The notes under the pieces are model-generated. The model saw only the letters and a list, made by a program, of their open reading frames with translations. It had not been told where the DNA came from and did not search any database. This document shows, one piece after another, positions 1 to 64,000 of a DNA stretch of 64,000 bases. This DNA is from Nitratidesulfovibrio sp. SRB-5 (GTDB taxonomy: Bacteria > Desulfobacterota > Desulfovibrionia > Desulfovibrionales > Desulfovibrionaceae), in contig NZ_JAIOTY010000001.1 in the NCBI RefSeq assembly GCF_019931275.1, forward strand, positions 434,001 through 498,000. Reading direction: 5' to 3'. Position 1 is the first letter of the stretch. Each line of letters starts with the position of its first letter. A program made the translations under genes and the position numbers.

Positions 1-1140
<1,140 letters not shown>

Positions 1141-1164
1141 GGCGTTGGTACCTTCATCATCCAG

Positions 1165-2997
1165 CTAGTAGAGCTGATTTTCAATCATTTGCAGATGTTC
1201 CACGATGGGGCCCAGTGACAGGGCGGGCAGGTAGGTCAGCGCGCCCACGATGAGGATGACCGAGGCCAGCAGCAGGGCGAAGGTGGCGCCTTCCACGGGG
1301 AACGAGGCGTCGGTGACCGGGCGCGGCCTGCGCGCCGCCAGCGAACCGGCAACGGCCAGCATGGGCAGCATGACGCCGAAGCGTCCGATGAGCATGGACG
1401 CCGCCGTGGTCAGGTTGAACACGGGGCTGTTGACGGTAAGCCCGGCAAAGGCGCTGCCGTTGTTCTGCGCGGACGAGGTGTAGGCGTAGAGCAGTTCGGA
1501 GAAGCCGTGCGCGCCCGCATTGGCCATGGCCTGCGGCCCCCAGCCCACGGCGGCCAGCGCGGTGAAGCCCAGCAGGGGCAGGGCGGGCAGCAGCAGGGCG
1601 GCCACGGCCAGGGTCACCTCGCGCCCTTCGATGCGCTTGCCGAGGTAGTCCGGCGTGCGGCCCACCATCAGCCCGGCCAGGAACACGGTCAGGATGATGA
1701 ACAGCACCATGCCGTACAGGCCGGACCCCACCCCGCCGAAGATGATTTCGCCCAGCTGCATGTTCAGCAGGGTCACCAGCCCGCCCAGCGGGGTCAGGCT
1801 GTCGTGCATGGCGTTCACCGCGCCGCACGAGGCGTCGGTGGTGACGACGGCGAACAGGGAGGAGGAGAAGATGCCGAAACGCACTTCCTTGCCTTCCATG
1901 TTCGGGACGGAGACGGAAACCGCCACGGGGACGGGGGCGCTGGCGGGAGGGGATGCGGGGGGCGAGGCGACGCCGGACGCGGCAATGGGCGCGGGCACGG
2001 AGGCGGCGGAGGTGGAAGGACCGGACGCGGCAGGGCTGCCCGTAGCCACGGCCTGCGCCATGGCCGGGGTGCCCCGGTATTCGAAGTGGGCGGTCAGCAG
2101 CGTGCCCGCCACGAACACGGCGGCCATCACGCCCCATACCGTCCAGGCGTGGCGGGGGCGGCGCACGGCGGCCCCCAGCGTGAAGACGAGGGAGCTCGGC
2201 AGCAGGAAAATGGCTAGCATCTGGATGAAGTTGGCGACGGCGGTGGGGTTTTCGAAGGGATGGGCGGCGTTGGCGTTGAAGAAGCCGCCGCCGTTGGTGC
2301 CCAGCATCTTGATGATTGCCTGCGAGGCCACGGGCCCCACGGCAATGGTCTGTATCGCGCCTTCCGGCGTTGCCACGGTGAACGAGGCGGCAAGGGTCTG
2401 CACCATGCCCTGACCCACCAGCAGCAGCGCGCCGGGCACGCACAGCGGCAGCAGCACGTACAGGGTGGAGCGCACCATGTCGGCCCAGAAGTTGCCGATG
2501 CCCTGCGCCTCGGTGCGGGCGATGCCGCGCACCACGGCCATGCACGCGGCCATGCCCACTGCGGCGGAGACGAAGTTCTGGTAGGTCAGCGCCACCACCT
2601 GCGAAAGGTGGCTCATGGCGGTTTCGCCGCCGTAGGCCTGCCAGTTGGTGTTGGTGACGAAGCTGACGGCGGTGTTCAGGGCCAGGTCCCACGACGGGGC
2701 GGGGAAGTGCTGCGGGTTCAGCGGCAGCACGTCCTGGAACAGCAGCACGCCGAAGGTCAGGCAGAAGCCCGCCAGGGTGAAGCCCAGCAGGCTTGCGGCG
2801 TAGCGTTGCCACGGTTGGTCGCTGGCGGGGTCGATGCCCGCCGCCGTGTAGATCAGCCGTTCCACCGGGCCGAGCAGGGGATGCAGCCAGGTGCGGCCAC
2901 CTTCCAGCACGCGGTGGATGTAGCGGCCCAGCGGCGGCGAGGCGGCGGCCAGTATGCCGAGGAACAGGGCCAGTTGCAGATAGTCGCGCGGGGTCAT
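1165..2997 (-). CDS. kdpA: Potassium-transporting ATPase subunit A
   Basis: K+-selective channel-like subunit of KdpFABC, a polytopic inner-membrane protein of the K+-channel/Trk superfamily. 610 residues, longer than the usual length of about 560. Family motifs are present, including TNTNWQAYGGE, GTNGGGFFNANAAHP, GSGLYGM and NNGSAFAG, which form the selectivity-filter loops. The extra length is a Pro/Ala/Ser/Val-rich insert at about residues 317-365, just before the conserved MEGKEVRFG. The ATG has a CGGAGA ribosome binding site five bases upstream. The gene follows kdpF after a gap of about 200 bp that holds a dispersed hairpin repeat. Confidence 0.96.
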   Translation of the reverse strand: MTPRDYLQLALFLGILAAASPPLGRYIHRVLEGGRTWLHPLLGPVERLIYTAAGIDPASDQPWQRYAASLLGFTLAGFCLTFGVLLFQDVLPLNPQHFPAPSWDLALNTAVSFVTNTNWQAYGGETAMSHLSQVVALTYQNFVSAAVGMAACMAVVRGIARTEAQGIGNFWADMVRSTLYVLLPLCVPGALLLVGQGMVQTLAASFTVATPEGAIQTIAVGPVASQAIIKMLGTNGGGFFNANAAHPFENPTAVANFIQMLAIFLLPSSLVFTLGAAVRRPRHAWTVWGVMAAVFVAGTLLTAHFEYRGTPAMAQAVATGSPAASGPSTSAASVPAPIAASGVASPPASPPASAPVPVAVSVSVPNMEGKEVRFGIFSSSLFAVVTTDASCGAVNAMHDSLTPLGGLVTLLNMQLGEIIFGGVGSGLYGMVLFIILTVFLAGLMVGRTPDYLGKRIEGREVTLAVAALLLPALPLLGFTALAAVGWGPQAMANAGAHGFSELLYAYTSSAQNNGSAFAGLTVNSPVFNLTTAASMLIGRFGVMLPMLAVAGSLAARRPRPVTDASFPVEGATFALLLASVILIVGALTYLPALSLGPIVEHLQMIENQLY

Positions 2998-3044
2998 GAT
3001 GGTCTCCGGTATGGGGCGGTCCGACAGGGAGGTGCTTGTGCTCG

Positions 3045-3199
3045 GGAGGTGTTTCCGAATGAGGTTTTCCGTTCGTTGGCGAGGAAGGCGAGCGAGCCTC
3101 CCGGATGTCCACCGCGCCGCGTGCCCTTCTCGTATTCAACCGGGATGGCGGCGAAGTCTGTCGAAGCCAACGGGCGAAAAGGCCATTGGAAAGCACCCT
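3045..3199 (-). repeat. Dispersed post-stop hairpin repeat, copy 1 (kdpF-kdpA)
   Basis: Long imperfect inverted repeat filling most of the kdpF-kdpA gap. In the kdpF sense it begins directly after the kdpF stop codon with GAGGGTGCTTTCC and closes with GGAAACACCTCC; both arms contain a CGTTGGC/GCCAACG block. The centre contains CCCGGTTGAATACGAGAAGG, which aligns with the loop of the copies after dhaK, nifK, nifB and ilvN. Confidence 0.7.
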
Positions 3200-3289
3200 C
3201 TAGAACTTGTCGGGTCGAAACAACGCGTACACGAGATAGACGAACAGGCCCGCCGCAAAGGCGATGCCGATGGCGTCGTACAGTTCCAT
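3200..3289 (-). CDS. kdpF: KdpF, small membrane subunit of the K+ pump
   Basis: Peptide of 29 residues (MELYDAIGIAFAAGLFVYLV then YALFRPDKF) consisting of one membrane helix with a short positively charged tail. This matches the length and layout of KdpF, which stabilises the KdpABC complex. The ATG has a GGAG ribosome binding site six bases upstream. It is the first gene of the kdp operon. Its stop codon abuts a dispersed hairpin repeat that separates it from kdpA. Confidence 0.9.
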   Translation of the reverse strand: MELYDAIGIAFAAGLFVYLVYALFRPDKF

Positions 3290-3669
3290 GGTGCGCTCCG
3301 GCGCGCCCGGCAGGGCGCGGATGGAGGTGCGCGGGAGCCGTTCCTGCTTGTGTCGGCGGAAGACGGCGTACCCGGCCCGGCGGGTGCCGGACGTCACCGG
3401 TAGAGCATGCGGCGTGCCAAGGGAGGAGAGAAAGAGGAAATGCAGCAGTTACGGTGAGTTGCGTTGCGTGGCGCGAGCGGGGAAGGCGCGGCGGAGGGGG
3501 GAGCGGGATTACCTTTTGCAACGGGGATATTTCATTTTGTAATCCCGTGGCGAAGCCCCGGCAATGGAAATGACGGGCTGAGGCAGGCGGCGTCAGGCGG
3601 CGGCAAACGCAACCACAGGTCGATCATGGAGCGGCCTGGCGCTGTATGCGCCGGAGCGGATGCTTGCAA

Positions 3670-3699
3670 ATCAAGTTTTCTTGATGTATGGATATCAAG
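3670..3699. promoter_or_regulatory. Candidate SahR operator
   Basis: ATCAAG TTTT CTTGAT (3670-3685) is a perfect 6-bp inverted repeat. A third ATCAAG half-site follows at 3694-3699. It lies about 85 bp upstream of the ArsR-methyltransferase gene, where an autoregulatory ArsR-family operator is expected. Binding by this protein is inferred. Confidence 0.55.
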
Positions 3700-3770
3700 G
3701 CATCCGGAAACGGTGTCCGGCGTGTGGAGAACCACCCGTCATACCTAAAGAAATTTTGCGCGGGAATCCC

Positions 3771-4721
3771 ATGTCGGCAGCTCTCGACTACTTCAAGGCC
3801 CTTTCCGACGACACCCGAATGCGGCTCATGCACGTGCTGAACAAGCACGAGCTGAACGTGAACGAGCTGGTATCCATCCTCGAAATGGGCCAGTCGCGCG
3901 TGTCGCGCCACCTCAAGATCCTGACCGGGGCGGGGCTGCTGGTCTCGCGCCGCGACGGGTTGTGGGTGTTCTACGCCGCCCCGGCGGAAGGCGAAGGCCG
4001 CGACTTTCTGGACGCGGTGGCCCCGTTCATCGCCGAGGACATGACCCTGCAGGGCGACATGGCCATGGCCGAGAAGATCATCGAGGAGCGGGCGCTGAAG
4101 ACCCGCCAGTTCTTCAATGCCATTGCCGAGGACTGGGACGAACTGAACCGCGAGGTTCTGGGCGGGTTCGACCTGGCGGGCGCGGTGGCGGATGCCATGC
4201 CTGCCGCCACGTCGGGCGGGTCTGATGGCACACCGGGCTGCCGCGTGGCCGTGGACCTGGGCTGCGGCACGGGTACCGTGCTGGAGCGCATGCTGCCCCG
4301 CGCGCAAGAGGTCATCGGCGTGGACGGTTCGCCGCGCATGCTGGAAATGGCCCGTCGCCGTCTGGCCGATGCCGGGCAGCGCGTATCGCTGCGCATCGGC
4401 GAACTGGACCACCTGCCCCTGCGCGACGGCGAGGCGGATTTCGCCTCCATCAACATGGTGCTGCACCACCTGTCGGAGCCGGTGGCGGCCCTGCGCGAGA
4501 TTGGCCGTACCCTGCGCACCGGCGGGCTGCTGTTTCTCAGCGACTTCGACCACCATGACAACGAGCGCATGCGCACCGACTATGGCGACCGCTGGCTGGG
4601 CTTCGACCGGGCCGCGCTGACGGCCCGCCTTTCCGAGGCGGGCTTTGCCGTGCGCCGGGCTGACCTGCGCGAGGTGAGCAAGGGCCTGTCGCTGCACCTG
4701 ATCGTGGCGGAGAAGTCGTAG
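3771..4721 (+). CDS. sahR: ArsR-family regulator fused to a SAM-dependent methyltransferase domain (SahR-like)
   Basis: 316 residues. Residues 1 to about 90 form an ArsR-type winged helix ([16 protein letters not shown] recognition region). From about residue 150 comes a class I methyltransferase fold with the SAM motif [15 protein letters not shown]. This two-domain layout next to ahcY is that of SahR, the S-adenosylhomocysteine-sensing regulator of the methionine cycle in Desulfovibrionales. I chose the ATG at MSAALDYF because it opens the conserved domain; its ribosome binding site (CGGGAA) is weak. The methyltransferase domain probably acts as a ligand sensor rather than an enzyme, by analogy. 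Confidence 0.85.
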
Positions 4722-5128
4722 GCGAACCGGCGCAGTTGGCCGGGGCTGGGACGGGGCTGAGCCGGTTCGGACAGAACCGGACGGCACCGGGCAGAACCGG
4801 GCAGCAGGAATCTGTCACCGATCGACAACTATACTCCCCCAACACGCCGTCCTCCTGTATGGTAGATGGAGCAGATTTCCGGGGCGCGCGCCGTGCCGCC
4901 GCCCCGCGCCTTACGGGTTTCACAAGGTTTTCATGTCTTGACGTTTCCCATGTTTTCCGGTGGACGGCCGCCCAGGCGGCACGCGACGACCCGCCCCGCT
5001 CCGCCGGACCCGCGCGCTCTGGAAGTCACCGGACCGCCGGGCGTCACCGAATGCTCCCCGGGCCGCATCCCGCATGCCGTGCCCGGCACACCGCAACAGC
5101 AACCGAATCCTTCCCTACGGAGGCACAC
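4722..5128. other. sahR-ahcY intergenic region
   Basis: 407 bp without a convincing gene. A loose CAAG/CTTG dyad (4923-4940) overlaps a TTGACG -35-like hexamer at 4939 and could be a second regulatory site before ahcY, but no good -10 element follows. GC-rich repeats of the ACCGG(G/A)CAG type lie at 4760-4805. I could not recognise an SAH riboswitch. Confidence 0.3.
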
Positions 5129-6568
5129 ATGACCGATGCCAAGCGGGCGCAAGCCCTGGACCTTTCCCTTGCCAACAAGGTGGCCGACATGGCCCTGGCC
5201 GACTTCGGCCACAAGGAAATGCAGCTTTCCGAGCGCGAAGTGCCGGGGCTGATGGAACTCATCCGCATGTACGGCGTCAGCAAGCCGCTGAAGGGCCTGC
5301 GCGTCACCGGTTCCCTGCACATGACCATCCAGACGGCCATGCTCATCAAGACGCTGTACGAACTGGGCGCGGACATCCGCTGGGCCTCGTGCAACATCTT
5401 CTCCACCCAGGACCACGCGGCGGCGGCCATTGCCGATTCCGGCATGGCCAAGGTGTTCGCCTGGAAGGGCGAAACGCTGGAAGACTACTGGTGGTGCACC
5501 GAAATGGCGCTGACCTGGCCCGACGGCAGCGGCCCCGACCTGCTGGTCGACGACGGCGGCGACGCCACCCTGATGATCCACAAGGGCGTCGAGGTGGAAG
5601 GCAATCCCGAACTGCTCAAGCAGGCCTACGACAACAAGGAATTCCAGATCATCATGGATCGCCTTGCCCTGGCCTACCAGAACGATCCGGGCCGCTGGCA
5701 GCGCGTGGCCGCCCGCGTGCGCGGCGTTTCGGAAGAAACCACCACGGGGGTCCACCGCCTGTACCAGCTGGAGCAGGAAGGCAAGCTGCTGTTCCCGGCC
5801 ATCAACGTCAACGACTCGGTGACCAAGTCGAAGTTCGACAACCTGTACGGCTGCCGCGAATCGCTGGCCGACGGCATCAAGCGCGCCACCGACGTGATGG
5901 TTGCGGGCAAGGTGGTGGTGGTCGCGGGCTACGGCGACGTGGGCAAAGGCTGCGCCCAGTCCATGCGCGGCTTTGGCGCGCGCGTGCTGGTGACCGAAAT
6001 CGATCCCATCTGCGCCCTGCAGGCCGCCATGGAAGGCTACGAAGTGACCACCATGGAAAAGGCCGTGGAAGAAGGCGACATCTTCGTCACCGCCACCGGC
6101 AACTACAAGGTCATCACCGGCGCACACATGGAGGCCATGAAGGACGAGGCCATCGTCTGCAACATCGGCCACTTCGACAACGAAATCGACATGCACTACC
6201 TGGAAACCACCCCCGGCTGCACCTGCCTGAACATCAAGCCGCAGGTGGACAAGTGGACCCTGAAGTCGGGCCGCTCCATCATCGTGCTGGCCGAAGGGCG
6301 TCTGGTGAACCTGGGCTGCGCCACCGGCCACCCCAGCTTCGTCATGTCCAACAGCTTCACCAACCAGACCCTGGCCCAGATCGAACTGGCCACCAACCCC
6401 GACCTTGAACGCAAGGTGTACATCCTGCCCAAGAAGCTGGATGAACAGGTGGCCCGCCTGCACCTGGCCCGCCTTGGCGTTACCCTGACCACCCTGACCA
6501 GTGAGCAGGCCGACTACATCGGCGTGCCCGTGGACGGGCCGTACAAGCCGGGGCATTACCGGTACTAG
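5129..6568 (+). CDS. ahcY: Adenosylhomocysteinase
   Basis: Cytoplasmic NAD-dependent enzyme that cleaves S-adenosylhomocysteine to adenosine and homocysteine, relieving product inhibition of methyltransferases. 479 residues, a full-length bacterial form. Recognisable blocks include [16 protein letters not shown], the substrate region [16 protein letters not shown], the Rossmann motif [12 protein letters not shown] and the C-terminal [10 protein letters not shown]. The ATG follows CGGAGG by six bases. It lies downstream of the SahR-like gene, which fits regulation by SAH. A strong terminator follows. Confidence 0.98.
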
Positions 6569-6588
6569 CCAAAGCCGGACGAATGACC

Positions 6589-6630
6589 GGAACGCCCCCG
6601 GGCCATGGGCCCGGGGGCGTTCCTTTCGTT
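6589..6630 (+). terminator. Rho-independent terminator after ahcY
   Basis: Perfect 16-bp stem (GGAACGCCCCCGGGCC and its complement) with loop ATG, followed by a short T-rich tract. It sits 20 bp after the ahcY stop codon. Confidence 0.85.
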
Positions 6631-6654
6631 GTTGCCCTGAGCGTGCCGGTCGGC

Positions 6655-7632
6655 CTAGGCGCGGCGGTTGTCTTCCTGCCTTGTGGCTGCGGAAGGGGAT
6701 TCCGCGTGTCCATGTCGGCATCGCGATGCATGCCGGCAGGCGCGGCATGTGGCGTCATTGCAGATTTCCAGCTTCAGGTGCACCCCTGCCACGTCCGGGT
6801 TGTCCCGGCGCAGCATCTTTTCCAGCTTCGCCATGCATTGCTGGGCCTCGGCAAGGGACAGCCCGCGCGGCAGCACCACATGCATGTCCACGTAAACGTC
6901 GCGACCCGACATCCACGCCCGTACGGCATGGACCGAAAGGCAGTCTTCCGAGGCCGCTTGCCGCAGCGAGCGGTTCAGGCGCTGGAGAAGTACGGCATCC
7001 GCCTCGTTCATCAGGCCCTTCACGGCATTGCGCACCAGCCCGTAGCCCGTTCGCACGATGTGCAGCGCCACTGCGCAGGCTATGGCCCCGTCCAGCCACA
7101 GCCAGCCGGTCAGGCGGACGGCGGCCAGCCCTGCCAGCACCCCGGCGGTGGTGTACACATCGGTCAGGATGTGCTTGCCGTCGGCGATGAGGGTCATGGT
7201 GTTGGTGCTTCTGCCCACCCGCAGAAGATGAAGCGCCAGTGCCAGGTTGGCTGTTGAAGCCAGCACCGAGATGCCCAGCCCCGTGTCGAGGTGGGTCAGA
7301 GGCAGCGGATCGATCATGCGGGGTGCGGCAGTGATGATGATGCCGATGGCCGCCGCCAGTATGAGCCCCCCTTCGAAGAACACGGAAAAGTATTCGATGC
7401 GACCGTGCCCGTAGGGGTGATTCTTGTCCGGAGGGGTTTGCGCCACGTGGATGCTCCACATGGCGAACCCGCTGGCAAGGACGTTGATGGTGGATTCCAG
7501 GGCGTCGGTAAGCAGGGCGGAGGAACCCGTCACCAGAAAGGCTGCTGACTTGAGCAGCAGCACAATCACGCCCACGGCCAACGACGTTGCAATGGCCCTC
7601 TTTGGCGCGTTTCCGGTGTCGGTATTCCTCAT
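6655..7632 (-). CDS. Cation diffusion facilitator (CDF) family metal exporter
   Basis: 325 residues with about six membrane helices followed by a cytoplasmic domain from about residue 210. CDF proteins exchange divalent metals (Zn, Fe, Mn, Co) for protons. Visible are an acidic metal-site helix ([12 protein letters not shown]), the [11 protein letters not shown] loop and a second site ([13 protein letters not shown]). The tail is rich in Cys and His ([19 protein letters not shown]), which could bind metal. The start ATG has an AGAGG ribosome binding site; longer in-frame starts exist upstream but lack one. The substrate metal cannot be read from the sequence. Confidence 0.9.
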
Positions 7633-7975
7633 GGGCAGCCTCTGTGGAAAATGGCGCCAACCTGCGGTGCGCAGGGCATACAGGCTATGCTGCCGCTTTC
7701 CGAAAATCCATGAGTATCTGCGCCGGGCCATGGCAGCGCATGGCGTCCACGGCAGTGGGCCTGTGGCGCGGGGCAGGCCTCCCGTGGCCAAACAAGGCAC
7801 TGGCACCGCGCGTGCAGCAGGGGGGGGGAGGCTTTTCGTCGCATACTCATTGCATCTACGCCCTGATGCTACTGCGTCCCCTACCTTCCTTCCGCTGCCC
7901 CGTTCCCACCGCTTCGGAAATCGCGTATTGTCCAGCGTGACTGTCCCTAACGAGCAAAACCCACGAGGCATGACC
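7633..7975. other. Divergent promoter region, CDF gene / dhaK
   Basis: 343 bp between two divergent genes. It should contain both promoters, but I see no clear -35/-10 or -24/-12 element. A run of eight G lies at 7822-7830. Confidence 0.3.
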
Positions 7976-9040
<1,065 letters not shown>

Positions 9041-9041
9041 G

Positions 9042-9171
9042 GTGCGCTGCGGTCCTTTTGTCCTTTGCCGTCGTCGGAACGCGCGTGCATTCCGGTCACG
9101 CACCGAAGAGTGCGCTCCCTTCATGAACACGCGCCCCTCCTTGGCAAAGAACAAAAATCCGCGCAGCGCAC
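9042..9171 (+). repeat. Dispersed post-stop hairpin repeat, copy 2 (dhaK-dhaL)
   Basis: Starts one base after the dhaK stop codon. The arms open with GTGCGCTGC and close with GCGCAGCGCAC; internal pairs include TTTTGTCCTTTGCC with GGCAAAGAACAAAA and GCGCGTG with CACGCGC. The loop (9091-9119) contains CCGGTCACGCAC, then CGAAGA, then GTGCGCTCCC, itself a small hairpin. Confidence 0.8.
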
Positions 9172-9439
9172 GGCGATTGCCACTGGCATAGTCAATGCCG
9201 ATGACCTTCGCGTAGCGCATGCAGAATGCGAAGGGCCAAGGCTAGGCACACGCAGAGGCGTGGTCCCCACCAGTCAATCGTAGGACTTATATAACCTGCG
9301 CCAGCACAGTTTCCTTACCGACCATGAATCCCGGTCCGGCCGGTGGCCATGCGCCGCCCGCCGGACCGGAATCCGTACACGCGGATGGCGGTTCACGCCA
9401 TTTTCACCAATTCACCGCAGCTTCCCACAAGGATGCCCC

Positions 9440-10072
9440 ATGCAGATCACCCGCGACCACATCCTCACATGGCTCGACAAGCTGGGCGATATCATGCGCG
9501 ACAACCGCACGTACCTCACCGATCTGGATGCCGCCATCGGCGATGCCGACCACGGCATCAACATGGACCGGGGCTTCAGCAAGGTGCAGGAAAAGCTGCC
9601 CGCCTTCGCGGACAAGGACATCGGCGCGATTCTGAAGGACACCGGCATGGTGCTGCTGTCCACCGTGGGCGGGGCCAGCGGCCCCCTGTACGGCACCTTT
9701 TTCATGAAGGCCGGGCTTGCCGTGGCGGGCAAGAACGCTCTGGACACCCCCGACGTGCAGGCCCTGCTGGATGCCGGGGTGGAGGGCGTTGTCTCGCGCG
9801 GGCGGCCCGTGCTGCACGACAAGACCATGTTCGACGCCTGGAAGCCCGCCATCGATGCCTATCGCGATGCGGTGGCGGGCGGGGCCGACCTGCTCGCCGG
9901 GCTGGATGCCGCCGTGGCGGCGGCGGAAGGCGGCATGCGCGCCACCATTCCGTTGCAGGCCCGCAAGGGGCGCGCCAGCTACCTTGGCGAGCGCAGCATC
10001 GGCCATCAGGATCCCGGGGCCACCTCCACGGTGCTGCTGCTGACCGCCCTGCGCGACGTGGTGCGGGGGTAG
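9440..10072 (+). CDS. dhaL: Dihydroxyacetone kinase subunit DhaL (ADP-binding)
   Basis: 210 residues, all-helical nucleotide-binding subunit. The bound ADP is rephosphorylated by DhaM and the phosphate is passed to dihydroxyacetone on DhaK. The metal/nucleotide loop GDADHGINMDRGF and the GGASGPLYGTFF segment are clear. The ATG has AAGGA eight bases upstream. The stop codon lies three bases before the dhaM start, so translation of the two is probably coupled. Confidence 0.96.
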   Translation: MQITRDHILTWLDKLGDIMRDNRTYLTDLDAAIGDADHGINMDRGFSKVQEKLPAFADKDIGAILKDTGMVLLSTVGGASGPLYGTFFMKAGLAVAGKNALDTPDVQALLDAGVEGVVSRGRPVLHDKTMFDAWKPAIDAYRDAVAGGADLLAGLDAAVAAAEGGMRATIPLQARKGRASYLGERSIGHQDPGATSTVLLLTALRDVVRG

Positions 10073-10075
10073 CCC

Positions 10076-12616
10076 ATGGTCGGCATCGTGGTCGTCACGC
10101 ACAGCGCCGTGCTGGGGCAGGGCGTGAAGGAACTGGCGGAACAGATGACGCAGGGCCGCGTGCCCCTGGCCGTGGCGGGCGGCATCGACGACCCGGAACA
10201 CCCCATCGGCACCGACCCCATGCGGGTCATGGCCGCCATAGAAGAGGTGCAGCAGGGCGACGGCGTGCTGGTGCTGATGGACCTTGGCAGCGCCCTGATG
10301 AGCGCGGAAACGGCGCTGGACCTGCTGCCGCCCGAAGTGGCGGCGCAGGTGCGGCTGTGCCCGGCCCCGCTGGTGGAGGGCGTCATGGCTGCCGCCGTGC
10401 AGGCCTCCATCGGGGCGGACCTCGACACCGTGCTGCGCGAGGCGCAGTCTGCCCTGGCGGCAAAGGCCGAGCTGCTGGGCATGGCCCTGCCGCAGGATGG
10501 CGGCGGGGAGGACGAGGCAGCACCCCCGGCGGCGGGCGCAACCCCGGCGGCCAGCCACGAGCTGACGCTGATGGTGCCCAACCGCCTCGGGCTGCACGCC
10601 CGGCCCGCCGCGCGCATCGTCACCGCGCTCGGCCCGTTCGTGGCCGACGTGCAACTGGCGCGCGGCGAGCGGGTGGTATCGGCCCGTTCGGTGAACCGCA
10701 TCGCCACGCTGGCCGTGCGCGGCGGCGAAACCATCACTTTCCGGGCCGCCGGGGCGGATGCGGAACAGGCCCTGAAGGCGCTGGCCGACCTTGCGGCGGA
10801 GAACTTCGGCGATCTGCCGGACGCGATCAGGTCATCTGGAAAGACTGGCGCCGAAGGCCCGGGCGGACCGGACGGGCAGGGCAGGGCCGGTGTGGCGGGT
10901 GTGCCCGCCGCCAAGGGCGGGGTGCCCGCTTCGCCGGGCATTGCCGTGGGGCCTGCCGTCTGGCATCGCCCGGCGTTCGATGCGCCGCCGCCGGACCTGG
11001 CAACGGGCGATCCGGACAGTGAAACCGCCCGGCTGGATGGCGCGCTGGATGCGGCCCGCAAGGAGCTTGCCGCGCTGGAGCGGCGCACCGCCGCCATGGC
11101 GGGCAAGCAGGAGGCGGAAATATTCGTCATGCACCGCCTGCTGCTGGACGACGCCACCATCGCCGGGGACGCGCGCCAGCGCATCGCGGAGCTTCGCGAA
11201 CCCGCCGAGACCGCATGGTACGCGGTGATCGACCAGGCGGCGGAAAGTTTCCGGCAACTGCCGGAAGGCTACATGCGCGAGCGCGCGGCGGATCTTGTGG
11301 ACGTGGGTGCGCGCGTGCTGCGCCTGCTGACCGGCGCGCCGCCATCCGGCCCGCGTCTGGAGCGGCCCTCGGTGCTGCTGGCCGCGGACCTTGGCCCCTC
11401 GGACATGGCGCATCTGGATCCCGCGCTGGTGCTGGGCATCGTCACCGCGCAGGGCGGGGCCACCTCGCACGCGGCCATCCTGGCCCGGTCCATGGGCATT
11501 CCGGCGGTGGCGGGCGCGGGCGCGCTGGCCGCCAGCGTGGCCGACGGCGTCACCGTGGCGCTGGACGGCAGCACCGGAGAGGTGTGGATTGCCCCCGCGC
11601 CCGATGTGCTGTCGACCATCGAATCCCGCCGGGCCTCGTGGCTGGCCGTGCGGCAGGCCGCGCTGGCCGGGGCCGCCCGCCCCGCCGTGACCGTTGATGG
11701 CCGCCACATGCACGTGCACGCCAACATAGGCAACCCGGCGGACGCCGCCCCCGCCTTGCAGAACGGCGCGGAGGGCGTGGGCCTGTTCCGCACCGAGTTC
11801 CTGTTTCTGGACCGGGCCGCCGCCCCGGACGAGGAGGAGCAGCGCGCCGCCTACGTGGCCGCTGCCGCCGCCATGCCCGGCCTGCCGGTGGTGGTGCGCA
11901 CCCTGGACATCGGCGGCGACAAGCCGGTGCCCTATCTGGGGGACTTTGCGGCGGGAGAGGACAACCCCTTCCTTGGGTTGCGGGGCATCCGCTTCTGCCT
12001 GGCCCGGCGCGAGCTGTTCCTGACCCAGTTGCGCGCCCTGCTGCGCGCCGCCGCCGAACATCCCCTGCGGGTCATGTTCCCCATGGTGGCCCACCCCGGC
12101 GAACTGGCGGCGGCAAAGGCCCTGCTGGAAGAGGCCCGCGCCGCGCTGGCGGCGCAAGGCCTGCCCCACGGCCCGGTAGAGGTGGGCATCATGGTCGAGG
12201 TGCCCGCCGCCGTGGCCCTGGCGGACCAGTTGGCGCGCGAGTCGGCCTTTTTCAGCATCGGCACCAACGACCTGGCCCAGTATGTCATGGCCGCCGACCG
12301 GGGCAACGCCGCCGTGGCCGACCTGTCGGACGCGCTGCACCCCGCCGTGCTGCGCATGGTGCGCGACACCGTGGCGGCGGGCAATGCAGCTGGCATACCC
12401 GTGGCCATGTGCGGCGAACTGGCGGGCAACGCAGAGGCCATTCCGCTGCTGGTGGGGTTGGGGCTGGACGAACTGAGCATGAACGGACCGGCCATTCCGC
12501 GCGCCAAGGACGTGGTGCGCGGCTGCGACATGACGGCCTGCGTCAGGCTGGCCGAGCGGGCGCTGGAATTGCCCGATGCCGCCGCCGTGCGGCGGTTGCT
12601 GCGCGACGGCGGGTAG
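10076..12616 (+). CDS. dhaM: DhaM-HPr-enzyme I fusion, PEP phosphotransferase for dihydroxyacetone kinase
   Basis: 846 residues with three PTS modules. Residues 1 to about 130 are the DhaM/EIIA-mannose-like domain with His9 (VVTHSAVLGQG). About 160-250 is HPr with His174 (NRLGLHARPAA). From about 280 to the end is a full enzyme I with active His465 (GGATSHAAILARSMGIPAVAG), the PEP-binding barrel motifs GLFRTEFLF and TLDIGGDKPVPYLG, and the CGELAGN block. E. coli DhaM carries only the first part of enzyme I, whereas this protein has the complete PEP-binding half, so one polypeptide could carry phosphate from PEP to DhaL. Confidence 0.95.
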   Translation: MVGIVVVTHSAVLGQGVKELAEQMTQGRVPLAVAGGIDDPEHPIGTDPMRVMAAIEEVQQGDGVLVLMDLGSALMSAETALDLLPPEVAAQVRLCPAPLVEGVMAAAVQASIGADLDTVLREAQSALAAKAELLGMALPQDGGGEDEAAPPAAGATPAASHELTLMVPNRLGLHARPAARIVTALGPFVADVQLARGERVVSARSVNRIATLAVRGGETITFRAAGADAEQALKALADLAAENFGDLPDAIRSSGKTGAEGPGGPDGQGRAGVAGVPAAKGGVPASPGIAVGPAVWHRPAFDAPPPDLATGDPDSETARLDGALDAARKELAALERRTAAMAGKQEAEIFVMHRLLLDDATIAGDARQRIAELREPAETAWYAVIDQAAESFRQLPEGYMRERAADLVDVGARVLRLLTGAPPSGPRLERPSVLLAADLGPSDMAHLDPALVLGIVTAQGGATSHAAILARSMGIPAVAGAGALAASVADGVTVALDGSTGEVWIAPAPDVLSTIESRRASWLAVRQAALAGAARPAVTVDGRHMHVHANIGNPADAAPALQNGAEGVGLFRTEFLFLDRAAAPDEEEQRAAYVAAAAAMPGLPVVVRTLDIGGDKPVPYLGDFAAGEDNPFLGLRGIRFCLARRELFLTQLRALLRAAAEHPLRVMFPMVAHPGELAAAKALLEEARAALAAQGLPHGPVEVGIMVEVPAAVALADQLARESAFFSIGTNDLAQYVMAADRGNAAVADLSDALHPAVLRMVRDTVAAGNAAGIPVAMCGELAGNAEAIPLLVGLGLDELSMNGPAIPRAKDVVRGCDMTACVRLAERALELPDAAAVRRLLRDGG

Positions 12617-13099
12617 CTTGCCGGGGCGCGGCCCTGCGACGTGGCATGATGCCGAAAGGGGCCGCGCGGTGACATGACCGTGTGGCCCCTTTCGCATGCG
12701 TGCGTGCCGGATGCGCGTGCCGTGAACGTATCGGGCGCATGTGGGGGCACATGACGAGCGCATGTGTGGCGCGCGCGCCTTGTCGTCTTTCGCGCGCATC
12801 CGGGATGGAGACAAGACGCGACGAGGCGGAACCATCCGAAAATGGTTCCGCCTCGCCGTTACATTGGCAGACCGCGCAGGGGCGCAGCCGGAAAAAACCG
12901 GCTGGTGGTCGGGCGTGCCGGGCGCATGCGTCCTGCCCCGCCATCGACACCGTGCCGTACGTGACCTTTACGCAGCCGGTGCAGAACCGTGCGCAGCCGG
13001 TGCGCAACCGGTGCGCAACCGGTGCACAACGGGCCAGCATCACCGCGCCGCGCAAAACGCGGGGCAGGTAGCGGGGGGGGGCAGAGGCGCGCGATACCG
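12617..13099. other. Gene-free region between dhaM and flgM
   Basis: 483 bp between convergent genes. Apart from the first hairpin it has a second perfect 13-bp hairpin at 12823-12854 (GAGGCGGAACCAT, loop CCGAAA). A degenerate 11-bp tandem repeat of the GTGCGCAACCG type lies at about 12972-13034. No gene is supported. Confidence 0.5.
12653..12694 (+). terminator. Hairpin after the dha genes
   Basis: CGAAAGGGGCC pairs with GGCCCCTTTCG around an 18-20 base loop, about 35 bp after dhaM. There is no T-run, so it may be a weak terminator. Confidence 0.5.
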
Positions 13100-13411
13100 C
13101 TAGCCGAACAGGTCCTGCTCTTCCTTGAGCAGCTTTTCGGCCACGGCGCGCGAGTCCACCTGGTACTCGCCGGATTCCACCTTGCTCTTCAGCGCATCCA
13201 CCTTTTCCTGCCGCACGTCGGGCGCGGCAAGGGCGGCAGAATACGCTTCCGTGCGCAGCTTGGCCTCGTTGGAAAGGCTTACCCGGTCGCCCTGCAAAGA
13301 GGGCGCGGCGTCGCTTTCCTTGCGGGCTGCGGTGCGCTTGGACTGGAGCTCGGACTGTTCCAGCTTGGTCCTGTACGGATCCAGGTTCTTGAGATAGTTC
13401 TTGATTTCCAT
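13100..13411 (-). CDS. flgM: FlgM-like anti-sigma-28 factor
   Basis: 103 residues. The C-terminal half (RQEKVDALKSKVESGEYQVD and on to SRAVAEKLLKEEQDLFG) matches the FlgM sigma-28-binding region, which holds the flagellar sigma factor inactive until the hook is finished and FlgM is secreted. The N-terminal half is charged and probably disordered, as in the family. The ATG has a GGGGAGG ribosome binding site. It is the second gene behind a sigma-28-like promoter, 46 bp after the upstream gene. Confidence 0.88.
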   Translation of the reverse strand: MEIKNYLKNLDPYRTKLEQSELQSKRTAARKESDAAPSLQGDRVSLSNEAKLRTEAYSAALAAPDVRQEKVDALKSKVESGEYQVDSRAVAEKLLKEEQDLFG

Positions 13412-13457
13412 GGTAACCTCCCCGGGGGAGCATACCGTTTATCGGAACGTGGATAGC

Positions 13458-13874
13458 CTAAAGCATGGTATCATCCACTGTTTCGAGAGCAATGTGCCAT
13501 AGCCGGTCAAGGATTCTCGCCTTCTCCGCTGGCGCTACCTCGACGGGGCCTTCCGGCCCGGCGCGGAACACCTGAATGTCCAGCTGCGTCGGAGGATACG
13601 TGAAGGTGAGAGTTTCTCCCAGTTCCTGTTCCAGCTTTTGCCGAATCTCTCGTACGACGGGGTTGTCGCTTCCCGCAAGCAGAAGATTCTCCATGATCTC
13701 ACGAGCCACACGTTCCACCATGAACCGCCGCTTCACCTCAGGAGGAATGGCGCTTTCCTCCTCGCCCGACGCGAGACGCATGGCCTGCCTGTAGCGGGCC
13801 AGCCTGCGCGCGGTCACAAGCTGCTTGTCGTAGTGCAGCAGCATGTTGCGAAGGTAAAACGAGTTCGTGGTCAC
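13458..13874 (-). CDS. Conserved hypothetical protein, flgM partner
   Basis: 138 residues, hydrophilic and mostly helical, with no signal peptide or membrane segment. I do not recognise a domain. It starts with GTG, supported by GGGGAG upstream. Its position directly behind a sigma-28-like promoter and in front of flgM suggests a late flagellar or chemotaxis-related cytoplasmic role, but this rests on context alone. Confidence 0.8.
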   Translation of the reverse strand: MTTNSFYLRNMLLHYDKQLVTARRLARYRQAMRLASGEEESAIPPEVKRRFMVERVAREIMENLLLAGSDNPVVREIRQKLEQELGETLTFTYPPTQLDIQVFRAGPEGPVEVAPAEKARILDRLWHIALETVDDTML

Positions 13875-13895
13875 GGTAGTCTCCCCTCGTATCGC

Positions 13896-13923
13896 CTATC
13901 GGCATCCCCGAGGGGGAACTTTA
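13896..13923 (-). promoter_or_regulatory. Sigma-28 (FliA) type promoter
   Basis: On the minus strand TAAAGTTC (13923-13916), a 12-base spacer and GCCGATAG (13903-13896) match the sigma-28 consensus TAAAGTTT-N11-GCCGATAA closely, with one extra spacer base. Transcription would start about 15 bases before the GTG of the downstream gene. Confidence 0.8.
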
Positions 13924-14424
13924 GGGGGCGGACGCATTTTTCCGAAAAAAATTTCCGGCCAATGCGAAGAGGGAAGACCCGCCCATGCACTCACCCCTCC
14001 TATCGGCGGCTGGCGCAGAAACATTAGGTGGTTTTGCGGTGTGACTGCATTCTTTTGAAGCGGGTGGGGAATGCCCCCATCGCGCTGGGGTGCATTGTCT
14101 GTATGTGGTGGGGGATTCCCGCGCTGCCGCTTGCAAATGCAGGCACATGCATGCGGTATGGCTGTGGGGATGGCGCACTTGCGCCCAGGGCCGCCATGGG
14201 GCATGACACGCAAGGCGTATCGCGTGCCGCCCGCGCGGGCCCGGCTGTTCGGGGTGCCAGACCGGCCTGTCCAGACTGGTTTGGGCAAGGGGGATTGGGC
14301 CAAGCAGGTTTGGCCAGACGGGCCGGGCAGACCCGACAGACAAGGCTGGCGCACCGGCCTTTCGGGGTGGCGAGTTTCCACGCACGGGGCGCGAACGTTA
14401 CATTCTTTCCGGAGCCGCAACCGC
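13924..14424. other. Gene-free region upstream of maf
   Basis: About 500 bp. It contains a long imperfect stem built from GGGAATGCCCCCA and TGGGGGATTCCC at 14068-14120 and a GGGCCAAG/TTTGGCC-rich stretch at 14280-14330. No credible gene is seen. Confidence 0.4.
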
Positions 14425-15090
14425 ATGACCGATCCTTTCATGACAGCGCAGCCGGGCCCGGCGGATTCCGCGGAACCTGCCGCGCCCGCCGGTCCCTTCC
14501 GGGCGCTGCTGCCCGTGGTGCTGGCCTCCGGCTCGCCCCGCCGCCGCGAGTTCCTGCATTCCCTGGGGCTGTCGTTCGAAGTGTACGGCAACGGCGCGGC
14601 AGAGCCGGAGCCGCTGCCCGCCGAACCCCCGGCGCATTACGCCCGCCGCGCGGCGGCGGCCAAGGCCGCGTCCGTGGCCGCAACGCGCCCCGGTTCCGTG
14701 GTCATCGCGGCGGACACGGTGGTGGCCCTGCACGGCGAGATCATGGGCAAGCCGCAGGACAGGGCCGACGCGCTGCGCATGCTTTCCCGGCTGGCCGGGC
14801 ACACCCACGAGGTGGTCAGCGCCTGCTGCGTGGCCCTGCCGGACGGCACCCGCGAAGTCTTTCACGCCGCCACCCGCGTGACCATGTGGGACGCCCCCGC
14901 CGCCGCCCTTGCCGCGTATGCCGCCACGGGCGAACCCGACGACAAGGCCGGGGCCTACGGCATTCAGGGGGTGGGCGCGTTTCTGGTGGAATCCATCGAC
15001 GGTTCGTGGAGCAACGTGGTGGGACTGCCGGTGGCGGAACTGGTCCGGTTGCTGCTGCAACACGGCGTCATCGCGCCGTCGGTGGAGTGA
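14425..15090 (+). CDS. maf: Maf-family nucleotide pyrophosphatase
   Basis: 221 residues. Maf/YhdE-type enzymes hydrolyse non-canonical or nucleoside triphosphates and are linked to house-cleaning and septum control. Present are the N-terminal ASGSPRRREFL substrate motif, AADTVVALHGEIMGKP and DKAGAYGIQG. An N-terminal extension of about 30 Ala/Pro-rich residues precedes the fold. The ATG has GGAG ten bases upstream; an alternative ATG lies five codons in. pgpA follows on the same strand. Confidence 0.93.
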   Translation: MTDPFMTAQPGPADSAEPAAPAGPFRALLPVVLASGSPRRREFLHSLGLSFEVYGNGAAEPEPLPAEPPAHYARRAAAAKAASVAATRPGSVVIAADTVVALHGEIMGKPQDRADALRMLSRLAGHTHEVVSACCVALPDGTREVFHAATRVTMWDAPAAALAAYAATGEPDDKAGAYGIQGVGAFLVESIDGSWSNVVGLPVAELVRLLLQHGVIAPSVE

Positions 15091-15168
15091 GCTGCCCCGG
15101 GCGCGGCATTGGCGGCACACACGGGCCGTCTTTGGCAACGCAAGGTGGCAAGAACAGGGAGCACACGC

Positions 15169-15693
15169 ATGCACGCAACGCACGATACCGGGCCTGAAGG
15201 CTGCATCCCGCCGCACGAGCGGCATGGTCTGGACAGGCTGGCGCTGGAAGTGGCCCGGGTATGGTACGCCGGGCGCAGCCCCGTGGCCCCCGGCACCGTG
15301 GGGTCCGCCGTGGCCGCCCTGCTGGCGCCGTGGCTGTTCCTGCCCTTGCCGCTGGGCTGGCGCGTGGTGGTGTTGCTGGCGGTGTTCTTCGGCGGGGCCT
15401 GGGCGGCGGGCCGCGCGGCGCGGGTGCTGGGCCGGTGCGACCCCGGCAGCGTGGTCATCGACGAGGTGGCCGGGCAGTGGATGACCATGCTGCCCTTTGC
15501 CACGCTGTCGCCGCTGGGCGTGCTGGCTGCTTTCGTGCTGTTCCGGGTGTTCGACATTCTGAAGCCCGGTCCGGTGGGCGCCTCTGAATCGTGGCTGGAG
15601 GGCGGCCCGGGCATCATGATCGACGACATGGTGGCCGGGGCCTGCGCGGCGGCGGTGCTGGCCGTGCTGTTGTGGCTGGGCCTGCCGGGGTAG
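15169..15693 (+). CDS. pgpA: Phosphatidylglycerophosphatase A
   Basis: 174 residues; inner-membrane phosphatase that converts phosphatidylglycerophosphate to phosphatidylglycerol. Family motifs are present: SPVAPGTVGS near residue 45, VVIDEVAGQW and the C-terminal GGPGIMIDDMVAG, among several membrane helices. I chose the ATG at MHATHD because AGGGAG lies eight bases upstream. It is 78 bp downstream of maf and probably cotranscribed. Confidence 0.94.
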   Translation: MHATHDTGPEGCIPPHERHGLDRLALEVARVWYAGRSPVAPGTVGSAVAALLAPWLFLPLPLGWRVVVLLAVFFGGAWAAGRAARVLGRCDPGSVVIDEVAGQWMTMLPFATLSPLGVLAAFVLFRVFDILKPGPVGASESWLEGGPGIMIDDMVAGACAAAVLAVLLWLGLPG

Positions 15694-15785
15694 GGGAAAG
15701 GCGCGCGACAGGCAGCCGGGACTATGTCGAGCCCCGGTGGGCATATCGGCGGAACATGAACGAAGCGGCTGCTGTCGCCTGACGG

Positions 15786-15832
15786 CACGACGGCCCGCGT
15801 ATCCGGAACCACCGGGTACGCGGGCCGTCGTG
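15786..15832. terminator. Terminator between pgpA and the LysE gene
   Basis: CACGACGGCCCGCGTA pairs with TACGCGGGCCGTCGTG around a short loop. It lies between convergent genes and could serve both. Confidence 0.7.
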
Positions 15833-15958
15833 CGTTGCGTGCCTAGTGCGTGCGTGATGCGTGCCTGAAGCGTGCGCTGATCGCGCGGGGTGGTTTGCGT
15901 GGCGCGGGTAGCGCGGGCAGCCGCCCGCCTGTTGTCTCCTCCCCGGGCTGCTGCCGGT

Positions 15959-16690
15959 TCAGCCTTGTTCGGTCAGCGCTAGCCGGATGCCCAGGAACAG
16001 GAACAGCGCGCCAAGGCACCGGTCACCCCATCGCGCAAACCGGCCCGCCAGCGACCCGGCCTGGAAGATGCTGCCCAGCCGGGCGGCGCCCCAGGCCACC
16101 AGCAGGTTCACCAGCGTGCCGTTGACGGTGAAGATGCACCCCAGCACCAGAAAGGCCACGGGAGACGGGGGCGTGCCCGTGTTGCCGCCGCCTTCCACGA
16201 ACTGGGGCAGAAAGGCCAGGAAGAACAGCGCCACCTTGGGGTTCAGGGCATTGGTCAGAAACCCCTGCGCGAACACGCCCCGCAGGGATGCCCACGGCGT
16301 CCTGCCGGTGGAGGCTTCATTCCGACCGCATCCGCCCGGCATTGACCCATCGCGTGTGGCGGGGGCGGCGGACGGCAGCGTACCCTTGCGGGACAGCAGC
16401 ATGGTGCACCCCATGTACAGCAGGTAGGCAGCACCCAGCAGCTTGACCACGGTAAAGGCCGTGGCCGATGTGGCCAGCACGGCGGACAGGCCGAAGGCCG
16501 CTGCCGCGATGTGCACGGAACACCCCGCGCCGATGCCCAGTGCCGCCGCCACCCCTGCGCGCAGGCCGCGCGTGCCAGAGGTGCCGCACGGGGTAGACCG
16601 GGCGATGATGTACAGCATGTCCGGGCCGGGGGTGATGTTCAGCAGCAGCCCAGAGACCACGAACAGCCAGATGTCGTGCACGCCATGCAT
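15959..16690 (-). CDS. LysE/RhtB-family amino-acid exporter
   Basis: 243 residues with about six hydrophobic segments. The N-terminus contains the family signature LLLNITPGPDMLYI, and the centre has QGFLTNALNPKVALFFLAFLPQFV. These proteins export amino acids or homoserine lactones; the substrate is not predictable here. The loop at about residues 105-135 (PSAAPATRDGSMPGGCGRNE) is longer than usual. The ATG follows GGAGG by six bases. Confidence 0.93.
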   Translation of the reverse strand: MHGVHDIWLFVVSGLLLNITPGPDMLYIIARSTPCGTSGTRGLRAGVAAALGIGAGCSVHIAAAAFGLSAVLATSATAFTVVKLLGAAYLLYMGCTMLLSRKGTLPSAAPATRDGSMPGGCGRNEASTGRTPWASLRGVFAQGFLTNALNPKVALFFLAFLPQFVEGGGNTGTPPSPVAFLVLGCIFTVNGTLVNLLVAWGAARLGSIFQAGSLAGRFARWGDRCLGALFLFLGIRLALTEQG

Positions 16691-17349
16691 GGCGGTCCTC
16701 CGATGTTTTCGCCCTCATGCGCTTCCGGCGTCGGTGCGTCAACCCGGCGCACGGCCCTGCGGGGAGTCCGTGCGGGGGGCATCATCATGCCGCAGGCAGC
16801 GGCGGTGGATACGTGTGCGCGCACGCCCTGTGGAAAATGTTCGTTAGTTTCATAAAAAACTGAAATTGCACGGATAAAAAGGAGTACGGCATGTGCGTTT
16901 CATGAGCGGCGATCCCTGCTGGCAACCCGCAGGCTGTCACCGGTGCCCGCGCTGCGAACATCATGTGCATAACCATGTGCCTAACAACTCTATTATTCCG
17001 AAAATGCAGGTAAATTTGATGCATGAAGAAGTCGGGGGGCGGCAAGGTTCGCCTTCGGACGCAAGAAACCCGCACGGGCGGTGCGGGCGGGACATTGACC
17101 GAAGGCGGCAGGGATACCGCCGGAATGGCTGGTGAATCGTCAGGGAGTGCCAGGCAATGGAGAATCGGGGCGGGTCGGCGGAAGCAGGACCGTCAGACAG
17201 GGTGAAGCGCGGCCAGCCAGACGGACGGGGTGTCAGGCGGGACGATGGGGGGAGGCTGGACGACGGAGGAGACAGGCCGACGGGGGAGACAGGACAGCAG
17301 GGGGAGACAGGACAGCGGGACGCGGCGGAACCACGGGCAGCGCGCCGTG
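16691..17349. other. Gene-free region with tandem repeats
   Basis: About 660 bp between two minus-strand genes. A CCCGCAC/GTGCGGG hairpin lies at 17070-17088. A degenerate tandem repeat built on GGGGGAGACAGGACAGC runs from about 17260 to 17325. An AAAGGAGT ribosome-binding-like sequence at 16877 precedes only a four-codon frame. The AT-richer part at 16850-17020 probably holds the promoter of the LysE gene, though I cannot assign elements. Confidence 0.35.
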
Positions 17350-17745
17350 TCATGCCGCCCGGATCAGCCCCAGAGTGCGCAGTTCCGTCAGCAGGCGGTC
17401 GAAATCCAGCGGTTTCACCAGATAGGCGGAGATATGCCCCTGCTCGAAGGCGCGCAAGGCGATATTGATGTCGGTGACGGCGGTGGTGACCAGCACGGGC
17501 ACGCGGGCCAGGCCGCGTTCCGTTTCCACGGTGCGGATGCGTTCCAGCACGGTCAGGCCGCTTTCGCCAGGCAGCATCAGGTCCAGCAGCACCACGTCGA
17601 AGGGGGCATCGCCGTCCAGCGCCTGCATGTAGGCCGAAAACGACCGTTCCGCGTCGTCCGTGCAGACGGTTTCGAAGTGCATGTTCAGCGTCAGGTGCAG
17701 GACACGGGCGCTGAGGGCGTCGTCTTCAACGATGAGAGCTCGCAT
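17350..17745 (-). CDS. CheY-like single-domain response regulator
   Basis: 131 residues, one receiver domain only. The acidic pocket (VEDDA, Asp9/Asp10), the phosphorylation site region VVLLDLMLPGESG (Asp near residue 54) and the C-terminal YLVKPLDFD lysine are all present. There is no output domain, so it would act by protein contact. The ATG has CGGAGG upstream. It lies 164 bp downstream of rrf2 on the same strand, so it may belong to the same redox-regulatory neighbourhood. Confidence 0.93.
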   Translation of the reverse strand: MRALIVEDDALSARVLHLTLNMHFETVCTDDAERSFSAYMQALDGDAPFDVVLLDLMLPGESGLTVLERIRTVETERGLARVPVLVTTAVTDINIALRAFEQGHISAYLVKPLDFDRLLTELRTLGLIRAA

Positions 17746-17909
17746 GTGGCCTCCGGGCGGCGCGCTGTCGGCGCAACACGCGCGCCGTACACGGGCGCAT
17801 TGCAGGATAACCAGAGCAATGTAGCCCGGAATGCCCGGAAAATGGAAGGGTGATTTTGCGCAGGCGCATGCGAGGGGGCACTGCACGCGGTGGCAGTGCG
17901 CGCGGGGGC

Positions 17910-18362
17910 CTAGTCCTGTGCGTGGGGCGAGATATGGCAGGCGTTCTTGGGGCACAGGCTGGCGTCGCGCATCAGGTCGGCCAGGGTGAAGCTGTTGAGC
18001 TTCTTGTACATGGCGCGCGAGGCCTCGTCCCAGATGGTGCGCGTCAGGCACACGGCCATGCGCGGGCAGCAGGGATTTTCCTCGTCGCAGGTGTAGGGCG
18101 CCAGAGATTCTTCCAGCGCGAACACCACGTCGCCCACGGGAATTTCCGAGGCGGGCTGGGTAAGCTGGTAGCCGCCGTGCGCGCCCAGCGTGCTGCGGAT
18201 GTAGCCCGCCTTGCGCAGTACCCGGATGAGCTTTTCCAGGTACTTGACGGAAATGCCCTGCCGCTTGGCGATATCGCGGATGGACACGGGGGCATCGGTG
18301 CCGTGCATGGCGATGTCGAGCAGCATGCGGGTGCCGTAACGGCTGCGGGTGGTCAGTTTCAT
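17910..18362 (-). CDS. rrf2: Rrf2 transcriptional regulator of the hmc operon
   Basis: 150 residues. The N-terminal winged helix (IRDIAKRQGISVKYLEKLIR then VLRKAGYIRSTLGAHGGYQL) and the cysteines Cys92, Cys98, Cys99 and Cys105 (TCDEENPCCPRMAVC) are those of the Rrf2/IscR/NsrR family, where the cysteines can hold an Fe-S cluster. Rrf2 of D. vulgaris, encoded at the end of the hmc operon, is the founding member and is reported to repress hmc expression. The position here, after hmcF and rrf1, is the same. The cysteines suggest redox or NO sensing. Confidence 0.95.
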   Translation of the reverse strand: MKLTTRSRYGTRMLLDIAMHGTDAPVSIRDIAKRQGISVKYLEKLIRVLRKAGYIRSTLGAHGGYQLTQPASEIPVGDVVFALEESLAPYTCDEENPCCPRMAVCLTRTIWDEASRAMYKKLNSFTLADLMRDASLCPKNACHISPHAQD

Positions 18363-18471
18363 GCGTATGCCGTGTGGTTTGCGGCGGTGCCCGGTTGCCG
18401 GGCCGCTGCTCGTTTCATGCCGTGCCCGTTGCCGGGCTGCCCGCCTTGCCTCGCGCGTGGCCGTTGGTTTC

Positions 18472-18858
18472 TCATTCGCCCAGGGCGCGCCGCACGATGC
18501 CCAGCATCAGGTCCGGGTCGAACGGCTTGTCCACGGTGCCCACGGCGTTGGGCACCATCAGGTGCAGCCCGCCAAGGCCGGTCACCAGCACCACGGGGAT
18601 GTGCGCGCCGCCGGGCAGGTCCATCAGTTCGCGGTATACGCGCGGACCCCACTGGCGGGGCATCTCCAGGTCCAGGGTGACCAGGTCTGGCCGCCGGGCG
18701 CGGGCCATTTCCACGGCATCGGGGCCTTCCGTGGCCGCGTCGGCGCGGTAGCCGTTGGTTCTGAACAGCGAAACGAGGTAGGCGGCGATGTCCGGGTCGT
18801 CTTCCACCACCAGGATGGATTTAGCCTGGGTGTTCCGGGCCTGGGTGGCGTTGGCCAT
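18472..18858 (-). CDS. rrf1: Rrf1 response regulator
   Basis: 128 residues, a single receiver domain: VVEDDPDIAAYLV for the acidic pocket, LVTLDLEMPRQWGPRVY for the phosphorylated Asp (near residue 63) and VDKPFDPDL for the conserved Lys. No DNA-binding domain follows. The gene lies between hmcF and rrf2 in the same direction, as in the D. vulgaris hmc operon. The ATG has CGGAG upstream. Its cognate kinase is unknown. Confidence 0.94.
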   Translation of the reverse strand: MANATQARNTQAKSILVVEDDPDIAAYLVSLFRTNGYRADAATEGPDAVEMARARRPDLVTLDLEMPRQWGPRVYRELMDLPGGAHIPVVLVTGLGGLHLMVPNAVGTVDKPFDPDLMLGIVRRALGE

Positions 18859-19038
18859 GGTCGCTCCGGGCCTCCGTTTGCGGGCCGGGCCGGGGTGCCC
18901 GCGCCATCATGCGAGGGGATGGGGGGGCGCCGGCGGGCCGGGCGGGGGGTGGCTCTCCCCATCCGGCGGCCATGCGGTCGCGTGCGGGGCGCGGGCCTTG
19001 TCGCGATGTCGTGCAAGGCCCGCGCGCTCCGGCGCGAT

Positions 19039-20430
19039 CTATTCGTCTTCTTCCTGCGGCTTCAGGTGCTCGGGCACGATGACCATGCTGATGAGCAGCG
19101 GCTTCAGGAACGACCAGCGGATGCCGATCTCGTATTCTTCCTCAAGGTCGCGGATGGCGTCCCAGCAGTTGTGGCAGGGCGCCACCACCAGCTTGCAGCC
19201 GGTGGCCAGGATCTGGTCGCGCTTGGTTTTCAGCGCCACGTTGCGCTGGTGGCGGTAACGACCGATGCCGTTGAACCCGCCGCCGCCGCCGCAGCAGTAG
19301 TTGTGTTCCCGGTTGGGAGCCATTTCGTGGAAGTCTTCCGCGATGTAGCTCATGATGATGCGGGTGTGCTTGGCAAGGCCGTGGTTGCGCACGTAGTTGC
19401 AGGAATCCTGCAAGGTCACGGGTTCCTTGATGCGCTTTTCCGGGTCGATCTTCAGCTTGCCGGTGGTCAGCGCCTCGGACACCCATTCCACGTAGTGCAG
19501 GAAGGGCGCCGGGGTGCGGCCATCGGGACGGCCCGCCCAGTAGGGGCCTTCGATGACCGTGGCGCGGTGCGCGTGGCCGCATTCGGTACCCACGACGCGC
19601 TTGGGCCGCAGCTTGTCCACGGCGGCGTACACGCGCTCCACCTGCATCTTGCAGCCCGCCCAGTCACCGGCGAACATGGTCAGCGAGGTCTGTTCCCAGC
19701 CTTCGCTGGGCACGGTCCAGTTCTCGCCCGCCAGGTGGAACAGGATGGCGGCCTCGGCCAGGTCTTCGGGGTAGTGCTTGGGCTCGCGGGCGTTCAGCAC
19801 GTACATGATATCCGCGTCTTCCTTGTCGACGGGGATTTCCAGGCCCGGCCATTCTTCCTGCTGTTCCTCGGCCATCCATTCGCAGGTTTCCACCCAGTCT
19901 TCGGTGGTCACGTCCATCTGCGCGCCGTACACGCGGTGCATGCCGGAGCCGATCTTCAGTTCCCACGGCACGAAGCCCTGGGAGAACAGCAGGCCGCGCA
20001 GGTAGCTGAACATGACGCCCATGTCGATGCCGTGGGGGCAGTACATGCCGCAGCGGTTGCAGCAGGTGCACTGCGACCACGCCACTTCCATGGTGCGCAT
20101 CATGAACGCGGTATCCACCTCGCCCTTCTTGCGCACGATTTCGCCCAGCGTGGACTGGATCTTGTAGGCGGGCACCTGCTTGGGGTCGCGGTCGTTGACC
20201 CGGTACAGGAAGCAGCTGTCCGCGCACATGCCGCAGTGGGCACAGATTTCCAGCCACGTCTTGGTACGCGACTGCAAGGTTTTCTGCAGGGTGGCCTTCA
20301 GGGCCTCTACATCAACCTCCAGTTCCGCCATTTCCTTGTAGTATTGCGCACCGCCCTTGTCGCCGAGCAGGGCCTTGAGGTCCTCTTCGGTGTTGACAGG
20401 ACGTCTGTTGCAGAACGTTCCTTCAGGCAT
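19039..20430 (-). CDS. hmcF: HmcF, heterodisulfide-reductase-like Fe-S subunit of the Hmc complex
   Basis: 463 residues, cytoplasmic. Two [4Fe-4S] motifs lie near the N-terminus (Cys63, 66, 69, 73 and Cys121, 124, 127, 131). Two cysteine-rich CCG-type regions follow, including [12 protein letters not shown]. The family resembles HdrD/GlpC subunits that handle thiol/disulfide or quinol chemistry. As the cytoplasmic end of the Hmc complex it would exchange electrons with the membrane subunits HmcC and HmcE. The ATG has AAAGGAG upstream. Confidence 0.97.
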
Positions 20431-20486
20431 GGGATGCTCCTTTCATGTCCATCGGGTCGTGGCACGGTCGGGTAACGGACGGGCCG

Positions 20487-21167
20487 TTACCAGGGGAAGG
20501 CCGCCCCGCGGCTGTAACCGCCGCGCTTGATGGCGTAGTCCATGCCGAGCTGGCCGCGCGACATGAAGAACAGCACGATGTGGGACAGCTTGGTGAACGG
20601 GGCCACGATGAGCAGCAGTTCGCCCGTGATGATGTGGGCGAGCAGCCACGCGTCGTAGTTGCCCACGTGCAGCCGGGCCACGAAGCCGGTGACGAACGGC
20701 GCCGCCGAAACGGCGAGGATGAACCAGTCGTAGGCGGTGGTGAGGATGCGCACCTCGGTGAGGGCGATGCGCCGCAGCGCGATCATCACCAGGCCGATGA
20801 TGGCGGCCACGGTCAGCGCGTCGGCGATGCCCATGGGCAGCGTCGGCAGGCTGAAGCCGAACCGCTCGGCCAGGATGATGTTGTGCCCGGCAAGGAACAG
20901 CGGCACCAGCACCGCGCCGATGTGGAACAGGAAGAAGGCCACTGCGAAGTAGGGCTGCTCGCGCCAGCTCTGCGTGCCGAACGGCAGCATCCACTTCAGG
21001 GCGGAATGGATGCCGCCCTTCAGGCCGTGCGCCAGGTGCGGGCCGTAGGCCACGCGGTCGAGCTGCCAGCTCAGGCCGCGCACATACCAGACCACGCGTG
21101 CCGCAAGGCCGCCGAAGAAGACCAGCAGCGCCACCCACAGCATGGGACCGGTGAGGAATGCGTACAT
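20487..21167 (-). CDS. hmcE: HmcE, membrane subunit of the Hmc complex
   Basis: 226 residues with about five hydrophobic helices and several membrane-flanking histidines (LAHGLKGGIHS, FLFHIGAV, LAHIITGELL), resembling cytochrome-b-type NarI/DsrM subunits. It would pass electrons through the membrane between HmcC/B and HmcF. The ATG has a clear AGGAG. The gap to hmcD holds a shortened copy of the dispersed hairpin repeat. Confidence 0.95.
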   Translation of the reverse strand: MYAFLTGPMLWVALLVFFGGLAARVVWYVRGLSWQLDRVAYGPHLAHGLKGGIHSALKWMLPFGTQSWREQPYFAVAFFLFHIGAVLVPLFLAGHNIILAERFGFSLPTLPMGIADALTVAAIIGLVMIALRRIALTEVRILTTAYDWFILAVSAAPFVTGFVARLHVGNYDAWLLAHIITGELLLIVAPFTKLSHIVLFFMSRGQLGMDYAIKRGGYSRGAAFPW

Positions 21168-21180
21168 GGTTTGCTCCTAT

Positions 21181-21306
21181 GGCAGGCCATGTTTACAGGT
21201 GGATATTCCGTCCGTTGGCGGCGTCAGGCTTTGCCTGCCGTCATGGCAGATGCGCCCTTGTTGCCGACGAACGGAATCTCTCACCGTAAACACGCCCTGG
21301 TCACTG
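21181..21306 (-). repeat. Dispersed post-stop hairpin repeat, short derivative, copy 3 (hmcD-hmcE)
   Basis: In the hmc sense it begins two bases after the hmcD stop codon. Arms: GTGTTTACGG/CCTGTAAACA and ATTCCGTTCGTCGGC/GCCAACGGACGGAAT. The block GCCAACGGACGGAA closely matches the right arm of the kdpF copy. The usual CCGGTCACG loop is missing. Confidence 0.55.
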
Positions 21307-21307
21307 C

Positions 21308-21445
21308 TTAGTATTTGCGGATCTTCTTGTCGCGTCCGGTCAGGAACAGCCAGTAGCACACGAAGCCCACCAGGGTGGCACCCATCAGCAGATAGGTGAT
21401 GTTCTTGGTGTGCAGCATGAACTCGTGCAGGGTATGGATTTCCAT
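21308..21445 (-). CDS. hmcD: HmcD, small membrane subunit of the Hmc complex
   Basis: 45 residues starting MEIHTLHEFMLHTK, with one membrane helix (ITYLLMGATLVGFVCYWLFL) and a basic tail (TGRDKKIRKY). Size and place between hmcC and hmcE match HmcD of D. vulgaris. The ATG has AAGGAG seven bases upstream. Function beyond complex stability is not known. Confidence 0.9.
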   Translation of the reverse strand: MEIHTLHEFMLHTKNITYLLMGATLVGFVCYWLFLTGRDKKIRKY

Positions 21446-21464
21446 AGCGTGCTCCTTGGCTGCC

Positions 21465-22631
21465 CTAGTGGGCGTCCTTGTAGTCGGGATGCTCGTACAG
21501 CACCGGCATGCGCGTGGCGATGAACCGGTAGACCGTGATGATGAGCGTCACGATGAACACCGACACGCCGATCTCCATCCAGTGCGGGAAGTAGCGGTCG
21601 GCGGCGGGCAGGTTCCAGTTGAAGGCGACGAGCGAAACGTTGAAGCGGTTCAGCACGATGCCCAGCACCGCGTTGATGGACGCGATGCGCACCAGGGTGA
21701 CGTTCTTCTCGCGCACGCCAAGGGCGTACAGGAACGAGGGCAGCGCCACGAAGCCGAACATCTCGACCAGGAACCAGGCCCCGTAGCCGGTGCCGAGGTA
21801 GGCCCAGTCGTTGTCCATGGCGATGTCCATGGTCTTGATGAAGAAGTACCCGGCAAGCACGAACGAGGCGGCCTTGCCGAAGCCGAAGATCACGCCTTCG
21901 GCCTCCTTCAGGTGGGTTTCGTCCATCTTGTGGTGCAGCCCGGCGTGGGCCAGGGTGCCTTCGAAGATGACCATGGAAAGGCCCGCCACCATGGACGAGA
22001 TGAAGAAGAACACCGGCAGGAAGCTGGAGTACCACAAGGGGTGCAGCTTGCCCGGGGCGATCAGGAACAGCGCGCCCAGCGACGACTGGTGCAGGGTGGA
22101 CAGCACCACGCCGAAGATGGTCAGCATGATGGTCAGCTTGACGATGACGTTGCGCAGCTTGCGCAGGCCCAGCCATTCCAGCGCCGCCGGGGACCATTCC
22201 ACGAACAGCACGGTAAGGTAGGTGGCCACGCACAGGCCCACTTCGAACAGCAGCGAGGTGGTGCCCTGCGAGTACACCAGCGGGTAGGGCAGGCGCAGCG
22301 GGTGGCCCAGGTCGTAGTGCAGCGCCACGACCACGAAGAAGTAGCCGAGGAACGCTGTGGTGATGGCCGGGCGCACCGCCGAGTGGTAGCGCTTCATCCC
22401 GAACAGGTAGCACGAGGCCGAGGTGACGTAGCCGCCGGCGGCCAAAGCCACGCCGCACAGCAGGTCGAACCCGATCCAGATGCCCCACGGGTTGTTGTCG
22501 GACAGGTTGGTGACGGCCCCGATGCCCTGGGTGAAGCGGATGAAGGTGATCACCGCGCCCACGGCCAGGATGATGCCCGTGATGATGTTGCCGGGCGTGA
22601 ACAGGCCGTTCTTGGTGTTGGCGTCATGCAT
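21465..22631 (-). CDS. hmcC: HmcC, NrfD-like integral membrane subunit
   Basis: 388 residues with about ten membrane helices, of the NrfD/PsrC/DsrP family that interacts with quinones or relays electrons from a periplasmic Fe-S subunit. It partners HmcB. AGGAGG lies directly against an upstream ATG (22640), so the ATG at 22631 is the better start. It starts within three bases of the hmcB stop codon, indicating translational coupling. Confidence 0.95.
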   Translation of the reverse strand: MHDANTKNGLFTPGNIITGIILAVGAVITFIRFTQGIGAVTNLSDNNPWGIWIGFDLLCGVALAAGGYVTSASCYLFGMKRYHSAVRPAITTAFLGYFFVVVALHYDLGHPLRLPYPLVYSQGTTSLLFEVGLCVATYLTVLFVEWSPAALEWLGLRKLRNVIVKLTIMLTIFGVVLSTLHQSSLGALFLIAPGKLHPLWYSSFLPVFFFISSMVAGLSMVIFEGTLAHAGLHHKMDETHLKEAEGVIFGFGKAASFVLAGYFFIKTMDIAMDNDWAYLGTGYGAWFLVEMFGFVALPSFLYALGVREKNVTLVRIASINAVLGIVLNRFNVSLVAFNWNLPAADRYFPHWMEIGVSVFIVTLIITVYRFIATRMPVLYEHPDYKDAH

Positions 22632-22632
22632 G

Positions 22633-23751
22633 TTATGCATCCTCCTTGCCTTCGCCGTCGTCGCCGTTTTCGGCGGTCTGGCCTTCGGCACGCAGGGCGG
22701 CGAACTTCTCTTCGAAGGCTTGCTCCGCCTGTTCCATGGCCTTCTTGACCTCGCGGGTCACGGCGGCGTCCTTTTCCTTGGCCGCCTTGGCCAGGGCGGT
22801 ATCCATGGCCTTGGCCGCATCGTCGCGGGCCTTGGCCAGCGCGGCCTGCACGGCTTCTTCGCGCTCTTCCGCCGCAACCTTTTCCTTGCGCTTGGAGATG
22901 GCGTAGGCGCCGGTCAGCAGCACCGGCCAGATGCCCACCACCATGGGCACGGAACCAAGGGCCCCCGCCGTGTATTCCGGCGCGGACTTGGTGCCCATCT
23001 CCTGCTGGCCCACGGCCTCGAAGGGCACGCCAGCCAGGTACATCCACGCGGTGCCGCCCATTTCCAGTTCACCATAGACGTGATCCTGGTACCGGCCGGG
23101 ATTGCTGCGGATGCGGTCATGGGCGATGCGCACGAGGTCTTCGCGCTTGCCGAAGGTCAGGGCCTCCTTGGGGCAGGCCTCGACACAGCCGGGCAGCTTG
23201 CCTTCCTGGATGCGCGGGTGGCACATGGTGCACTTCTGGATCAGCGGGTCGAAGGGTTCGTCGTACTGGAAGGCGGGCACGTTGAACGGGCACGCGATCA
23301 TGCAGTAGCGGCAGCCCACGCACAGGCTGCCGTCGTAGGTGACGGAGCCGTCGGGGTTCTTGGTGAAGGCCTTGACGAAGCAGGCCGAGGCGCAGGCGGG
23401 TTCCAGGCAGTGGTTGCACTGCTGCTTGCGGAACACCGGATGGTCCAGCCCTGCCACATTGTACTTGTTGACCACCGTCCAGTTGTTCGAATCGGTACGG
23501 CGCGATTTTTCCAGCACCGTAAGGTCGTCGAACTTCACCTTGGGCGCGGGCAGCTTGTTCACCTCGTTGCAGCCCTGCTCGCACTTGCGGCAGCCGATGC
23601 AACGGGTGGTGTCGTGCAGCACCCCGTAACTGTCCTTGTAGCCCTTGAAGCTCTGGTTGCCCGCCGCGACGGCCTTTTTCGCGCCTACAGCGCTCATGGC
23701 CGTGGAAACACCGGCGGTGCCCAGCAGGGTCAGGAATCTTCTCCTGTTCAT
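22633..23751 (-). CDS. hmcB: HmcB, four-cluster ferredoxin-like subunit
   Basis: 372 residues. It begins with a Tat-type leader ([20 protein letters not shown]). Four ferredoxin-type [4Fe-4S] binding sets follow: [11 protein letters not shown] (Cys51-61), [24 protein letters not shown] and CTMC with CVEAC. After about residue 265 comes one membrane helix and then an Ala/Glu/Lys-rich coiled coil to the C-terminus. It would take electrons from HmcA and pass them to HmcC. The ATG has AAGGAG. Confidence 0.96.
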
Positions 23752-23772
23752 GGATAACTCCTTACCGGTTTC

Positions 23773-25434
23773 CTATTTCGCGCGTTCCTTGTGACACTCG
23801 GCGCAGGCCGTATCCGCGGGCTTTTCCAGCTTCATGCGGTTGTGGCAGCCCATGCACTGCTGGTGGTAGGCAGCCTTCAGGCCGGGGCGGTCGCCCTTGG
23901 CGGCGTCGAAGGGCTGGCCGTGGCAGCTGGCGCACTTGGGCGGCGTCTTGCTGGCGGGGCTGTTGTGATGGCAGCCCGCGCAAACGGTGGCCTTGTCGGT
24001 GTGGAACGTGCCGGCCAGCTTGTCGTCGCCGATGGCGGCCATCAGGGTGTTGACGATCTTGCGGTGCGGCAGCTTCGAGGGTTCGTACTTGTCGGACAGC
24101 ACGCCGATGGTCACGAACTCGGGGATGTCGTCGGCGGGCAGGGTGCCCTTGGTGGTGCGGCGGGCGGCCAGGGTGGCGGCGGCCACGTCGGCGCGCTGCT
24201 CCTTGGTGGCCTTCAGCAGGCCGCCGTCGGCCACGGTCTTGGCGTCCATGCCGACAGGATCGGCGTGGCACACCCCGCAGGCGGCTTCGGGCTGGGGCTT
24301 GGCGCCGGTCTTCATGAAGCCGTGGCAGCCGGCGCAGGCAGGGGCTTGCACCTTCTGGTTGTGGCAGCCCACGCAGCTCTTCATGGAATCGGGCTGGTGC
24401 ATGGCCTTCTCGATCTGCACGAAGTTGCCGTCCTTCACGCCTTCCAGCGTGTGGCAGGTGGTGCAGTTGTCGATCTTCACGTGGTGGCAGGCGCGGCAGG
24501 TGTTGCTGGCCGTTTCGTGCACCTTGTGGTTGAAGGCCACGGGCTTCATGGCGCCCTTCATGCCCTTGGGCGCGGTCTTGCCCACTTCGGGCAGGACCAT
24601 GGCGGCATCAGGCTGGCCGCGTTCCAGGCGGGGCACGTCGCGCACCACCTTGAACTTGGCCTGCATGGCCGGGTCGTGGCAGCCCGCGCAGGAAACGGGG
24701 CCGCTGTCGGCCTTGGCCGGGGCGGCGGCCACGCTGCGGTGGCAGGTGATGCACTGGGTATGCGCGGCTTCACGCAGCGAGGGCTTCTTTTCCACGCGCG
24801 CGTCGCCGTGGCAGGCGCGGCAGGAATCTTCCTTGTTCTTGACCCAGGAAAGCTTCTTGGCGGCTTCGTCGTACACGTGGTGGCAGGCGCCGCAGTTCTT
24901 CTGCGGGTCGTTCACCGGCGCGATGGCCTTGGCGGCCACGTGGCGGAAGTGCAGCGACTTGTCGAGGCCGATCTGCTTCCACGAAGAGGCCATGGGCTTC
25001 GGGTTGTGGCAAGAGCGGCATTCGCCGTCCTGCGGCCCGGTCTTCTTGCCCGCCTTGGCCTGCTCGGTGTGACAGCCGATACAGTTGGCGTGGTAGATAT
25101 TCTTCAGGTCGGCGGCAGTGGTGTCCTCAAGGCGCATGAACTTGAGCGACATCTTGCCCTTGTCGTCATTCTTGTGGCAGGTGGCGCATTCCTTGCCGGG
25201 CGCGGCGACCTTGGCCACGGCCTCGGAATGCCGATCGTGCGGGAAGGTGACCTTCGGCAACTCCAGGTTGCCGAATTTCGCCATGACGCCGATCTCCACC
25301 AGGTCGGCGCGCTGCTCGCCCGTGGAGCCGGGAAGGGGCTTGGTCGTGCCCCGCGCATCCAGTCCGAAGACCGTGACCGCAGCCACGGCGACCAGAGCTC
25401 CCGCCCATCGCAGCAGTGATTTCGCGTTCATCAT
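23773..25434 (-). CDS. hmcA: HmcA, high-molecular-weight cytochrome c (16 haems)
   Basis: 553 residues. A signal peptide (SLLRWAGALVAVAAVTVFGL) sends it to the periplasm. I count 16 CxxCH haem sites, from CATCH near the N-terminus to CAECH ten residues from the end, which is the HmcA number. It accepts electrons from hydrogenase-linked type I cytochrome c3 and delivers them to the HmcBCDEF membrane complex. Two adjacent ATGs (25434, 25431) share the AAGGA site. It is the first gene of the hmc operon. Confidence 0.97.
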   Translation of the reverse strand: MMNAKSLLRWAGALVAVAAVTVFGLDARGTTKPLPGSTGEQRADLVEIGVMAKFGNLELPKVTFPHDRHSEAVAKVAAPGKECATCHKNDDKGKMSLKFMRLEDTTAADLKNIYHANCIGCHTEQAKAGKKTGPQDGECRSCHNPKPMASSWKQIGLDKSLHFRHVAAKAIAPVNDPQKNCGACHHVYDEAAKKLSWVKNKEDSCRACHGDARVEKKPSLREAAHTQCITCHRSVAAAPAKADSGPVSCAGCHDPAMQAKFKVVRDVPRLERGQPDAAMVLPEVGKTAPKGMKGAMKPVAFNHKVHETASNTCRACHHVKIDNCTTCHTLEGVKDGNFVQIEKAMHQPDSMKSCVGCHNQKVQAPACAGCHGFMKTGAKPQPEAACGVCHADPVGMDAKTVADGGLLKATKEQRADVAAATLAARRTTKGTLPADDIPEFVTIGVLSDKYEPSKLPHRKIVNTLMAAIGDDKLAGTFHTDKATVCAGCHHNSPASKTPPKCASCHGQPFDAAKGDRPGLKAAYHQQCMGCHNRMKLEKPADTACAECHKERAK

Positions 25435-25731
25435 AGTGGCAGTCCTTTGAAATGAGTGAAACGCTTCCTCTGACAACCCTCAGTCGGCGTGCCGCCAGCC
25501 GGTTCCCTGCGGCTTGCGCGGCGGCACGTTCGGACAGAGCCCTGCCACGAAACGGAACCGCGCCAGTGCCCCCCATGCCGGGGCACCCGCGTGTGGTCCG
25601 AATCGTGGTTCCTCCCTGTGGCGTTCGCGCTATTCCGATGTGTGTCCTGTGATGCCGCGCGGTTACGCGGTAGGCGCAGGCGCATGCACCGGGGTTTCTC
25701 CGGCCGTTGGCGTCGGTCGGAAGGCACGCGA
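25435..25731 (-). other. Long structured leader of the hmc transcript
   Basis: About 300 bp between the proposed hmc promoter and hmcA. It contains a hairpin at 25488-25528 (CGTGCCGCC pairing with GGCGGCACG, with further internal pairing) and a TGCCCC/GGGGCA hairpin near 25567-25587. No coding region is supported. Confidence 0.45.
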
Positions 25732-25751
25732 ATACCCTACTTCTAGGGTAT
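25732..25751. promoter_or_regulatory. Candidate Rrf2 operator at the hmc promoter
   Basis: ATACCCTACTTCTAGGGTAT is a 20-bp dyad with perfect 8-bp arms and a 4-bp centre. It lies immediately downstream of the proposed hmc -10 element, the place expected for a repressor site. Assignment to Rrf2 is inferred from position. Confidence 0.5.
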
Positions 25752-25758
25752 GGAATAA

Positions 25759-25787
25759 TTCCTACCGGAGGGGTATGCGATTATCAA
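25759..25787 (-). promoter_or_regulatory. Possible hmc promoter
   Basis: On the minus strand TTGATA (25787-25782), a 17-bp spacer and TAGGAA (25764-25759). The -10 match is only moderate. Transcription would start at about 25752, at the edge of the dyad. Confidence 0.35.
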
Positions 25788-25799
25788 GGGTGCGTCAAG

Positions 25800-26199
25800 C
25801 ACATTCTGCGGAAAATCGGGGTTGCTCGAAGGGTTTGGCAGATCGCTGCTACATGTTGAAATAATTTATGAACTTTTGGTATGTAAGCGGTTGCAAACCG
25901 GCCTTTTTTAGTCCGGATTAAGGCGGTACGCGGGGTGGCGGCGGGGTGGTTTTCATGAGGGTGCCGAAAAAAAAGGGGGATGCGCGTGAAAAGGGCGCGG
26001 ATGCCCCTATACGGGGGCAAGGTGGCCCAAATGCGGGGTGCGGTGTGCCAAAGGCGGGGTGTGGGGTGCGCAAAACGGGGTGAGGTCGTTTTGAAGGGCG
26101 CGCCGCCGCACGTCGGGCATCACCTGGCTGACCATTCCGCGCAGGCCTGTCCCCAGCTGCGTGGTTGGCCCCGGACGGGCGCTGTGCTACACGCCCCCC
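25800..26199. other. Gene-free region between hmc and the TIM-barrel gene
   Basis: 400 bp, relatively AT-rich at 25850-25920 and then GC-rich. It must contain the promoter for the plus-strand gene, but I cannot assign elements confidently. A run of nine A lies at 25967-25975. Confidence 0.3.
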
Positions 26200-27048
26200 A
26201 TGCACACCTTCGTGAATCTTCCCCTCAGCTGGGTCGTCCGCGACCCGGCGTGGCTCGACCGTTTCGCGGCCGATGGGCTGGCCCCGGAACTGGGCATCGA
26301 CACCTTTGCCGTACAGGAACTGACGCTGGACTGGCACCGTGACACCGCGCGCCGCCTGGTCGATGCCGGGCTGGCCTGCGCCGTGCACCTGCCGTTTTTC
26401 GACCTGCACCCCGGCAGCCTCAACAACGCCATCCTGGCCGCCAGCCGCGACACCCTGCGCCGCGCGGCGGAACTGGCCGCCCTGTACGCGCCGCGCCACA
26501 TGGTGGGGCACGCCGCCTTCGACAACAGCCAGCATGGCGGAGCCTTTGCCGCGTGGCTGGAGCGGGCCTGCGGCACGTGGGCGGCGGTGCTGGAAGTGTG
26601 CGCTGCGCCCGTGCACATCGAAAACACCCACGAGCGCGACCCCGAGCCGGTGGTCGCGCTGGTCGATGCCCTGGCTGGCCGTTTCGGCGTCCGCGCGGGT
26701 ATCTGCTTCGACGCCGGGCACTGGCACAGCTTCGCGGGCGGCGCGCAGCGGCGCGACTTGCGGCGCTGGCTGGACGCCTTTGCCCCGCGCCTTGCCCACC
26801 TGCACCTGCACGACAACGACGGCAGCGACGACCAGCACTTGGGCCTGGGCACCGGGTCCATTCCGCTGGACGACCTGTTCGGCGGGCTCATGGCGCGCGG
26901 GCTGCACCCCACCGCCACCCTGGAGCCGCACGATGAAGCGTCGTTTGCCGTGTCCCGCGCCTGGCTGGCCGCGCGCAAGCACTACGCGGACGTGCTGACG
27001 TCCGTGAATGAACCATCCGGGGAACCTGCCGGAACATCCGCCGTCTGA
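26200..27048 (+). CDS. Sugar phosphate isomerase/epimerase-like TIM-barrel protein
   Basis: 282 residues of the xylose-isomerase-like/AP-endonuclease-2 superfamily. Metal-ligand-like segments are visible: HLPFFDLHPGS, VHIENTHERD, ICFDAGHWHSF, LHLHDNDGSDDQHLGLGTG and LEPHDEASF, the last two typical of the barrel's C-terminal strands. The start is uncertain: the ATG at MHTFVNL fits the fold, but no good ribosome binding site is present and a GTG lies 39 bases upstream. Substrate unknown; no functional link to the neighbours is evident. Confidence 0.8.
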   Translation: MHTFVNLPLSWVVRDPAWLDRFAADGLAPELGIDTFAVQELTLDWHRDTARRLVDAGLACAVHLPFFDLHPGSLNNAILAASRDTLRRAAELAALYAPRHMVGHAAFDNSQHGGAFAAWLERACGTWAAVLEVCAAPVHIENTHERDPEPVVALVDALAGRFGVRAGICFDAGHWHSFAGGAQRRDLRRWLDAFAPRLAHLHLHDNDGSDDQHLGLGTGSIPLDDLFGGLMARGLHPTATLEPHDEASFAVSRAWLAARKHYADVLTSVNEPSGEPAGTSAV

Positions 27049-27171
27049 AGCGCCCCCGCTGTTTCCGTCCATTGCCTGTTTCGCAAATGAAGCGCGCCGC
27101 CCGGTACCTGCCGGACGGCGCGTCGTGCATTGCGGATTCCGCGGATGGGATTGGCGGCGGCACCGCCCCGG

Positions 27172-28206
27172 CTACAGCCCGTCGGCGTAGTTCACGGGCA
27201 GCCAGGCGTAGCCGCCCTTGCCGCCATTCCTGGCGCGCACCCGGCCCAGGCCGGGGAAGGGCAGGTGCGACCCGGCCACCCAGCAACCCTCGGCGGCCAC
27301 CTGGGGCAGCAGGCGCAGGCGGGTGGCCACGGCGGTCTTCTGGTCCACGTCGAAGTCGATGGATACCTCCGGCCGGGCGAACTGCACCGGGGTGCTGTGG
27401 ATGATGTCCGCCCAGAACAGCAACGCCGCGCCGCCCGAGGACACCCGGAACCCGCAGTGCCCCGGCGTGTGGCCGGGCAGGTCCACGGAGGTGACGAACG
27501 GCAGTTCGGGCAGGGGCGCGGCCCCCGGCGTGAAGGTGTGCAACTGCCCGGAATCCTTGTAGGGGGCCAGCGCCTTGCGCAGGGCCAGCAGCCCGGCCTT
27601 GCGCCCCTCCGGCGCTGCGGCGAAGGTGGTGTCGCTGGTCCAGTAATCCAGTTCCGGGGCGCTCACGTGCACGCCGGCATTGGGGAACACCCGCGCGCCC
27701 GCGGCGTCCACCAGGCCCATGGCGTGGTCCGGATGCAGGTGCGAGAGCAGCACGTGGTCGATGTGTTCCGGGGCGTACCCGGCCGCGCGCAGGTTGGCGG
27801 GCAGGTGCCCGCCCCGCGCGCCGAAGAAGGCGCCCGCGCCGGTATCCATGAGCACCCTGCGCCCCCCGGCATCCAGCAAAAAGCAGTTCACGTTGCTGGT
27901 GGCGGGCTGCCCGGCGGGGATGCCCGCATCCTCCAGCAGGGCGTCGATGTCCTTGCGGTCGGCGCCGTGCAGGATGGACGGGTCGAGCTTTCCGTGGGCG
28001 TCGAACAGGGCGAACACGCTCGCCTCGCCCACCGGCAGGCGGAAAAAGCCGGGCGCCTGCGTGCCGGGGGATGCAGGGGGCGGGGAGGATGCGCCCGTTC
28101 CCGCGCCGCCGGTGGTGGCGGTGGCGGCGGTGGCCGCCGTGGCGGGCAGGGTGGCCAGTGAGGCAACAGCCAGCAACGATTGCATGAAGCGTCTGCGATC
28201 AAGCAT
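27172..28206 (-). CDS. Tat-exported metallo-beta-lactamase-fold hydrolase
   Basis: 344 residues. The leader MLDRRRFMQSLLAVASLATL is of Tat type, followed by an Ala/Thr/Pro-rich linker to about residue 50. The metal motif HLHPDHAMG, the second ligand GHTPGHCGF and a C-terminal GSHLPFPGLG place it in the MBL-fold superfamily, close to lactonase/AttM-like or glyoxalase-II-like hydrolases. It is probably periplasmic. The ATG has GGAGG six bases upstream. The true substrate is not apparent. Confidence 0.88.
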   Translation of the reverse strand: MLDRRRFMQSLLAVASLATLPATAATAATATTGGAGTGASSPPPASPGTQAPGFFRLPVGEASVFALFDAHGKLDPSILHGADRKDIDALLEDAGIPAGQPATSNVNCFLLDAGGRRVLMDTGAGAFFGARGGHLPANLRAAGYAPEHIDHVLLSHLHPDHAMGLVDAAGARVFPNAGVHVSAPELDYWTSDTTFAAAPEGRKAGLLALRKALAPYKDSGQLHTFTPGAAPLPELPFVTSVDLPGHTPGHCGFRVSSGGAALLFWADIIHSTPVQFARPEVSIDFDVDQKTAVATRLRLLPQVAAEGCWVAGSHLPFPGLGRVRARNGGKGGYAWLPVNYADGL

Positions 28207-28461
28207 GCGGGCCTCCGGGATGGTTGGGGCGACGGGTGGCGGGAACGCCTGCTGATGGCGGAAGCGCAAGACGACGGGATGTTCCGGCGGCGCGTCGCGG
28301 GCAGGCGGGGTGGCAGCGACGGGCAATGCGTTGCCCGTTGGTACAAGATAGCACGCGGCGGCGCACAGGCAAGCAGGCACGGGCAGGATGCCGCGTGCGA
28401 ACGCGGGGCAGGCCGCCCGCGCCGCCATTCCCTGCCTGCGCGGTTATTCCCTGTCCGTACC

Positions 28462-29858
<1,397 letters not shown>

Positions 29859-29862
<4 letters not shown>

Positions 29863-32729
29863 GCGTCGTGCTCCGTACGCGGGGCCGGGTGCTCCCGGTC
29901 CGCCGCGGGCAGGTGAAGGGTGAATACCGCGCCGCGCGCCAGCTCTGCCATGTCTGGCATGTCTGGCATGTCTGGCATGTCTGGCATGTCGGTTCGCTCG
30001 GCAGACCGGTTCTGGCCGTCTGTGGCGCCCGTGCCATCGGGGCAGTGCGGGCCGGTTCCGATGGCCGGGGCGGTTTGGGCGGCCTCGGCAAACAGGGCGG
30101 CCAGGTCGATCCGGCAGGCCAGGCCGCCAAGGGCCGCAGGGGCAAGGTCGGCTGGGGTCAGGTTGCGCGCCTCGATGCGCCCGCCCATGTCCCGCATGAT
30201 GCCGAAGACCACGGCCAGCCCCAGCCCGGTGCCGCGCCCGGCGGCCTTGGTGGTGAAGAACGGGTCGAACAGCCGGGGCAGGTGTTCTTCCGGAATGCCG
30301 GGGCCGTTGTCGATGACGTGCACCACCACCTCGCCGTCTTCGGGCAGGCTGCGCGCGGACAACACCACCAAGCCGCGCTGCCGGGGGCGTGGGATGGCGG
30401 CGGGGGACATGGCGTCGGCATCGCCGGTTTCACCGGTAATTCCGTTCATGTCCTGTGGGCAGCTGCGGTCCTCGGGTTCGGCTCCGTGCATGGTCGGGCC
30501 ATCGGTCTCCACGGCGTCCAGAGCGTTGAGCAGCAGGTTGGTAAGAATCTGCTCCAGCCCGTTGCGGTCGGCCAGCACCGGCGGCAGCGGGGCGCAACCG
30601 GCGCCTCCGGTTGTTGCCCCGTCCTGTGACACGTCCTGTGAAACATCGGGGACGATGCGCGCCCGCGCGGCCCGCGCCCGGGGGCGAAACACGTCGGCCA
30701 GCCCCGCCAGCACGTCGGCCACGTCGCAGGGGCCGCGTTCCGCCTGCTTGGGCCGGGCAAAGTCCAGCAGGTCGCGCACCACCTTTCGGGCCTGCTCGGT
30801 GTGGCGCATGATGACGTCGATGTCGGCCTGGGCCTGCCCGTCCGGCGCGGCGGCGCGCAGCAGATCAGCGTAGCAGTGGATGACCCCCAGCGGGTTGTTG
30901 ATCTCGTGGGCCAGGCCCGCGGCCAGCTTGCCCACGGCCACCAGTTTTTCGTGCTGCTGGACGCGTTCCAGCATGCGGCGTTCGTCCGTGGTTTCGCGCA
31001 GGTAGGCCACGGTGCGCCCGCCGCGTTCCAGCCGCCCCCCCAGCGGGTAGGCGTTCACCGCAAAGGACCGTCCGTCGCGCAGGGTCACCGCGCGCGACAC
31101 CGGGCCGTCGCCCATGCGCGCGGCGATGTCTGCCGCGTCCAGCAGTTCGGCCAGGGGGGTGCCGTTCGTGTCGGCGGCGTTGCCGTGCCTGTCGTCGTCC
31201 CCGCCGGGCGATGCCGCCAGCGACCGGGTCAGCCGACGTGCCGAACTGTTGGCCAGCACCACCCGGCCATCGCCGCCCAGCAGCAGCAACGGGTCGGAAA
31301 TTCCCTCGAAGATGGAATCCAGCAGGGCGTTCTGGCGCAGCAGGTTGTCCAGCGCGTCCAGGTTGTCCATGGCGATGCCCAGCTGCCGCCCCACGGCCTG
31401 GGCCAGGTCCGCCGTGCCGGGGCCGCAGGCATGGTCCGCATCCCAGTACAGGCACAGCAGGCCGCGCGTGGTGTCGCTGGTCTGCACGGGAATGAACCAG
31501 GCGCGCGGAGTGAGGCGCGGCGAGCCTTCCGCCGCCATGTCGTGCCAGTCGGCGGGCAGTTCGGGCCGCACCGCGCGGTCCGGCCAGGCGTGGAAGTCGC
31601 TGGCCGAGAGCACGCAGGCGTAGGCGGCCCGGTCCGCACCGAAGCGCCGCGCGATGAGCGCCAGCGAGGCGGCCAGCAATTCTCCCTTGCCGCTGCTGCG
31701 GTTCAGGCGGTCCAGCAGCCCCACGAACAACTCGACGTCGGTGCGCCGGGCCGTGGCCTCGGAGGCGAGGTCCACGGTGCGCTCGTGCACCATGCCTTCC
31801 AGGTTGGCCGCGTAGTCGCGCAGCTTGGCCCGCGCCTCGCTCAGGTGCAGGGCCAGCGATTCCATGTCGCCCAGCAGGTCGTCTATGCCCACGTCCGGTT
31901 GGCCGCGGCGGGGCATGGTCATGTCCGCCTCGTCCGGGAAATGGCGGCGCATCACCCCGCCCATGCGGCGCAGGTTGTGCACCACCAGCCTGTTGAAGAA
32001 CACGTGGATCACCGCGAACAGCACCAGCGCCCCGCCCGCGAACAGCACCCCGAACGACATCACCGCATCGGTCATGCCGCTGACGGCCTGGTCCATGGGC
32101 AGGGCCACCATGGTCATGCCCGCCAGATCGCCGGTCTTGCGCCAGAAGCCGCGTTCAGCCCCGTACATGGCCAGCAGCACGGGCGGGGCCTCTGCCGGGT
32201 CGCCGTGGCAGCGCAGGCACGCGGTTTCGAAACGCACGGGCTTGGCCGTGATGAACCTCCGCTCGCCCTCGTCCTCGGTCACGTCCTCCACGCGGGTCAG
32301 TTCCGGGTCTTCCTGGAACCGGGCAATGATGGAACGCTCCAGGTCCGAGGCCTCGTAGGCAGGGTTGCGCGCGCCCACGGCCACCCGGCGGTAGGTGAAG
32401 CGGTCGTGGGCCAGGTTGTTGTCGTTCATCACCGCGCGGGTGACGAACGAGGTGGACATGGCCTCGATGACGAAGGTGTCTTCGGAGAGGGTTTTATACA
32501 TGGCAGGGCGCAGGGTGTTGCGCACGTAGCTCTGCACCGCCTCGGCCTGCGAGAGGATGAGCGCCGCGCGGTCGCGGGCCTCGTTTTCCACCAGCCGTTC
32601 CAGGTGCATGAACAGCGAAAGGGCGAAGAACCCGCCCAGACAGGCGAGAATGAGCAGCAGGCCAAGCAGGAAGCGGGCCTGCAACGAATGAGGCGTGAGT
32701 CGGATCACAGGGTTCCTTGCGCGATGCAT
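29859..32729 (-). CDS. Membrane sensor histidine kinase with a haem-c-binding sensor domain
   Basis: 956 residues from the ATG at MHRARNP; an ATG 66 bases upstream is possible, and neither has a clear ribosome binding site. One membrane helix (about 20-42) precedes a periplasmic DUF3365/Tll0287-like domain carrying a haem-c motif CLRCH (Cys171, Cys174, His175). A second helix follows at about 225-250, then a GAF-like region, a PAS-like region (DSIFEGISDPLLLLGGDG), the HisKA box GLAHEINNPLGV and the ATPase boxes DNGPGIPEEHL and GRGTGLGLAVV. The ATPase domain has two unusual inserts, one of them a DMP tandem repeat. Confidence 0.92.
29944..29988. repeat. In-frame 9-bp tandem repeat in the histidine kinase
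   Basis: Five units of TCTGGCATG (the first reads TCTGCCATG). On the kinase strand this encodes the repeating DMP tripeptide near the C-terminus, inside the ATPase domain after the G2 box. Confidence 0.95.
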
Positions 32730-32795
32730 CAACAGATATGAAGGGCGGCCGTCTTCGGCTGTTCCGGCCAGGCGGATTCGCCAGCGGCGTCGCAT

Positions 32796-33218
32796 GGCCG
32801 ATGTCTAGCACAGGCGGGGCAAAGGGCAACCCGCGTTCCGCAAGCTGCGTTGCACCGGCTGCGGGTGCTGCCGCGAGTTAGCAGGCGGGTAGGCACTCAT
32901 GTTCCGTATCATGCTATTATTGTTTGCATTGAATGTTCCGGACCGGGTTGGTCCGCGTCTTGCTCATGGGGGGCGATATCCGGCGCACGGAACCGTGGGC
33001 GCGGGCAGGGCGGGCGGCGCAAAGGGGCGCCGCGCGGCTTCGCCCGCAACCTTTCCCGGCAGCGGGGAAGGAACGGCACCGGGCTTCGGCAAGGGACAAG
33101 GGAAAGGGAAGATGCACCGGCGGGCCATGCCCGCGTCATGCTCTCGGCAGGGGCGCGGCAGGGCGATACGCCGGGGCATCCGACCAAAGATCACGCAACC
33201 CCCAGGAGATGCAACGCA
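32796..33218. other. Divergent region between the kinase and the YeiH-like gene
   Basis: About 420 bp. An AT-richer stretch at 32900-32940 is the likeliest promoter zone. The rest is GC-rich. No gene or clear promoter element is supported. Confidence 0.3.
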
Positions 33219-34328
33219 ATGGAAGACAAGGGGCTTTTCGGTAAGATCCTGGCCATCGTGCCCGGTCTCGCGGTGATGATCGGCACGCTCTACGTGCTGC
33301 GCGTGTACGTGGAACCGTGGATGAAGGACGCCGTGGTGTTCGGCAGCAAGGGCTGGCTGGTGCAGGTGCTGAGCCTGAACTACATCCTGCTGTCCATCCT
33401 GACCGGCATGTTCTACCGCAACATCCTGTTCGGCGGAAAAATTCCCACCTGGGCGGAAGAAGGCTTCCGCACCACCCGCCTGTTCATCAAGACCGGCGTC
33501 ATCATGCTGGGTTCGCTGTACACCTTCGACAAGCTGCTGAAGGTCGGCGGCGTGGCCATCGCGCTCATCGTGGCCTTCGTGTTCGGCACGGCCCTCTTCG
33601 TGCTGTGGCTGGGCAAGCGCCTGGGCGCCGACCGTTCGGTCACCGCCACCATGGCCGCCGCCTGCGGCGTGTGCGGCGTTTCCGCCGCCGTGGCCACCGC
33701 GCCCGGCGTGCGCGCCAAGCCCGTGGACCTGGCCCTGTCCATCGCCACCATTCTCGGCTTCGGCATCATGACCATGTTCGTCAGCCCGTTCATCGGCAAG
33801 ATGCTGTCCCTGTCGGACTACCAGTTCGGCGCCTGGGTGGGCACGGGCATCCTGAACTCCGGCCAGGTACTGGCCACCTGCCTTGCCTTCAACCCCAACT
33901 TCGCCCCCGGCACCGCCGTGGCCTACGGCGAAATCTGGAACGTGGTGCGCGTGCTGTGCATTCCGTTCGTGGTGTTCTTCATCACCGCCTGGTACTGGAA
34001 GGGCGAGGCCGACGCCGAACACGTCAGCCTGGGTTCCATCCTTGCCTCCAAGTTCCCCATCTTCGTGCTGGGCTTCATCGGCATGACCGCGCTGTCCTCG
34101 CTGCACATCATCGGCGCCGAAGGTTCCGAGACGCTGCACCTGATGCGTGACGTGATGGCCTGGGTGTTCGGCATCGGCCTTGTGGGCCTTGGCGCGTACA
34201 TCGACGTGCGCGAAATCAAGGCCGCGGGCGGCACGCCGCTGCGCATCGGGCTCATCGCGGGCGTCTCCAAGTACGTCATCGCCATGATCATCATCCTGGC
34301 CTTCATTCCGAAGGAAGGCGCCTTCTAG
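33219..34328 (+). CDS. YeiH/UPF0324-family integral membrane protein
   Basis: 369 residues with about ten membrane helices. Family features include the glycine-rich KTGVIMLGSLYTF segment and the central AAACGVCGVSAAVATAPGVRA, which resembles the conserved CGxSA motif of the YeiH (Cons_hypoth698) family, annotated as putative sulfate exporters; experimental support is thin. The ATG has AGGAG ten bases upstream; a long in-frame extension to 32850 is rejected because it lacks family similarity. A lipoyl-like protein gene follows 24 bp later, so the two probably work together. Confidence 0.85.
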   Translation: MEDKGLFGKILAIVPGLAVMIGTLYVLRVYVEPWMKDAVVFGSKGWLVQVLSLNYILLSILTGMFYRNILFGGKIPTWAEEGFRTTRLFIKTGVIMLGSLYTFDKLLKVGGVAIALIVAFVFGTALFVLWLGKRLGADRSVTATMAAACGVCGVSAAVATAPGVRAKPVDLALSIATILGFGIMTMFVSPFIGKMLSLSDYQFGAWVGTGILNSGQVLATCLAFNPNFAPGTAVAYGEIWNVVRVLCIPFVVFFITAWYWKGEADAEHVSLGSILASKFPIFVLGFIGMTALSSLHIIGAEGSETLHLMRDVMAWVFGIGLVGLGAYIDVREIKAAGGTPLRIGLIAGVSKYVIAMIIILAFIPKEGAF

Positions 34329-34352
34329 GCGGCCCGCACGAGGAGAATACAC

Positions 34353-34748
34353 ATGTCCGACAAGAAGAAGTCCCTTACCGTATTCAAGAGCGACCGCCAC
34401 GAGGACGTGGCCGCCATCCTGGCCTCCGCCCTCATCGTGGTGGTGGTGCTGACCTACATGGCCTTCATCGTGCCCTCGGTGGGCATCAAGGCCTCGCAGG
34501 ACGGCAAGCTGGTGGAGATCTTCGTGACCGAAGGCGCCGACGTGAAGAAGGGCGACAAGCTCTATGCGCTGGAAGTGGTCAAGAAGAAGTGGGTCAACAA
34601 CGTGATGGAAGAGAAGATCGCCGTGGAAAGCTTCACCGCCAAGGCCAACGGCAAGGTGCTGAAGGTTTCCGGCAAGCCCGGCGACTCCCTGAAGAAGGGC
34701 AAGCAGACCATCGTGGTGCTGGAGCACGAGAAGGGCACCCTTCCCTAG
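34353..34748 (+). CDS. Membrane-anchored biotinyl/lipoyl-like domain protein
   Basis: 131 residues. An N-terminal membrane helix (about 22-44) is followed by a biotinyl/lipoyl-type beta-barrel of about 80 residues with DGKLVEIFVTEGADVKKGDK, and the mirrored half ANGKVLKVSGKPGDSLKKGK. The hairpin where the modified lysine would sit reads EVVKKKWVNN, not the EAMKM of biotin carriers or the DKA of lipoyl domains, so modification is uncertain. It could be an adaptor or periplasmic barrel like those of membrane-fusion proteins. It lies in an apparent two-gene operon with the YeiH-like transporter. Confidence 0.8.
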   Translation: MSDKKKSLTVFKSDRHEDVAAILASALIVVVVLTYMAFIVPSVGIKASQDGKLVEIFVTEGADVKKGDKLYALEVVKKKWVNNVMEEKIAVESFTAKANGKVLKVSGKPGDSLKKGKQTIVVLEHEKGTLP

Positions 34749-34764
34749 CCATCAGTCATCAGAA

Positions 34765-34807
34765 CCGCGCGTGGCCGGGCGGAAACGTTCCATCCGGCCA
34801 CGCGCGG
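34765..34807 (+). terminator. Terminator after the YeiH/lipoyl pair
   Basis: Perfect 14-bp stem, CCGCGCGTGGCCGG with CCGGCCACGCGCGG, loop of about 15 bases. No T-run follows. Confidence 0.65.
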
Positions 34808-34872
34808 CATGCACCTGACCCATGGCGGGCCGCCTGTGCCCGTCGCCGCATTCCACCCCGCCCACGGAGAAC

Positions 34873-35349
34873 ATGTCCCCCATGAAGTCGCCCACGACCA
34901 CCCCCATGAAGCTGCTGCTCGCCCTTGACGACGGACCCGGCGCACGCCGTGCCGTGGACGAGGCCATCCGCATCGCCCGCGAGAAGGGCGCCACCCTGGA
35001 CGCCCTGTTCGTCATCGACGCCACGTGGGACGTGTTTACCGGGCACGACTGGCTGTCCGGCTGCAATTCGCGCATCGGCTTTCTGGAGTACATGCAGGGG
35101 CTGGAGGAAAAGGCGGCGGCGGAAAGCGCGCGCGCCTTCCTGGAACGCAGGGGCGACGTGCCCGGCGAACTGCTGACCGCCCCCGGCGACGTGGTGGACG
35201 TGATCCGCGAGCACGCGGCCAGGGGGTACGACCTGCTGGTGGTGTCCAGCCCGTTCACGCGGGGGCTTGAAGTCATGCGCGACGCCGTGGCCCGGCTGAC
35301 CCGCGATGCCCCGTGCGACGTGCTGCTGGTGCGGGCCGCGCCGGAGTAG
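34873..35349 (+). CDS. Universal stress protein (UspA) family protein
   Basis: 158 residues with a single Usp fold: LLLALDDGPGARRAVDEAI at the first strand and the C-terminal VARLTRDAPCDVLLVR. The family ATP motif G-x2-G-x9-G-S/T is replaced by SSPFTRGLEVMRDAVARL, so it may not bind ATP in the usual way. The start is ambiguous among ATGs at 34873, 34882 and 34906; GGAG lies at 34866. Expression and role are not deducible from the context. Confidence 0.85.
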   Translation: MSPMKSPTTTPMKLLLALDDGPGARRAVDEAIRIAREKGATLDALFVIDATWDVFTGHDWLSGCNSRIGFLEYMQGLEEKAAAESARAFLERRGDVPGELLTAPGDVVDVIREHAARGYDLLVVSSPFTRGLEVMRDAVARLTRDAPCDVLLVRAAPE

Positions 35350-35934
35350 CTGCCGGAGTGGCCGCCGGAGTGGCCGCCGGAAACGGTCGCGGAACAGGTT
35401 GCCGGAAACTCACGCCGGAAAAGGGCGCCGAAACGGTCGCCGGAGAAGGGCGCCAGACGCCTTCGGTTTTCCGGCGGGGCGTGCGGTCTACACGTCTTGG
35501 CCACGCAGGTGCTCCCGGGGCGCACCGCATGCGGGCTTCACCGTGTGCCAGGCAAGCGCCCTGCGCCCGCATGAACGAAATTTTCGCACGGTTGCCCCTG
35601 CCTGCCGCACCCCCGTGTGGGGCAGCCGATGCGACCGCCCACGGGCCCGCCACCGCCGGAGGCATCTCCGGCGGTGGCGCTGCGTTCAGGGGCGGGGCTG
35701 CACCCGCGCGTGAGAGGACATTCGGCGCTCGTACCTCTTCGTCCGTTGGCAGAGAAGACTGCACCCGCGTGAGGGGGGCGTTGGGGCTGTCAGCCGGGTG
35801 GCCGGGCGGGTTGCCGGGCGGGTGGCCAACGGGGTGGCCAACCGGCTGGCCGGAAAGGCTGGCGGCGGATCGTGCCCGCCGCCGACCGCCTGCCGCCGCC
35901 CGCAATGGGCACACGTCGCAGCGGGCGTGCGCGA
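35350..35934. other. Gene-free, repeat-rich region between usp and mscL
   Basis: 585 bp between convergent genes. A perfect 14-bp hairpin with loop GCAT lies at 35648-35679 (CGCCACCGCCGGAG arm). Degenerate GTGGCCGCCGGA repeats lie at 35350-35400 and GGCCGGGCGGGTTGCC-like repeats at 35800-35860. GCTGCACCCGCG occurs twice near 35696 and 35757. No gene is supported. Confidence 0.5.
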
Positions 35935-36381
35935 TCAGCCTATCGTTGCCGTGCAGTGGGGGCACCGGGTGGCCCGCACGTCTATCTTGCTGAAGCAGAA
36001 CGGGCAGTCCTGCTGCTTGGGCGCCGCCGGGCCTTCCAGACGTTCGCGCAGGGTGTTCACCCCGCGCACCAGCAGGAACACGGCAAAGGCCACGATGGTG
36101 AAGCTGACCACCGTGTTGGCGAACACGCCCGCGTTCAGGGTTACCGCGCCTGCCTGTTTGGCGGCGGCCAGGCTGGCGTAGGGGCCGGGCGCGGCGCCGT
36201 CGCGCAGGGTGACGAACAGGTTGGAAAAGTCCACGCCGCCCAGCACCAGGCCGATGGGCGGCATGATCAGGTCATCCACCAGCGACTTGACGATGGTGCC
36301 GAACGAGGCGCCCAGAATGACGCCCACGGCCATGTCCAGCGCATTGCCCTTGACCGCGAATTCCTTGAATGCCTTCAGCAT
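35935..36381 (-). CDS. mscL: Large-conductance mechanosensitive channel with C-terminal zinc ribbon
   Basis: 148 residues. The N-terminal amphipathic helix and first membrane helix (KEFAVKGNALDMAVGVILGA) and the second helix (TIVAFAVFLLVRGVN) are those of MscL, the osmotic safety valve of the inner membrane. The C-terminus carries CPFC and CPHC motifs 13 residues apart, a zinc-ribbon-like appendage absent from E. coli MscL. The ATG has CAGGAGG. Confidence 0.95.
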   Translation of the reverse strand: MLKAFKEFAVKGNALDMAVGVILGASFGTIVKSLVDDLIMPPIGLVLGGVDFSNLFVTLRDGAAPGPYASLAAAKQAGAVTLNAGVFANTVVSFTIVAFAVFLLVRGVNTLRERLEGPAAPKQQDCPFCFSKIDVRATRCPHCTATIG

Positions 36382-37051
36382 GTGAACCTCCTGCTGCGAG
36401 AGAATGCCAGATGCTATGCACGCATTGGGGCGCGGCGGCAACCCCGCAGCGGCGCGGCGCAGCCCTGCCTGTTTTCTGGGGGTGGGCGGCAGGCGGGTGG
36501 GGCAGGCGGCATGGAGCCGAACCGCCAGGGCTGGAGGGAGGAGGCGATACGGGAACGGAAAGCGGCATGGGCGCGGAAGGCTGCATGGTCGGGGTATCGG
36601 TGAATCTGCCGTGGTGCTCTTGACGGATGAAGCGATGCAAGGGTAGGGCAGTGCGCCCGGTTCGAAACGAGAGGACGGCGTGGTGCCGCATTCGGCAACG
36701 CACGCGAGTGCGCACGGCAGGACAGGCGTATGGACACCACATTCTAAGCTGGTGGCCGCCGCGCACGCCGCAGGGCGGTCCGCACATTCGGTGTCAGTTT
36801 TTACGCCACGAAGTGATGCCAAAAATGACAACACTCGGTGTGCCGCCGGAATTTTGCCAAAACATCGGATAGTTGTCGTAACCGGTAGTGTTTGACAGCT
36901 TTCCGGATTCCGTGGCATCAAAAAGTGTTGGTCGATGGTGGCATTCCTGCCCGACGCGCTGCATTGCCGTGCGTGCGCGGGGTGGTCGCCGTTGCGGCAA
37001 TGTCTTTACAATATTGTTCACTCGTTTCGTCAACATTTCGGAGGATCGAGC
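36382..37051. other. Divergent promoter region mscL / livK
   Basis: 670 bp. TTGACA at 36892-36897 is a good -35 hexamer, but the -10 region (GCATCAAA) is poor. TACAAT at 37007-37012 would fit a -10 without a clear -35. Nothing else is supported. Confidence 0.35.
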
Positions 37052-38170
37052 ATGCGTAAAGGATGGTTCAAAGGCCTTGTTGCGGGTCTTGCCGTGGCCG
37101 TTATGGCCTGCCCGGCGTTTGCAGCGGACACCATCAAGTTCGGCGTGGCCGGCGCCCACAGCGGCGACCTGGCTTCCTACGGGCTGCCCACCGTCAACGC
37201 CGCCAAGCTGGTGGCCAAGATGATCAACGCCAAGGGCGGCGTGCTCGGCAAGCAGGTGGAAGTCATTCCCCAGGACGACCAGTGCAAGCCCGAACTGGCC
37301 ACCAACGCGGCCACCAAGCTGGTGTCCGACGGCGCCAACGTGGTGCTGGGCCACATCTGCTCCGGCGCCACCAAGGCCGCGCTTCCCATCTACAAGGAAG
37401 CCAACATCGTACTGATGTCGCCCTCGGCCACCAACCCGGCCCTGACCCAGAGCGGCGACTACCCCAACTTTTTCCGCACCATCGCCTCTGACGATCAGCA
37501 GGCCAAGCTGGGCGTCGATTTCACCATCGACAAGCTGGGCAAGAAGAAGATCGCCGTGCTGCACGACAAGGGCGACTACGGCAAGGGCTACGCCGAATAC
37601 GCCAAGCAGTTCGTCGAGCAGAGCGGCAAGGGCACCGTGGTGCTCTTCGAAGGCGTGACCCCCGGCGCCGTGGACTACTCCGCCGTGGTGCAGAAGATCC
37701 GCAACTCCGGCGCCGAAGCCGTGATGTTCGGCGGCTACCATCCGGAAGCCTCGAAGATCGTGCAGCAGCTGCGCAAGAAGCGCATGGACCTGCCCTTCGT
37801 GTCCGACGACGGCGTGAAGGACGACACCTTCATCAAGGTTGCCGGCAAGGACGCCGAAGGCGTGTACGCCTCCAGCTCCAAGGACGTGAGCGCGCTGCCC
37901 CTGTACAAGGAAGCCATCGAAGCCCACGTGAAGGAATTCGGCGCCGAGCCCGGCGCGTTCTACAAGGAAGCCTACGCCGCGTCGCTGGCCCTGCTGAACG
38001 CCATCGAAAAGGCCGGTTCCACCGATTCCGCCAAGATCATGAACGCCCTGCGCACCGAGTTCGTTGAAACCTCGGTGGGCAAGATCAAGTTCGACAAGCG
38101 TGGCGATGCCGAAGGCGTCGGCTTCTCCATGTACCAGGTGAAGAACGGCAAGTACGTGGAACTCAAGTAG
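37052..38170 (+). CDS. livK: Branched-chain amino acid ABC transporter, substrate-binding protein
   Basis: 372 residues. A signal peptide ending AFA-AD exports it to the periplasm. The mature part is a type I periplasmic binding protein of the Leu/Ile/Val family (IKFGVAGAHSGDLASYGLPT, AFYKEAYAASLALLNAIEKA). It captures branched-chain or related amino acids for LivHMGF. The ATG has CGGAGG. A strong hairpin after it probably limits read-through into livH so that binding protein is made in excess. Confidence 0.95.
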   Translation: MRKGWFKGLVAGLAVAVMACPAFAADTIKFGVAGAHSGDLASYGLPTVNAAKLVAKMINAKGGVLGKQVEVIPQDDQCKPELATNAATKLVSDGANVVLGHICSGATKAALPIYKEANIVLMSPSATNPALTQSGDYPNFFRTIASDDQQAKLGVDFTIDKLGKKKIAVLHDKGDYGKGYAEYAKQFVEQSGKGTVVLFEGVTPGAVDYSAVVQKIRNSGAEAVMFGGYHPEASKIVQQLRKKRMDLPFVSDDGVKDDTFIKVAGKDAEGVYASSSKDVSALPLYKEAIEAHVKEFGAEPGAFYKEAYAASLALLNAIEKAGSTDSAKIMNALRTEFVETSVGKIKFDKRGDAEGVGFSMYQVKNGKYVELK

Positions 38171-38196
38171 TTCTGCGGAAAGCATTCGATACGACA

Positions 38197-38230
38197 GGGG
38201 GGCGGGCCAGAGGCCCGTCCCCCGAGTTTT
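38197..38230 (+). terminator. Intra-operon terminator/attenuator after livK
   Basis: GGGGGGCGGGCC, loop AGA, GGCCCGTCCCCC (one G-U pair), then GAGTTTT. It lies between livK and livH. Confidence 0.75.
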
Positions 38231-38272
38231 GACAAGGTGCGGCCAGGGCCGCGCTTGTACGGGAAGGCACTA

Positions 38273-39181
38273 ATGGATTGGCAGTATTTCTGGGAACTCT
38301 TCTTCGGCGGGCTGACGCGCGGCTCCATCTACGCGCTCATCGCGCTCGGCTACACCATGGTGTACGGCATCATCGAGCTGATCAACTTCGCCCACGGCGA
38401 AGTGTACATGATGGGGGCGTTCACGGCGCTGATTGTGGCGGGTGCCCTCGGCATCTACGGCTTTCCGGCCCTGGCCATCCTGATCATCGCGGCGGTGGTG
38501 GCGGTCATCTACTGTGCCGCCTACGGCCTGACGCTCGAAAAGATCGCCTACAAGCCCCTGCGCGACGCACCGCGCCTCTCGCCGCTCATCTCGGCCATCG
38601 GGATGTCCATCTTTCTCCAGAACTACGTCATCCTGGCCCAGACCTCGGACTTCATGCCGTTTCCCAATCTGGTGCCGCAGCCCGAATTTCTCGAGCCCAT
38701 CGCGCACATCATGGGCGCCAGCGAGGTGCTGATCATCGTCACGTCGGCCGTTTCCATGGCCGCGCTGACGCTGTTCATCAAGTACACCCGCATGGGCAAG
38801 GCCATGCGCGCCACGGCCCAGAACCGCAAGATGGCCATGCTGCTCGGCATTGACGCCGACAAGGTGATCTCGCTCACCTTCGTCATCGGCTCGTCGCTGG
38901 CCGCCGTGGGCGGCGTGCTCATCGCCTCGCACGTGGGGCAGGTGAACTTCGCCATCGGCTTCATCGCGGGCATCAAGGCGTTCACCGCCGCCGTGCTCGG
39001 CGGCATCGGCTCCATTCCCGGCGCCATGCTGGGCGGCCTTGTGCTTGGCTGGTGCGAAAGCTTCGCCACCGGGTACATTTCGAGCGACTACGAGGATGCG
39101 CTGGCGTTTGCGCTGCTTGTGCTCATCCTCATCTTCCGGCCTTCGGGCATCCTGGGCAAGGCCAAGACGCAGAAAGTCTAG
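38273..39181 (+). CDS. livH: Branched-chain amino acid ABC transporter permease LivH
   Basis: 302 residues with about eight membrane helices. Typical LivH sequences are present: YALIALGYTMVYGIIELINFAHGE near the N-terminus and AFTAAVLGGIGSIPGAMLGG near the C-terminus. It forms the transmembrane pore with LivM. The ATG follows GGGAAGG. The 280-bp gap to livM holds a dispersed hairpin repeat that begins at the stop codon. Confidence 0.96.
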   Translation: MDWQYFWELFFGGLTRGSIYALIALGYTMVYGIIELINFAHGEVYMMGAFTALIVAGALGIYGFPALAILIIAAVVAVIYCAAYGLTLEKIAYKPLRDAPRLSPLISAIGMSIFLQNYVILAQTSDFMPFPNLVPQPEFLEPIAHIMGASEVLIIVTSAVSMAALTLFIKYTRMGKAMRATAQNRKMAMLLGIDADKVISLTFVIGSSLAAVGGVLIASHVGQVNFAIGFIAGIKAFTAAVLGGIGSIPGAMLGGLVLGWCESFATGYISSDYEDALAFALLVLILIFRPSGILGKAKTQKV

Positions 39182-39377
39182 GCGGCGCCCCCACAAGGTG
39201 CCTTTTGTCCTCTGTCTTCGTCGGAACGCCTTTTTGATACGGTCGAGTACGCAAGAGTACGCGCTGCGGTCGCCAGTCGTAAGGCTCGCAGACCCGCCTG
39301 ACGGCTGCCGCACTCACCGCATAAAACGTCGTTCTTCCATGACAGAGACCAAGAATCCCGCTTGAGGCGGCACCGCC
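39181..39377 (+). repeat. Dispersed post-stop hairpin repeat, copy 4 (livH-livM)
   Basis: The left arm starts at the last base of the livH stop codon (GGCGGCGCC) and the right arm ends GGCGGCACCGCC. Internal pairs include CCTTTTGTCCTCTGTC with GACAGAGACCAAGAAT. The loop reads ACGGTCGAGTACGCAAGAG then TACGCGCT. It also carries, inverted, the roughly 50-bp module GCAGCCGT..GGCG..TGCGAGCCTTACG shared with the nifK and ferredoxin copies. Confidence 0.75.
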
Positions 39378-39463
39378 GGTCTGCGGTAATCCGCAGGTCG
39401 CGGGCCGTCCCGCCGGGTGCCGGAGCACGCAGGACACAACGACGCATTCCGAGGAAAGTCTTC

Positions 39464-40711
39464 ATGCAAGGTCTCAAGAAATCCATACTGGTCAGCCTGT
39501 GGTTCATGTTCCTGACCTTCCCGCTCATGGTCATCAGGATCGACAGCCTGAACGGGACCATCGACTGGCGGTGGGAGAACATGCTGGGCATGGGCGTGGG
39601 CTCGTTCGTGCTGTCCTTCGTGTGGCGGTTCATGCTGGCCCGCAAGGAAGCCGGGCGCGCCGCCGCCGCAGGCGGGGCCATGTCCGCGCGCGGGGCGTGG
39701 CTCGAACGCCTGCGCAGCGACCCCAAGGCCGCCGTGCCCGCCCTGGTGGTGGTGCTGGCCGCGTTCCTGGTGCTGCCGTGGGTGGTTTCCACCTACCAGA
39801 CCAACATCATGATTTCGGCGCTGCTCTACGTGATGCTGGGCCTTGGCCTGAACATCGTGGTGGGCCTTTCGGGCCAGCTGGTGCTGGGCTACGTGGCCTT
39901 CTACGCCGTGGGCGCGTACTCCTACGCCATCCTGAACAGCAACTTCGGCCTCGGCTTCTGGTCGGTGCTGCCCATCGGCGGGGCCATGGCCGCGCTGTTC
40001 GGCATCCTGCTGGGCTTTCCGGTGCTGCGCCTGCGCGGTGACTACCTGGCCATCGTCACCCTGGGCTTTGGCGAAATCATCCGCCTGGTGCTGGAAAACT
40101 GGAGCAGCTTCTCGCAAGGGCCCAGCGGCATCGCCAACATCGAGCGACCCGGCCTGCTGGGCATGCAGCTTTCGGTCAGCGACGCCACCACCTACATCTA
40201 TTATCTCATCCTGGCGGCGGTCATCGTCACCATCCTTGCGGTGACGCGCCTGAAGAACTCGCGCATCGGCCGCGCGTGGCAGGCCCTGCGCGAGGACGAG
40301 ATTGCCTGCCAGGCCATGGGCATCGACATCACCACCACCAAGCTCACCGCGTTCGCGCTGGGCGCGTGCTGGGCGGGCTTCGCGGGGGTCATCTTCGCGG
40401 CCAAGACCACCTTCATCAACCCGGCCAGCTTCACCTTCCTGGAATCGGCCATGGTGCTCGCCATGGTGGTTCTGGGGGGCATGGGCTCGGTCATCGGGGT
40501 TTCGGTGGGCGCGCTGGTGCTCATCCTGCTGCCCGAATACCTGCGCGCGTTCTCCGAGTACCGCATGCTCATCTTCGGCGCGACCATGGTGCTGATGATG
40601 GTCTTCCGCCCGCAGGGCCTCGTTTCGCCGGGGCGCACCAAGTACAACGTGCCCGACGCCCAAGGCGCCGGTGCTGACGCGGCGCGCCCCGCCGCCGGAG
40701 GCAACGCCTGA
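39464..40711 (+). CDS. livM: Branched-chain amino acid ABC transporter permease LivM
   Basis: 415 residues, membrane permease. The core ([40 protein letters not shown]) is the LivM family signature. It has an N-terminal extension of about 100 residues with extra hydrophobic segments, as in other LivM proteins with a leader domain. The ATG has GAGGAAAG upstream. Its TGA overlaps the livG ATG by one base. Confidence 0.96.
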
Positions 40712-41515
40712 TGTCCGCAACCACCGCCAACGCGGCTGCCGCCGTTCTTGACGTCCGCTCCATTTCCATGAACTTCGGGGGCCTGCGCGCCCTGAACGAG
40801 GTTGACCTGCAAGTGCGCCAGGGCGAGATCGTGGCGCTCATCGGTCCCAACGGCGCGGGCAAGACCACGTTCTTCAACTGCATCACCGGCATCTACGTGC
40901 CCACCGAAGGCACCGTGCACGTGACCCCGCGCGACGGGCGCACCGTCACCGTCAACGGCCTGAAGGCCAGCCAGGTCACCGCGCTGGGCATGTCGCGCAC
41001 CTTCCAGAACATCCGTCTGTTCCCCACCATGAGCGTGCTGGAAAACGTGATGATCGGGCGCCACTGCCGCACCCGCGCGGGCATTCTGGGCGCGCTGCTG
41101 CGCGACCCCAGGACCCGCGCCGAGGAACAGCGCATCGTCGAGGAAAGCTACGCGCTGCTCAAGAGCGTGAACCTGCACCAGCACTACAAGGACGAGGCGC
41201 GCAACCTGCCCTACGGCGCCCAGCGCAGGCTGGAGATTGCCCGCGCGCTGGCCACGGAACCCTTCCTGCTGTGCCTCGACGAACCCGCTGCGGGCATGAA
41301 CCCGCAGGAAACCCACGAACTCAAGGAACTCGTCATCGAGATCCGCGAGCGCCACGAACTTTCCGTGCTGCTCATCGAGCACGACATGAGCATGGTCATG
41401 TCGCTGTCGGACCGCATCTACGTCATGGAGTACGGTTCGAAGATCGCCGAGGGCACCCCCGAGGAAGTGAGCAAGAATCCCAGGGTCATCAAGGCCTACC
41501 TGGGCGAGGAATCCC

Positions 41516-41523
<8 letters not shown>
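40711..41523 (+). CDS. livG: Branched-chain amino acid ABC transporter ATPase LivG
   Basis: 270 residues. Walker [12 protein letters not shown]-loop region [11 protein letters not shown], a signature segment [16 protein letters not shown] (the LivG variant of LSGGQ) and Walker [14 protein letters not shown] are all present. It energises LivHM together with LivF. GGAGG lies at the end of livM; it overlaps livF by eight bases. Confidence 0.97.
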
Positions 41524-42220
<697 letters not shown>

Positions 42221-42276
42221 CCGGGTAGGCAGGATACATGGCCCCGCACGCGGGGTTTGCACATTGCCTGGCGTGG

Positions 42277-42312
42277 GCGGTCCTTTCCGAAAGGGGAGGG
42301 CCGCTCTTTTTT
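42277..42312 (+). terminator. Terminator of the liv operon
   Basis: GCGGTCCTTTCC, loop GAAA, GGGGAGGGCCGC (one G-U pair), then TCTTTTTT. Confidence 0.9.
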
Positions 42313-42347
42313 GTCTGGCGGGACGGGGAAAGCGGCCTGTCGCGGAC

Positions 42348-42428
42348 CAGATCGGCCAAGCCGGCCAGATCGGCCAGGTCGGTACGGTCGGGCAGGTCGG
42401 CCATGTAGGTAAGGTCGGGCAGATACGG
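42348..42428. repeat. Degenerate 9-bp tandem repeat
   Basis: Nine consecutive 9-bp units with consensus CAGGTCGGC (for example CAGATCGGC, CAGGTCGGT, CAGGTCGGC). It lies in the noncoding region after the liv terminator. No gene is supported from here to 42648. Confidence 0.8.
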
Positions 42429-42648
42429 GCCAGATGCTTGACGATGCGTAGAGACGCATGACGACGCGTGGCGACGCGACAATACGCACACGGACTGCCG
42501 GGGCCGCCCGGTGGGAACGTGAACAGGGGCCACCGCCTCCGCCATGCGCAAAGGACGGACGGCCCCTGTAGCAGAAGCCCGCTGTTCGCAGCGCCGCCAT
42601 GGCACGGCCCCGCTCCTGGCGGACGTGGCCATGCCTGTTCGGTCGCGG

Positions 42649-42738
42649 TCAGGCGGGCAGCGGGCCGAGGAGAAGCGCCGTCAGCATGGCGCAGGCCATG
42701 ACTACGGCCACGGAGGTGCAGAGCAGGCGCATGGTCAT
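42649..42738 (-). CDS. Small membrane microprotein, coupled to nifV
   Basis: 29 residues: MTMRLLCTSVAVVMACAMLT then ALLLGPLPA, essentially one hydrophobic helix. Its ATG overlaps the nifV stop codon (ATGA), and AAGGGAGG lies just upstream inside the end of nifV, so it would be translated by coupling. A second ATG two codons in (42732) is possible. Function unknown; it could be chance, but the ribosome binding site and overlap argue for a real gene. Confidence 0.5.
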   Translation of the reverse strand: MTMRLLCTSVAVVMACAMLTALLLGPLPA

Positions 42739-44102
42739 GCCTCCCTTCCGGACGCCATCGGCACGGGGCCGAGCCGATGCGCACCGGTGTGGTCGGGGTG
42801 TCGGTGGGGGCCGGTTGCCGCACGATCTGTTGCGGGCATGCCGGTAACAACCTGGGCGGACTCTGGGCCGGATTGCGGGGGAATCCCGTTGGCGGGAAGG
42901 GCGCGGGCCTTTGCCTGTGCCGTGGGGGCGTGGCCGGTGATGTCCGGCTGCCTGCGCGGTTCGCGGTGCTTTCCGAGCTCCGCCACTTCCGCGAGCTCCG
43001 CCGGGGTCAGCGGGCGGCGCAGGGTGGCGGAAAGCTCGCGCACCGCCTCGACGATGGCGGGCAGTTCGTCCGGTGGCGGCAGGATGGAAAGCTCGGCCAG
43101 CGCGGCGGCAACGGCGCCTACGCCGCTTTTGCGCCCCACGCCCATGCGGCGGCTGTCGCCCACCAGTTCCGGGGGGAATGGTTCGAACAGGCTGGGGTCG
43201 CGCCGCACGCCATGGGCGTGCAGTCCGCTTTCCACGGCAAAGATGTCACGCCCGGCCACGGGCCAGTGGCGCGGCACGGACAGCGAGGCGGCCTGGGCCA
43301 CCTGGCCGCACAGCTCGCGCAGGGGCGCCAACTCGAACCTGGCCCTGCCGCGCACCACAAGGGCGGCGGCCAGTTCTTCAAGCCGGGCCACCCCGGCCCG
43401 CTCGCCAAGCCCCAGAACCGAAACGTCGGCGCAGTCCGCCCCGCATTCCAGCGCGGTGAGGGCGTTGGCTGTGGCCATGCCGCAGTCGTTGTGGAAATGG
43501 GTGCCAATGGATACCCGGCGCGCACGGGGGGCCGTGCCGTCCTGGCGGGCCCCTTCCAGTTCCGCGCGCAGCGCGCGCACCACGTCCGCCACCTCCAGCG
43601 GGGTGTACAGCCCCACCGTGTCGCTCAGGCGTACCCGGTGCGCCCCGTGCGCGGCGGCGTGGCGCGCCACGGCGAAGACGAAGGCCCGGTCCGCGCGCGA
43701 GGCGTCCTCCATGCCCACGGTGACGTGTTCGATGCCCAGCATGCGCGCCTCGGCCAGGGTGGCGGCCAGCAGGTCCAGCAGGGCGGGCCTGCCGATGCCC
43801 AGCCGCCGGGCCAGATGCGCGTCGGAAACGGGCACGCCCACGCATACCCGGCGTGCACCGCAGGCCACGGCGGCACGCAGGTCTTCGGGGCGGCAGCGGC
43901 ACCATGCGGCGGCGGCAAGGGCGGGGGCCACGCGGGCCGACAGGGCCAGCATGTCCGCAAGGTCGTCGCGTCCGGCCCAGCCCACCTCGACCTCGGGCAC
44001 GCCCACGGCGGCAAGGCCGCGCAGGACGCGCTCGCGGTCGGCCATGGACAGATAGGTGCCGAAGGACTGTTCTCCTTCGCGCAGGGTGGTGTCGAGCAGC
44101 AT
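42735..44102 (-). CDS. nifV: Homocitrate synthase (NifV-like)
   Basis: 455 residues of the DRE-TIM metallolyase family. The opening LLDTTLREGEQSFG, the metal-binding HFHND and HAHGV and the GLGERAGVARLEELA motif fit homocitrate synthase/isopropylmalate synthase-type enzymes, which condense acetyl-CoA with a 2-oxo acid. Next to nifH the likely product is homocitrate, the organic ligand of FeMo-co. NifV is usually about 380 residues; here a low-complexity Ala/Pro/His-rich tail of about 75 residues is added. The ATG has GGGAGG. It is divergent from nifH. Confidence 0.85.
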   Translation of the reverse strand: MLLDTTLREGEQSFGTYLSMADRERVLRGLAAVGVPEVEVGWAGRDDLADMLALSARVAPALAAAAWCRCRPEDLRAAVACGARRVCVGVPVSDAHLARRLGIGRPALLDLLAATLAEARMLGIEHVTVGMEDASRADRAFVFAVARHAAAHGAHRVRLSDTVGLYTPLEVADVVRALRAELEGARQDGTAPRARRVSIGTHFHNDCGMATANALTALECGADCADVSVLGLGERAGVARLEELAAALVVRGRARFELAPLRELCGQVAQAASLSVPRHWPVAGRDIFAVESGLHAHGVRRDPSLFEPFPPELVGDSRRMGVGRKSGVGAVAAALAELSILPPPDELPAIVEAVRELSATLRRPLTPAELAEVAELGKHREPRRQPDITGHAPTAQAKARALPANGIPPQSGPESAQVVTGMPATDRAATGPHRHPDHTGAHRLGPVPMASGREA

Positions 44103-44483
44103 GCGGCCTCCCTGAAGAATGGCGGAGCCGCCCCGACCTCTGGGTGGCGGCGGTGGAAGAGGGCGGGGCGGACATCCGCGTGAACCGGATGCGCCTTGGT
44201 ATGCATCGCGGATGCCAACCAGACCGCCCATGGCGACGCAGGCACGGCTCTTCCCTTCTCCGTGCCGGGCGTTTTCAGGAGCCGTGCGGTTCGCTCCCGG
44301 GAAGCGTGTCGCTGATTTCCCTTGTCATCCGGCATATTGCGCGCGCTGACACGGCGCCACATCCCTTCGTGCCGGTGCCCCGGCCCGCGCCGTACCCGCG
44401 TGCCGCAAATCCTGCCGTTGCCCCGCAGCACCCCTCTGGTTGTCCCCTCCATGCCCCGCTCCGACCCTGTCGGGAACAACGCA

Positions 44484-44501
44484 TTTGTCGCATGCGACAA
44501 A
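44484..44501. promoter_or_regulatory. Palindromic activator/repressor site upstream of nifH
   Basis: TTTGTCGCATGCGACAAA is a perfect 18-bp palindrome about 100 bp upstream of the -24 element. A degenerate copy, TGTCGCGTCCGACG, lies at 44518-44531, 32 bp (about three helical turns) away. It is not the NifA consensus TGT-N10-ACA. The binding protein is unknown. Confidence 0.55.
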
Positions 44502-44560
44502 ATGGTCGCTGCGTGCGTGTCGCGTCCGACGTGCGCGCCGATCGCCTGCTGCGTGAATAA

Positions 44561-45538
<978 letters not shown>

Positions 45539-45639
45539 GACCAACCGCCACGGCAGGCCTTGCTTCGCCAATGAGCGAAGCCTGCCCCGCAGACAGCCCC
45601 AAGCCGGGCCAACCCCACCCAATCTGAAGGAGAACGGCG

Positions 45640-45990
45640 ATGATGATCATGGTTCGTGCCATCGTGAGACCCGAAAAATCCGACGACGTTCTGGCCGCCC
45701 TCATGGCCGCGGGCTTTCCGGCCGTGACCAAGATGTCCGTGGCCGGGCGCGGCAAGCAGCGCGGCATCAAGATCGGCGAAATCACCTACGACGAAATTCC
45801 CAAGACCCTGCTGATCAGCGTGGTGAAGGCCAGCGAAAAGCAGTTCGTCATCGACACCATCATGGAAGCGGCCCGCACGGGCGCCAAGGGCGCCTTCGGC
45901 GACGGCAAGATCTTCGTCACCCCGGTTGAAGAGGTCTACACCATCAGCTCCGGCGTGAAGGAACCCGACATCGAGGAGGCCGCGGCATGA
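45640..45990 (+). CDS. nifI1: PII-family nitrogenase regulator NifI1
   Basis: 116 residues (GlnB family: VRAIVRPEKSDDVLAALMAAG, GDGKIFVTPVEEVYTI). NifI1 and NifI2 form a complex that in methanogens binds NifDK and switches nitrogenase off when 2-oxoglutarate is low; the nifH-I1-I2-D-K order here is the same. AAGGAG precedes the first of three nearby ATGs. It overlaps nifI2 by four bases. Confidence 0.96.
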   Translation: MMIMVRAIVRPEKSDDVLAALMAAGFPAVTKMSVAGRGKQRGIKIGEITYDEIPKTLLISVVKASEKQFVIDTIMEAARTGAKGAFGDGKIFVTPVEEVYTISSGVKEPDIEEAAA

Positions 45991-46361
45991 AGGAGATCAT
46001 GGCCGTAGTGCGCCTGAACAAGATGAACCAGACCAAGAAGGCTCTGACCGAGGCGGGCGTGAACGGCTTCTACGCCCACGAGGCCTTCGGCCGGGGCAAG
46101 GGGCTGGTCAGCAGCGACCTGCTGGAAGGCGCCAAGGAAGGGTTCGAAGAGGCCGTGGAACTGCTCGGTGAAAAGGGCAGGTTGTATTCCAAGCGCGTGG
46201 TCACCGTGGTGGTGCCCGACGACCAGGTCAGCGACGTGGTCGAGGCCCTGATCAAGGTGAACCAGACGGGCAAGCCCGGCGACGGCAAGATCTTCGTCAC
46301 CGCCGTTCCGGAAGCCCACCGTGTGAGAACCGCCGAGCACGGCGACAAGGCCATACTCTAG
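45987..46361 (+). CDS. nifI2: PII-family nitrogenase regulator NifI2
   Basis: 124 residues, the second nitrogenase-specific PII protein. It opens MKEIMAVVRLNKMNQTKKAL, with a longer T-loop region (AFGRGKGLVSSDLLEGAKEG), and ends with the GDGKIFVTAVPEAHRVRT segment. It pairs with NifI1 to control nitrogenase activity after translation. The ATGA overlap with nifI1 indicates coupled translation. nifD starts 18 bases later. Confidence 0.96.
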   Translation: MKEIMAVVRLNKMNQTKKALTEAGVNGFYAHEAFGRGKGLVSSDLLEGAKEGFEEAVELLGEKGRLYSKRVVTVVVPDDQVSDVVEALIKVNQTGKPGDGKIFVTAVPEAHRVRTAEHGDKAIL

Positions 46362-46379
46362 CGGTCAGGAGAGGACACC

Positions 46380-48014
46380 ATGGCACTGAAGCACAAGAGC
46401 ATCCCCGACGTCGCGACCGTCAAGGAAGAGCTGCTCAAGAAGTATCCCACCAAGGTCGCCCGCAAGCGCGCCAAGCAGATCGTCATCAACGACGTGAAGG
46501 ACGGCGACGTGGTGCCCGAGGTACAGGCCAACGTGCGCACCACGCCCGGCATCATCACCATGCGCGGCTGCACCTACGCGGGGTGCAAGGGCGTTATCCT
46601 TGGCCCCACCCGCGACATCGTGAACATCACCCACGGGCCCATCGGCTGCGGGTTCTATTCGTGGCTCACCCGCCGCAACCAGACCAAGGCGCCGCTGGAA
46701 TCGTCCGAAAACTTCATGCCCTACGCCTTCTCCACGGACATGCAGGACGAGGACATCATCTTCGGTGGTGAAAAGAAGCTGATCGCGGCCATCCAGGAGG
46801 CCTACGACACCTTCCACCCCAAGGCCATCGCCATTTTCGCCACCTGTCCCGTTGGCCTCATCGGCGACGACATCCACGCCGTGGCCCGCAAGATGAAGGA
46901 GAAGCTCGGCATCAACATCTTCGCCTTCAGCTGCGAAGGGTACAAGGGCGTCTCGCAGTCCGCGGGGCACCACATCGCCAACAACCAGATATTCACCCAC
47001 GTGGTGGGCGAGGACGATACCCCCAAGCTTGGCGAATACAAGATCAACATGCTGGGCGAGTACAACATCGGCGGTGATGCCTTTGAACTGGAACGCGTGC
47101 TGGAAAAGTGCGGCATCACCCTGGTGTCCACCTTCAGCGGCAACTCCACCTACGAGCATTTCGCCACCGCCCACCAGGCCGACCTGAACGCCGTCATGTG
47201 CCACCGTTCCATCAACTACGTGGCCGAAATGATGGAGACCAAGTACGGCATCCCGTGGATCAAGGTGAACTTCATCGGCGCCGAATCCTCTGCCAAGTCG
47301 CTGCGCAAGATCGCCCAGTACTTTGGCGACAAGAAGCTGATCGACCGGGTGGAAGAAGTCATCGCCGAAGAAATGCCCGCCGTGCATGCGGCCCTGGAAG
47401 ACGTGAAGCCCTTCACCGAAGGCAAGACGGCCATGCTGTTCGTGGGCGGCTCGCGCGCCCACCACTACCAGGACCTGTTCACCGAAATGGGCATGAAGAC
47501 CATCGCCGCCGGGTACGAATTCGCCCACCGCGACGACTACGAAGGCCGCAAGGTCATGCCCACCATCAAGGTGGATGCCGACAGCCGCAACATCGAGGAA
47601 ATCGAGGTCGCGCCCGATTCCACCCGCTTTGTCCCGCGCAAGTCCGACGAAGACCTGAAGCGCCTCGCCGAGGAAGGCTTCACCTTCAAGGATTACGAAG
47701 GGATGATGCCCCAGATGGAGTCCAACACCCTCGTCATCGACGACCTGAACCAGTACGAGGCCGACAAGCTGATCGAACTCCTGAAGCCCGACGTGTTCTG
47801 CGCGGGCATCAAGGAAAAGTTCTCGGTGCAGAAGATGGGCGTGCCCATGAAGCAGCTGCACAGCTACGACTACGGCGGACCCTATGCGGGCTTCAAGGGC
47901 GCGGTGAACTTCTACACGGAAATCAAGCGCCTGGTCACCAGCAAGGTCTGGAGCGACCTCAAGGCCCCCTGGGAAGAAAACCCCGAGCTCTCGGCAACCT
48001 ACGTCTGGGAATAA
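46380..48014 (+). CDS. nifD: Nitrogenase molybdenum-iron protein alpha chain
   Basis: 544 residues, with the internal extension typical of clostridial-type NifD. P-cluster cysteines lie in GCTYAGCKGV, GPIGCGFYSW and ATCPVGLIGDD. The FeMo-co ligands are the Cys in AVMCHRSINY (Cys275 of Azotobacter) and the His in KQLHSYDYGGPY (His442). Trp444 is replaced by Tyr and His451 by Ala. The substrate-channel His in SQSAGHHIAN is kept. AGGAG precedes the ATG. Confidence 0.98.
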   Translation: MALKHKSIPDVATVKEELLKKYPTKVARKRAKQIVINDVKDGDVVPEVQANVRTTPGIITMRGCTYAGCKGVILGPTRDIVNITHGPIGCGFYSWLTRRNQTKAPLESSENFMPYAFSTDMQDEDIIFGGEKKLIAAIQEAYDTFHPKAIAIFATCPVGLIGDDIHAVARKMKEKLGINIFAFSCEGYKGVSQSAGHHIANNQIFTHVVGEDDTPKLGEYKINMLGEYNIGGDAFELERVLEKCGITLVSTFSGNSTYEHFATAHQADLNAVMCHRSINYVAEMMETKYGIPWIKVNFIGAESSAKSLRKIAQYFGDKKLIDRVEEVIAEEMPAVHAALEDVKPFTEGKTAMLFVGGSRAHHYQDLFTEMGMKTIAAGYEFAHRDDYEGRKVMPTIKVDADSRNIEEIEVAPDSTRFVPRKSDEDLKRLAEEGFTFKDYEGMMPQMESNTLVIDDLNQYEADKLIELLKPDVFCAGIKEKFSVQKMGVPMKQLHSYDYGGPYAGFKGAVNFYTEIKRLVTSKVWSDLKAPWEENPELSATYVWE

Positions 48015-48035
48015 CGGGCAAGGAAGGGAAACGAC

Positions 48036-49412
48036 ATGCTGCTCAGACATACCCCGACGGAAATCAAGGAGCGCTCGGCGCTCAACATCAACCCGGCCAA
48101 GACCTGCCAGCCCATCGGCGCCATGTACGCGGGCCTGGGCATCAAGGGCTGCCTGCCGCACAGCCACGGCTCGCAGGGCTGCTGCGCCTACCACCGCAGC
48201 ACCCTGACCCGCCACTACAAGGAACCCGTGTCGGCGGCCACCAGCTCGTTCACCGAAGGCGCGTCCGTGTTCGGCGGCCAGGCCAACCTGTTGCAGGCCA
48301 TCGAGAACATCTTCTCGGTGTACGAACCGGAAATCATCGCGGTGCACACCACCTGCCTGTCCGAAACCATTGGCGACGACCTGAACCAGATCGTCGACAA
48401 GGCGGTGAAGGAAGGCAAGGTGCCCGCGGGCAAGCAGGTGATCTTTGCCTCCACGCCCAGCTACGTGGGTTCGCACGTCACCGGCTTCTCCAACATGGTC
48501 AAGGGCATGGTGAAGTGCCTGGCCGTTGCTTCCGGCAAGAAGAACGGCAAGGTCAACATCATCCCCGGCTGGGTGGAACCTGCGGACATGGAGGAGATCA
48601 AGCGCATCGCCGGCATGATCGGCGTGTCCTTCACCATGTTCCCCGACACCTCTGGCGTGCTCAACGGCCCGCTGACCGGCGAGTACCACATGTTCCCCGA
48701 TGCGGGCACCCCGGCAGAGGACATCCGCGCCGCGGGCGATGCCATCGGCACCCTGGCCCTTGGCGAATGGTGTTCCGCCGATGCGGCCCGCACCCTGGAT
48801 GCGCAGTGCAAGGTGCCCTGCCGGGTGCTGGACCTGCCCATCGGCCTGAAGGCCACCGACCGCTTCATCGACGCCCTGCGCACCGTGGCAGGCACCTCGG
48901 TGCCCGACACCGTGAACTTCGAACGCGGCCAGCTCATCGACGTCATTTCCGACTACCACCAGTACTTCTTCGGCAAGAAGGTGGCTCTGGTGGGCGACCC
49001 GGACCAGCTCATCGCGCTGACCGAGTTCCTGCTGACGCTCGACATGCAGCCCGTCCACGTGGTTACCGGCACGCCGGGCAAGAAGTTCGAGGCGCGCATC
49101 AGGGAACTGTGCGCGGGCAAGGGCTTTGACGTCAACGTGCGCGCCGCGGGCGACATGTTCCTGCTCCACCAGTGGATCAAGAACGAGCCCGTCGATCTCA
49201 TCATGGGCAACACCTACTGCAAGTACATCGCCCGTGACGAGGACATTCCCCACGTGCGCTTCGGCTTCCCCATCATGGACCGGGTGGGCCACCAGTACTT
49301 CCCGGTGACGGGGTACAAGGGCGGCATCCGGCTGATGGAAAAGATCCTGGGCGTCCTGCTCGACCGTGCCGACCGGGATGCGCCGGAAGAGAAGTTCGAA
49401 CTCGTCTACTAG
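48036..49412 (+). CDS. nifK: Nitrogenase molybdenum-iron protein beta chain
   Basis: 458 residues, the short clostridial-type beta chain lacking the N-terminal extension of Azotobacter NifK. P-cluster cysteines are visible in NPAKTCQPIGAMYA, HGSQGCCAYHRS and HTTCLSETIGDD. It pairs with NifD in the alpha2-beta2 tetramer. It lies 21 bp after nifD. A dispersed hairpin repeat starts directly at its stop codon and fills most of the 300-bp gap before the next gene. Confidence 0.98.
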   Translation: MLLRHTPTEIKERSALNINPAKTCQPIGAMYAGLGIKGCLPHSHGSQGCCAYHRSTLTRHYKEPVSAATSSFTEGASVFGGQANLLQAIENIFSVYEPEIIAVHTTCLSETIGDDLNQIVDKAVKEGKVPAGKQVIFASTPSYVGSHVTGFSNMVKGMVKCLAVASGKKNGKVNIIPGWVEPADMEEIKRIAGMIGVSFTMFPDTSGVLNGPLTGEYHMFPDAGTPAEDIRAAGDAIGTLALGEWCSADAARTLDAQCKVPCRVLDLPIGLKATDRFIDALRTVAGTSVPDTVNFERGQLIDVISDYHQYFFGKKVALVGDPDQLIALTEFLLTLDMQPVHVVTGTPGKKFEARIRELCAGKGFDVNVRAAGDMFLLHQWIKNEPVDLIMGNTYCKYIARDEDIPHVRFGFPIMDRVGHQYFPVTGYKGGIRLMEKILGVLLDRADRDAPEEKFELVY

Positions 49413-49627
49413 GGCGTGTGGTCACGAGCGTCCTTTTGCCCTCTGCCTGACCGACCCGAAGGGCGCGAAGCGTGCCCGTTGGGCGAGCTTGCGAGCCCCA
49501 CGGACATCGAGCGCAAAGCGGTCAGAACAAGTTTTTATTCCGGTCACGTACGGGAAGAGTACGCTCCCTCCGTAAAAAATTGTTCTTCCTTGGCAGAGCA
49601 CAAAAATCCTGCTCGTGACGACACACC
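49413..49627 (+). repeat. Dispersed post-stop hairpin repeat, copy 5 (nifK-NifB-like)
   Basis: The largest copy, starting at the base after the nifK stop. Outer arms GGTCACGAGC/GCTCGTGAC; inner CCTTTTGCCCTCTGCC/GGCAGAGCACAAAAA. The loop has CCGGTCACGTAC, GGGAAGA, GTACGCTCCC. A module of about 70 bp (GTTGGGCGAGCTTGCGAGCC and flanks) is inserted in the left arm and recurs in copies 4 and 6. Confidence 0.8.
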
Positions 49628-49711
49628 AAGCACCCGCATCCTTTCCGCCCGGCGCCGTTTGACACCACACGGAGCCACCCGGCGCCGGGCGGAGAACCCC
49701 ACGGAGACACC

Positions 49712-50950
49712 ATGAGCGGCGCACCCCACTGTATGCACACGAACGGACGTCCCGGCGGCTGGCTGCTGCTGCCCGTGGCGCCGCGTTCCAACGCCCGCAG
49801 CCGCCATGGCGATCCGGGCGTGAGCACCCCGTGCGCCTGCGGAACGCAGCCCGCATCCCCAGCCATGCTGCCGCACGAAGCGCTGGAACACCTGCGCACG
49901 GTCATGGAATCGGGCGCGGTGGTGAACACGGTGGGCGTTGCCGGCCCCGGCGACCCGTTTGCCGTGCCCCACCGCACTCTGGAAACCCTGCATCTGGTGC
50001 GCGCCGCCTACCCGCACATCACCCTGTGCGTGACCACCAACGGCCTTGGCGTGGCCAGCCATGTCGCCGCCCTGACCGAGCTTGGCGTTGGCCACGTCAC
50101 CCTGCTCATGGACGCCGTGGACCCGGAACTGGTGGACACCCTGTATGCGTGGATACGCCCCGGCACCCGCACCCTGCGGCCCGGCGAAGGCGCCGCGCTG
50201 CTCGTGGACGAGCAGGCCGTGGCCCTTGCCGCGCTGGTCAGGGCGGGCATCGAGGTGACGGTGTGCGTCACCGTGTACCCCGGCATCAACGACGCCCACG
50301 TGGGCGACATTGCCGCCGCCGCCAAGGTGCTGGGCGCCTCGGGCATCTACGTGCTGCCCTTCGTGCCTGCCGACGCCGCCGCAGGCCCCGTGCCCGCCGC
50401 CGACGCGGCCACCATGGACGCCGCCCGCAACGCGGCAGCCGCCTTTCTGCCCGTGCTCGACGCCTCTGCCCGCGACGGCCTGCCCGTCGCGCGGCGCACC
50501 GGCATGGGATGCGGCGAACCCGTGGCCGTCACCGCCGGTTCCGGCCTGCCGCTGCCCGGCGGCAACCGCCCGTATGTGGCCGTGGCCAGCAGCGACGGCT
50601 TTGAAGTGGACGAACACCTTGGCCACGCCCGCCAGTTTCTGGTGTACGGGCCAAAGGATGGTCCCCAGACCGGTTCCATGGCCAGTTCCATGACCGGTCC
50701 GGTGGAGCTTCTGGGCGTGCGCCCGGCACCGCCCGCCGGTTCCGGCGACGCCCGGTGGGAGGCGCTGGCCGCCGTCCTGTCCGACTGCGCCTACCTGCTG
50801 GTGTCCAGCGCGGGCCAGCGGCCCGTGGAATGCCTGGCGGGCAAGGGGCTGCGCGTCATCCAGACCGAAGACAACATCGAAGGCCTCGTGGACGTGCTCT
50901 ACGGGGGTGGCAAGAAAGGCAAGAACCGCGGCAAGGGCCGCACAGTCTAG
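49712..50950 (+). CDS. NifB-like protein lacking radical-SAM cysteines, with C-terminal NifX-like domain
   Basis: 412 residues that align with NifB of this cluster along the whole length: VGVAGPGDPFAVPHRTLETL with VIGIAGPGDPMANPAETLETL-type sequence, then TTNGLGV, VDPELVDTLYAWI and VYPGINDAHV. The radical-SAM CxxxCxxC at Cys33, 37 and 40 of NifB reads Ser26, Ser30 and Gly33 here (PRSNARSRHG), and the HCKRC cysteines are gone too. From about residue 286 a NifX/NifB-C-terminal cofactor-binding domain follows (NRPYVAVASSDGFEVDEHLG). A catalytic NifB role is excluded; a carrier, scaffold or chaperone for cofactor intermediates is plausible. CGGAGA precedes the ATG. Confidence 0.85.
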   Translation: MSGAPHCMHTNGRPGGWLLLPVAPRSNARSRHGDPGVSTPCACGTQPASPAMLPHEALEHLRTVMESGAVVNTVGVAGPGDPFAVPHRTLETLHLVRAAYPHITLCVTTNGLGVASHVAALTELGVGHVTLLMDAVDPELVDTLYAWIRPGTRTLRPGEGAALLVDEQAVALAALVRAGIEVTVCVTVYPGINDAHVGDIAAAAKVLGASGIYVLPFVPADAAAGPVPAADAATMDAARNAAAAFLPVLDASARDGLPVARRTGMGCGEPVAVTAGSGLPLPGGNRPYVAVASSDGFEVDEHLGHARQFLVYGPKDGPQTGSMASSMTGPVELLGVRPAPPAGSGDARWEALAAVLSDCAYLLVSSAGQRPVECLAGKGLRVIQTEDNIEGLVDVLYGGGKKGKNRGKGRTV

Positions 50951-50974
50951 GTATTGCAAGGGAGAGGAAGGACC

Positions 50975-51277
50975 ATGCCCAAGCCGACGCATCAGATTCT
51001 CGTGTGCCAGAGCTTCCGTCACAAGGGCGAACCCAAGGGCGTCTGTTTCAAGCAGACCGACGGGTTCCTGCAGTACCTCGAAGAGGAAATCCTTGATCGC
51101 GGGCTGGACATCCTGGTCACCGCCACCGGGTGTCTGAAGGCCTGCGAGGAAGGCCCCGTCCTCGTGGTGCAGCCGCAGAACTGGTGGTTCAAGGGCGTGG
51201 ACAGCCACGACGCCATCGATGCCATCCTCGACGGCATCGAAGACGGCGAACCCAATGCCGACTACCTGATGTACTGA
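50975..51277 (+). CDS. Thioredoxin-like [2Fe-2S] ferredoxin of the nif cluster
   Basis: 100 residues with Cys11, Cys24, Cys53 and Cys57, the spacing of the thioredoxin-fold [2Fe-2S] ferredoxins. The Clostridium pasteurianum 2Fe ferredoxin is of the same size and type and is known to interact with the MoFe protein. Here the gene lies between the NifB-like gene and nifE, 24 bp after the former. A role in electron supply to nitrogenase or in cofactor assembly fits. GGAGAGGAAGG precedes the ATG. Confidence 0.92.
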   Translation: MPKPTHQILVCQSFRHKGEPKGVCFKQTDGFLQYLEEEILDRGLDILVTATGCLKACEEGPVLVVQPQNWWFKGVDSHDAIDAILDGIEDGEPNADYLMY

Positions 51278-51287
51278 GGAAGAATTT

Positions 51288-51380
51288 CCGGGGGAAGGGA
51301 CCCTTTGCGGCAGCCGTTGGGCGAGTTTGCGAGCCTTACGGATGGCGACCGCAGAGCGTGAAAGGGTCTCCTTCCCCCGG
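51288..51380 (+). repeat. Hairpin related to the dispersed repeat, copy 6 (ferredoxin-nifE)
   Basis: Ten bases after the ferredoxin stop. Arms CCGGGGGAAGG-GACCCTTT and AAAGGGTCTCCTTCCCCCGG. The interior is the module GCAGCCGTTGGGCGAGTTTG then CGAGCCTTACGG, shared with copy 5 (same sense) and copy 4 (inverted). It lacks the CCGGTCACG loop. Confidence 0.65.
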
Positions 51381-51487
51381 ACCCCCATCCCCCCAAACTT
51401 TTCAACGGGGGGGCCGCAAGGAACAGCGGGAAACGCCACAGCAGGACAACACAAGATTTCGCGCAGCTACGACAAAGGGGAAAGACC

Positions 51488-52912
51488 ATGACCACCGCAA
51501 CCGCACCCAACGTTACCGCCACGGCAGAATGCCGCGACGCGGATCTTCTGGACGAACGGAAGAAGCAGGTGCACCGCGCCGGGCAGGGTCCCATCGACAT
51601 GGCCTGCAACCGCGAGAGCCTCGCGGGGGCCGTCAGCCAGCGCGCCTGCGTGTTCTGCGGCTCGCGCGTGGTGCTGTACCCCATCGCCGACGCGCTGCAC
51701 CTGGTGCACGGCCCCATCGGCTGCGCCGCCTACACCTGGGACATCCGGGGGGCGCTTTCGTCCGGGCCGGAACTGCACCGCCTGAGCTTTTCCACAGACC
51801 TGCAGGAAAAGGACGTCATCTTCGGCGGCGAAAAGAAGCTGGCCGCCGCGCTGGACGAACTGATCGACCTGCACAATCCCAAGGCCGCCTTTGTCTACTC
51901 CACCTGCATCGTGGGCCTGATCGGCGACGATCTGGGCGCGGTGTGCCGCAAGATGTCCGAGAACAAGGGCATCCCGGTCATTCCCGTGCAGTCGGAAGGC
52001 TTCAAGGGCAACAAGCGCGAAGGCTACCTTGCCGCGTGCAAGGCCATGTTCCGGCTGGTGGGCACCGCGCCCACGGACGACGTTTCGCCCCTTTCCGTGA
52101 ACATCCTCGGCGACTTCAACCTGGCGGGCGAAATCTGGATCGTGCGCGGCTACCTTGCGCGCATGGGCATTCAGGTGGTGGCCAACATCACCGGCGATGG
52201 CCGGGTGGACGACATCCGCCGCTGCCACGGCGCGGCCCTGAACCTGGTGCAGTGCAGCGGCTCCACCATGGATCTGGCCAAGATGATGAAGGAAAAATAC
52301 GGCACCCCGCACCTGCGCGTGTCGTACCTGGGCATCGAGGACATGGCCGATTCGCTGTATGCCGTGGCCGAACATTTCGAATCCGTGGACCCCGGCATCG
52401 TGGAACGCACCCGCGACCTGGTGCGCGAGGAACTGGCCGCCCTCATGCCGCGCCTGCGCGACATCCGGCGCGACCTTTCCGGCAAGCGCGCCGCCATCTA
52501 CGTGGGCGGTTCGTTCAAGGCGTTCTCGCTGATCAAGGCCTTCCGGCACATCGGCATGAACGTGGTGCTGGTGGGCTCGCAGACCGGCACGCAGGAAGAA
52601 TACCGGGAACTGGAAACCGTGTGCGACCCCGGCACCGTCATCATCGACGACGCCAACCCGCTGGAGCTTTCGCACTACGTGCGCGAACTGGACGTGGACG
52701 TGTTCGTGGGCGGCGTGAAGGAACGCCCCATCGCCCACAAGCTGGGCGTGGGCTTCTGCGACCACAACCACGAGCGCAAGATCGCGCTGGCCGGTTTCGA
52801 GGGCATGTACAACTTCGCCCGCGAGGTGCACGCCTCGGTCATGAGTCCCGTCTGGCGGTTCGTGCCCCGCCGGGCCAGGCGCGCCGCCACTCCCGCTGGC
52901 GCGGATGCATAG
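51488..52912 (+). CDS. nifE: Nitrogenase cofactor scaffold protein NifE
   Basis: 474 residues, homologous to NifD. With NifN it forms the scaffold on which NifB-co matures to FeMo-co. Key cysteines are in QRACVFCGSRVV, HGPIGCAAYTWD and YSTCIVGLIGDD. It lacks the NifD internal extension. It has a short Ala/Thr-rich N-terminal tail. AAGGGGAAAG precedes the ATG. nifN starts ten bases after its stop. Confidence 0.97.
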   Translation: MTTATAPNVTATAECRDADLLDERKKQVHRAGQGPIDMACNRESLAGAVSQRACVFCGSRVVLYPIADALHLVHGPIGCAAYTWDIRGALSSGPELHRLSFSTDLQEKDVIFGGEKKLAAALDELIDLHNPKAAFVYSTCIVGLIGDDLGAVCRKMSENKGIPVIPVQSEGFKGNKREGYLAACKAMFRLVGTAPTDDVSPLSVNILGDFNLAGEIWIVRGYLARMGIQVVANITGDGRVDDIRRCHGAALNLVQCSGSTMDLAKMMKEKYGTPHLRVSYLGIEDMADSLYAVAEHFESVDPGIVERTRDLVREELAALMPRLRDIRRDLSGKRAAIYVGGSFKAFSLIKAFRHIGMNVVLVGSQTGTQEEYRELETVCDPGTVIIDDANPLELSHYVRELDVDVFVGGVKERPIAHKLGVGFCDHNHERKIALAGFEGMYNFAREVHASVMSPVWRFVPRRARRAATPAGADA

Positions 52913-52922
52913 GGGGTGTGCC

Positions 52923-54587
52923 ATGACGCTTGATTTCGTTGAACCCGAAGGCACTTGTGCCAGTGGCGATGCCGTGTCCTGTGACTGTGGCAGTGACTGC
53001 GGTGGAAGCTGTAGCGAATCCGCCCCGCGCGGCTGTGCTGACGACTGCGCAGACGGCTGCGGCTGTTCCGGAACCCCGGAAGCCGGTGCGGACGACCGCT
53101 GCCTGGCCCCGGTTGCGCTGAAGGCCGCGCCGTCAGGAGCGGTTCCGGGAACGGCGGCCACCAGCGGCGGCAAACCCGGCAAGGCCCCGCGCCCCAAGCG
53201 CCCCGACTTCGTTTCCACCACCAACGCCTGCAAGCTGTGCACGCCGCTGGGGGCCATGCTGGCCTTCCGGGGCGTGGAAGGCGCCGTGCCCTTCCTGCAC
53301 GGTTCGCAGGGCTGCGCCACCTACATGCGGCGCTACGTCATCAGCCACTACCGCGAGCCCATGGACATCGCCTCGTCCTCGCTGGGCGAAAAGCAGGCCG
53401 TGTACGGCGGGGGGCCCAACCTGAAGAAGGGCATCCTCAACGTCATGAAGAAGTACGACCCCGTGCTGGTGGGCGTTGCCACCACCTGCCTCACCGAGAC
53501 CATCGGCGACGACGTGGGCGGCTACCTGCGCGAATTCCGCAACGAATTCGGCGACCTCGACCTGCCGGAAATCGTCCACGTGCACACGCCCAGCTACAAC
53601 GGCACGCACATGGAAGGCTGGAACGCCGCCGTGCGCGCCCTGGTGGACCAACTGGCGAAGGAGAAGGTAGAACCCCACGGCAAGGTGGCCCTGCTGCCCG
53701 GCTTCGTTTCCCCGGCGGACCTGCGCCACCTGCGTGACCTTGTCGCCGATTTCGGCTCCGACGCGGTGATCCTGCCCGACCTGTCCGACCCGCTGGATGG
53801 TCCGGCGCTGGAAGACTACACCCCGCTGCCCGAGGGTGGCACCCCGCTGGCCGACATCCGCGCCCTGTCCGGCGCGGCGGCGGTCATCGAATGCGGCCGC
53901 TCGCTGGCCATGACCCCCACCGGTTCATCCGGCTCATTCGGCTCCGCTGGCCCGGCCACGGCGGGGCGGGTGCTGCACGAACGCTTCGGCCTGCCGCTGC
54001 ACGCCGTGGGCCTGCCCATCGGCCTGCGTGAAACCGACGCCCTTGTCGCCGCGCTGGAGGCCATTACCGGCAAGCCCCTGCCCCGCAGGCACGAACTGGA
54101 GCGCGGGCGGTTCGTCGATGCCCTGGTGGACGGCCACAAGTACGTGTCCGGCAAGCGCGCCGTGGTCTACGGCGAGGCTGATCTGGTCATCGGCCTTGTC
54201 TCCCTGCTGACCGAGATCGGCGTGCACACCGTGCTGGCCGCCACCGGCACGCGCGGGGCGCATCTGGCCGAATCCGTCGCCGCCGTCACCGAAGGCATGC
54301 TGCCCGCAATGCCCACGGTCATCGAGGGCGCGGACTTCGAGGAAATCGCCGACACGGCGGAAGGACTTTCGCCCGATCTCTTGGTGGGCAACAGCAAGGG
54401 CTACCGCTACGCCCGGCAGTGGAACATCCCCCTCGTGCGGGCGGGCTTTCCCATCCACGACCGCTTCGGCGGCCACCGCCTGCTGCACGTGGGCTACGTC
54501 GGTGCCCAGGCCCTCATGGACCGCATCGTCAACGCCGTCATCGAGAAGACCCAGAGTGATAGCCCTGTAGGATATTGCTATCTTTAG
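52923..54587 (+). CDS. nifN: Nitrogenase cofactor scaffold protein NifN with cysteine-rich N-terminal extension
   Basis: 554 residues. The conserved NifN/NifK-like part begins near residue 94 (RPDFVSTTNACKLCTPLGAM) with HGSQGCATYMRRYVISHYRE and ATTCLTETIGDDVG. The first 90 residues are an extra segment with ten cysteines in about 50 residues (pairs and CxC, for example SCDCGSDCGGSC and DGCGC), unlike standard NifN. I chose the ATG at 52923 because AGGGGGT precedes it; an ATG inside nifE at 52905 is less likely. It partners NifE. Confidence 0.94.
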   Translation: MTLDFVEPEGTCASGDAVSCDCGSDCGGSCSESAPRGCADDCADGCGCSGTPEAGADDRCLAPVALKAAPSGAVPGTAATSGGKPGKAPRPKRPDFVSTTNACKLCTPLGAMLAFRGVEGAVPFLHGSQGCATYMRRYVISHYREPMDIASSSLGEKQAVYGGGPNLKKGILNVMKKYDPVLVGVATTCLTETIGDDVGGYLREFRNEFGDLDLPEIVHVHTPSYNGTHMEGWNAAVRALVDQLAKEKVEPHGKVALLPGFVSPADLRHLRDLVADFGSDAVILPDLSDPLDGPALEDYTPLPEGGTPLADIRALSGAAAVIECGRSLAMTPTGSSGSFGSAGPATAGRVLHERFGLPLHAVGLPIGLRETDALVAALEAITGKPLPRRHELERGRFVDALVDGHKYVSGKRAVVYGEADLVIGLVSLLTEIGVHTVLAATGTRGAHLAESVAAVTEGMLPAMPTVIEGADFEEIADTAEGLSPDLLVGNSKGYRYARQWNIPLVRAGFPIHDRFGGHRLLHVGYVGAQALMDRIVNAVIEKTQSDSPVGYCYL

Positions 54588-54607
54588 GAATAGCGAAGGA
54601 GACCGCC

Positions 54608-55891
54608 ATGAAGCCGCTGCGCACCACCCCCCCCGGCCATCCGTGCTTTGATCACAACAGCGCCTCGTCCTGCGGTCGTGTCCATGTTCCCGTGGCGCCC
54701 AGGTGCAACATCCAGTGCGGGTACTGCAACCGCAAGTACGACTGCGTCAACGAATCGCGCCCCGGCGTGACCAGCGCGGTGCTTTCGCCGCGCCAGGCCC
54801 TGGAGTACGTGGACAAGGTGCTGGCGGCGGACCCGCGCATCACCGTCATCGGCATCGCCGGCCCCGGCGACCCCATGGCCAACCCGGCGGAAACGCTGGA
54901 AACGCTGCGGCTGGTGCATGAAAGGCATCCCGAACTGCTGTTCTGTCTCTCGTCCAACGGCCTTGGCCTGCCGCCGCATCTCGACCGGCTGAAGGAACTG
55001 GGCGTCACCCACGTCACCGTCACCATCAACGCGGTGGACCCGGCCATCGGCGAAAAGCTGTATTCCTGGGTGCGCGACGACAAGGTGGTCTGGCGTGGCC
55101 GCGAGGCGGCGGAATTGCTGCTTGCGCGCCAGCTCGAATCGGTGCGCGGCCTTGTGGAGCGCGGCATGGTCGTCAAGGTCAACACCATCCTGGTGCCCGG
55201 CGTGAACGACCACCACGTGGAAGAGGTGGCGCGCGTGGTGGGCGAACTGGGGGCCACCATCCAGAACATCATTCCGCTGAAGCCCACGGCGGATACCCCG
55301 CTGGCCCACCTGCCGGAACCGGACGCCGCCGCCGTCAACGCGGCGCGCAAGGGCGCGGGCGGGCACATTTCGCAGATGACCCACTGCAAGCGCTGCCGCG
55401 CCGATGCCGTGGGCCTGCTGCACGAGGACAAGTCCGCCGAGATGGCCGAAACCCTGCGCGCCTGCGCCGCCAGCAAGACCGAAGAAGCGGAACGCCCCTA
55501 CGTGGCCGTGGCCACGCGCGAAGGCATGCTGGTCAACCAGCACCTGGGCGAGGCCGCCCGGTTTCAGGTCTGGGGGCAGGGGGCGAGCGGCTTCTACCTC
55601 GTGGAGGAACGCCTTGCGCCCAAGCCCGGCTGCGGCCCGGAACGCTGGAAGCAGGTGGCCCATACCCTGCGCGATTGCCGCGCCCTGCTGTGCGCCGCCT
55701 TTGGCGCGCACCCGGAAGGGATTCTGGTGGCCGCCGGGGTGAAGCCCGTCGAGGCCTCCGGCTTCATCGAGGATGCACTGGAGGTGGTCTTCGGCAACGG
55801 CAACACCGCTCCGTTGCGTGGCCGCAAGGGCGGCGTGGGCAAGACCTCGTGCGCAGGGGGCGGGTGTCGCGGCACCGGCGAGGGCTGTTAG
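54608..55891 (+). CDS. nifB: Radical SAM protein NifB with C-terminal NifX-like domain
   Basis: 427 residues. The radical-SAM motif lies at Cys33, Cys37 and Cys40 (PRCNIQCGYC), followed by a second cysteine pair in THCKRCRAD; these build NifB-co, the 8Fe-9S-carbide precursor of FeMo-co. From about residue 295 comes a NifX-like cofactor-binding domain (ERPYVAVATREGMLVNQHLG). The tail is Cys/Gly-rich (TSCAGGGCRGTGEGC). AAGGAG precedes the ATG, 20 bases after nifN. A dispersed hairpin repeat begins at the stop codon. Confidence 0.97.
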   Translation: MKPLRTTPPGHPCFDHNSASSCGRVHVPVAPRCNIQCGYCNRKYDCVNESRPGVTSAVLSPRQALEYVDKVLAADPRITVIGIAGPGDPMANPAETLETLRLVHERHPELLFCLSSNGLGLPPHLDRLKELGVTHVTVTINAVDPAIGEKLYSWVRDDKVVWRGREAAELLLARQLESVRGLVERGMVVKVNTILVPGVNDHHVEEVARVVGELGATIQNIIPLKPTADTPLAHLPEPDAAAVNAARKGAGGHISQMTHCKRCRADAVGLLHEDKSAEMAETLRACAASKTEEAERPYVAVATREGMLVNQHLGEAARFQVWGQGASGFYLVEERLAPKPGCGPERWKQVAHTLRDCRALLCAAFGAHPEGILVAAGVKPVEASGFIEDALEVVFGNGNTAPLRGRKGGVGKTSCAGGGCRGTGEGC

Positions 55892-56017
55892 TTTTCGCAA
55901 GTTCTCCGTGTGCTGGCTTCGTCAGAAGGTGTCGCTTGCTCCGGTCACGCACCTTTAGTGCGCTCCCGCCGCAACCGCCTCGTCTTCCTTGCCAGCGCAC
56001 GGATTGCATGCGGAAAC
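55891..56017 (+). repeat. Dispersed post-stop hairpin repeat, copy 7 (after nifB)
   Basis: Starts at the end of the nifB stop codon. Outer arms GTTTTCGCAA../..TTGCATGCGGAAAC; inner CCGTGTGCTGGC/GCCAGCGCACGG. The loop reads CCGGTCACGCAC, CTTTA, GTGCGCTCCC. It may terminate or protect the nif transcript. Confidence 0.8.
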
Positions 56018-56071
56018 CGAAGGCGTGTCGATCCCGCGCGATGGCAGGAACGCCATCCGAAGGCTGAACGC

Positions 56072-56106
56072 GAAAAAACGGCGGCTCTCCTTGGGGAGGG
56101 CCGCCG
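56072..56106 (-). terminator. Terminator of the rhodanese gene
   Basis: On the minus strand CGGCGGCCCTCC, loop CCAA, GGAGAGCCGCCG, then TTTTTTCGCG. It lies about 50 bp after the rhodanese stop. Confidence 0.85.
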
Positions 56107-56157
56107 CATGTTGCGTGCGGGCAGGAAGGCGGGAGGGGGCGCGAAGAGGGAAAGGGG

Positions 56158-56706
56158 CTACTTTTCCAGCGGCAGGCCCGCCGCGTTCCAGGCCAGCGTG
56201 CCGCCGTCCATGTGCAGGACCGACGTGAAGCCGAGTTCGCGGAACACTTCCAGCGCCTTGCTGCTGCGGTTGCCCGAGCGGCAGTAGACGAGATAGGTGC
56301 GGTTGCGGTTCAGCGAGCGTACCCGGTCGCGGAATTCCGGCGAGGTGAAGTCGATGTTCCGCGCGCCCTGCAGGTGGCCTTCGGAAAATTCTCCGGGGGT
56401 GCGCACGTCCAGCACCATGAAGGCTTCGTCGTTCGCACGCTGTCCCATGACGGTGGCGGCCTCTTGCGGCGTCACGTTGCGCCAGCCCGCGACGTGTCCG
56501 TCGATCTGCCCGGCGGTCTGTTGAGCGGCCCTGACAATGTCGGGCGCTATCCGTGGCAGCATGGCCTGCACCGAGTACGCCGCCACGCACAGGGCGGCCA
56601 GCCACAACAGCATGGTGCGCAGCGTGGTGCGCTTGCGGGCGTAGGGGATGCGGGCGTGTTCCGCGCGCGGGCTGAATTCTTCGTCGGGTTCGGGACGGTA
56701 GGTCAT
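56158..56706 (-). CDS. Membrane-anchored rhodanese-domain protein
   Basis: 182 residues. A membrane helix (about 33-52, TMLLWLAALCVAAYSVQAML) is followed by a rhodanese domain with the active-site loop YCRSGNRSS carrying the catalytic Cys; the domain would be periplasmic or membrane-facing. Such proteins transfer sulfane sulfur or sense it. I chose the ATG at MTYRPEP because CAGGAGCC precedes it. It lies between nifB and ilvN on the opposite strand; no link to nitrogen fixation is evident. Confidence 0.9.
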   Translation of the reverse strand: MTYRPEPDEEFSPRAEHARIPYARKRTTLRTMLLWLAALCVAAYSVQAMLPRIAPDIVRAAQQTAGQIDGHVAGWRNVTPQEAATVMGQRANDEAFMVLDVRTPGEFSEGHLQGARNIDFTSPEFRDRVRSLNRNRTYLVYCRSGNRSSKALEVFRELGFTSVLHMDGGTLAWNAAGLPLEK

Positions 56707-56959
56707 GGCGGCTCCTGCTGCGGGCAAGGCGGTGTGGCCGGAACGGGCGGCACGGCGCGGGAGCACGCCGCCTGCCGATGGCTAGCCATAGATAGGTCCG
56801 CGCCGTCCCGCTGGCAACCGTGGCGATGTGCCGCCTGCGTCCAGCGTCCTCTTGCCTTGCTTCGCCGCCGGTCACGCGTTGCCAATATCCGGTCAAGCCG
56901 TTGCGTGAAGCGCCACCGTCGCGCTATGCTCTGCCCCATCGACACATGGGAGTGCCGCC

Positions 56960-57442
56960 ATGAAACATACATTGTCCGTGCTGGTGAAGAACAGGGCCGG
57001 GGCCGTGGCCGAGGCCACCGACGTCTTCCGGCGCCGGGGCATCAGCTTTCGCTCCATATCCTGCGCCGAGACCGAGGATTTCGACGTCTCGCGCCTCGTG
57101 CTGACCGTGGAGGACCACGAGGCCGAACTGGAATCCATCGCCGACGAACTGCGCGCCCAGGACGTGGTGGCCACGGTCGAGGACCTTTCACGCCGCGACT
57201 TCGTGGACCGCGAACTGGTGCTGGTGAAGGTGGACGTGACCCGCGAAACCACCACCCAGATCATGCAGGTGTGCGAGGTGTTCCGCGCCAGCGTCATCGG
57301 CATGGGGCAGGAAACCATGACCGTGGAAATGACCGGCGACACCCAGAAGGTGGACGGCTTCATCCGCATGTTGCGCCCGTTCGGCATTCGCAGTCTGGCG
57401 AGGACGGGCGTGGTTGCCATGAAGCGCGGCGACGACGACTAG
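56960..57442 (+). CDS. ilvN: Acetolactate synthase small (regulatory) subunit
   Basis: 160 residues with two ACT-like halves (TLSVLVKNRAGAVAEATDVF at the N-terminus, RELVLVKVDVTRETTTQIMQ in the middle), the layout of the ilvN/ilvH regulatory subunit that gives valine feedback to acetolactate synthase. The catalytic ilvB/ilvI gene is not adjacent. GGGAG precedes the ATG. A dispersed hairpin repeat begins at the stop codon. Whether it is closer to ilvN or ilvH cannot be told here. Confidence 0.92.
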   Translation: MKHTLSVLVKNRAGAVAEATDVFRRRGISFRSISCAETEDFDVSRLVLTVEDHEAELESIADELRAQDVVATVEDLSRRDFVDRELVLVKVDVTRETTTQIMQVCEVFRASVIGMGQETMTVEMTGDTQKVDGFIRMLRPFGIRSLARTGVVAMKRGDDD

Positions 57443-57568
57443 CAGGGGCGGCGATTTTGCCGGATCGCTGCGTCAGCCGCCGTTTCCGCTCCGGTCACGC
57501 ACCAAAGAGTGCGCTCCCATCGCGGAAACGCCGTCTTCCTTGCGCTACGGCAAACGTGCCACCCCTGC
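57442..57568 (+). repeat. Dispersed post-stop hairpin repeat, copy 8 (after ilvN)
   Basis: Starts at the last base of the ilvN stop. Outer arms GCAGGGGCGGC/GCCACCCCTGC; inner CGTTTCCGC/GCGGAAACG. The loop reads CCGGTCACGCAC, CAAAGA, GTGCGCTCCC. It sits between ilvN and ptb. Confidence 0.8.
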
Positions 57569-57690
57569 ATGAAGAAATTTGCAGTGGATTGCATCGTTGC
57601 GCGGCGTGTTCCTTTCCGCGCTGATGTTCACACGCGGCCTCGTTTTCCCTTTCCCGTTCACGACGTCCATCTCCAGCGGAGCATGCCGGT

Positions 57691-58665
57691 TTGACCACTG
57701 AAGCAAAGATTTGCCAGGGCCCGCACACGGGCGGGCAGGGGCCGAGCAGCCTTGACGAACTGGTCGCGCGCGTGGCCGCCTGCGGGGCGCGTCCGCGCAT
57801 CGCGCTGGCCGCCTGTGCAGAGGCCCATGCCCTGGGCGCGTTGCTGGACGCCATGGAGCGGGGCATCGCCCAGCCCCTGCTGGTGGGCGACATGGACCAG
57901 ACCGCGCGCATCGCGGCGGAGCTTGGGCGCGACATTTCCGGCATTGCCGCCGTGCACGCCCCCGACCCGCGCGAGGCCGTGCAGTGCGCCGTGGACATGG
58001 TGCGGCGCGGCGAGGCCGATGTGCTCATGAAGGGGCTGGTGAATACCGATGTGTTGCTGCGCCGGGTGCTCAACCGCGCCACCGGCCTGCCCCCCAAGGG
58101 CGTGTTGAGCCATGTGGCCGTGTTCGAACTGCCCGCGTCGGGCGGCACCACCCGGCTGGCCATGATGACGGACGCCGCCGTGAACATCCGCCCCAACTTG
58201 CAGCGCAAGCTGGAAATCGTGCACAACGCCGTGGCCGTGGCCCGCGCGCTGGGCATTGCCCGGCCCCGCGTGGCCATGCTGGCCGCCACCGAAAAGGTCA
58301 TCCTGCCCGCCATGCCCGCCACGCTGGACGCCCAGATCGTGGCCCGCATGGCCGAGCAGGGCGAATTCGGCGAGGCGGACGTGGCCGGGCCCATGGCCCT
58401 CGACATCGCCCTTTCGCCCGACGCGGCAACTCGCAAGGGAGTGGACCACCCCGTGGCCGGGTGCGCCGACATCCTCGTGGCGCCGGACATCGAAAGCGGC
58501 AACATCCTGTACAAGTCGCTGACCATCCTGGCCCGCGCGGACATGGCCAGCACCATGGCGGGCAGTTCCGCGCCGCTGGTGGTCACCTCGCGCGGGGACA
58601 GCGAACGGTCCAAGTTCTGCTCCATCGCGCTGGCGGGGTATCTGGCCCTGGCCGCAAGAAGCTAG
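57691..58665 (+). CDS. ptb: Phosphate butyryltransferase-like acyltransferase
   Basis: 324 residues of the phosphate acetyl/butyryl transferase family, which interconverts acyl-CoA and acyl-phosphate. The sequences AADVLMKGLVNTDVLLRRVL-like (GEADVLMKGLVNTD) and the C-terminal GSSAPLVVTSRGDSERSKF are typical of Ptb. Translation appears to start at TTG (57691); no in-frame ATG lies near, and CGGAG precedes it. With buk downstream it would form an acyl-phosphate/ATP-yielding pathway from butyryl-CoA or branched acyl-CoAs. Confidence 0.88.
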   Translation: MTTEAKICQGPHTGGQGPSSLDELVARVAACGARPRIALAACAEAHALGALLDAMERGIAQPLLVGDMDQTARIAAELGRDISGIAAVHAPDPREAVQCAVDMVRRGEADVLMKGLVNTDVLLRRVLNRATGLPPKGVLSHVAVFELPASGGTTRLAMMTDAAVNIRPNLQRKLEIVHNAVAVARALGIARPRVAMLAATEKVILPAMPATLDAQIVARMAEQGEFGEADVAGPMALDIALSPDAATRKGVDHPVAGCADILVAPDIESGNILYKSLTILARADMASTMAGSSAPLVVTSRGDSERSKFCSIALAGYLALAARS

Positions 58666-58758
58666 CGCCCGCCCCGACCGTCCGTTCCATTCTTTTCCGG
58701 CGGCCCGCATGCCGCGTTGCCGTCCTTGCACGACACCGCCTTTCGAGAGGATATCCAT

Positions 58759-60093
58759 CTGAGTTCCCAGCCTGTTCCCACCGACGGCACGCCTGCCGCC
58801 AGCACGGCCCGCCCCGAGGATGCGTCCGGTTCCGGGAAGGAACGCATTCTGGCCATCAACCCCGGCTCCACCTCCACCAAGGTGGCCCTGTACGAGGGCG
58901 AGACCGAAGTGTTTTCAGAAACCGTGGAACACCCGCGCGACGAGCTTGCGGCCTTTCCCACGGTCATCGCCCAGTACGCCTACCGCCGCGCCGCCGTGGA
59001 CGCGCTGCTGGCCGAACACGGCATGGCCGACATGCCCCTGGCCGCCGTGGCCGGGCGCGGCGGGCTGCTGCCGCCCATGCCCGGCGGCGCGTGGCGCATC
59101 ACCCCGGCCATGCTGGAAACGCTGGAGCAGGCCCGCTACGGCGAGCACCCCTGCAACCTGGGCGCGCCGCTGGCGCACGATTACGCCGCCCGCTGGGGCG
59201 TGGCCGCGTACATCGTGGACCCGCCCGTCACCGACGAGATGGACGAGGTGGCCCGTATTTCCGGCCTGCCCGCCCTGCCGCGCCGCAGCGTGTTCCATGC
59301 CCTCAGCCAGCGTTCCGCCGCGCGGCGGGCCGCGGAACTGCTGGGCGTGGACTATGCGGCCAACCGCTGGCTGGTGGCGCACATGGGGGGCGGCATTTCC
59401 GTGGCGGCGCACCGCTGCGGGCGCATCGTGGACGTCGTCAACGCCCTGGACGGCGACGGGCCCATCGCGCCGGAACGCACCGGCCGCCTGCCCTCGCTGG
59501 GCGTGCTGTCGCTGGTGCAGGACGGCACGTACACCTTCGAGCAACTCCGGCGCATCATCCTGCGCGAGGGCGGCATGTGGGCGCACTGCGGCACCAATGA
59601 CCTGCGCGTGCTGGAGCGGCGCATGGACGGAACGGCCTGCTGCGATAAAGACGGAACGGCCTGCTGCGATAAAGCCGGAACGGCCTGCTGCGGTAAGGAC
59701 GGTACTACCGGGAGCGGTAAAGACGGTTCAGCCGCAAGCGGTACGGATGGCGACGGCTACACCCCGCCCGACGCCCATGCCGCGCTGGTGTTCGAGGCCG
59801 TGGCCTACACCATCGCCAAGGAAATCGCCTCGTTGGCGCCCGCCCTGCTGGACGGCGGCACCGGCACCGGCTGCGGCGAGCCCGTGGCGGACGCCGCGTG
59901 CCCGGCCCGCATCACCGGGGTGGTGCTGACCGGCGGCATGGCCCGCAGCGTCCGGCTGACGGAACGCTTGCGCCAGCGGCTGCAGTGGCTGGCCCCGGTG
60001 GTTGTGCTACCCGAGGTGGAAGAGATGCACGCCCTGGCATCGGGCGTGCTGCGGGTGCTGCGCGGCCAGGAGACACCCGGCGACTATGTCTGA
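58759..60093 (+). CDS. buk: Butyrate kinase-like acyl kinase with a tandem-repeat insert
   Basis: About 444 residues. The kinase opens ERILAINPGSTSTKVALYEG and has HMGGGISVAAHRCGRIVDVV, both diagnostic of the butyrate/acetate kinase superfamily. It makes ATP and a fatty acid from acyl-phosphate supplied by Ptb. The start is uncertain: CTG at 58759 has GAGAGG eight bases upstream; TTG at 58717 is an alternative. Residues 290-329 are five 8-residue repeats of type DGTACCDK, absent from normal Buk. The usual length is about 355-360. Confidence 0.86.
   Translation: MSSQPVPTDGTPAASTARPEDASGSGKERILAINPGSTSTKVALYEGETEVFSETVEHPRDELAAFPTVIAQYAYRRAAVDALLAEHGMADMPLAAVAGRGGLLPPMPGGAWRITPAMLETLEQARYGEHPCNLGAPLAHDYAARWGVAAYIVDPPVTDEMDEVARISGLPALPRRSVFHALSQRSAARRAAELLGVDYAANRWLVAHMGGGISVAAHRCGRIVDVVNALDGDGPIAPERTGRLPSLGVLSLVQDGTYTFEQLRRIILREGGMWAHCGTNDLRVLERRMDGTACCDKDGTACCDKAGTACCGKDGTTGSGKDGSAASGTDGDGYTPPDAHAALVFEAVAYTIAKEIASLAPALLDGGTGTGCGEPVADAACPARITGVVLTGGMARSVRLTERLRQRLQWLAPVVVLPEVEEMHALASGVLRVLRGQETPGDYV
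59626..59745 (+). repeat. In-frame 24-bp tandem repeat within buk
   Basis: Five 24-bp units: units 1 and 2 are identical, unit 3 nearly so, and units 4 and 5 are degenerate. They encode DGTACCDK, DGTACCDK, AGTACCGK, DGTTGSGK and DGSAASGT. Confidence 0.95.
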
Positions 60094-60568
60094 TGGATGC
60101 TGAAGGTGCCTGGGTGCCCGAGGTGCCGCCCGAGGTATGGGGCTGGCGTGCCCCTGCGCGGCGCGCGGCCTTGCCCGGCGGATTCGCATTGGCGCGATTG
60201 GTTCTTTGGCCCGTCACCGGCAGGCCCGGCAGGCAGGTCGGGCATGGCAGCCCTGCCAGGCGTGACAGGCGTGACAGGCATGACAGGCGTGACAGGCATG
60301 ACAGAGATGACAGGCGGGCACGCCTGGATCGGCGGCGTGTGACGGCGTGCGGTGTGATGTGCCCTGTCGTGTGGGTGCCGCATTGCGATGCCCGGTCCGA
60401 TGCATTCCGGAAGGGGAGTCCCGGACCGTTCTTTGGCATGCGCGAGGACCCCGCGCAAATTCCCGTGCTTGACGCCGCCTGTGGGAACGTGTCTATGATG
60501 TTCTGCGCAACGCGCGTTCCGCACCTTTCGCTCCCTTTGCGGCGGACGCACCCAGAAAAGAGGCACGC
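60094..60568. other. Region between buk and the TetR gene
   Basis: 475 bp. A 9-bp tandem repeat lies at 60262-60315 (annotated separately). TTGACG (60469-60474) and TATGAT (60494-60499), 19 bp apart, could be the promoter of the regulator gene. No gene is supported. Confidence 0.45.
60262..60315. repeat. 9-bp tandem repeat GTGACAGGC
   Basis: Six consecutive 9-bp units: GTGACAGGC, GTGACAGGC, ATGACAGGC, GTGACAGGC, ATGACAGAG, ATGACAGGC. Noncoding. Confidence 0.9.
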
Positions 60569-61129
60569 ATGGCATCTTCCAAAGATCTGATCCTGGAAAA
60601 CGCACGTATCCTGTTTGCCGCCAACGGCTTCAAGGGTACCACTATCGCACAGATCGCCAAGACGTCCAACGTGACGGATGCGGCCATCTACCGGCACTAT
60701 CGTTCCAAGCAGGAAGTGTTTGACGTCATCGTCGAAACCTACCTGGAAGAATACCGAAAGCTGATGGCGGCCATCAAGGAGCGGCAGAAGAGCGGCTATT
60801 GCCTGCTGGAAACGCTGATCCTCGACCATTGCGGATTCATCGACAAACGCCTGACCGACACCCGGGTGCTGCTGAACACCTACACCACCATTCCCAGCGC
60901 CCGCGCGGTGATGGACGCGCTGTCCACCAGCCTGTTCCAGACCGTGGAAGCCTGCCTGATCCGGGGCATCCGCGACGGCACGGTGCGCGACGACATCGAC
61001 GTGCCCGAAACGGCGCGCATCGTCGGCATTCTGCTGCTGGGGCTGAACCGCCGCCGCATCTTCTGGCCGGAAACGCCCGACCTCGCGCGCGGGGTGGTGG
61101 CCTTCTGCCAGCGCAGCATCAAGAGCTGA
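60569..61129 (+). CDS. TetR/AcrR-family transcriptional regulator
   Basis: 186 residues. The N-terminal helix-turn-helix (GFKGTTIAQIAKTSNVTDAA then IYRHYRSKQEVFDVIVETYL) is of TetR type; the rest is the helical ligand-binding domain, with no recognisable ligand signature. The ATG has AGAGG. It follows ptb-buk on the same strand and may regulate acyl-CoA use, as FadR-like TetR proteins do, but this rests on context only. Confidence 0.9.
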   Translation: MASSKDLILENARILFAANGFKGTTIAQIAKTSNVTDAAIYRHYRSKQEVFDVIVETYLEEYRKLMAAIKERQKSGYCLLETLILDHCGFIDKRLTDTRVLLNTYTTIPSARAVMDALSTSLFQTVEACLIRGIRDGTVRDDIDVPETARIVGILLLGLNRRRIFWPETPDLARGVVAFCQRSIKS

Positions 61130-61230
61130 CCGGACAGTTCGCGACCCGGCATGCGGGCTGCGGCCCGACCGTGCCGGGCGTGCCGCGTTGGCGCCCCCCC
61201 CATGCCTCGATTTTGCCTTGGGCAAACGGA

Positions 61231-61256
61231 ACGGCCCGTCCGGATGGACGGGCCGT
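61231..61256. terminator. Terminator between the TetR and DUF4139 genes
   Basis: ACGGCCCGTCC, loop GGAT, GGACGGGCCGT: a perfect 11-bp stem between convergent genes. Confidence 0.7.
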
Positions 61257-61348
61257 CGTCATTTGCGTGGTGGGGCATGGCTGTTTTCCGCGCGCCCTGC
61301 GCCGGAGAATCCGGCGCGGGTGCCGAAAGGACCGTGGGTATGCCGTGC

Positions 61349-63049
61349 CTACCTGCCGTCGTCCAGCCGCATGTCCGCCGGGGCCGTGGCCCGCACCGTG
61401 TGGCGGATGGTGGCGGTGGCGCGCGGCGCAACATCCAGCGTCCACACCAGATGGTGGTTTTCCGTGGCGGGCTTGGGGTCGGACTCCACGCTGAGGCTGA
61501 TGGCCGTGTCGCGCGGCTGCGGCTGCGGGTCTTCCACGCGCACGGACACCGGGGTGGCGCGCCGGTTGGCCACCTCGATGGTCCAGGCCCAGGTGCGGGT
61601 CTGCTGCTTGTTCACCAGCCCTTCGCGCCCGCTCTTGCGTTCGTCCAGGCGCATGGTGGCGGACACCATGGGGTCGCTGCCGAAGAAGATGTCGGCCTTG
61701 TCTTCGGCCAGGCTGAAGGGGGCGCTGCCCACGCTGGCCCCATCGGCCACGTACAGCGCTTCGCCCGTGGGATAGTGGCGCGGTTCGGGCAGGGTGACGG
61801 AGGCGGTAAGGAAGGCGCGCGGGTCCGCCGCCGGGCGCACGGTGTGCCGGAAGGCGGCGGGCCATGTTTCGCCGCGCAGGGCCACGCGGGCGCTGCCGCC
61901 CGCGGGCAGGGTGCGCGGGCCAAGGTCCCACACCTCGTAGGTGGCCTTTTCGTCCACCGCAGGGGCGGCGGGCGCTGCATCGGCGCGCAGGGCCACGGCT
62001 TCGGCGGCCATGGGCGCGGCCTTCATGGCCATGGGCATGGGCGTCACGCCCAGTATGGGCCGCAATTGCCAGTCGCGCAGGGGCGGCGGTTGCAGGGCCG
62101 TGCCCGGCTCCACCGTGGCCACGGACAGGCGCGCGCCGTTCCAGTCCACGGAGCCGCCCTGGCGGATTTCCGCCTCGAAGGTGAAGCCCACGCTGCCCTT
62201 GTCCGGGAAGGCCTCCAGCCGGTAGGCGGGCCGCCAGCCCGCATCGCGCAGGGTATAGGCATAGGATACCGCCAGCGGGCCGCGCGTCGGGCTTGCCAGC
62301 AGCACCGTGGCCATGGGCGCCGTACGCGTCGCGCCGCCCGCGTCGTTCAATTCCTGCTCCAGCCTGTCGATGCGCGCGGCCAGCGCGGCCTGCTTGTCAC
62401 GCAGGTCGGGCAGGGTGGCGTTCAGTTCCGCCAACCGCCGGGCCATCTGGGCGTCCAGCCGCTCCAGGTCGGCGGTGGGCGCGTTGGTCACCGGGGGCTT
62501 GGACCACAGGGCCATGCGCGCCTCGGTGGCGGCGATGGACCCGGCCACGGACGCGGCCTCGCGCCGCAGCCCGGCCAGTTCGGCCCGCAGGCGCGCCAGG
62601 CGCGGGGACTCGGTTGCGTCGGCTTCACGAATGCTTATCGATGCCACCCCGTTGCCGGGGATGGTCACGGACAGGGTGGCCGGGTCCGCCCCGGCGGGCA
62701 GGGCCAGCCGGAATGCCTGACCGCCGCCGGGAGCGGCCTCCACGGACACCCGGTCTTCCACCGTGACCCGCGCGGAACGGGGGTAGAGCACCACGGACGT
62801 GGGCGCGACGGGCTGCGGGTCGGCAATGCCGACGGACTGGGTGGACAGGGCGGACTGGGCGGATTGCGCGGACTGGGCGGATTGCGCGGGCACTGCCGGG
62901 GCGTTCTGGGCCTGCGGGGCGGCCTGCGCCCCAAGCGGGGCTAGCAGCAGCGCGACGGCCAGGGTGGCCGACGCAATGCCGCAGGCGGGGAACGGAAACA
63001 GGGGAACTGTCGGTCGGCGCAGGGCGCCTCTGATGGTGAGTATACGCAT
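61349..63049 (-). CDS. DUF4139 / mucoidy-inhibitor MuiA-type secreted protein
   Basis: 566 residues with a signal peptide (LAVALLLAPLGAQA-A) and therefore exported. Then comes an Ala/Gln/Ser linker (SAQSAQSAQSA), a beta-sandwich-like N-domain (VTVEDRVSVEAAPGGGQAFR), a coiled coil (about 150-230) and a C-terminal beta-rich DUF4139 domain (SYAYTLRDAGWRPAYRLEAF). The family has no established biochemical role. The start ATG at MRILTIRG has only a weak ribosome binding site. Confidence 0.8.
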   Translation of the reverse strand: MRILTIRGALRRPTVPLFPFPACGIASATLAVALLLAPLGAQAAPQAQNAPAVPAQSAQSAQSAQSALSTQSVGIADPQPVAPTSVVLYPRSARVTVEDRVSVEAAPGGGQAFRLALPAGADPATLSVTIPGNGVASISIREADATESPRLARLRAELAGLRREAASVAGSIAATEARMALWSKPPVTNAPTADLERLDAQMARRLAELNATLPDLRDKQAALAARIDRLEQELNDAGGATRTAPMATVLLASPTRGPLAVSYAYTLRDAGWRPAYRLEAFPDKGSVGFTFEAEIRQGGSVDWNGARLSVATVEPGTALQPPPLRDWQLRPILGVTPMPMAMKAAPMAAEAVALRADAAPAAPAVDEKATYEVWDLGPRTLPAGGSARVALRGETWPAAFRHTVRPAADPRAFLTASVTLPEPRHYPTGEALYVADGASVGSAPFSLAEDKADIFFGSDPMVSATMRLDERKSGREGLVNKQQTRTWAWTIEVANRRATPVSVRVEDPQPQPRDTAISLSVESDPKPATENHHLVWTLDVAPRATATIRHTVRATAPADMRLDDGR

Positions 63050-63419
63050 GCCTGCCCTATAGCATGTTTCGCGTGGCAGGGCGAGTGGGCAGGGCGGCAT
63101 GTGATGCCGGAAGGCGGAACAGCGGAACGGTGGGGCGTACCGGCGGAACGGCGGGCCGATGGGGCGTACCGGCGGGACGGACCGGCCGGTATGGGACGAC
63201 GGGGGGGCGGTGCGTGAGCAAGGCCGGAAGGGAATGCGCCCCGGCAAGTGTCCGGTCGCCTGCCGGAAAGGTGGCAGGTGGACAGGGGCAAATCCATCGG
63301 GAGTCGCCTTGCGCGCACTCTCGCGCACTCCTGATGCGGCAACTTTCCGGTGGGTGTCGACCCGGTCTCCGTGCTGCGGCGGGCATTGGCCGTTTCGACG
63401 CGGTAGCCCGGCGTAGCGG
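63050..63419. other. Region between the cupin and DUF4139 genes
   Basis: 370 bp, GC-rich, with degenerate repeats of the GGCGGAACGG/GGCGGGACGG type at 63110-63200. No gene, clear promoter or terminator is supported. Confidence 0.3.
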
Positions 63420-63842
63420 CTACCCGGCTGCGGGGTCCAGCAGGTCGGTGTCGTCGTGGGCGTAGGGCGGGGCGCAGCAGCACAGCACCAGCAGCGGCAC
63501 GTCCCCGGTGTTGGCGATGCGGTGCGGCGTGCCGGGGGCGATGTGCACGGTGTCGCCCGGCCCCACGGCAAAGCTGGCATCGCCCAGGGTCATCAGCCCC
63601 TGTCCGGCGGTGACGTGGTACAGTTCCTCGCTCTGCGGGTGGCGGTGCAGCAGGGTGACGCAGCCGGGCGGCACCTTCGCCTCGGCCAGCGACTGGTTGC
63701 GGTTGCCGTGCACGGCGGGGTGCATCAGTTCGCGGATGATGGACCCGTCGCGGGTGACGTAGGGCGCGACGTCGGCGCGGGCCGTGACGGTGGCTGCGGG
63801 GGCGCCGTGGGCGGCAGGGGCGGTGGCATTGGGGCGGGACAT
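63420..63842 (-). CDS. Small cupin-domain protein
   Basis: 140 residues. A single cupin barrel with the first motif GCVTLLHRHPQSEELYHVTAG and the second GPGDTVHIAPGTPHRIANTG; the two His of HRH, the Glu and the later His form the usual metal site. Such proteins are often sugar isomerases, dioxygenases or binding proteins; the substrate is unknown. The ATG at MSRPNAT is preferred because AAGGAG precedes it; longer in-frame starts are not supported. Confidence 0.88.
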   Translation of the reverse strand: MSRPNATAPAAHGAPAATVTARADVAPYVTRDGSIIRELMHPAVHGNRNQSLAEAKVPPGCVTLLHRHPQSEELYHVTAGQGLMTLGDASFAVGPGDTVHIAPGTPHRIANTGDVPLLVLCCCAPPYAHDDTDLLDPAAG

Positions 63843-63945
63843 GCGGCTCCTTGGGCTGCCGTGGGCGGCGTTCATATGCGTGCGGGGGGGGGGGCAGTGT
63901 TCGTTCCGGGGCAGGTCGTCAGGTGCTCGCGCACCCGAAACAAGG

Positions 63946-63991
63946 CGCCCCGGCCCACGGTCCTCGAAAGTCCTCATGGAGCCGGGGCGCA
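63946..63991. terminator. Hairpin at the right edge
   Basis: GCGCCCCGGC pairs with GCCGGGGCGC around a loop of about 26 bases. It may end a gene beyond the window. The sequence between it and the cupin gene contains a run of nine G and nothing else recognisable. Confidence 0.45.
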
Positions 63992-64000
63992 TGCATCCGG

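Follow-up and report, generated by a model that had tools for sequence, protein, structure and literature searches.

The window analysed here, the whole stretch of 64,000 nucleotides from Nitratidesulfovibrio sp. SRB-5, contains a nif operon with the gene order nifK, a gene for a NifB-like protein that we refer to as pseudo-NifB, a ferredoxin-type gene, nifE, nifN and nifB. The features of interest are the following, with NifB residues numbered throughout as in the NifB of this operon, onto which ligands known from the literature were mapped in this analysis:

48036-49412, + strand: nifK, the upstream neighbour
49712-50950, + strand: gene for pseudo-NifB, a putative NifX-like carrier of 412 residues
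49712-50521, + strand: NifB-derived radical-SAM-like domain, residues ~1-270, without the SAM-cluster ligands (Pfam Radical_SAM and Foldseek)
49730-49732, + strand: C7, aligned with NifB C13 (HPC motif; equivalent to the bridging K-cluster ligand C18 of MthNifB) in two alignments, the N-terminal alignment being uncertain and another placing H6 there
49787-49810, + strand: S26, S30 and G33, replacing NifB C33, C37 and C40 (CxxxCxxC) in the alignments
50027-50029, + strand: C106, aligned with NifB C113 (equivalent to the K1 ligand C115 of MthNifB)
50567-50905, + strand: NifX-like domain, residues ~286-398 (Pfam Nitro_FeMo-Co at 298-392; Foldseek match to NifX 9ian_F)
50615-50617, + strand: H302, aligned with the NifB-co ligand H35 of Azotobacter NifX (phmmer against 9ian_E)
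50903-50947, + strand: basic C-terminal tail, the last 15 residues (from residue charges)
50975-51277, + strand: 2Fe-2S ferredoxin-type protein, the downstream neighbour, scoring below the NCBIfam cut-offs
54608-55891, + strand: genuine NifB with all cluster ligands present (score over cut-off and ligand alignment)

The pseudo-NifB frame is open throughout from an ATG start preceded at 5 nt by GGAG, and lies 299 nt downstream of nifK and 24 nt upstream of the ferredoxin-type gene. Its product aligns over its full length with the operon NifB (34% identity over 420 columns, BLASTP E 7e-66), which rules out a chance resemblance, and residues 41-201 score over the cut-off of the Pfam Radical_SAM model (PF04055, 34.0 bits against 29.5). 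With the NifB equivalog model (TIGR01290), however, pseudo-NifB reaches 156.9 bits, under half of the cut-off of 343.65, whereas the genuine NifB scores 398.3 bits. In MthNifB, C18 is reported to bridge the K cluster, with H31 and C115 as K1 ligands and C260 and C263 as K2 ligands, and in MtNifB C62 is reported as the fourth SAM-cluster ligand and E65 as a K1 ligand (PMC9692996). Besides the CxxxCxxC cysteines, pseudo-NifB has lost the fourth SAM-cluster ligand C46, which is a threonine, the K1 histidine H26, which is a leucine, and the second cysteine pair C260/C263. For the NifB motifs of Arragain et al. (2017), PHC with C7 is aligned in place of HPC, and both ExRP and Cx2CRxDAxG (the CxxC pair) are absent. 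As judged from the alignments, pseudo-NifB itself retains from the NifB cluster-ligand set only C106 and, likely, C7, and because the other ligands are absent SAM cleavage by this protein would not be expected. It is a member of the radical SAM superfamily by fold and homology. A plain second NifB is ruled out by the equivalog score, the ligand loss and the SAM-domain tree described below.

The structure models are of low-to-middling confidence (mean pLDDT 61.4 and 58.3, with only 8 and 7 sequences aligned). A Foldseek search with the low-confidence model of pseudo-NifB (pLDDT ~61) returned NifB crystal structures as the best matches (7jma, TM 0.86 by target length), and also NifX 9ian_F (E 1.9e-4). 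The C-terminal part scores over the cut-off of the Nitro_FeMo-Co model (PF02579, residues 298-392, 33.7 bits against 26.3) but far below that of the NifX equivalog (18.0 bits against 112). The alignment of H302 with H35 of NifX is weak as a pairwise match (phmmer, 9ian_E, E 0.12), and the stretch around the histidine is clear. The initial annotation had described an intact frame with a good ribosome binding site between nifK and the ferredoxin and nifE genes, alignable with the real NifB over its full length, with Ser26, Ser30 and Gly33 at the CxxxCxxC positions and the second cysteine pair lost as well, and a radical-SAM fold fused to a NifX-like domain; all of these statements are borne out by the alignment with the operon NifB, the gene order, the two Pfam domains and the Foldseek matches to both NifB and NifX.

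In this genome no protein matches over the cut-off of the NifX model. There are three stand-alone PF02579 matches outside the nif operon (L104, L105 and L108), and the MrpORP model is matched in its C-terminal part by the L104 protein. Within the operon, the leader between nifK and the pseudo-NifB gene (49413-49711, 299 nt), taken with 49 nt of the gene, is predicted to fold far better than shuffled sequences (z -5.95); the ~30 nt immediately preceding the start codon are nearly invariant across the loci of the genus (7 of 7), and 3 of the 7 lack a block of ~70 nt. The nif operon gave no match in Rfam, and a scan for sigma-70 promoters found 0 against 1.3 expected. Matches to a sigma-54 consensus pattern numbered 21, fewer than the 42.6 expected, although one of them, with one mismatch, lies at 44600 upstream of nifH.

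To establish the spread of the gene we searched 288 genomes of the family, of which 147 had a NifB-type match at E <= 1e-20, and located the paralogue in 80 of these (our own included) from 16 genera, in some cases as fragments at contig ends. A further 14 genomes, from six other families of the phylum, also carry it (94 genomes altogether); these come from 395 genomes drawn in the phylum, which bounded the genome search, and from the 20 high-scoring places chosen for inspection. Presence in 80 + 14 genomes rules out a sequencing artefact or a local pseudogene. A contig scan that used patterns of the pseudo-NifB protein only gave Nitratidesulfovibrio and Desulfovibrio records as its closest named relatives, and in a plasmid search the matches among the 30 listed of 244 records carried the annotation NifB or radical SAM protein, or had no gene annotated there.

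The position of the paralogue is fixed. Of the 90 loci in which nifK, the paralogue and one further gene are visible, all 90 have the order nifK, paralogue, ferredoxin gene, in our own family and the six others; 85 of these are labelled as paralogue and 5 as NifB-like by best match (including three of the four motif-keeping copies discussed below), some loci share one genome, and 5 more are cut by contig ends. With genes sorted by matched position, the paralogue lies directly 3' of nifK in every locus showing both. In operons that lack it, the gene immediately after nifK is the ferredoxin gene in 16 loci, including two Nitratidesulfovibrio vulgaris plasmids, and nifE in 4, and none of these 16 + 4 loci has a stand-alone NifX between nifK and the next gene. 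Given this absence from many nif operons, the paralogue is common but dispensable over evolution, that is, accessory. In the single genome of genus g17 that we examined, which lacks the paralogue, a single open frame of ~938 residues spans nifN and nifB (L195:13334-16147), and frames of comparable length contain the other g17 matches. On the plasmid of N. vulgaris DP4, the annotation places drt2 (an antiviral reverse transcriptase) immediately 3' of the NifB gene (L014:11823-13106).

With identical proteins collapsed and fragments shorter than 300 residues dropped, the family comprises 91 full-length copies, which were chosen as open frames; the SAM-cluster triad is missing from 87 of them and kept in four. 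The paralogue rows were defined by absence of the triad, with the four motif-keeping copies added by place, so that only single-column counts are informative there. Among the 87 triad-less copies, the SAM-cluster ligands are retained in 0 (C33), 5 (C37), 1 (C40) and 0 (C46), the K1-site residues in 61 (C13), 61 (H26), 56 (C113) and 1 (E49), and the K2 residues in 3 (C260) and 74 (C263). H11, C13, H26, C46, C113, C260 and C263 are each present in 98 of 98 NifB rows; these were chosen by the presence of the triad and therefore cannot serve as an independent control for it. CxxxCxxC is present in the full-length downstream NifB ORFs. The four motif-keeping copies, from genera g34 and g35 (L075:8026-9234, L076:5183-6508, L152:9756-11120 and L153:6499-7860), occupy the usual slot and are the reverse of the common type, keeping CxxxCxxC and C46 and having lost C13 and C113. 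The full NifB ligand set is kept in 0 of the 91 copies.

Because an engineered NifB with the K1 ligands only is reported still to bind a [4Fe-4S] cluster, and one with the SAM and K2 modules still to transfer a methyl group to K2 (PMC6053413), cluster binding would be conceivable, by analogy, for the majority type of paralogue and continued use of SAM for the g34 type, but neither should make NifB-co alone. The binding by K1-only NifB, together with the retention of C13, H26 and C113 in most triad-less copies and their near-complete retention in genus g37 (28/28, 28/28 and 27/28), would suit a scaffold that uses a conserved K1 site to load or store a [4Fe-4S] cluster for NifB. We nevertheless consider such a scaffold distinctly improbable: the site has decayed in the window's genus, in g2, in the other families (in f21, H26 and C113 persist while C13 is gone) and to some extent in g24 (where C113 is lost), and the K1 glutamate E49 and the K2 cysteine C260 are almost absent from the family. 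We dropped the idea of a family-wide K1 site: g37 and g33 conform to it, whereas the window's genus and the majority of other lineages do not.

The histidine equivalent to H302, on the other hand, is present in 91 of the 91 full-length copies (87/87 triad-less and 4/4 motif-keeping). In the cryo-EM structure of NifEN-NifX its counterpart H35 is reported to coordinate NifB-co, and NifY and NafX are described in the same source as having the same fold without the histidine (PMC13128457), so the residue is not simply a requirement of the fold. Among columns at least 97% conserved in NifB, the genus-weighted median retention in the paralogues is 0.98 for the 20 columns of the NifX-like part (from residue 290) and 0.35 for the 79 of the SAM domain. 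At the level of sequence, the invariant NifX-type histidine makes NifB-co binding by pseudo-NifB more likely. The last 15 residues of the paralogues have a median net charge of +5 (range -2 to 7), compared with 0 in NifB. The C-terminal residues D144-E158 of NifX bind a positive patch of NifE in the cryo-EM structure (PMC13128457), and with a basic tail on the paralogue the docking must differ from that of NifX.

Selection was estimated by the Nei-Gojobori method on within-genus pairs with 0.05 < dS < 1.2; the pairs are not independent and GC3 is high (0.86). Median dN/dS is 0.40 for the dead domain of the paralogue (338 pairs, largest 1.03) and 0.29 for its NifX-like domain (286 pairs, largest 0.76); the corresponding medians in NifB are 0.146 for the SAM domain (328 pairs, largest 0.56) and 0.244 for the NifX-like domain (259 pairs, largest 0.60). 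Hence, from 0.40 against 0.146, the dead domain is constrained but relaxed compared with NifB. This relaxation, with the largest pair at 1.03, absence from many nif operons and erosion by several routes, could indicate a decaying duplicate without present function, although medians well below 1, an invariant NifX-like core, full-length open copies in many families and the fixed slot make decay highly improbable. The initial annotation, which saw a maintained pseudoenzyme and looked to orthologues for missing cysteines and purifying selection, is thus partly supported. Maintenance is backed by 94 genomes, the slot and both paralogue medians, the triad is missing from most orthologues and purifying selection acts on the dead domain in most pairs, but single pairs reach 1.03 and 0.76, and two of the refuting conditions named in that annotation speak against it, as the four g34/g35 orthologues keep CxxxCxxC (having lost K1 ligands instead) and the dead domain is clearly relaxed.

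In a tree of the SAM domain (97 of 190 rows, each genus contributing up to 4 paralogues and 2 NifB), the 45 paralogues and the four motif-keeping copies all fall outside the NifB clade (99 SH-aLRT), which holds 47 NifB and L003, a short NifB of our own genome; the motif-keeping copies adjoin NifB. In the NifX-domain tree (90 rows) NifB also stands apart (98 SH-aLRT, with the contig-end NifB piece L181), and the paralogues do not form one side of a branch, L078 and L080 being placed next to NifB at 87. Whether the paralogues arose once hinges on where the trees are rooted, and several long branches meet in the SAM-domain tree. L003 (C1:1040953-1041690) is the third NifB-like protein of this genome and consists of a SAM domain only; it keeps the cluster-ligand residues, groups with the two proteobacterial NifB included and adjoins a 4Fe-4S, membrane-type protein.

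The sister-family genus g46 (family f3) has a stand-alone NifX of 113-128 residues in the slot between nifK and the ferredoxin gene, in 3 loci examined out of 11 genomes with two matches. These proteins are 50-55% identical to residues 280-399 of pseudo-NifB (P0001), and in the NifX-domain tree they group with the Nitratidesulfovibrio paralogue (97 SH-aLRT) inside a 31-row group of paralogues (95), which rules out an unrelated NifX. Deletion of the dead NifB domain would be the simplest account, with transfer of the domain as an alternative. The suggestion in the initial annotation that the gene replaces a missing nifX is supported by both the lack of a NifX over the cut-off in our own genome and this stand-alone NifX, nested among paralogues, in the same slot. 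The g46 proteins also bear on a regulatory role, in which a NifB look-alike would compete or pair with NifB and so tune precursor flow. Retention of the NifB fold (in a low-confidence model), a separate gene in the same operon and purifying selection on the dead domain in most pairs are consistent with a regulator of this kind, but g46 lost the dead domain and kept the NifX part, the opposite of what a mimic of NifB predicts, and we judge it improbable.

Taken together, pseudo-NifB has lost the SAM-cluster ligands, has kept a NifX-like domain with its cofactor-binding histidine and occupies a fixed nif slot. Given that the established role of NifX-type domains with the histidine is reported to be the holding of NifB-co or FeMo-co (PMC13128457), we read pseudo-NifB as a NifX/NafY-type cofactor carrier with a dead NifB as its N-terminal module, a reading for which we see about as much reason for belief as for doubt. 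The SAM site, the K1 site or the entire domain is missing in one lineage or another, and whatever function persists through these losses must depend on the NifX-like part. In the proposed mechanism the NifX-like domain would hold NifB-co (8Fe-9S-C) through H302, the dead domain, most likely a docking module, would bring the carrier to NifB or to the face of NifEN on which NifB docks, a step that is the weakest link, and the cluster would then be handed over from the positioned carrier. In lineages with K1 ligands the dead domain may also hold a [4Fe-4S] cluster or the cluster itself.

Several observations count against the carrier, the basic tail with its implied difference from NifX docking among them. 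The domain proposed for docking is missing in g46, the paralogue is absent from many nif operons with no NifX in its place, and in the window's genus (15 pairs) dN/dS is 0.15-0.44 for the dead domain and 0.13-0.55 for the NifX-like domain, which is thus not the more constrained of the two. A NifX-like domain occurs in NifB too and is reported to be dispensable there (PMC5715403), so its retention in the paralogue could reflect something besides cargo binding.

By description, the architecture of pseudo-NifB parallels that of NafY, which also has an additional N-terminal domain in front of a histidine-bearing NifX-like domain; this N-terminal domain of NafY is of a different origin from that of pseudo-NifB and serves in NifDK binding. 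This parallel, and the place of the paralogue directly after nifK, would suit a chaperone whose dead-NifB domain binds apo-NifDK while the NifX-like domain brings finished FeMo-co into it. We think this unlikely, as the N-terminal module comes from NifB, which has been modelled with NifEN as its partner (PMC13031127), and gene order alone does not identify a partner. The likeness to NafY in the histidine-bearing C-terminal domain (PMC13128457) is one that the carrier shares.

Compared with known systems, pseudo-NifB is like NifB in its two-domain architecture, 34% identity and best fold matches, but is unlike it in lacking C33, C37, C40, C46, ExRP and Cx2CRxDAxG and in falling outside the NifB clade in both domain trees. 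With Azotobacter vinelandii NifX (9ian) it shares the NifX-like fold and the NifB-co histidine, and unlike NifX it has a 270-residue NifB-derived domain in front, a score below the equivalog cut-off and a basic tail where that of NifX binds a positive patch of NifE (PMC13128457). In the open-access literature searched we found no description of the gene as a NifB pseudoenzyme. Arragain et al. (2017) are reported to have cut NifB annotations by 28% by their count (390 to 289) for missing motifs; most of the discards lacked Cx3Cx2C, all had the NifX domain, and they were judged to be misnamed NifX (PMC5715403). Set alongside by description only, our paralogues are like these discards in being annotated NifB, lacking Cx3Cx2C and having a NifX domain, so such genes have probably been met before and set aside. 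Unlike the misnamed NifX of that account, the proteins described here have a NifB-derived first domain.

The transfer of NifB-co from NifB to NifEN has been seen structurally with NifX only recently. It is possible, though as a whole somewhat unlikely, that this unnamed, widespread nif gene is a radical-SAM pseudoenzyme turned cofactor-transfer adaptor, which docks like NifB on NifEN or NifB and passes on NifB-co from its own NifX-like domain, the SAM site and the cluster site having been lost by separate routes in separate lineages. If true, such a naturally occurring carrier on a dead-NifB base would reveal the sites at which NifB contacts its partners, and the family offers a natural series of variants (SAM site lost and K1 kept, SAM site kept and K1 lost, both lost, domain missing, gene absent). 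Annotations that name the paralogues NifB or radical SAM protein would inflate counts of NifB, with consequences for the minimal nif gene sets used in engineering.
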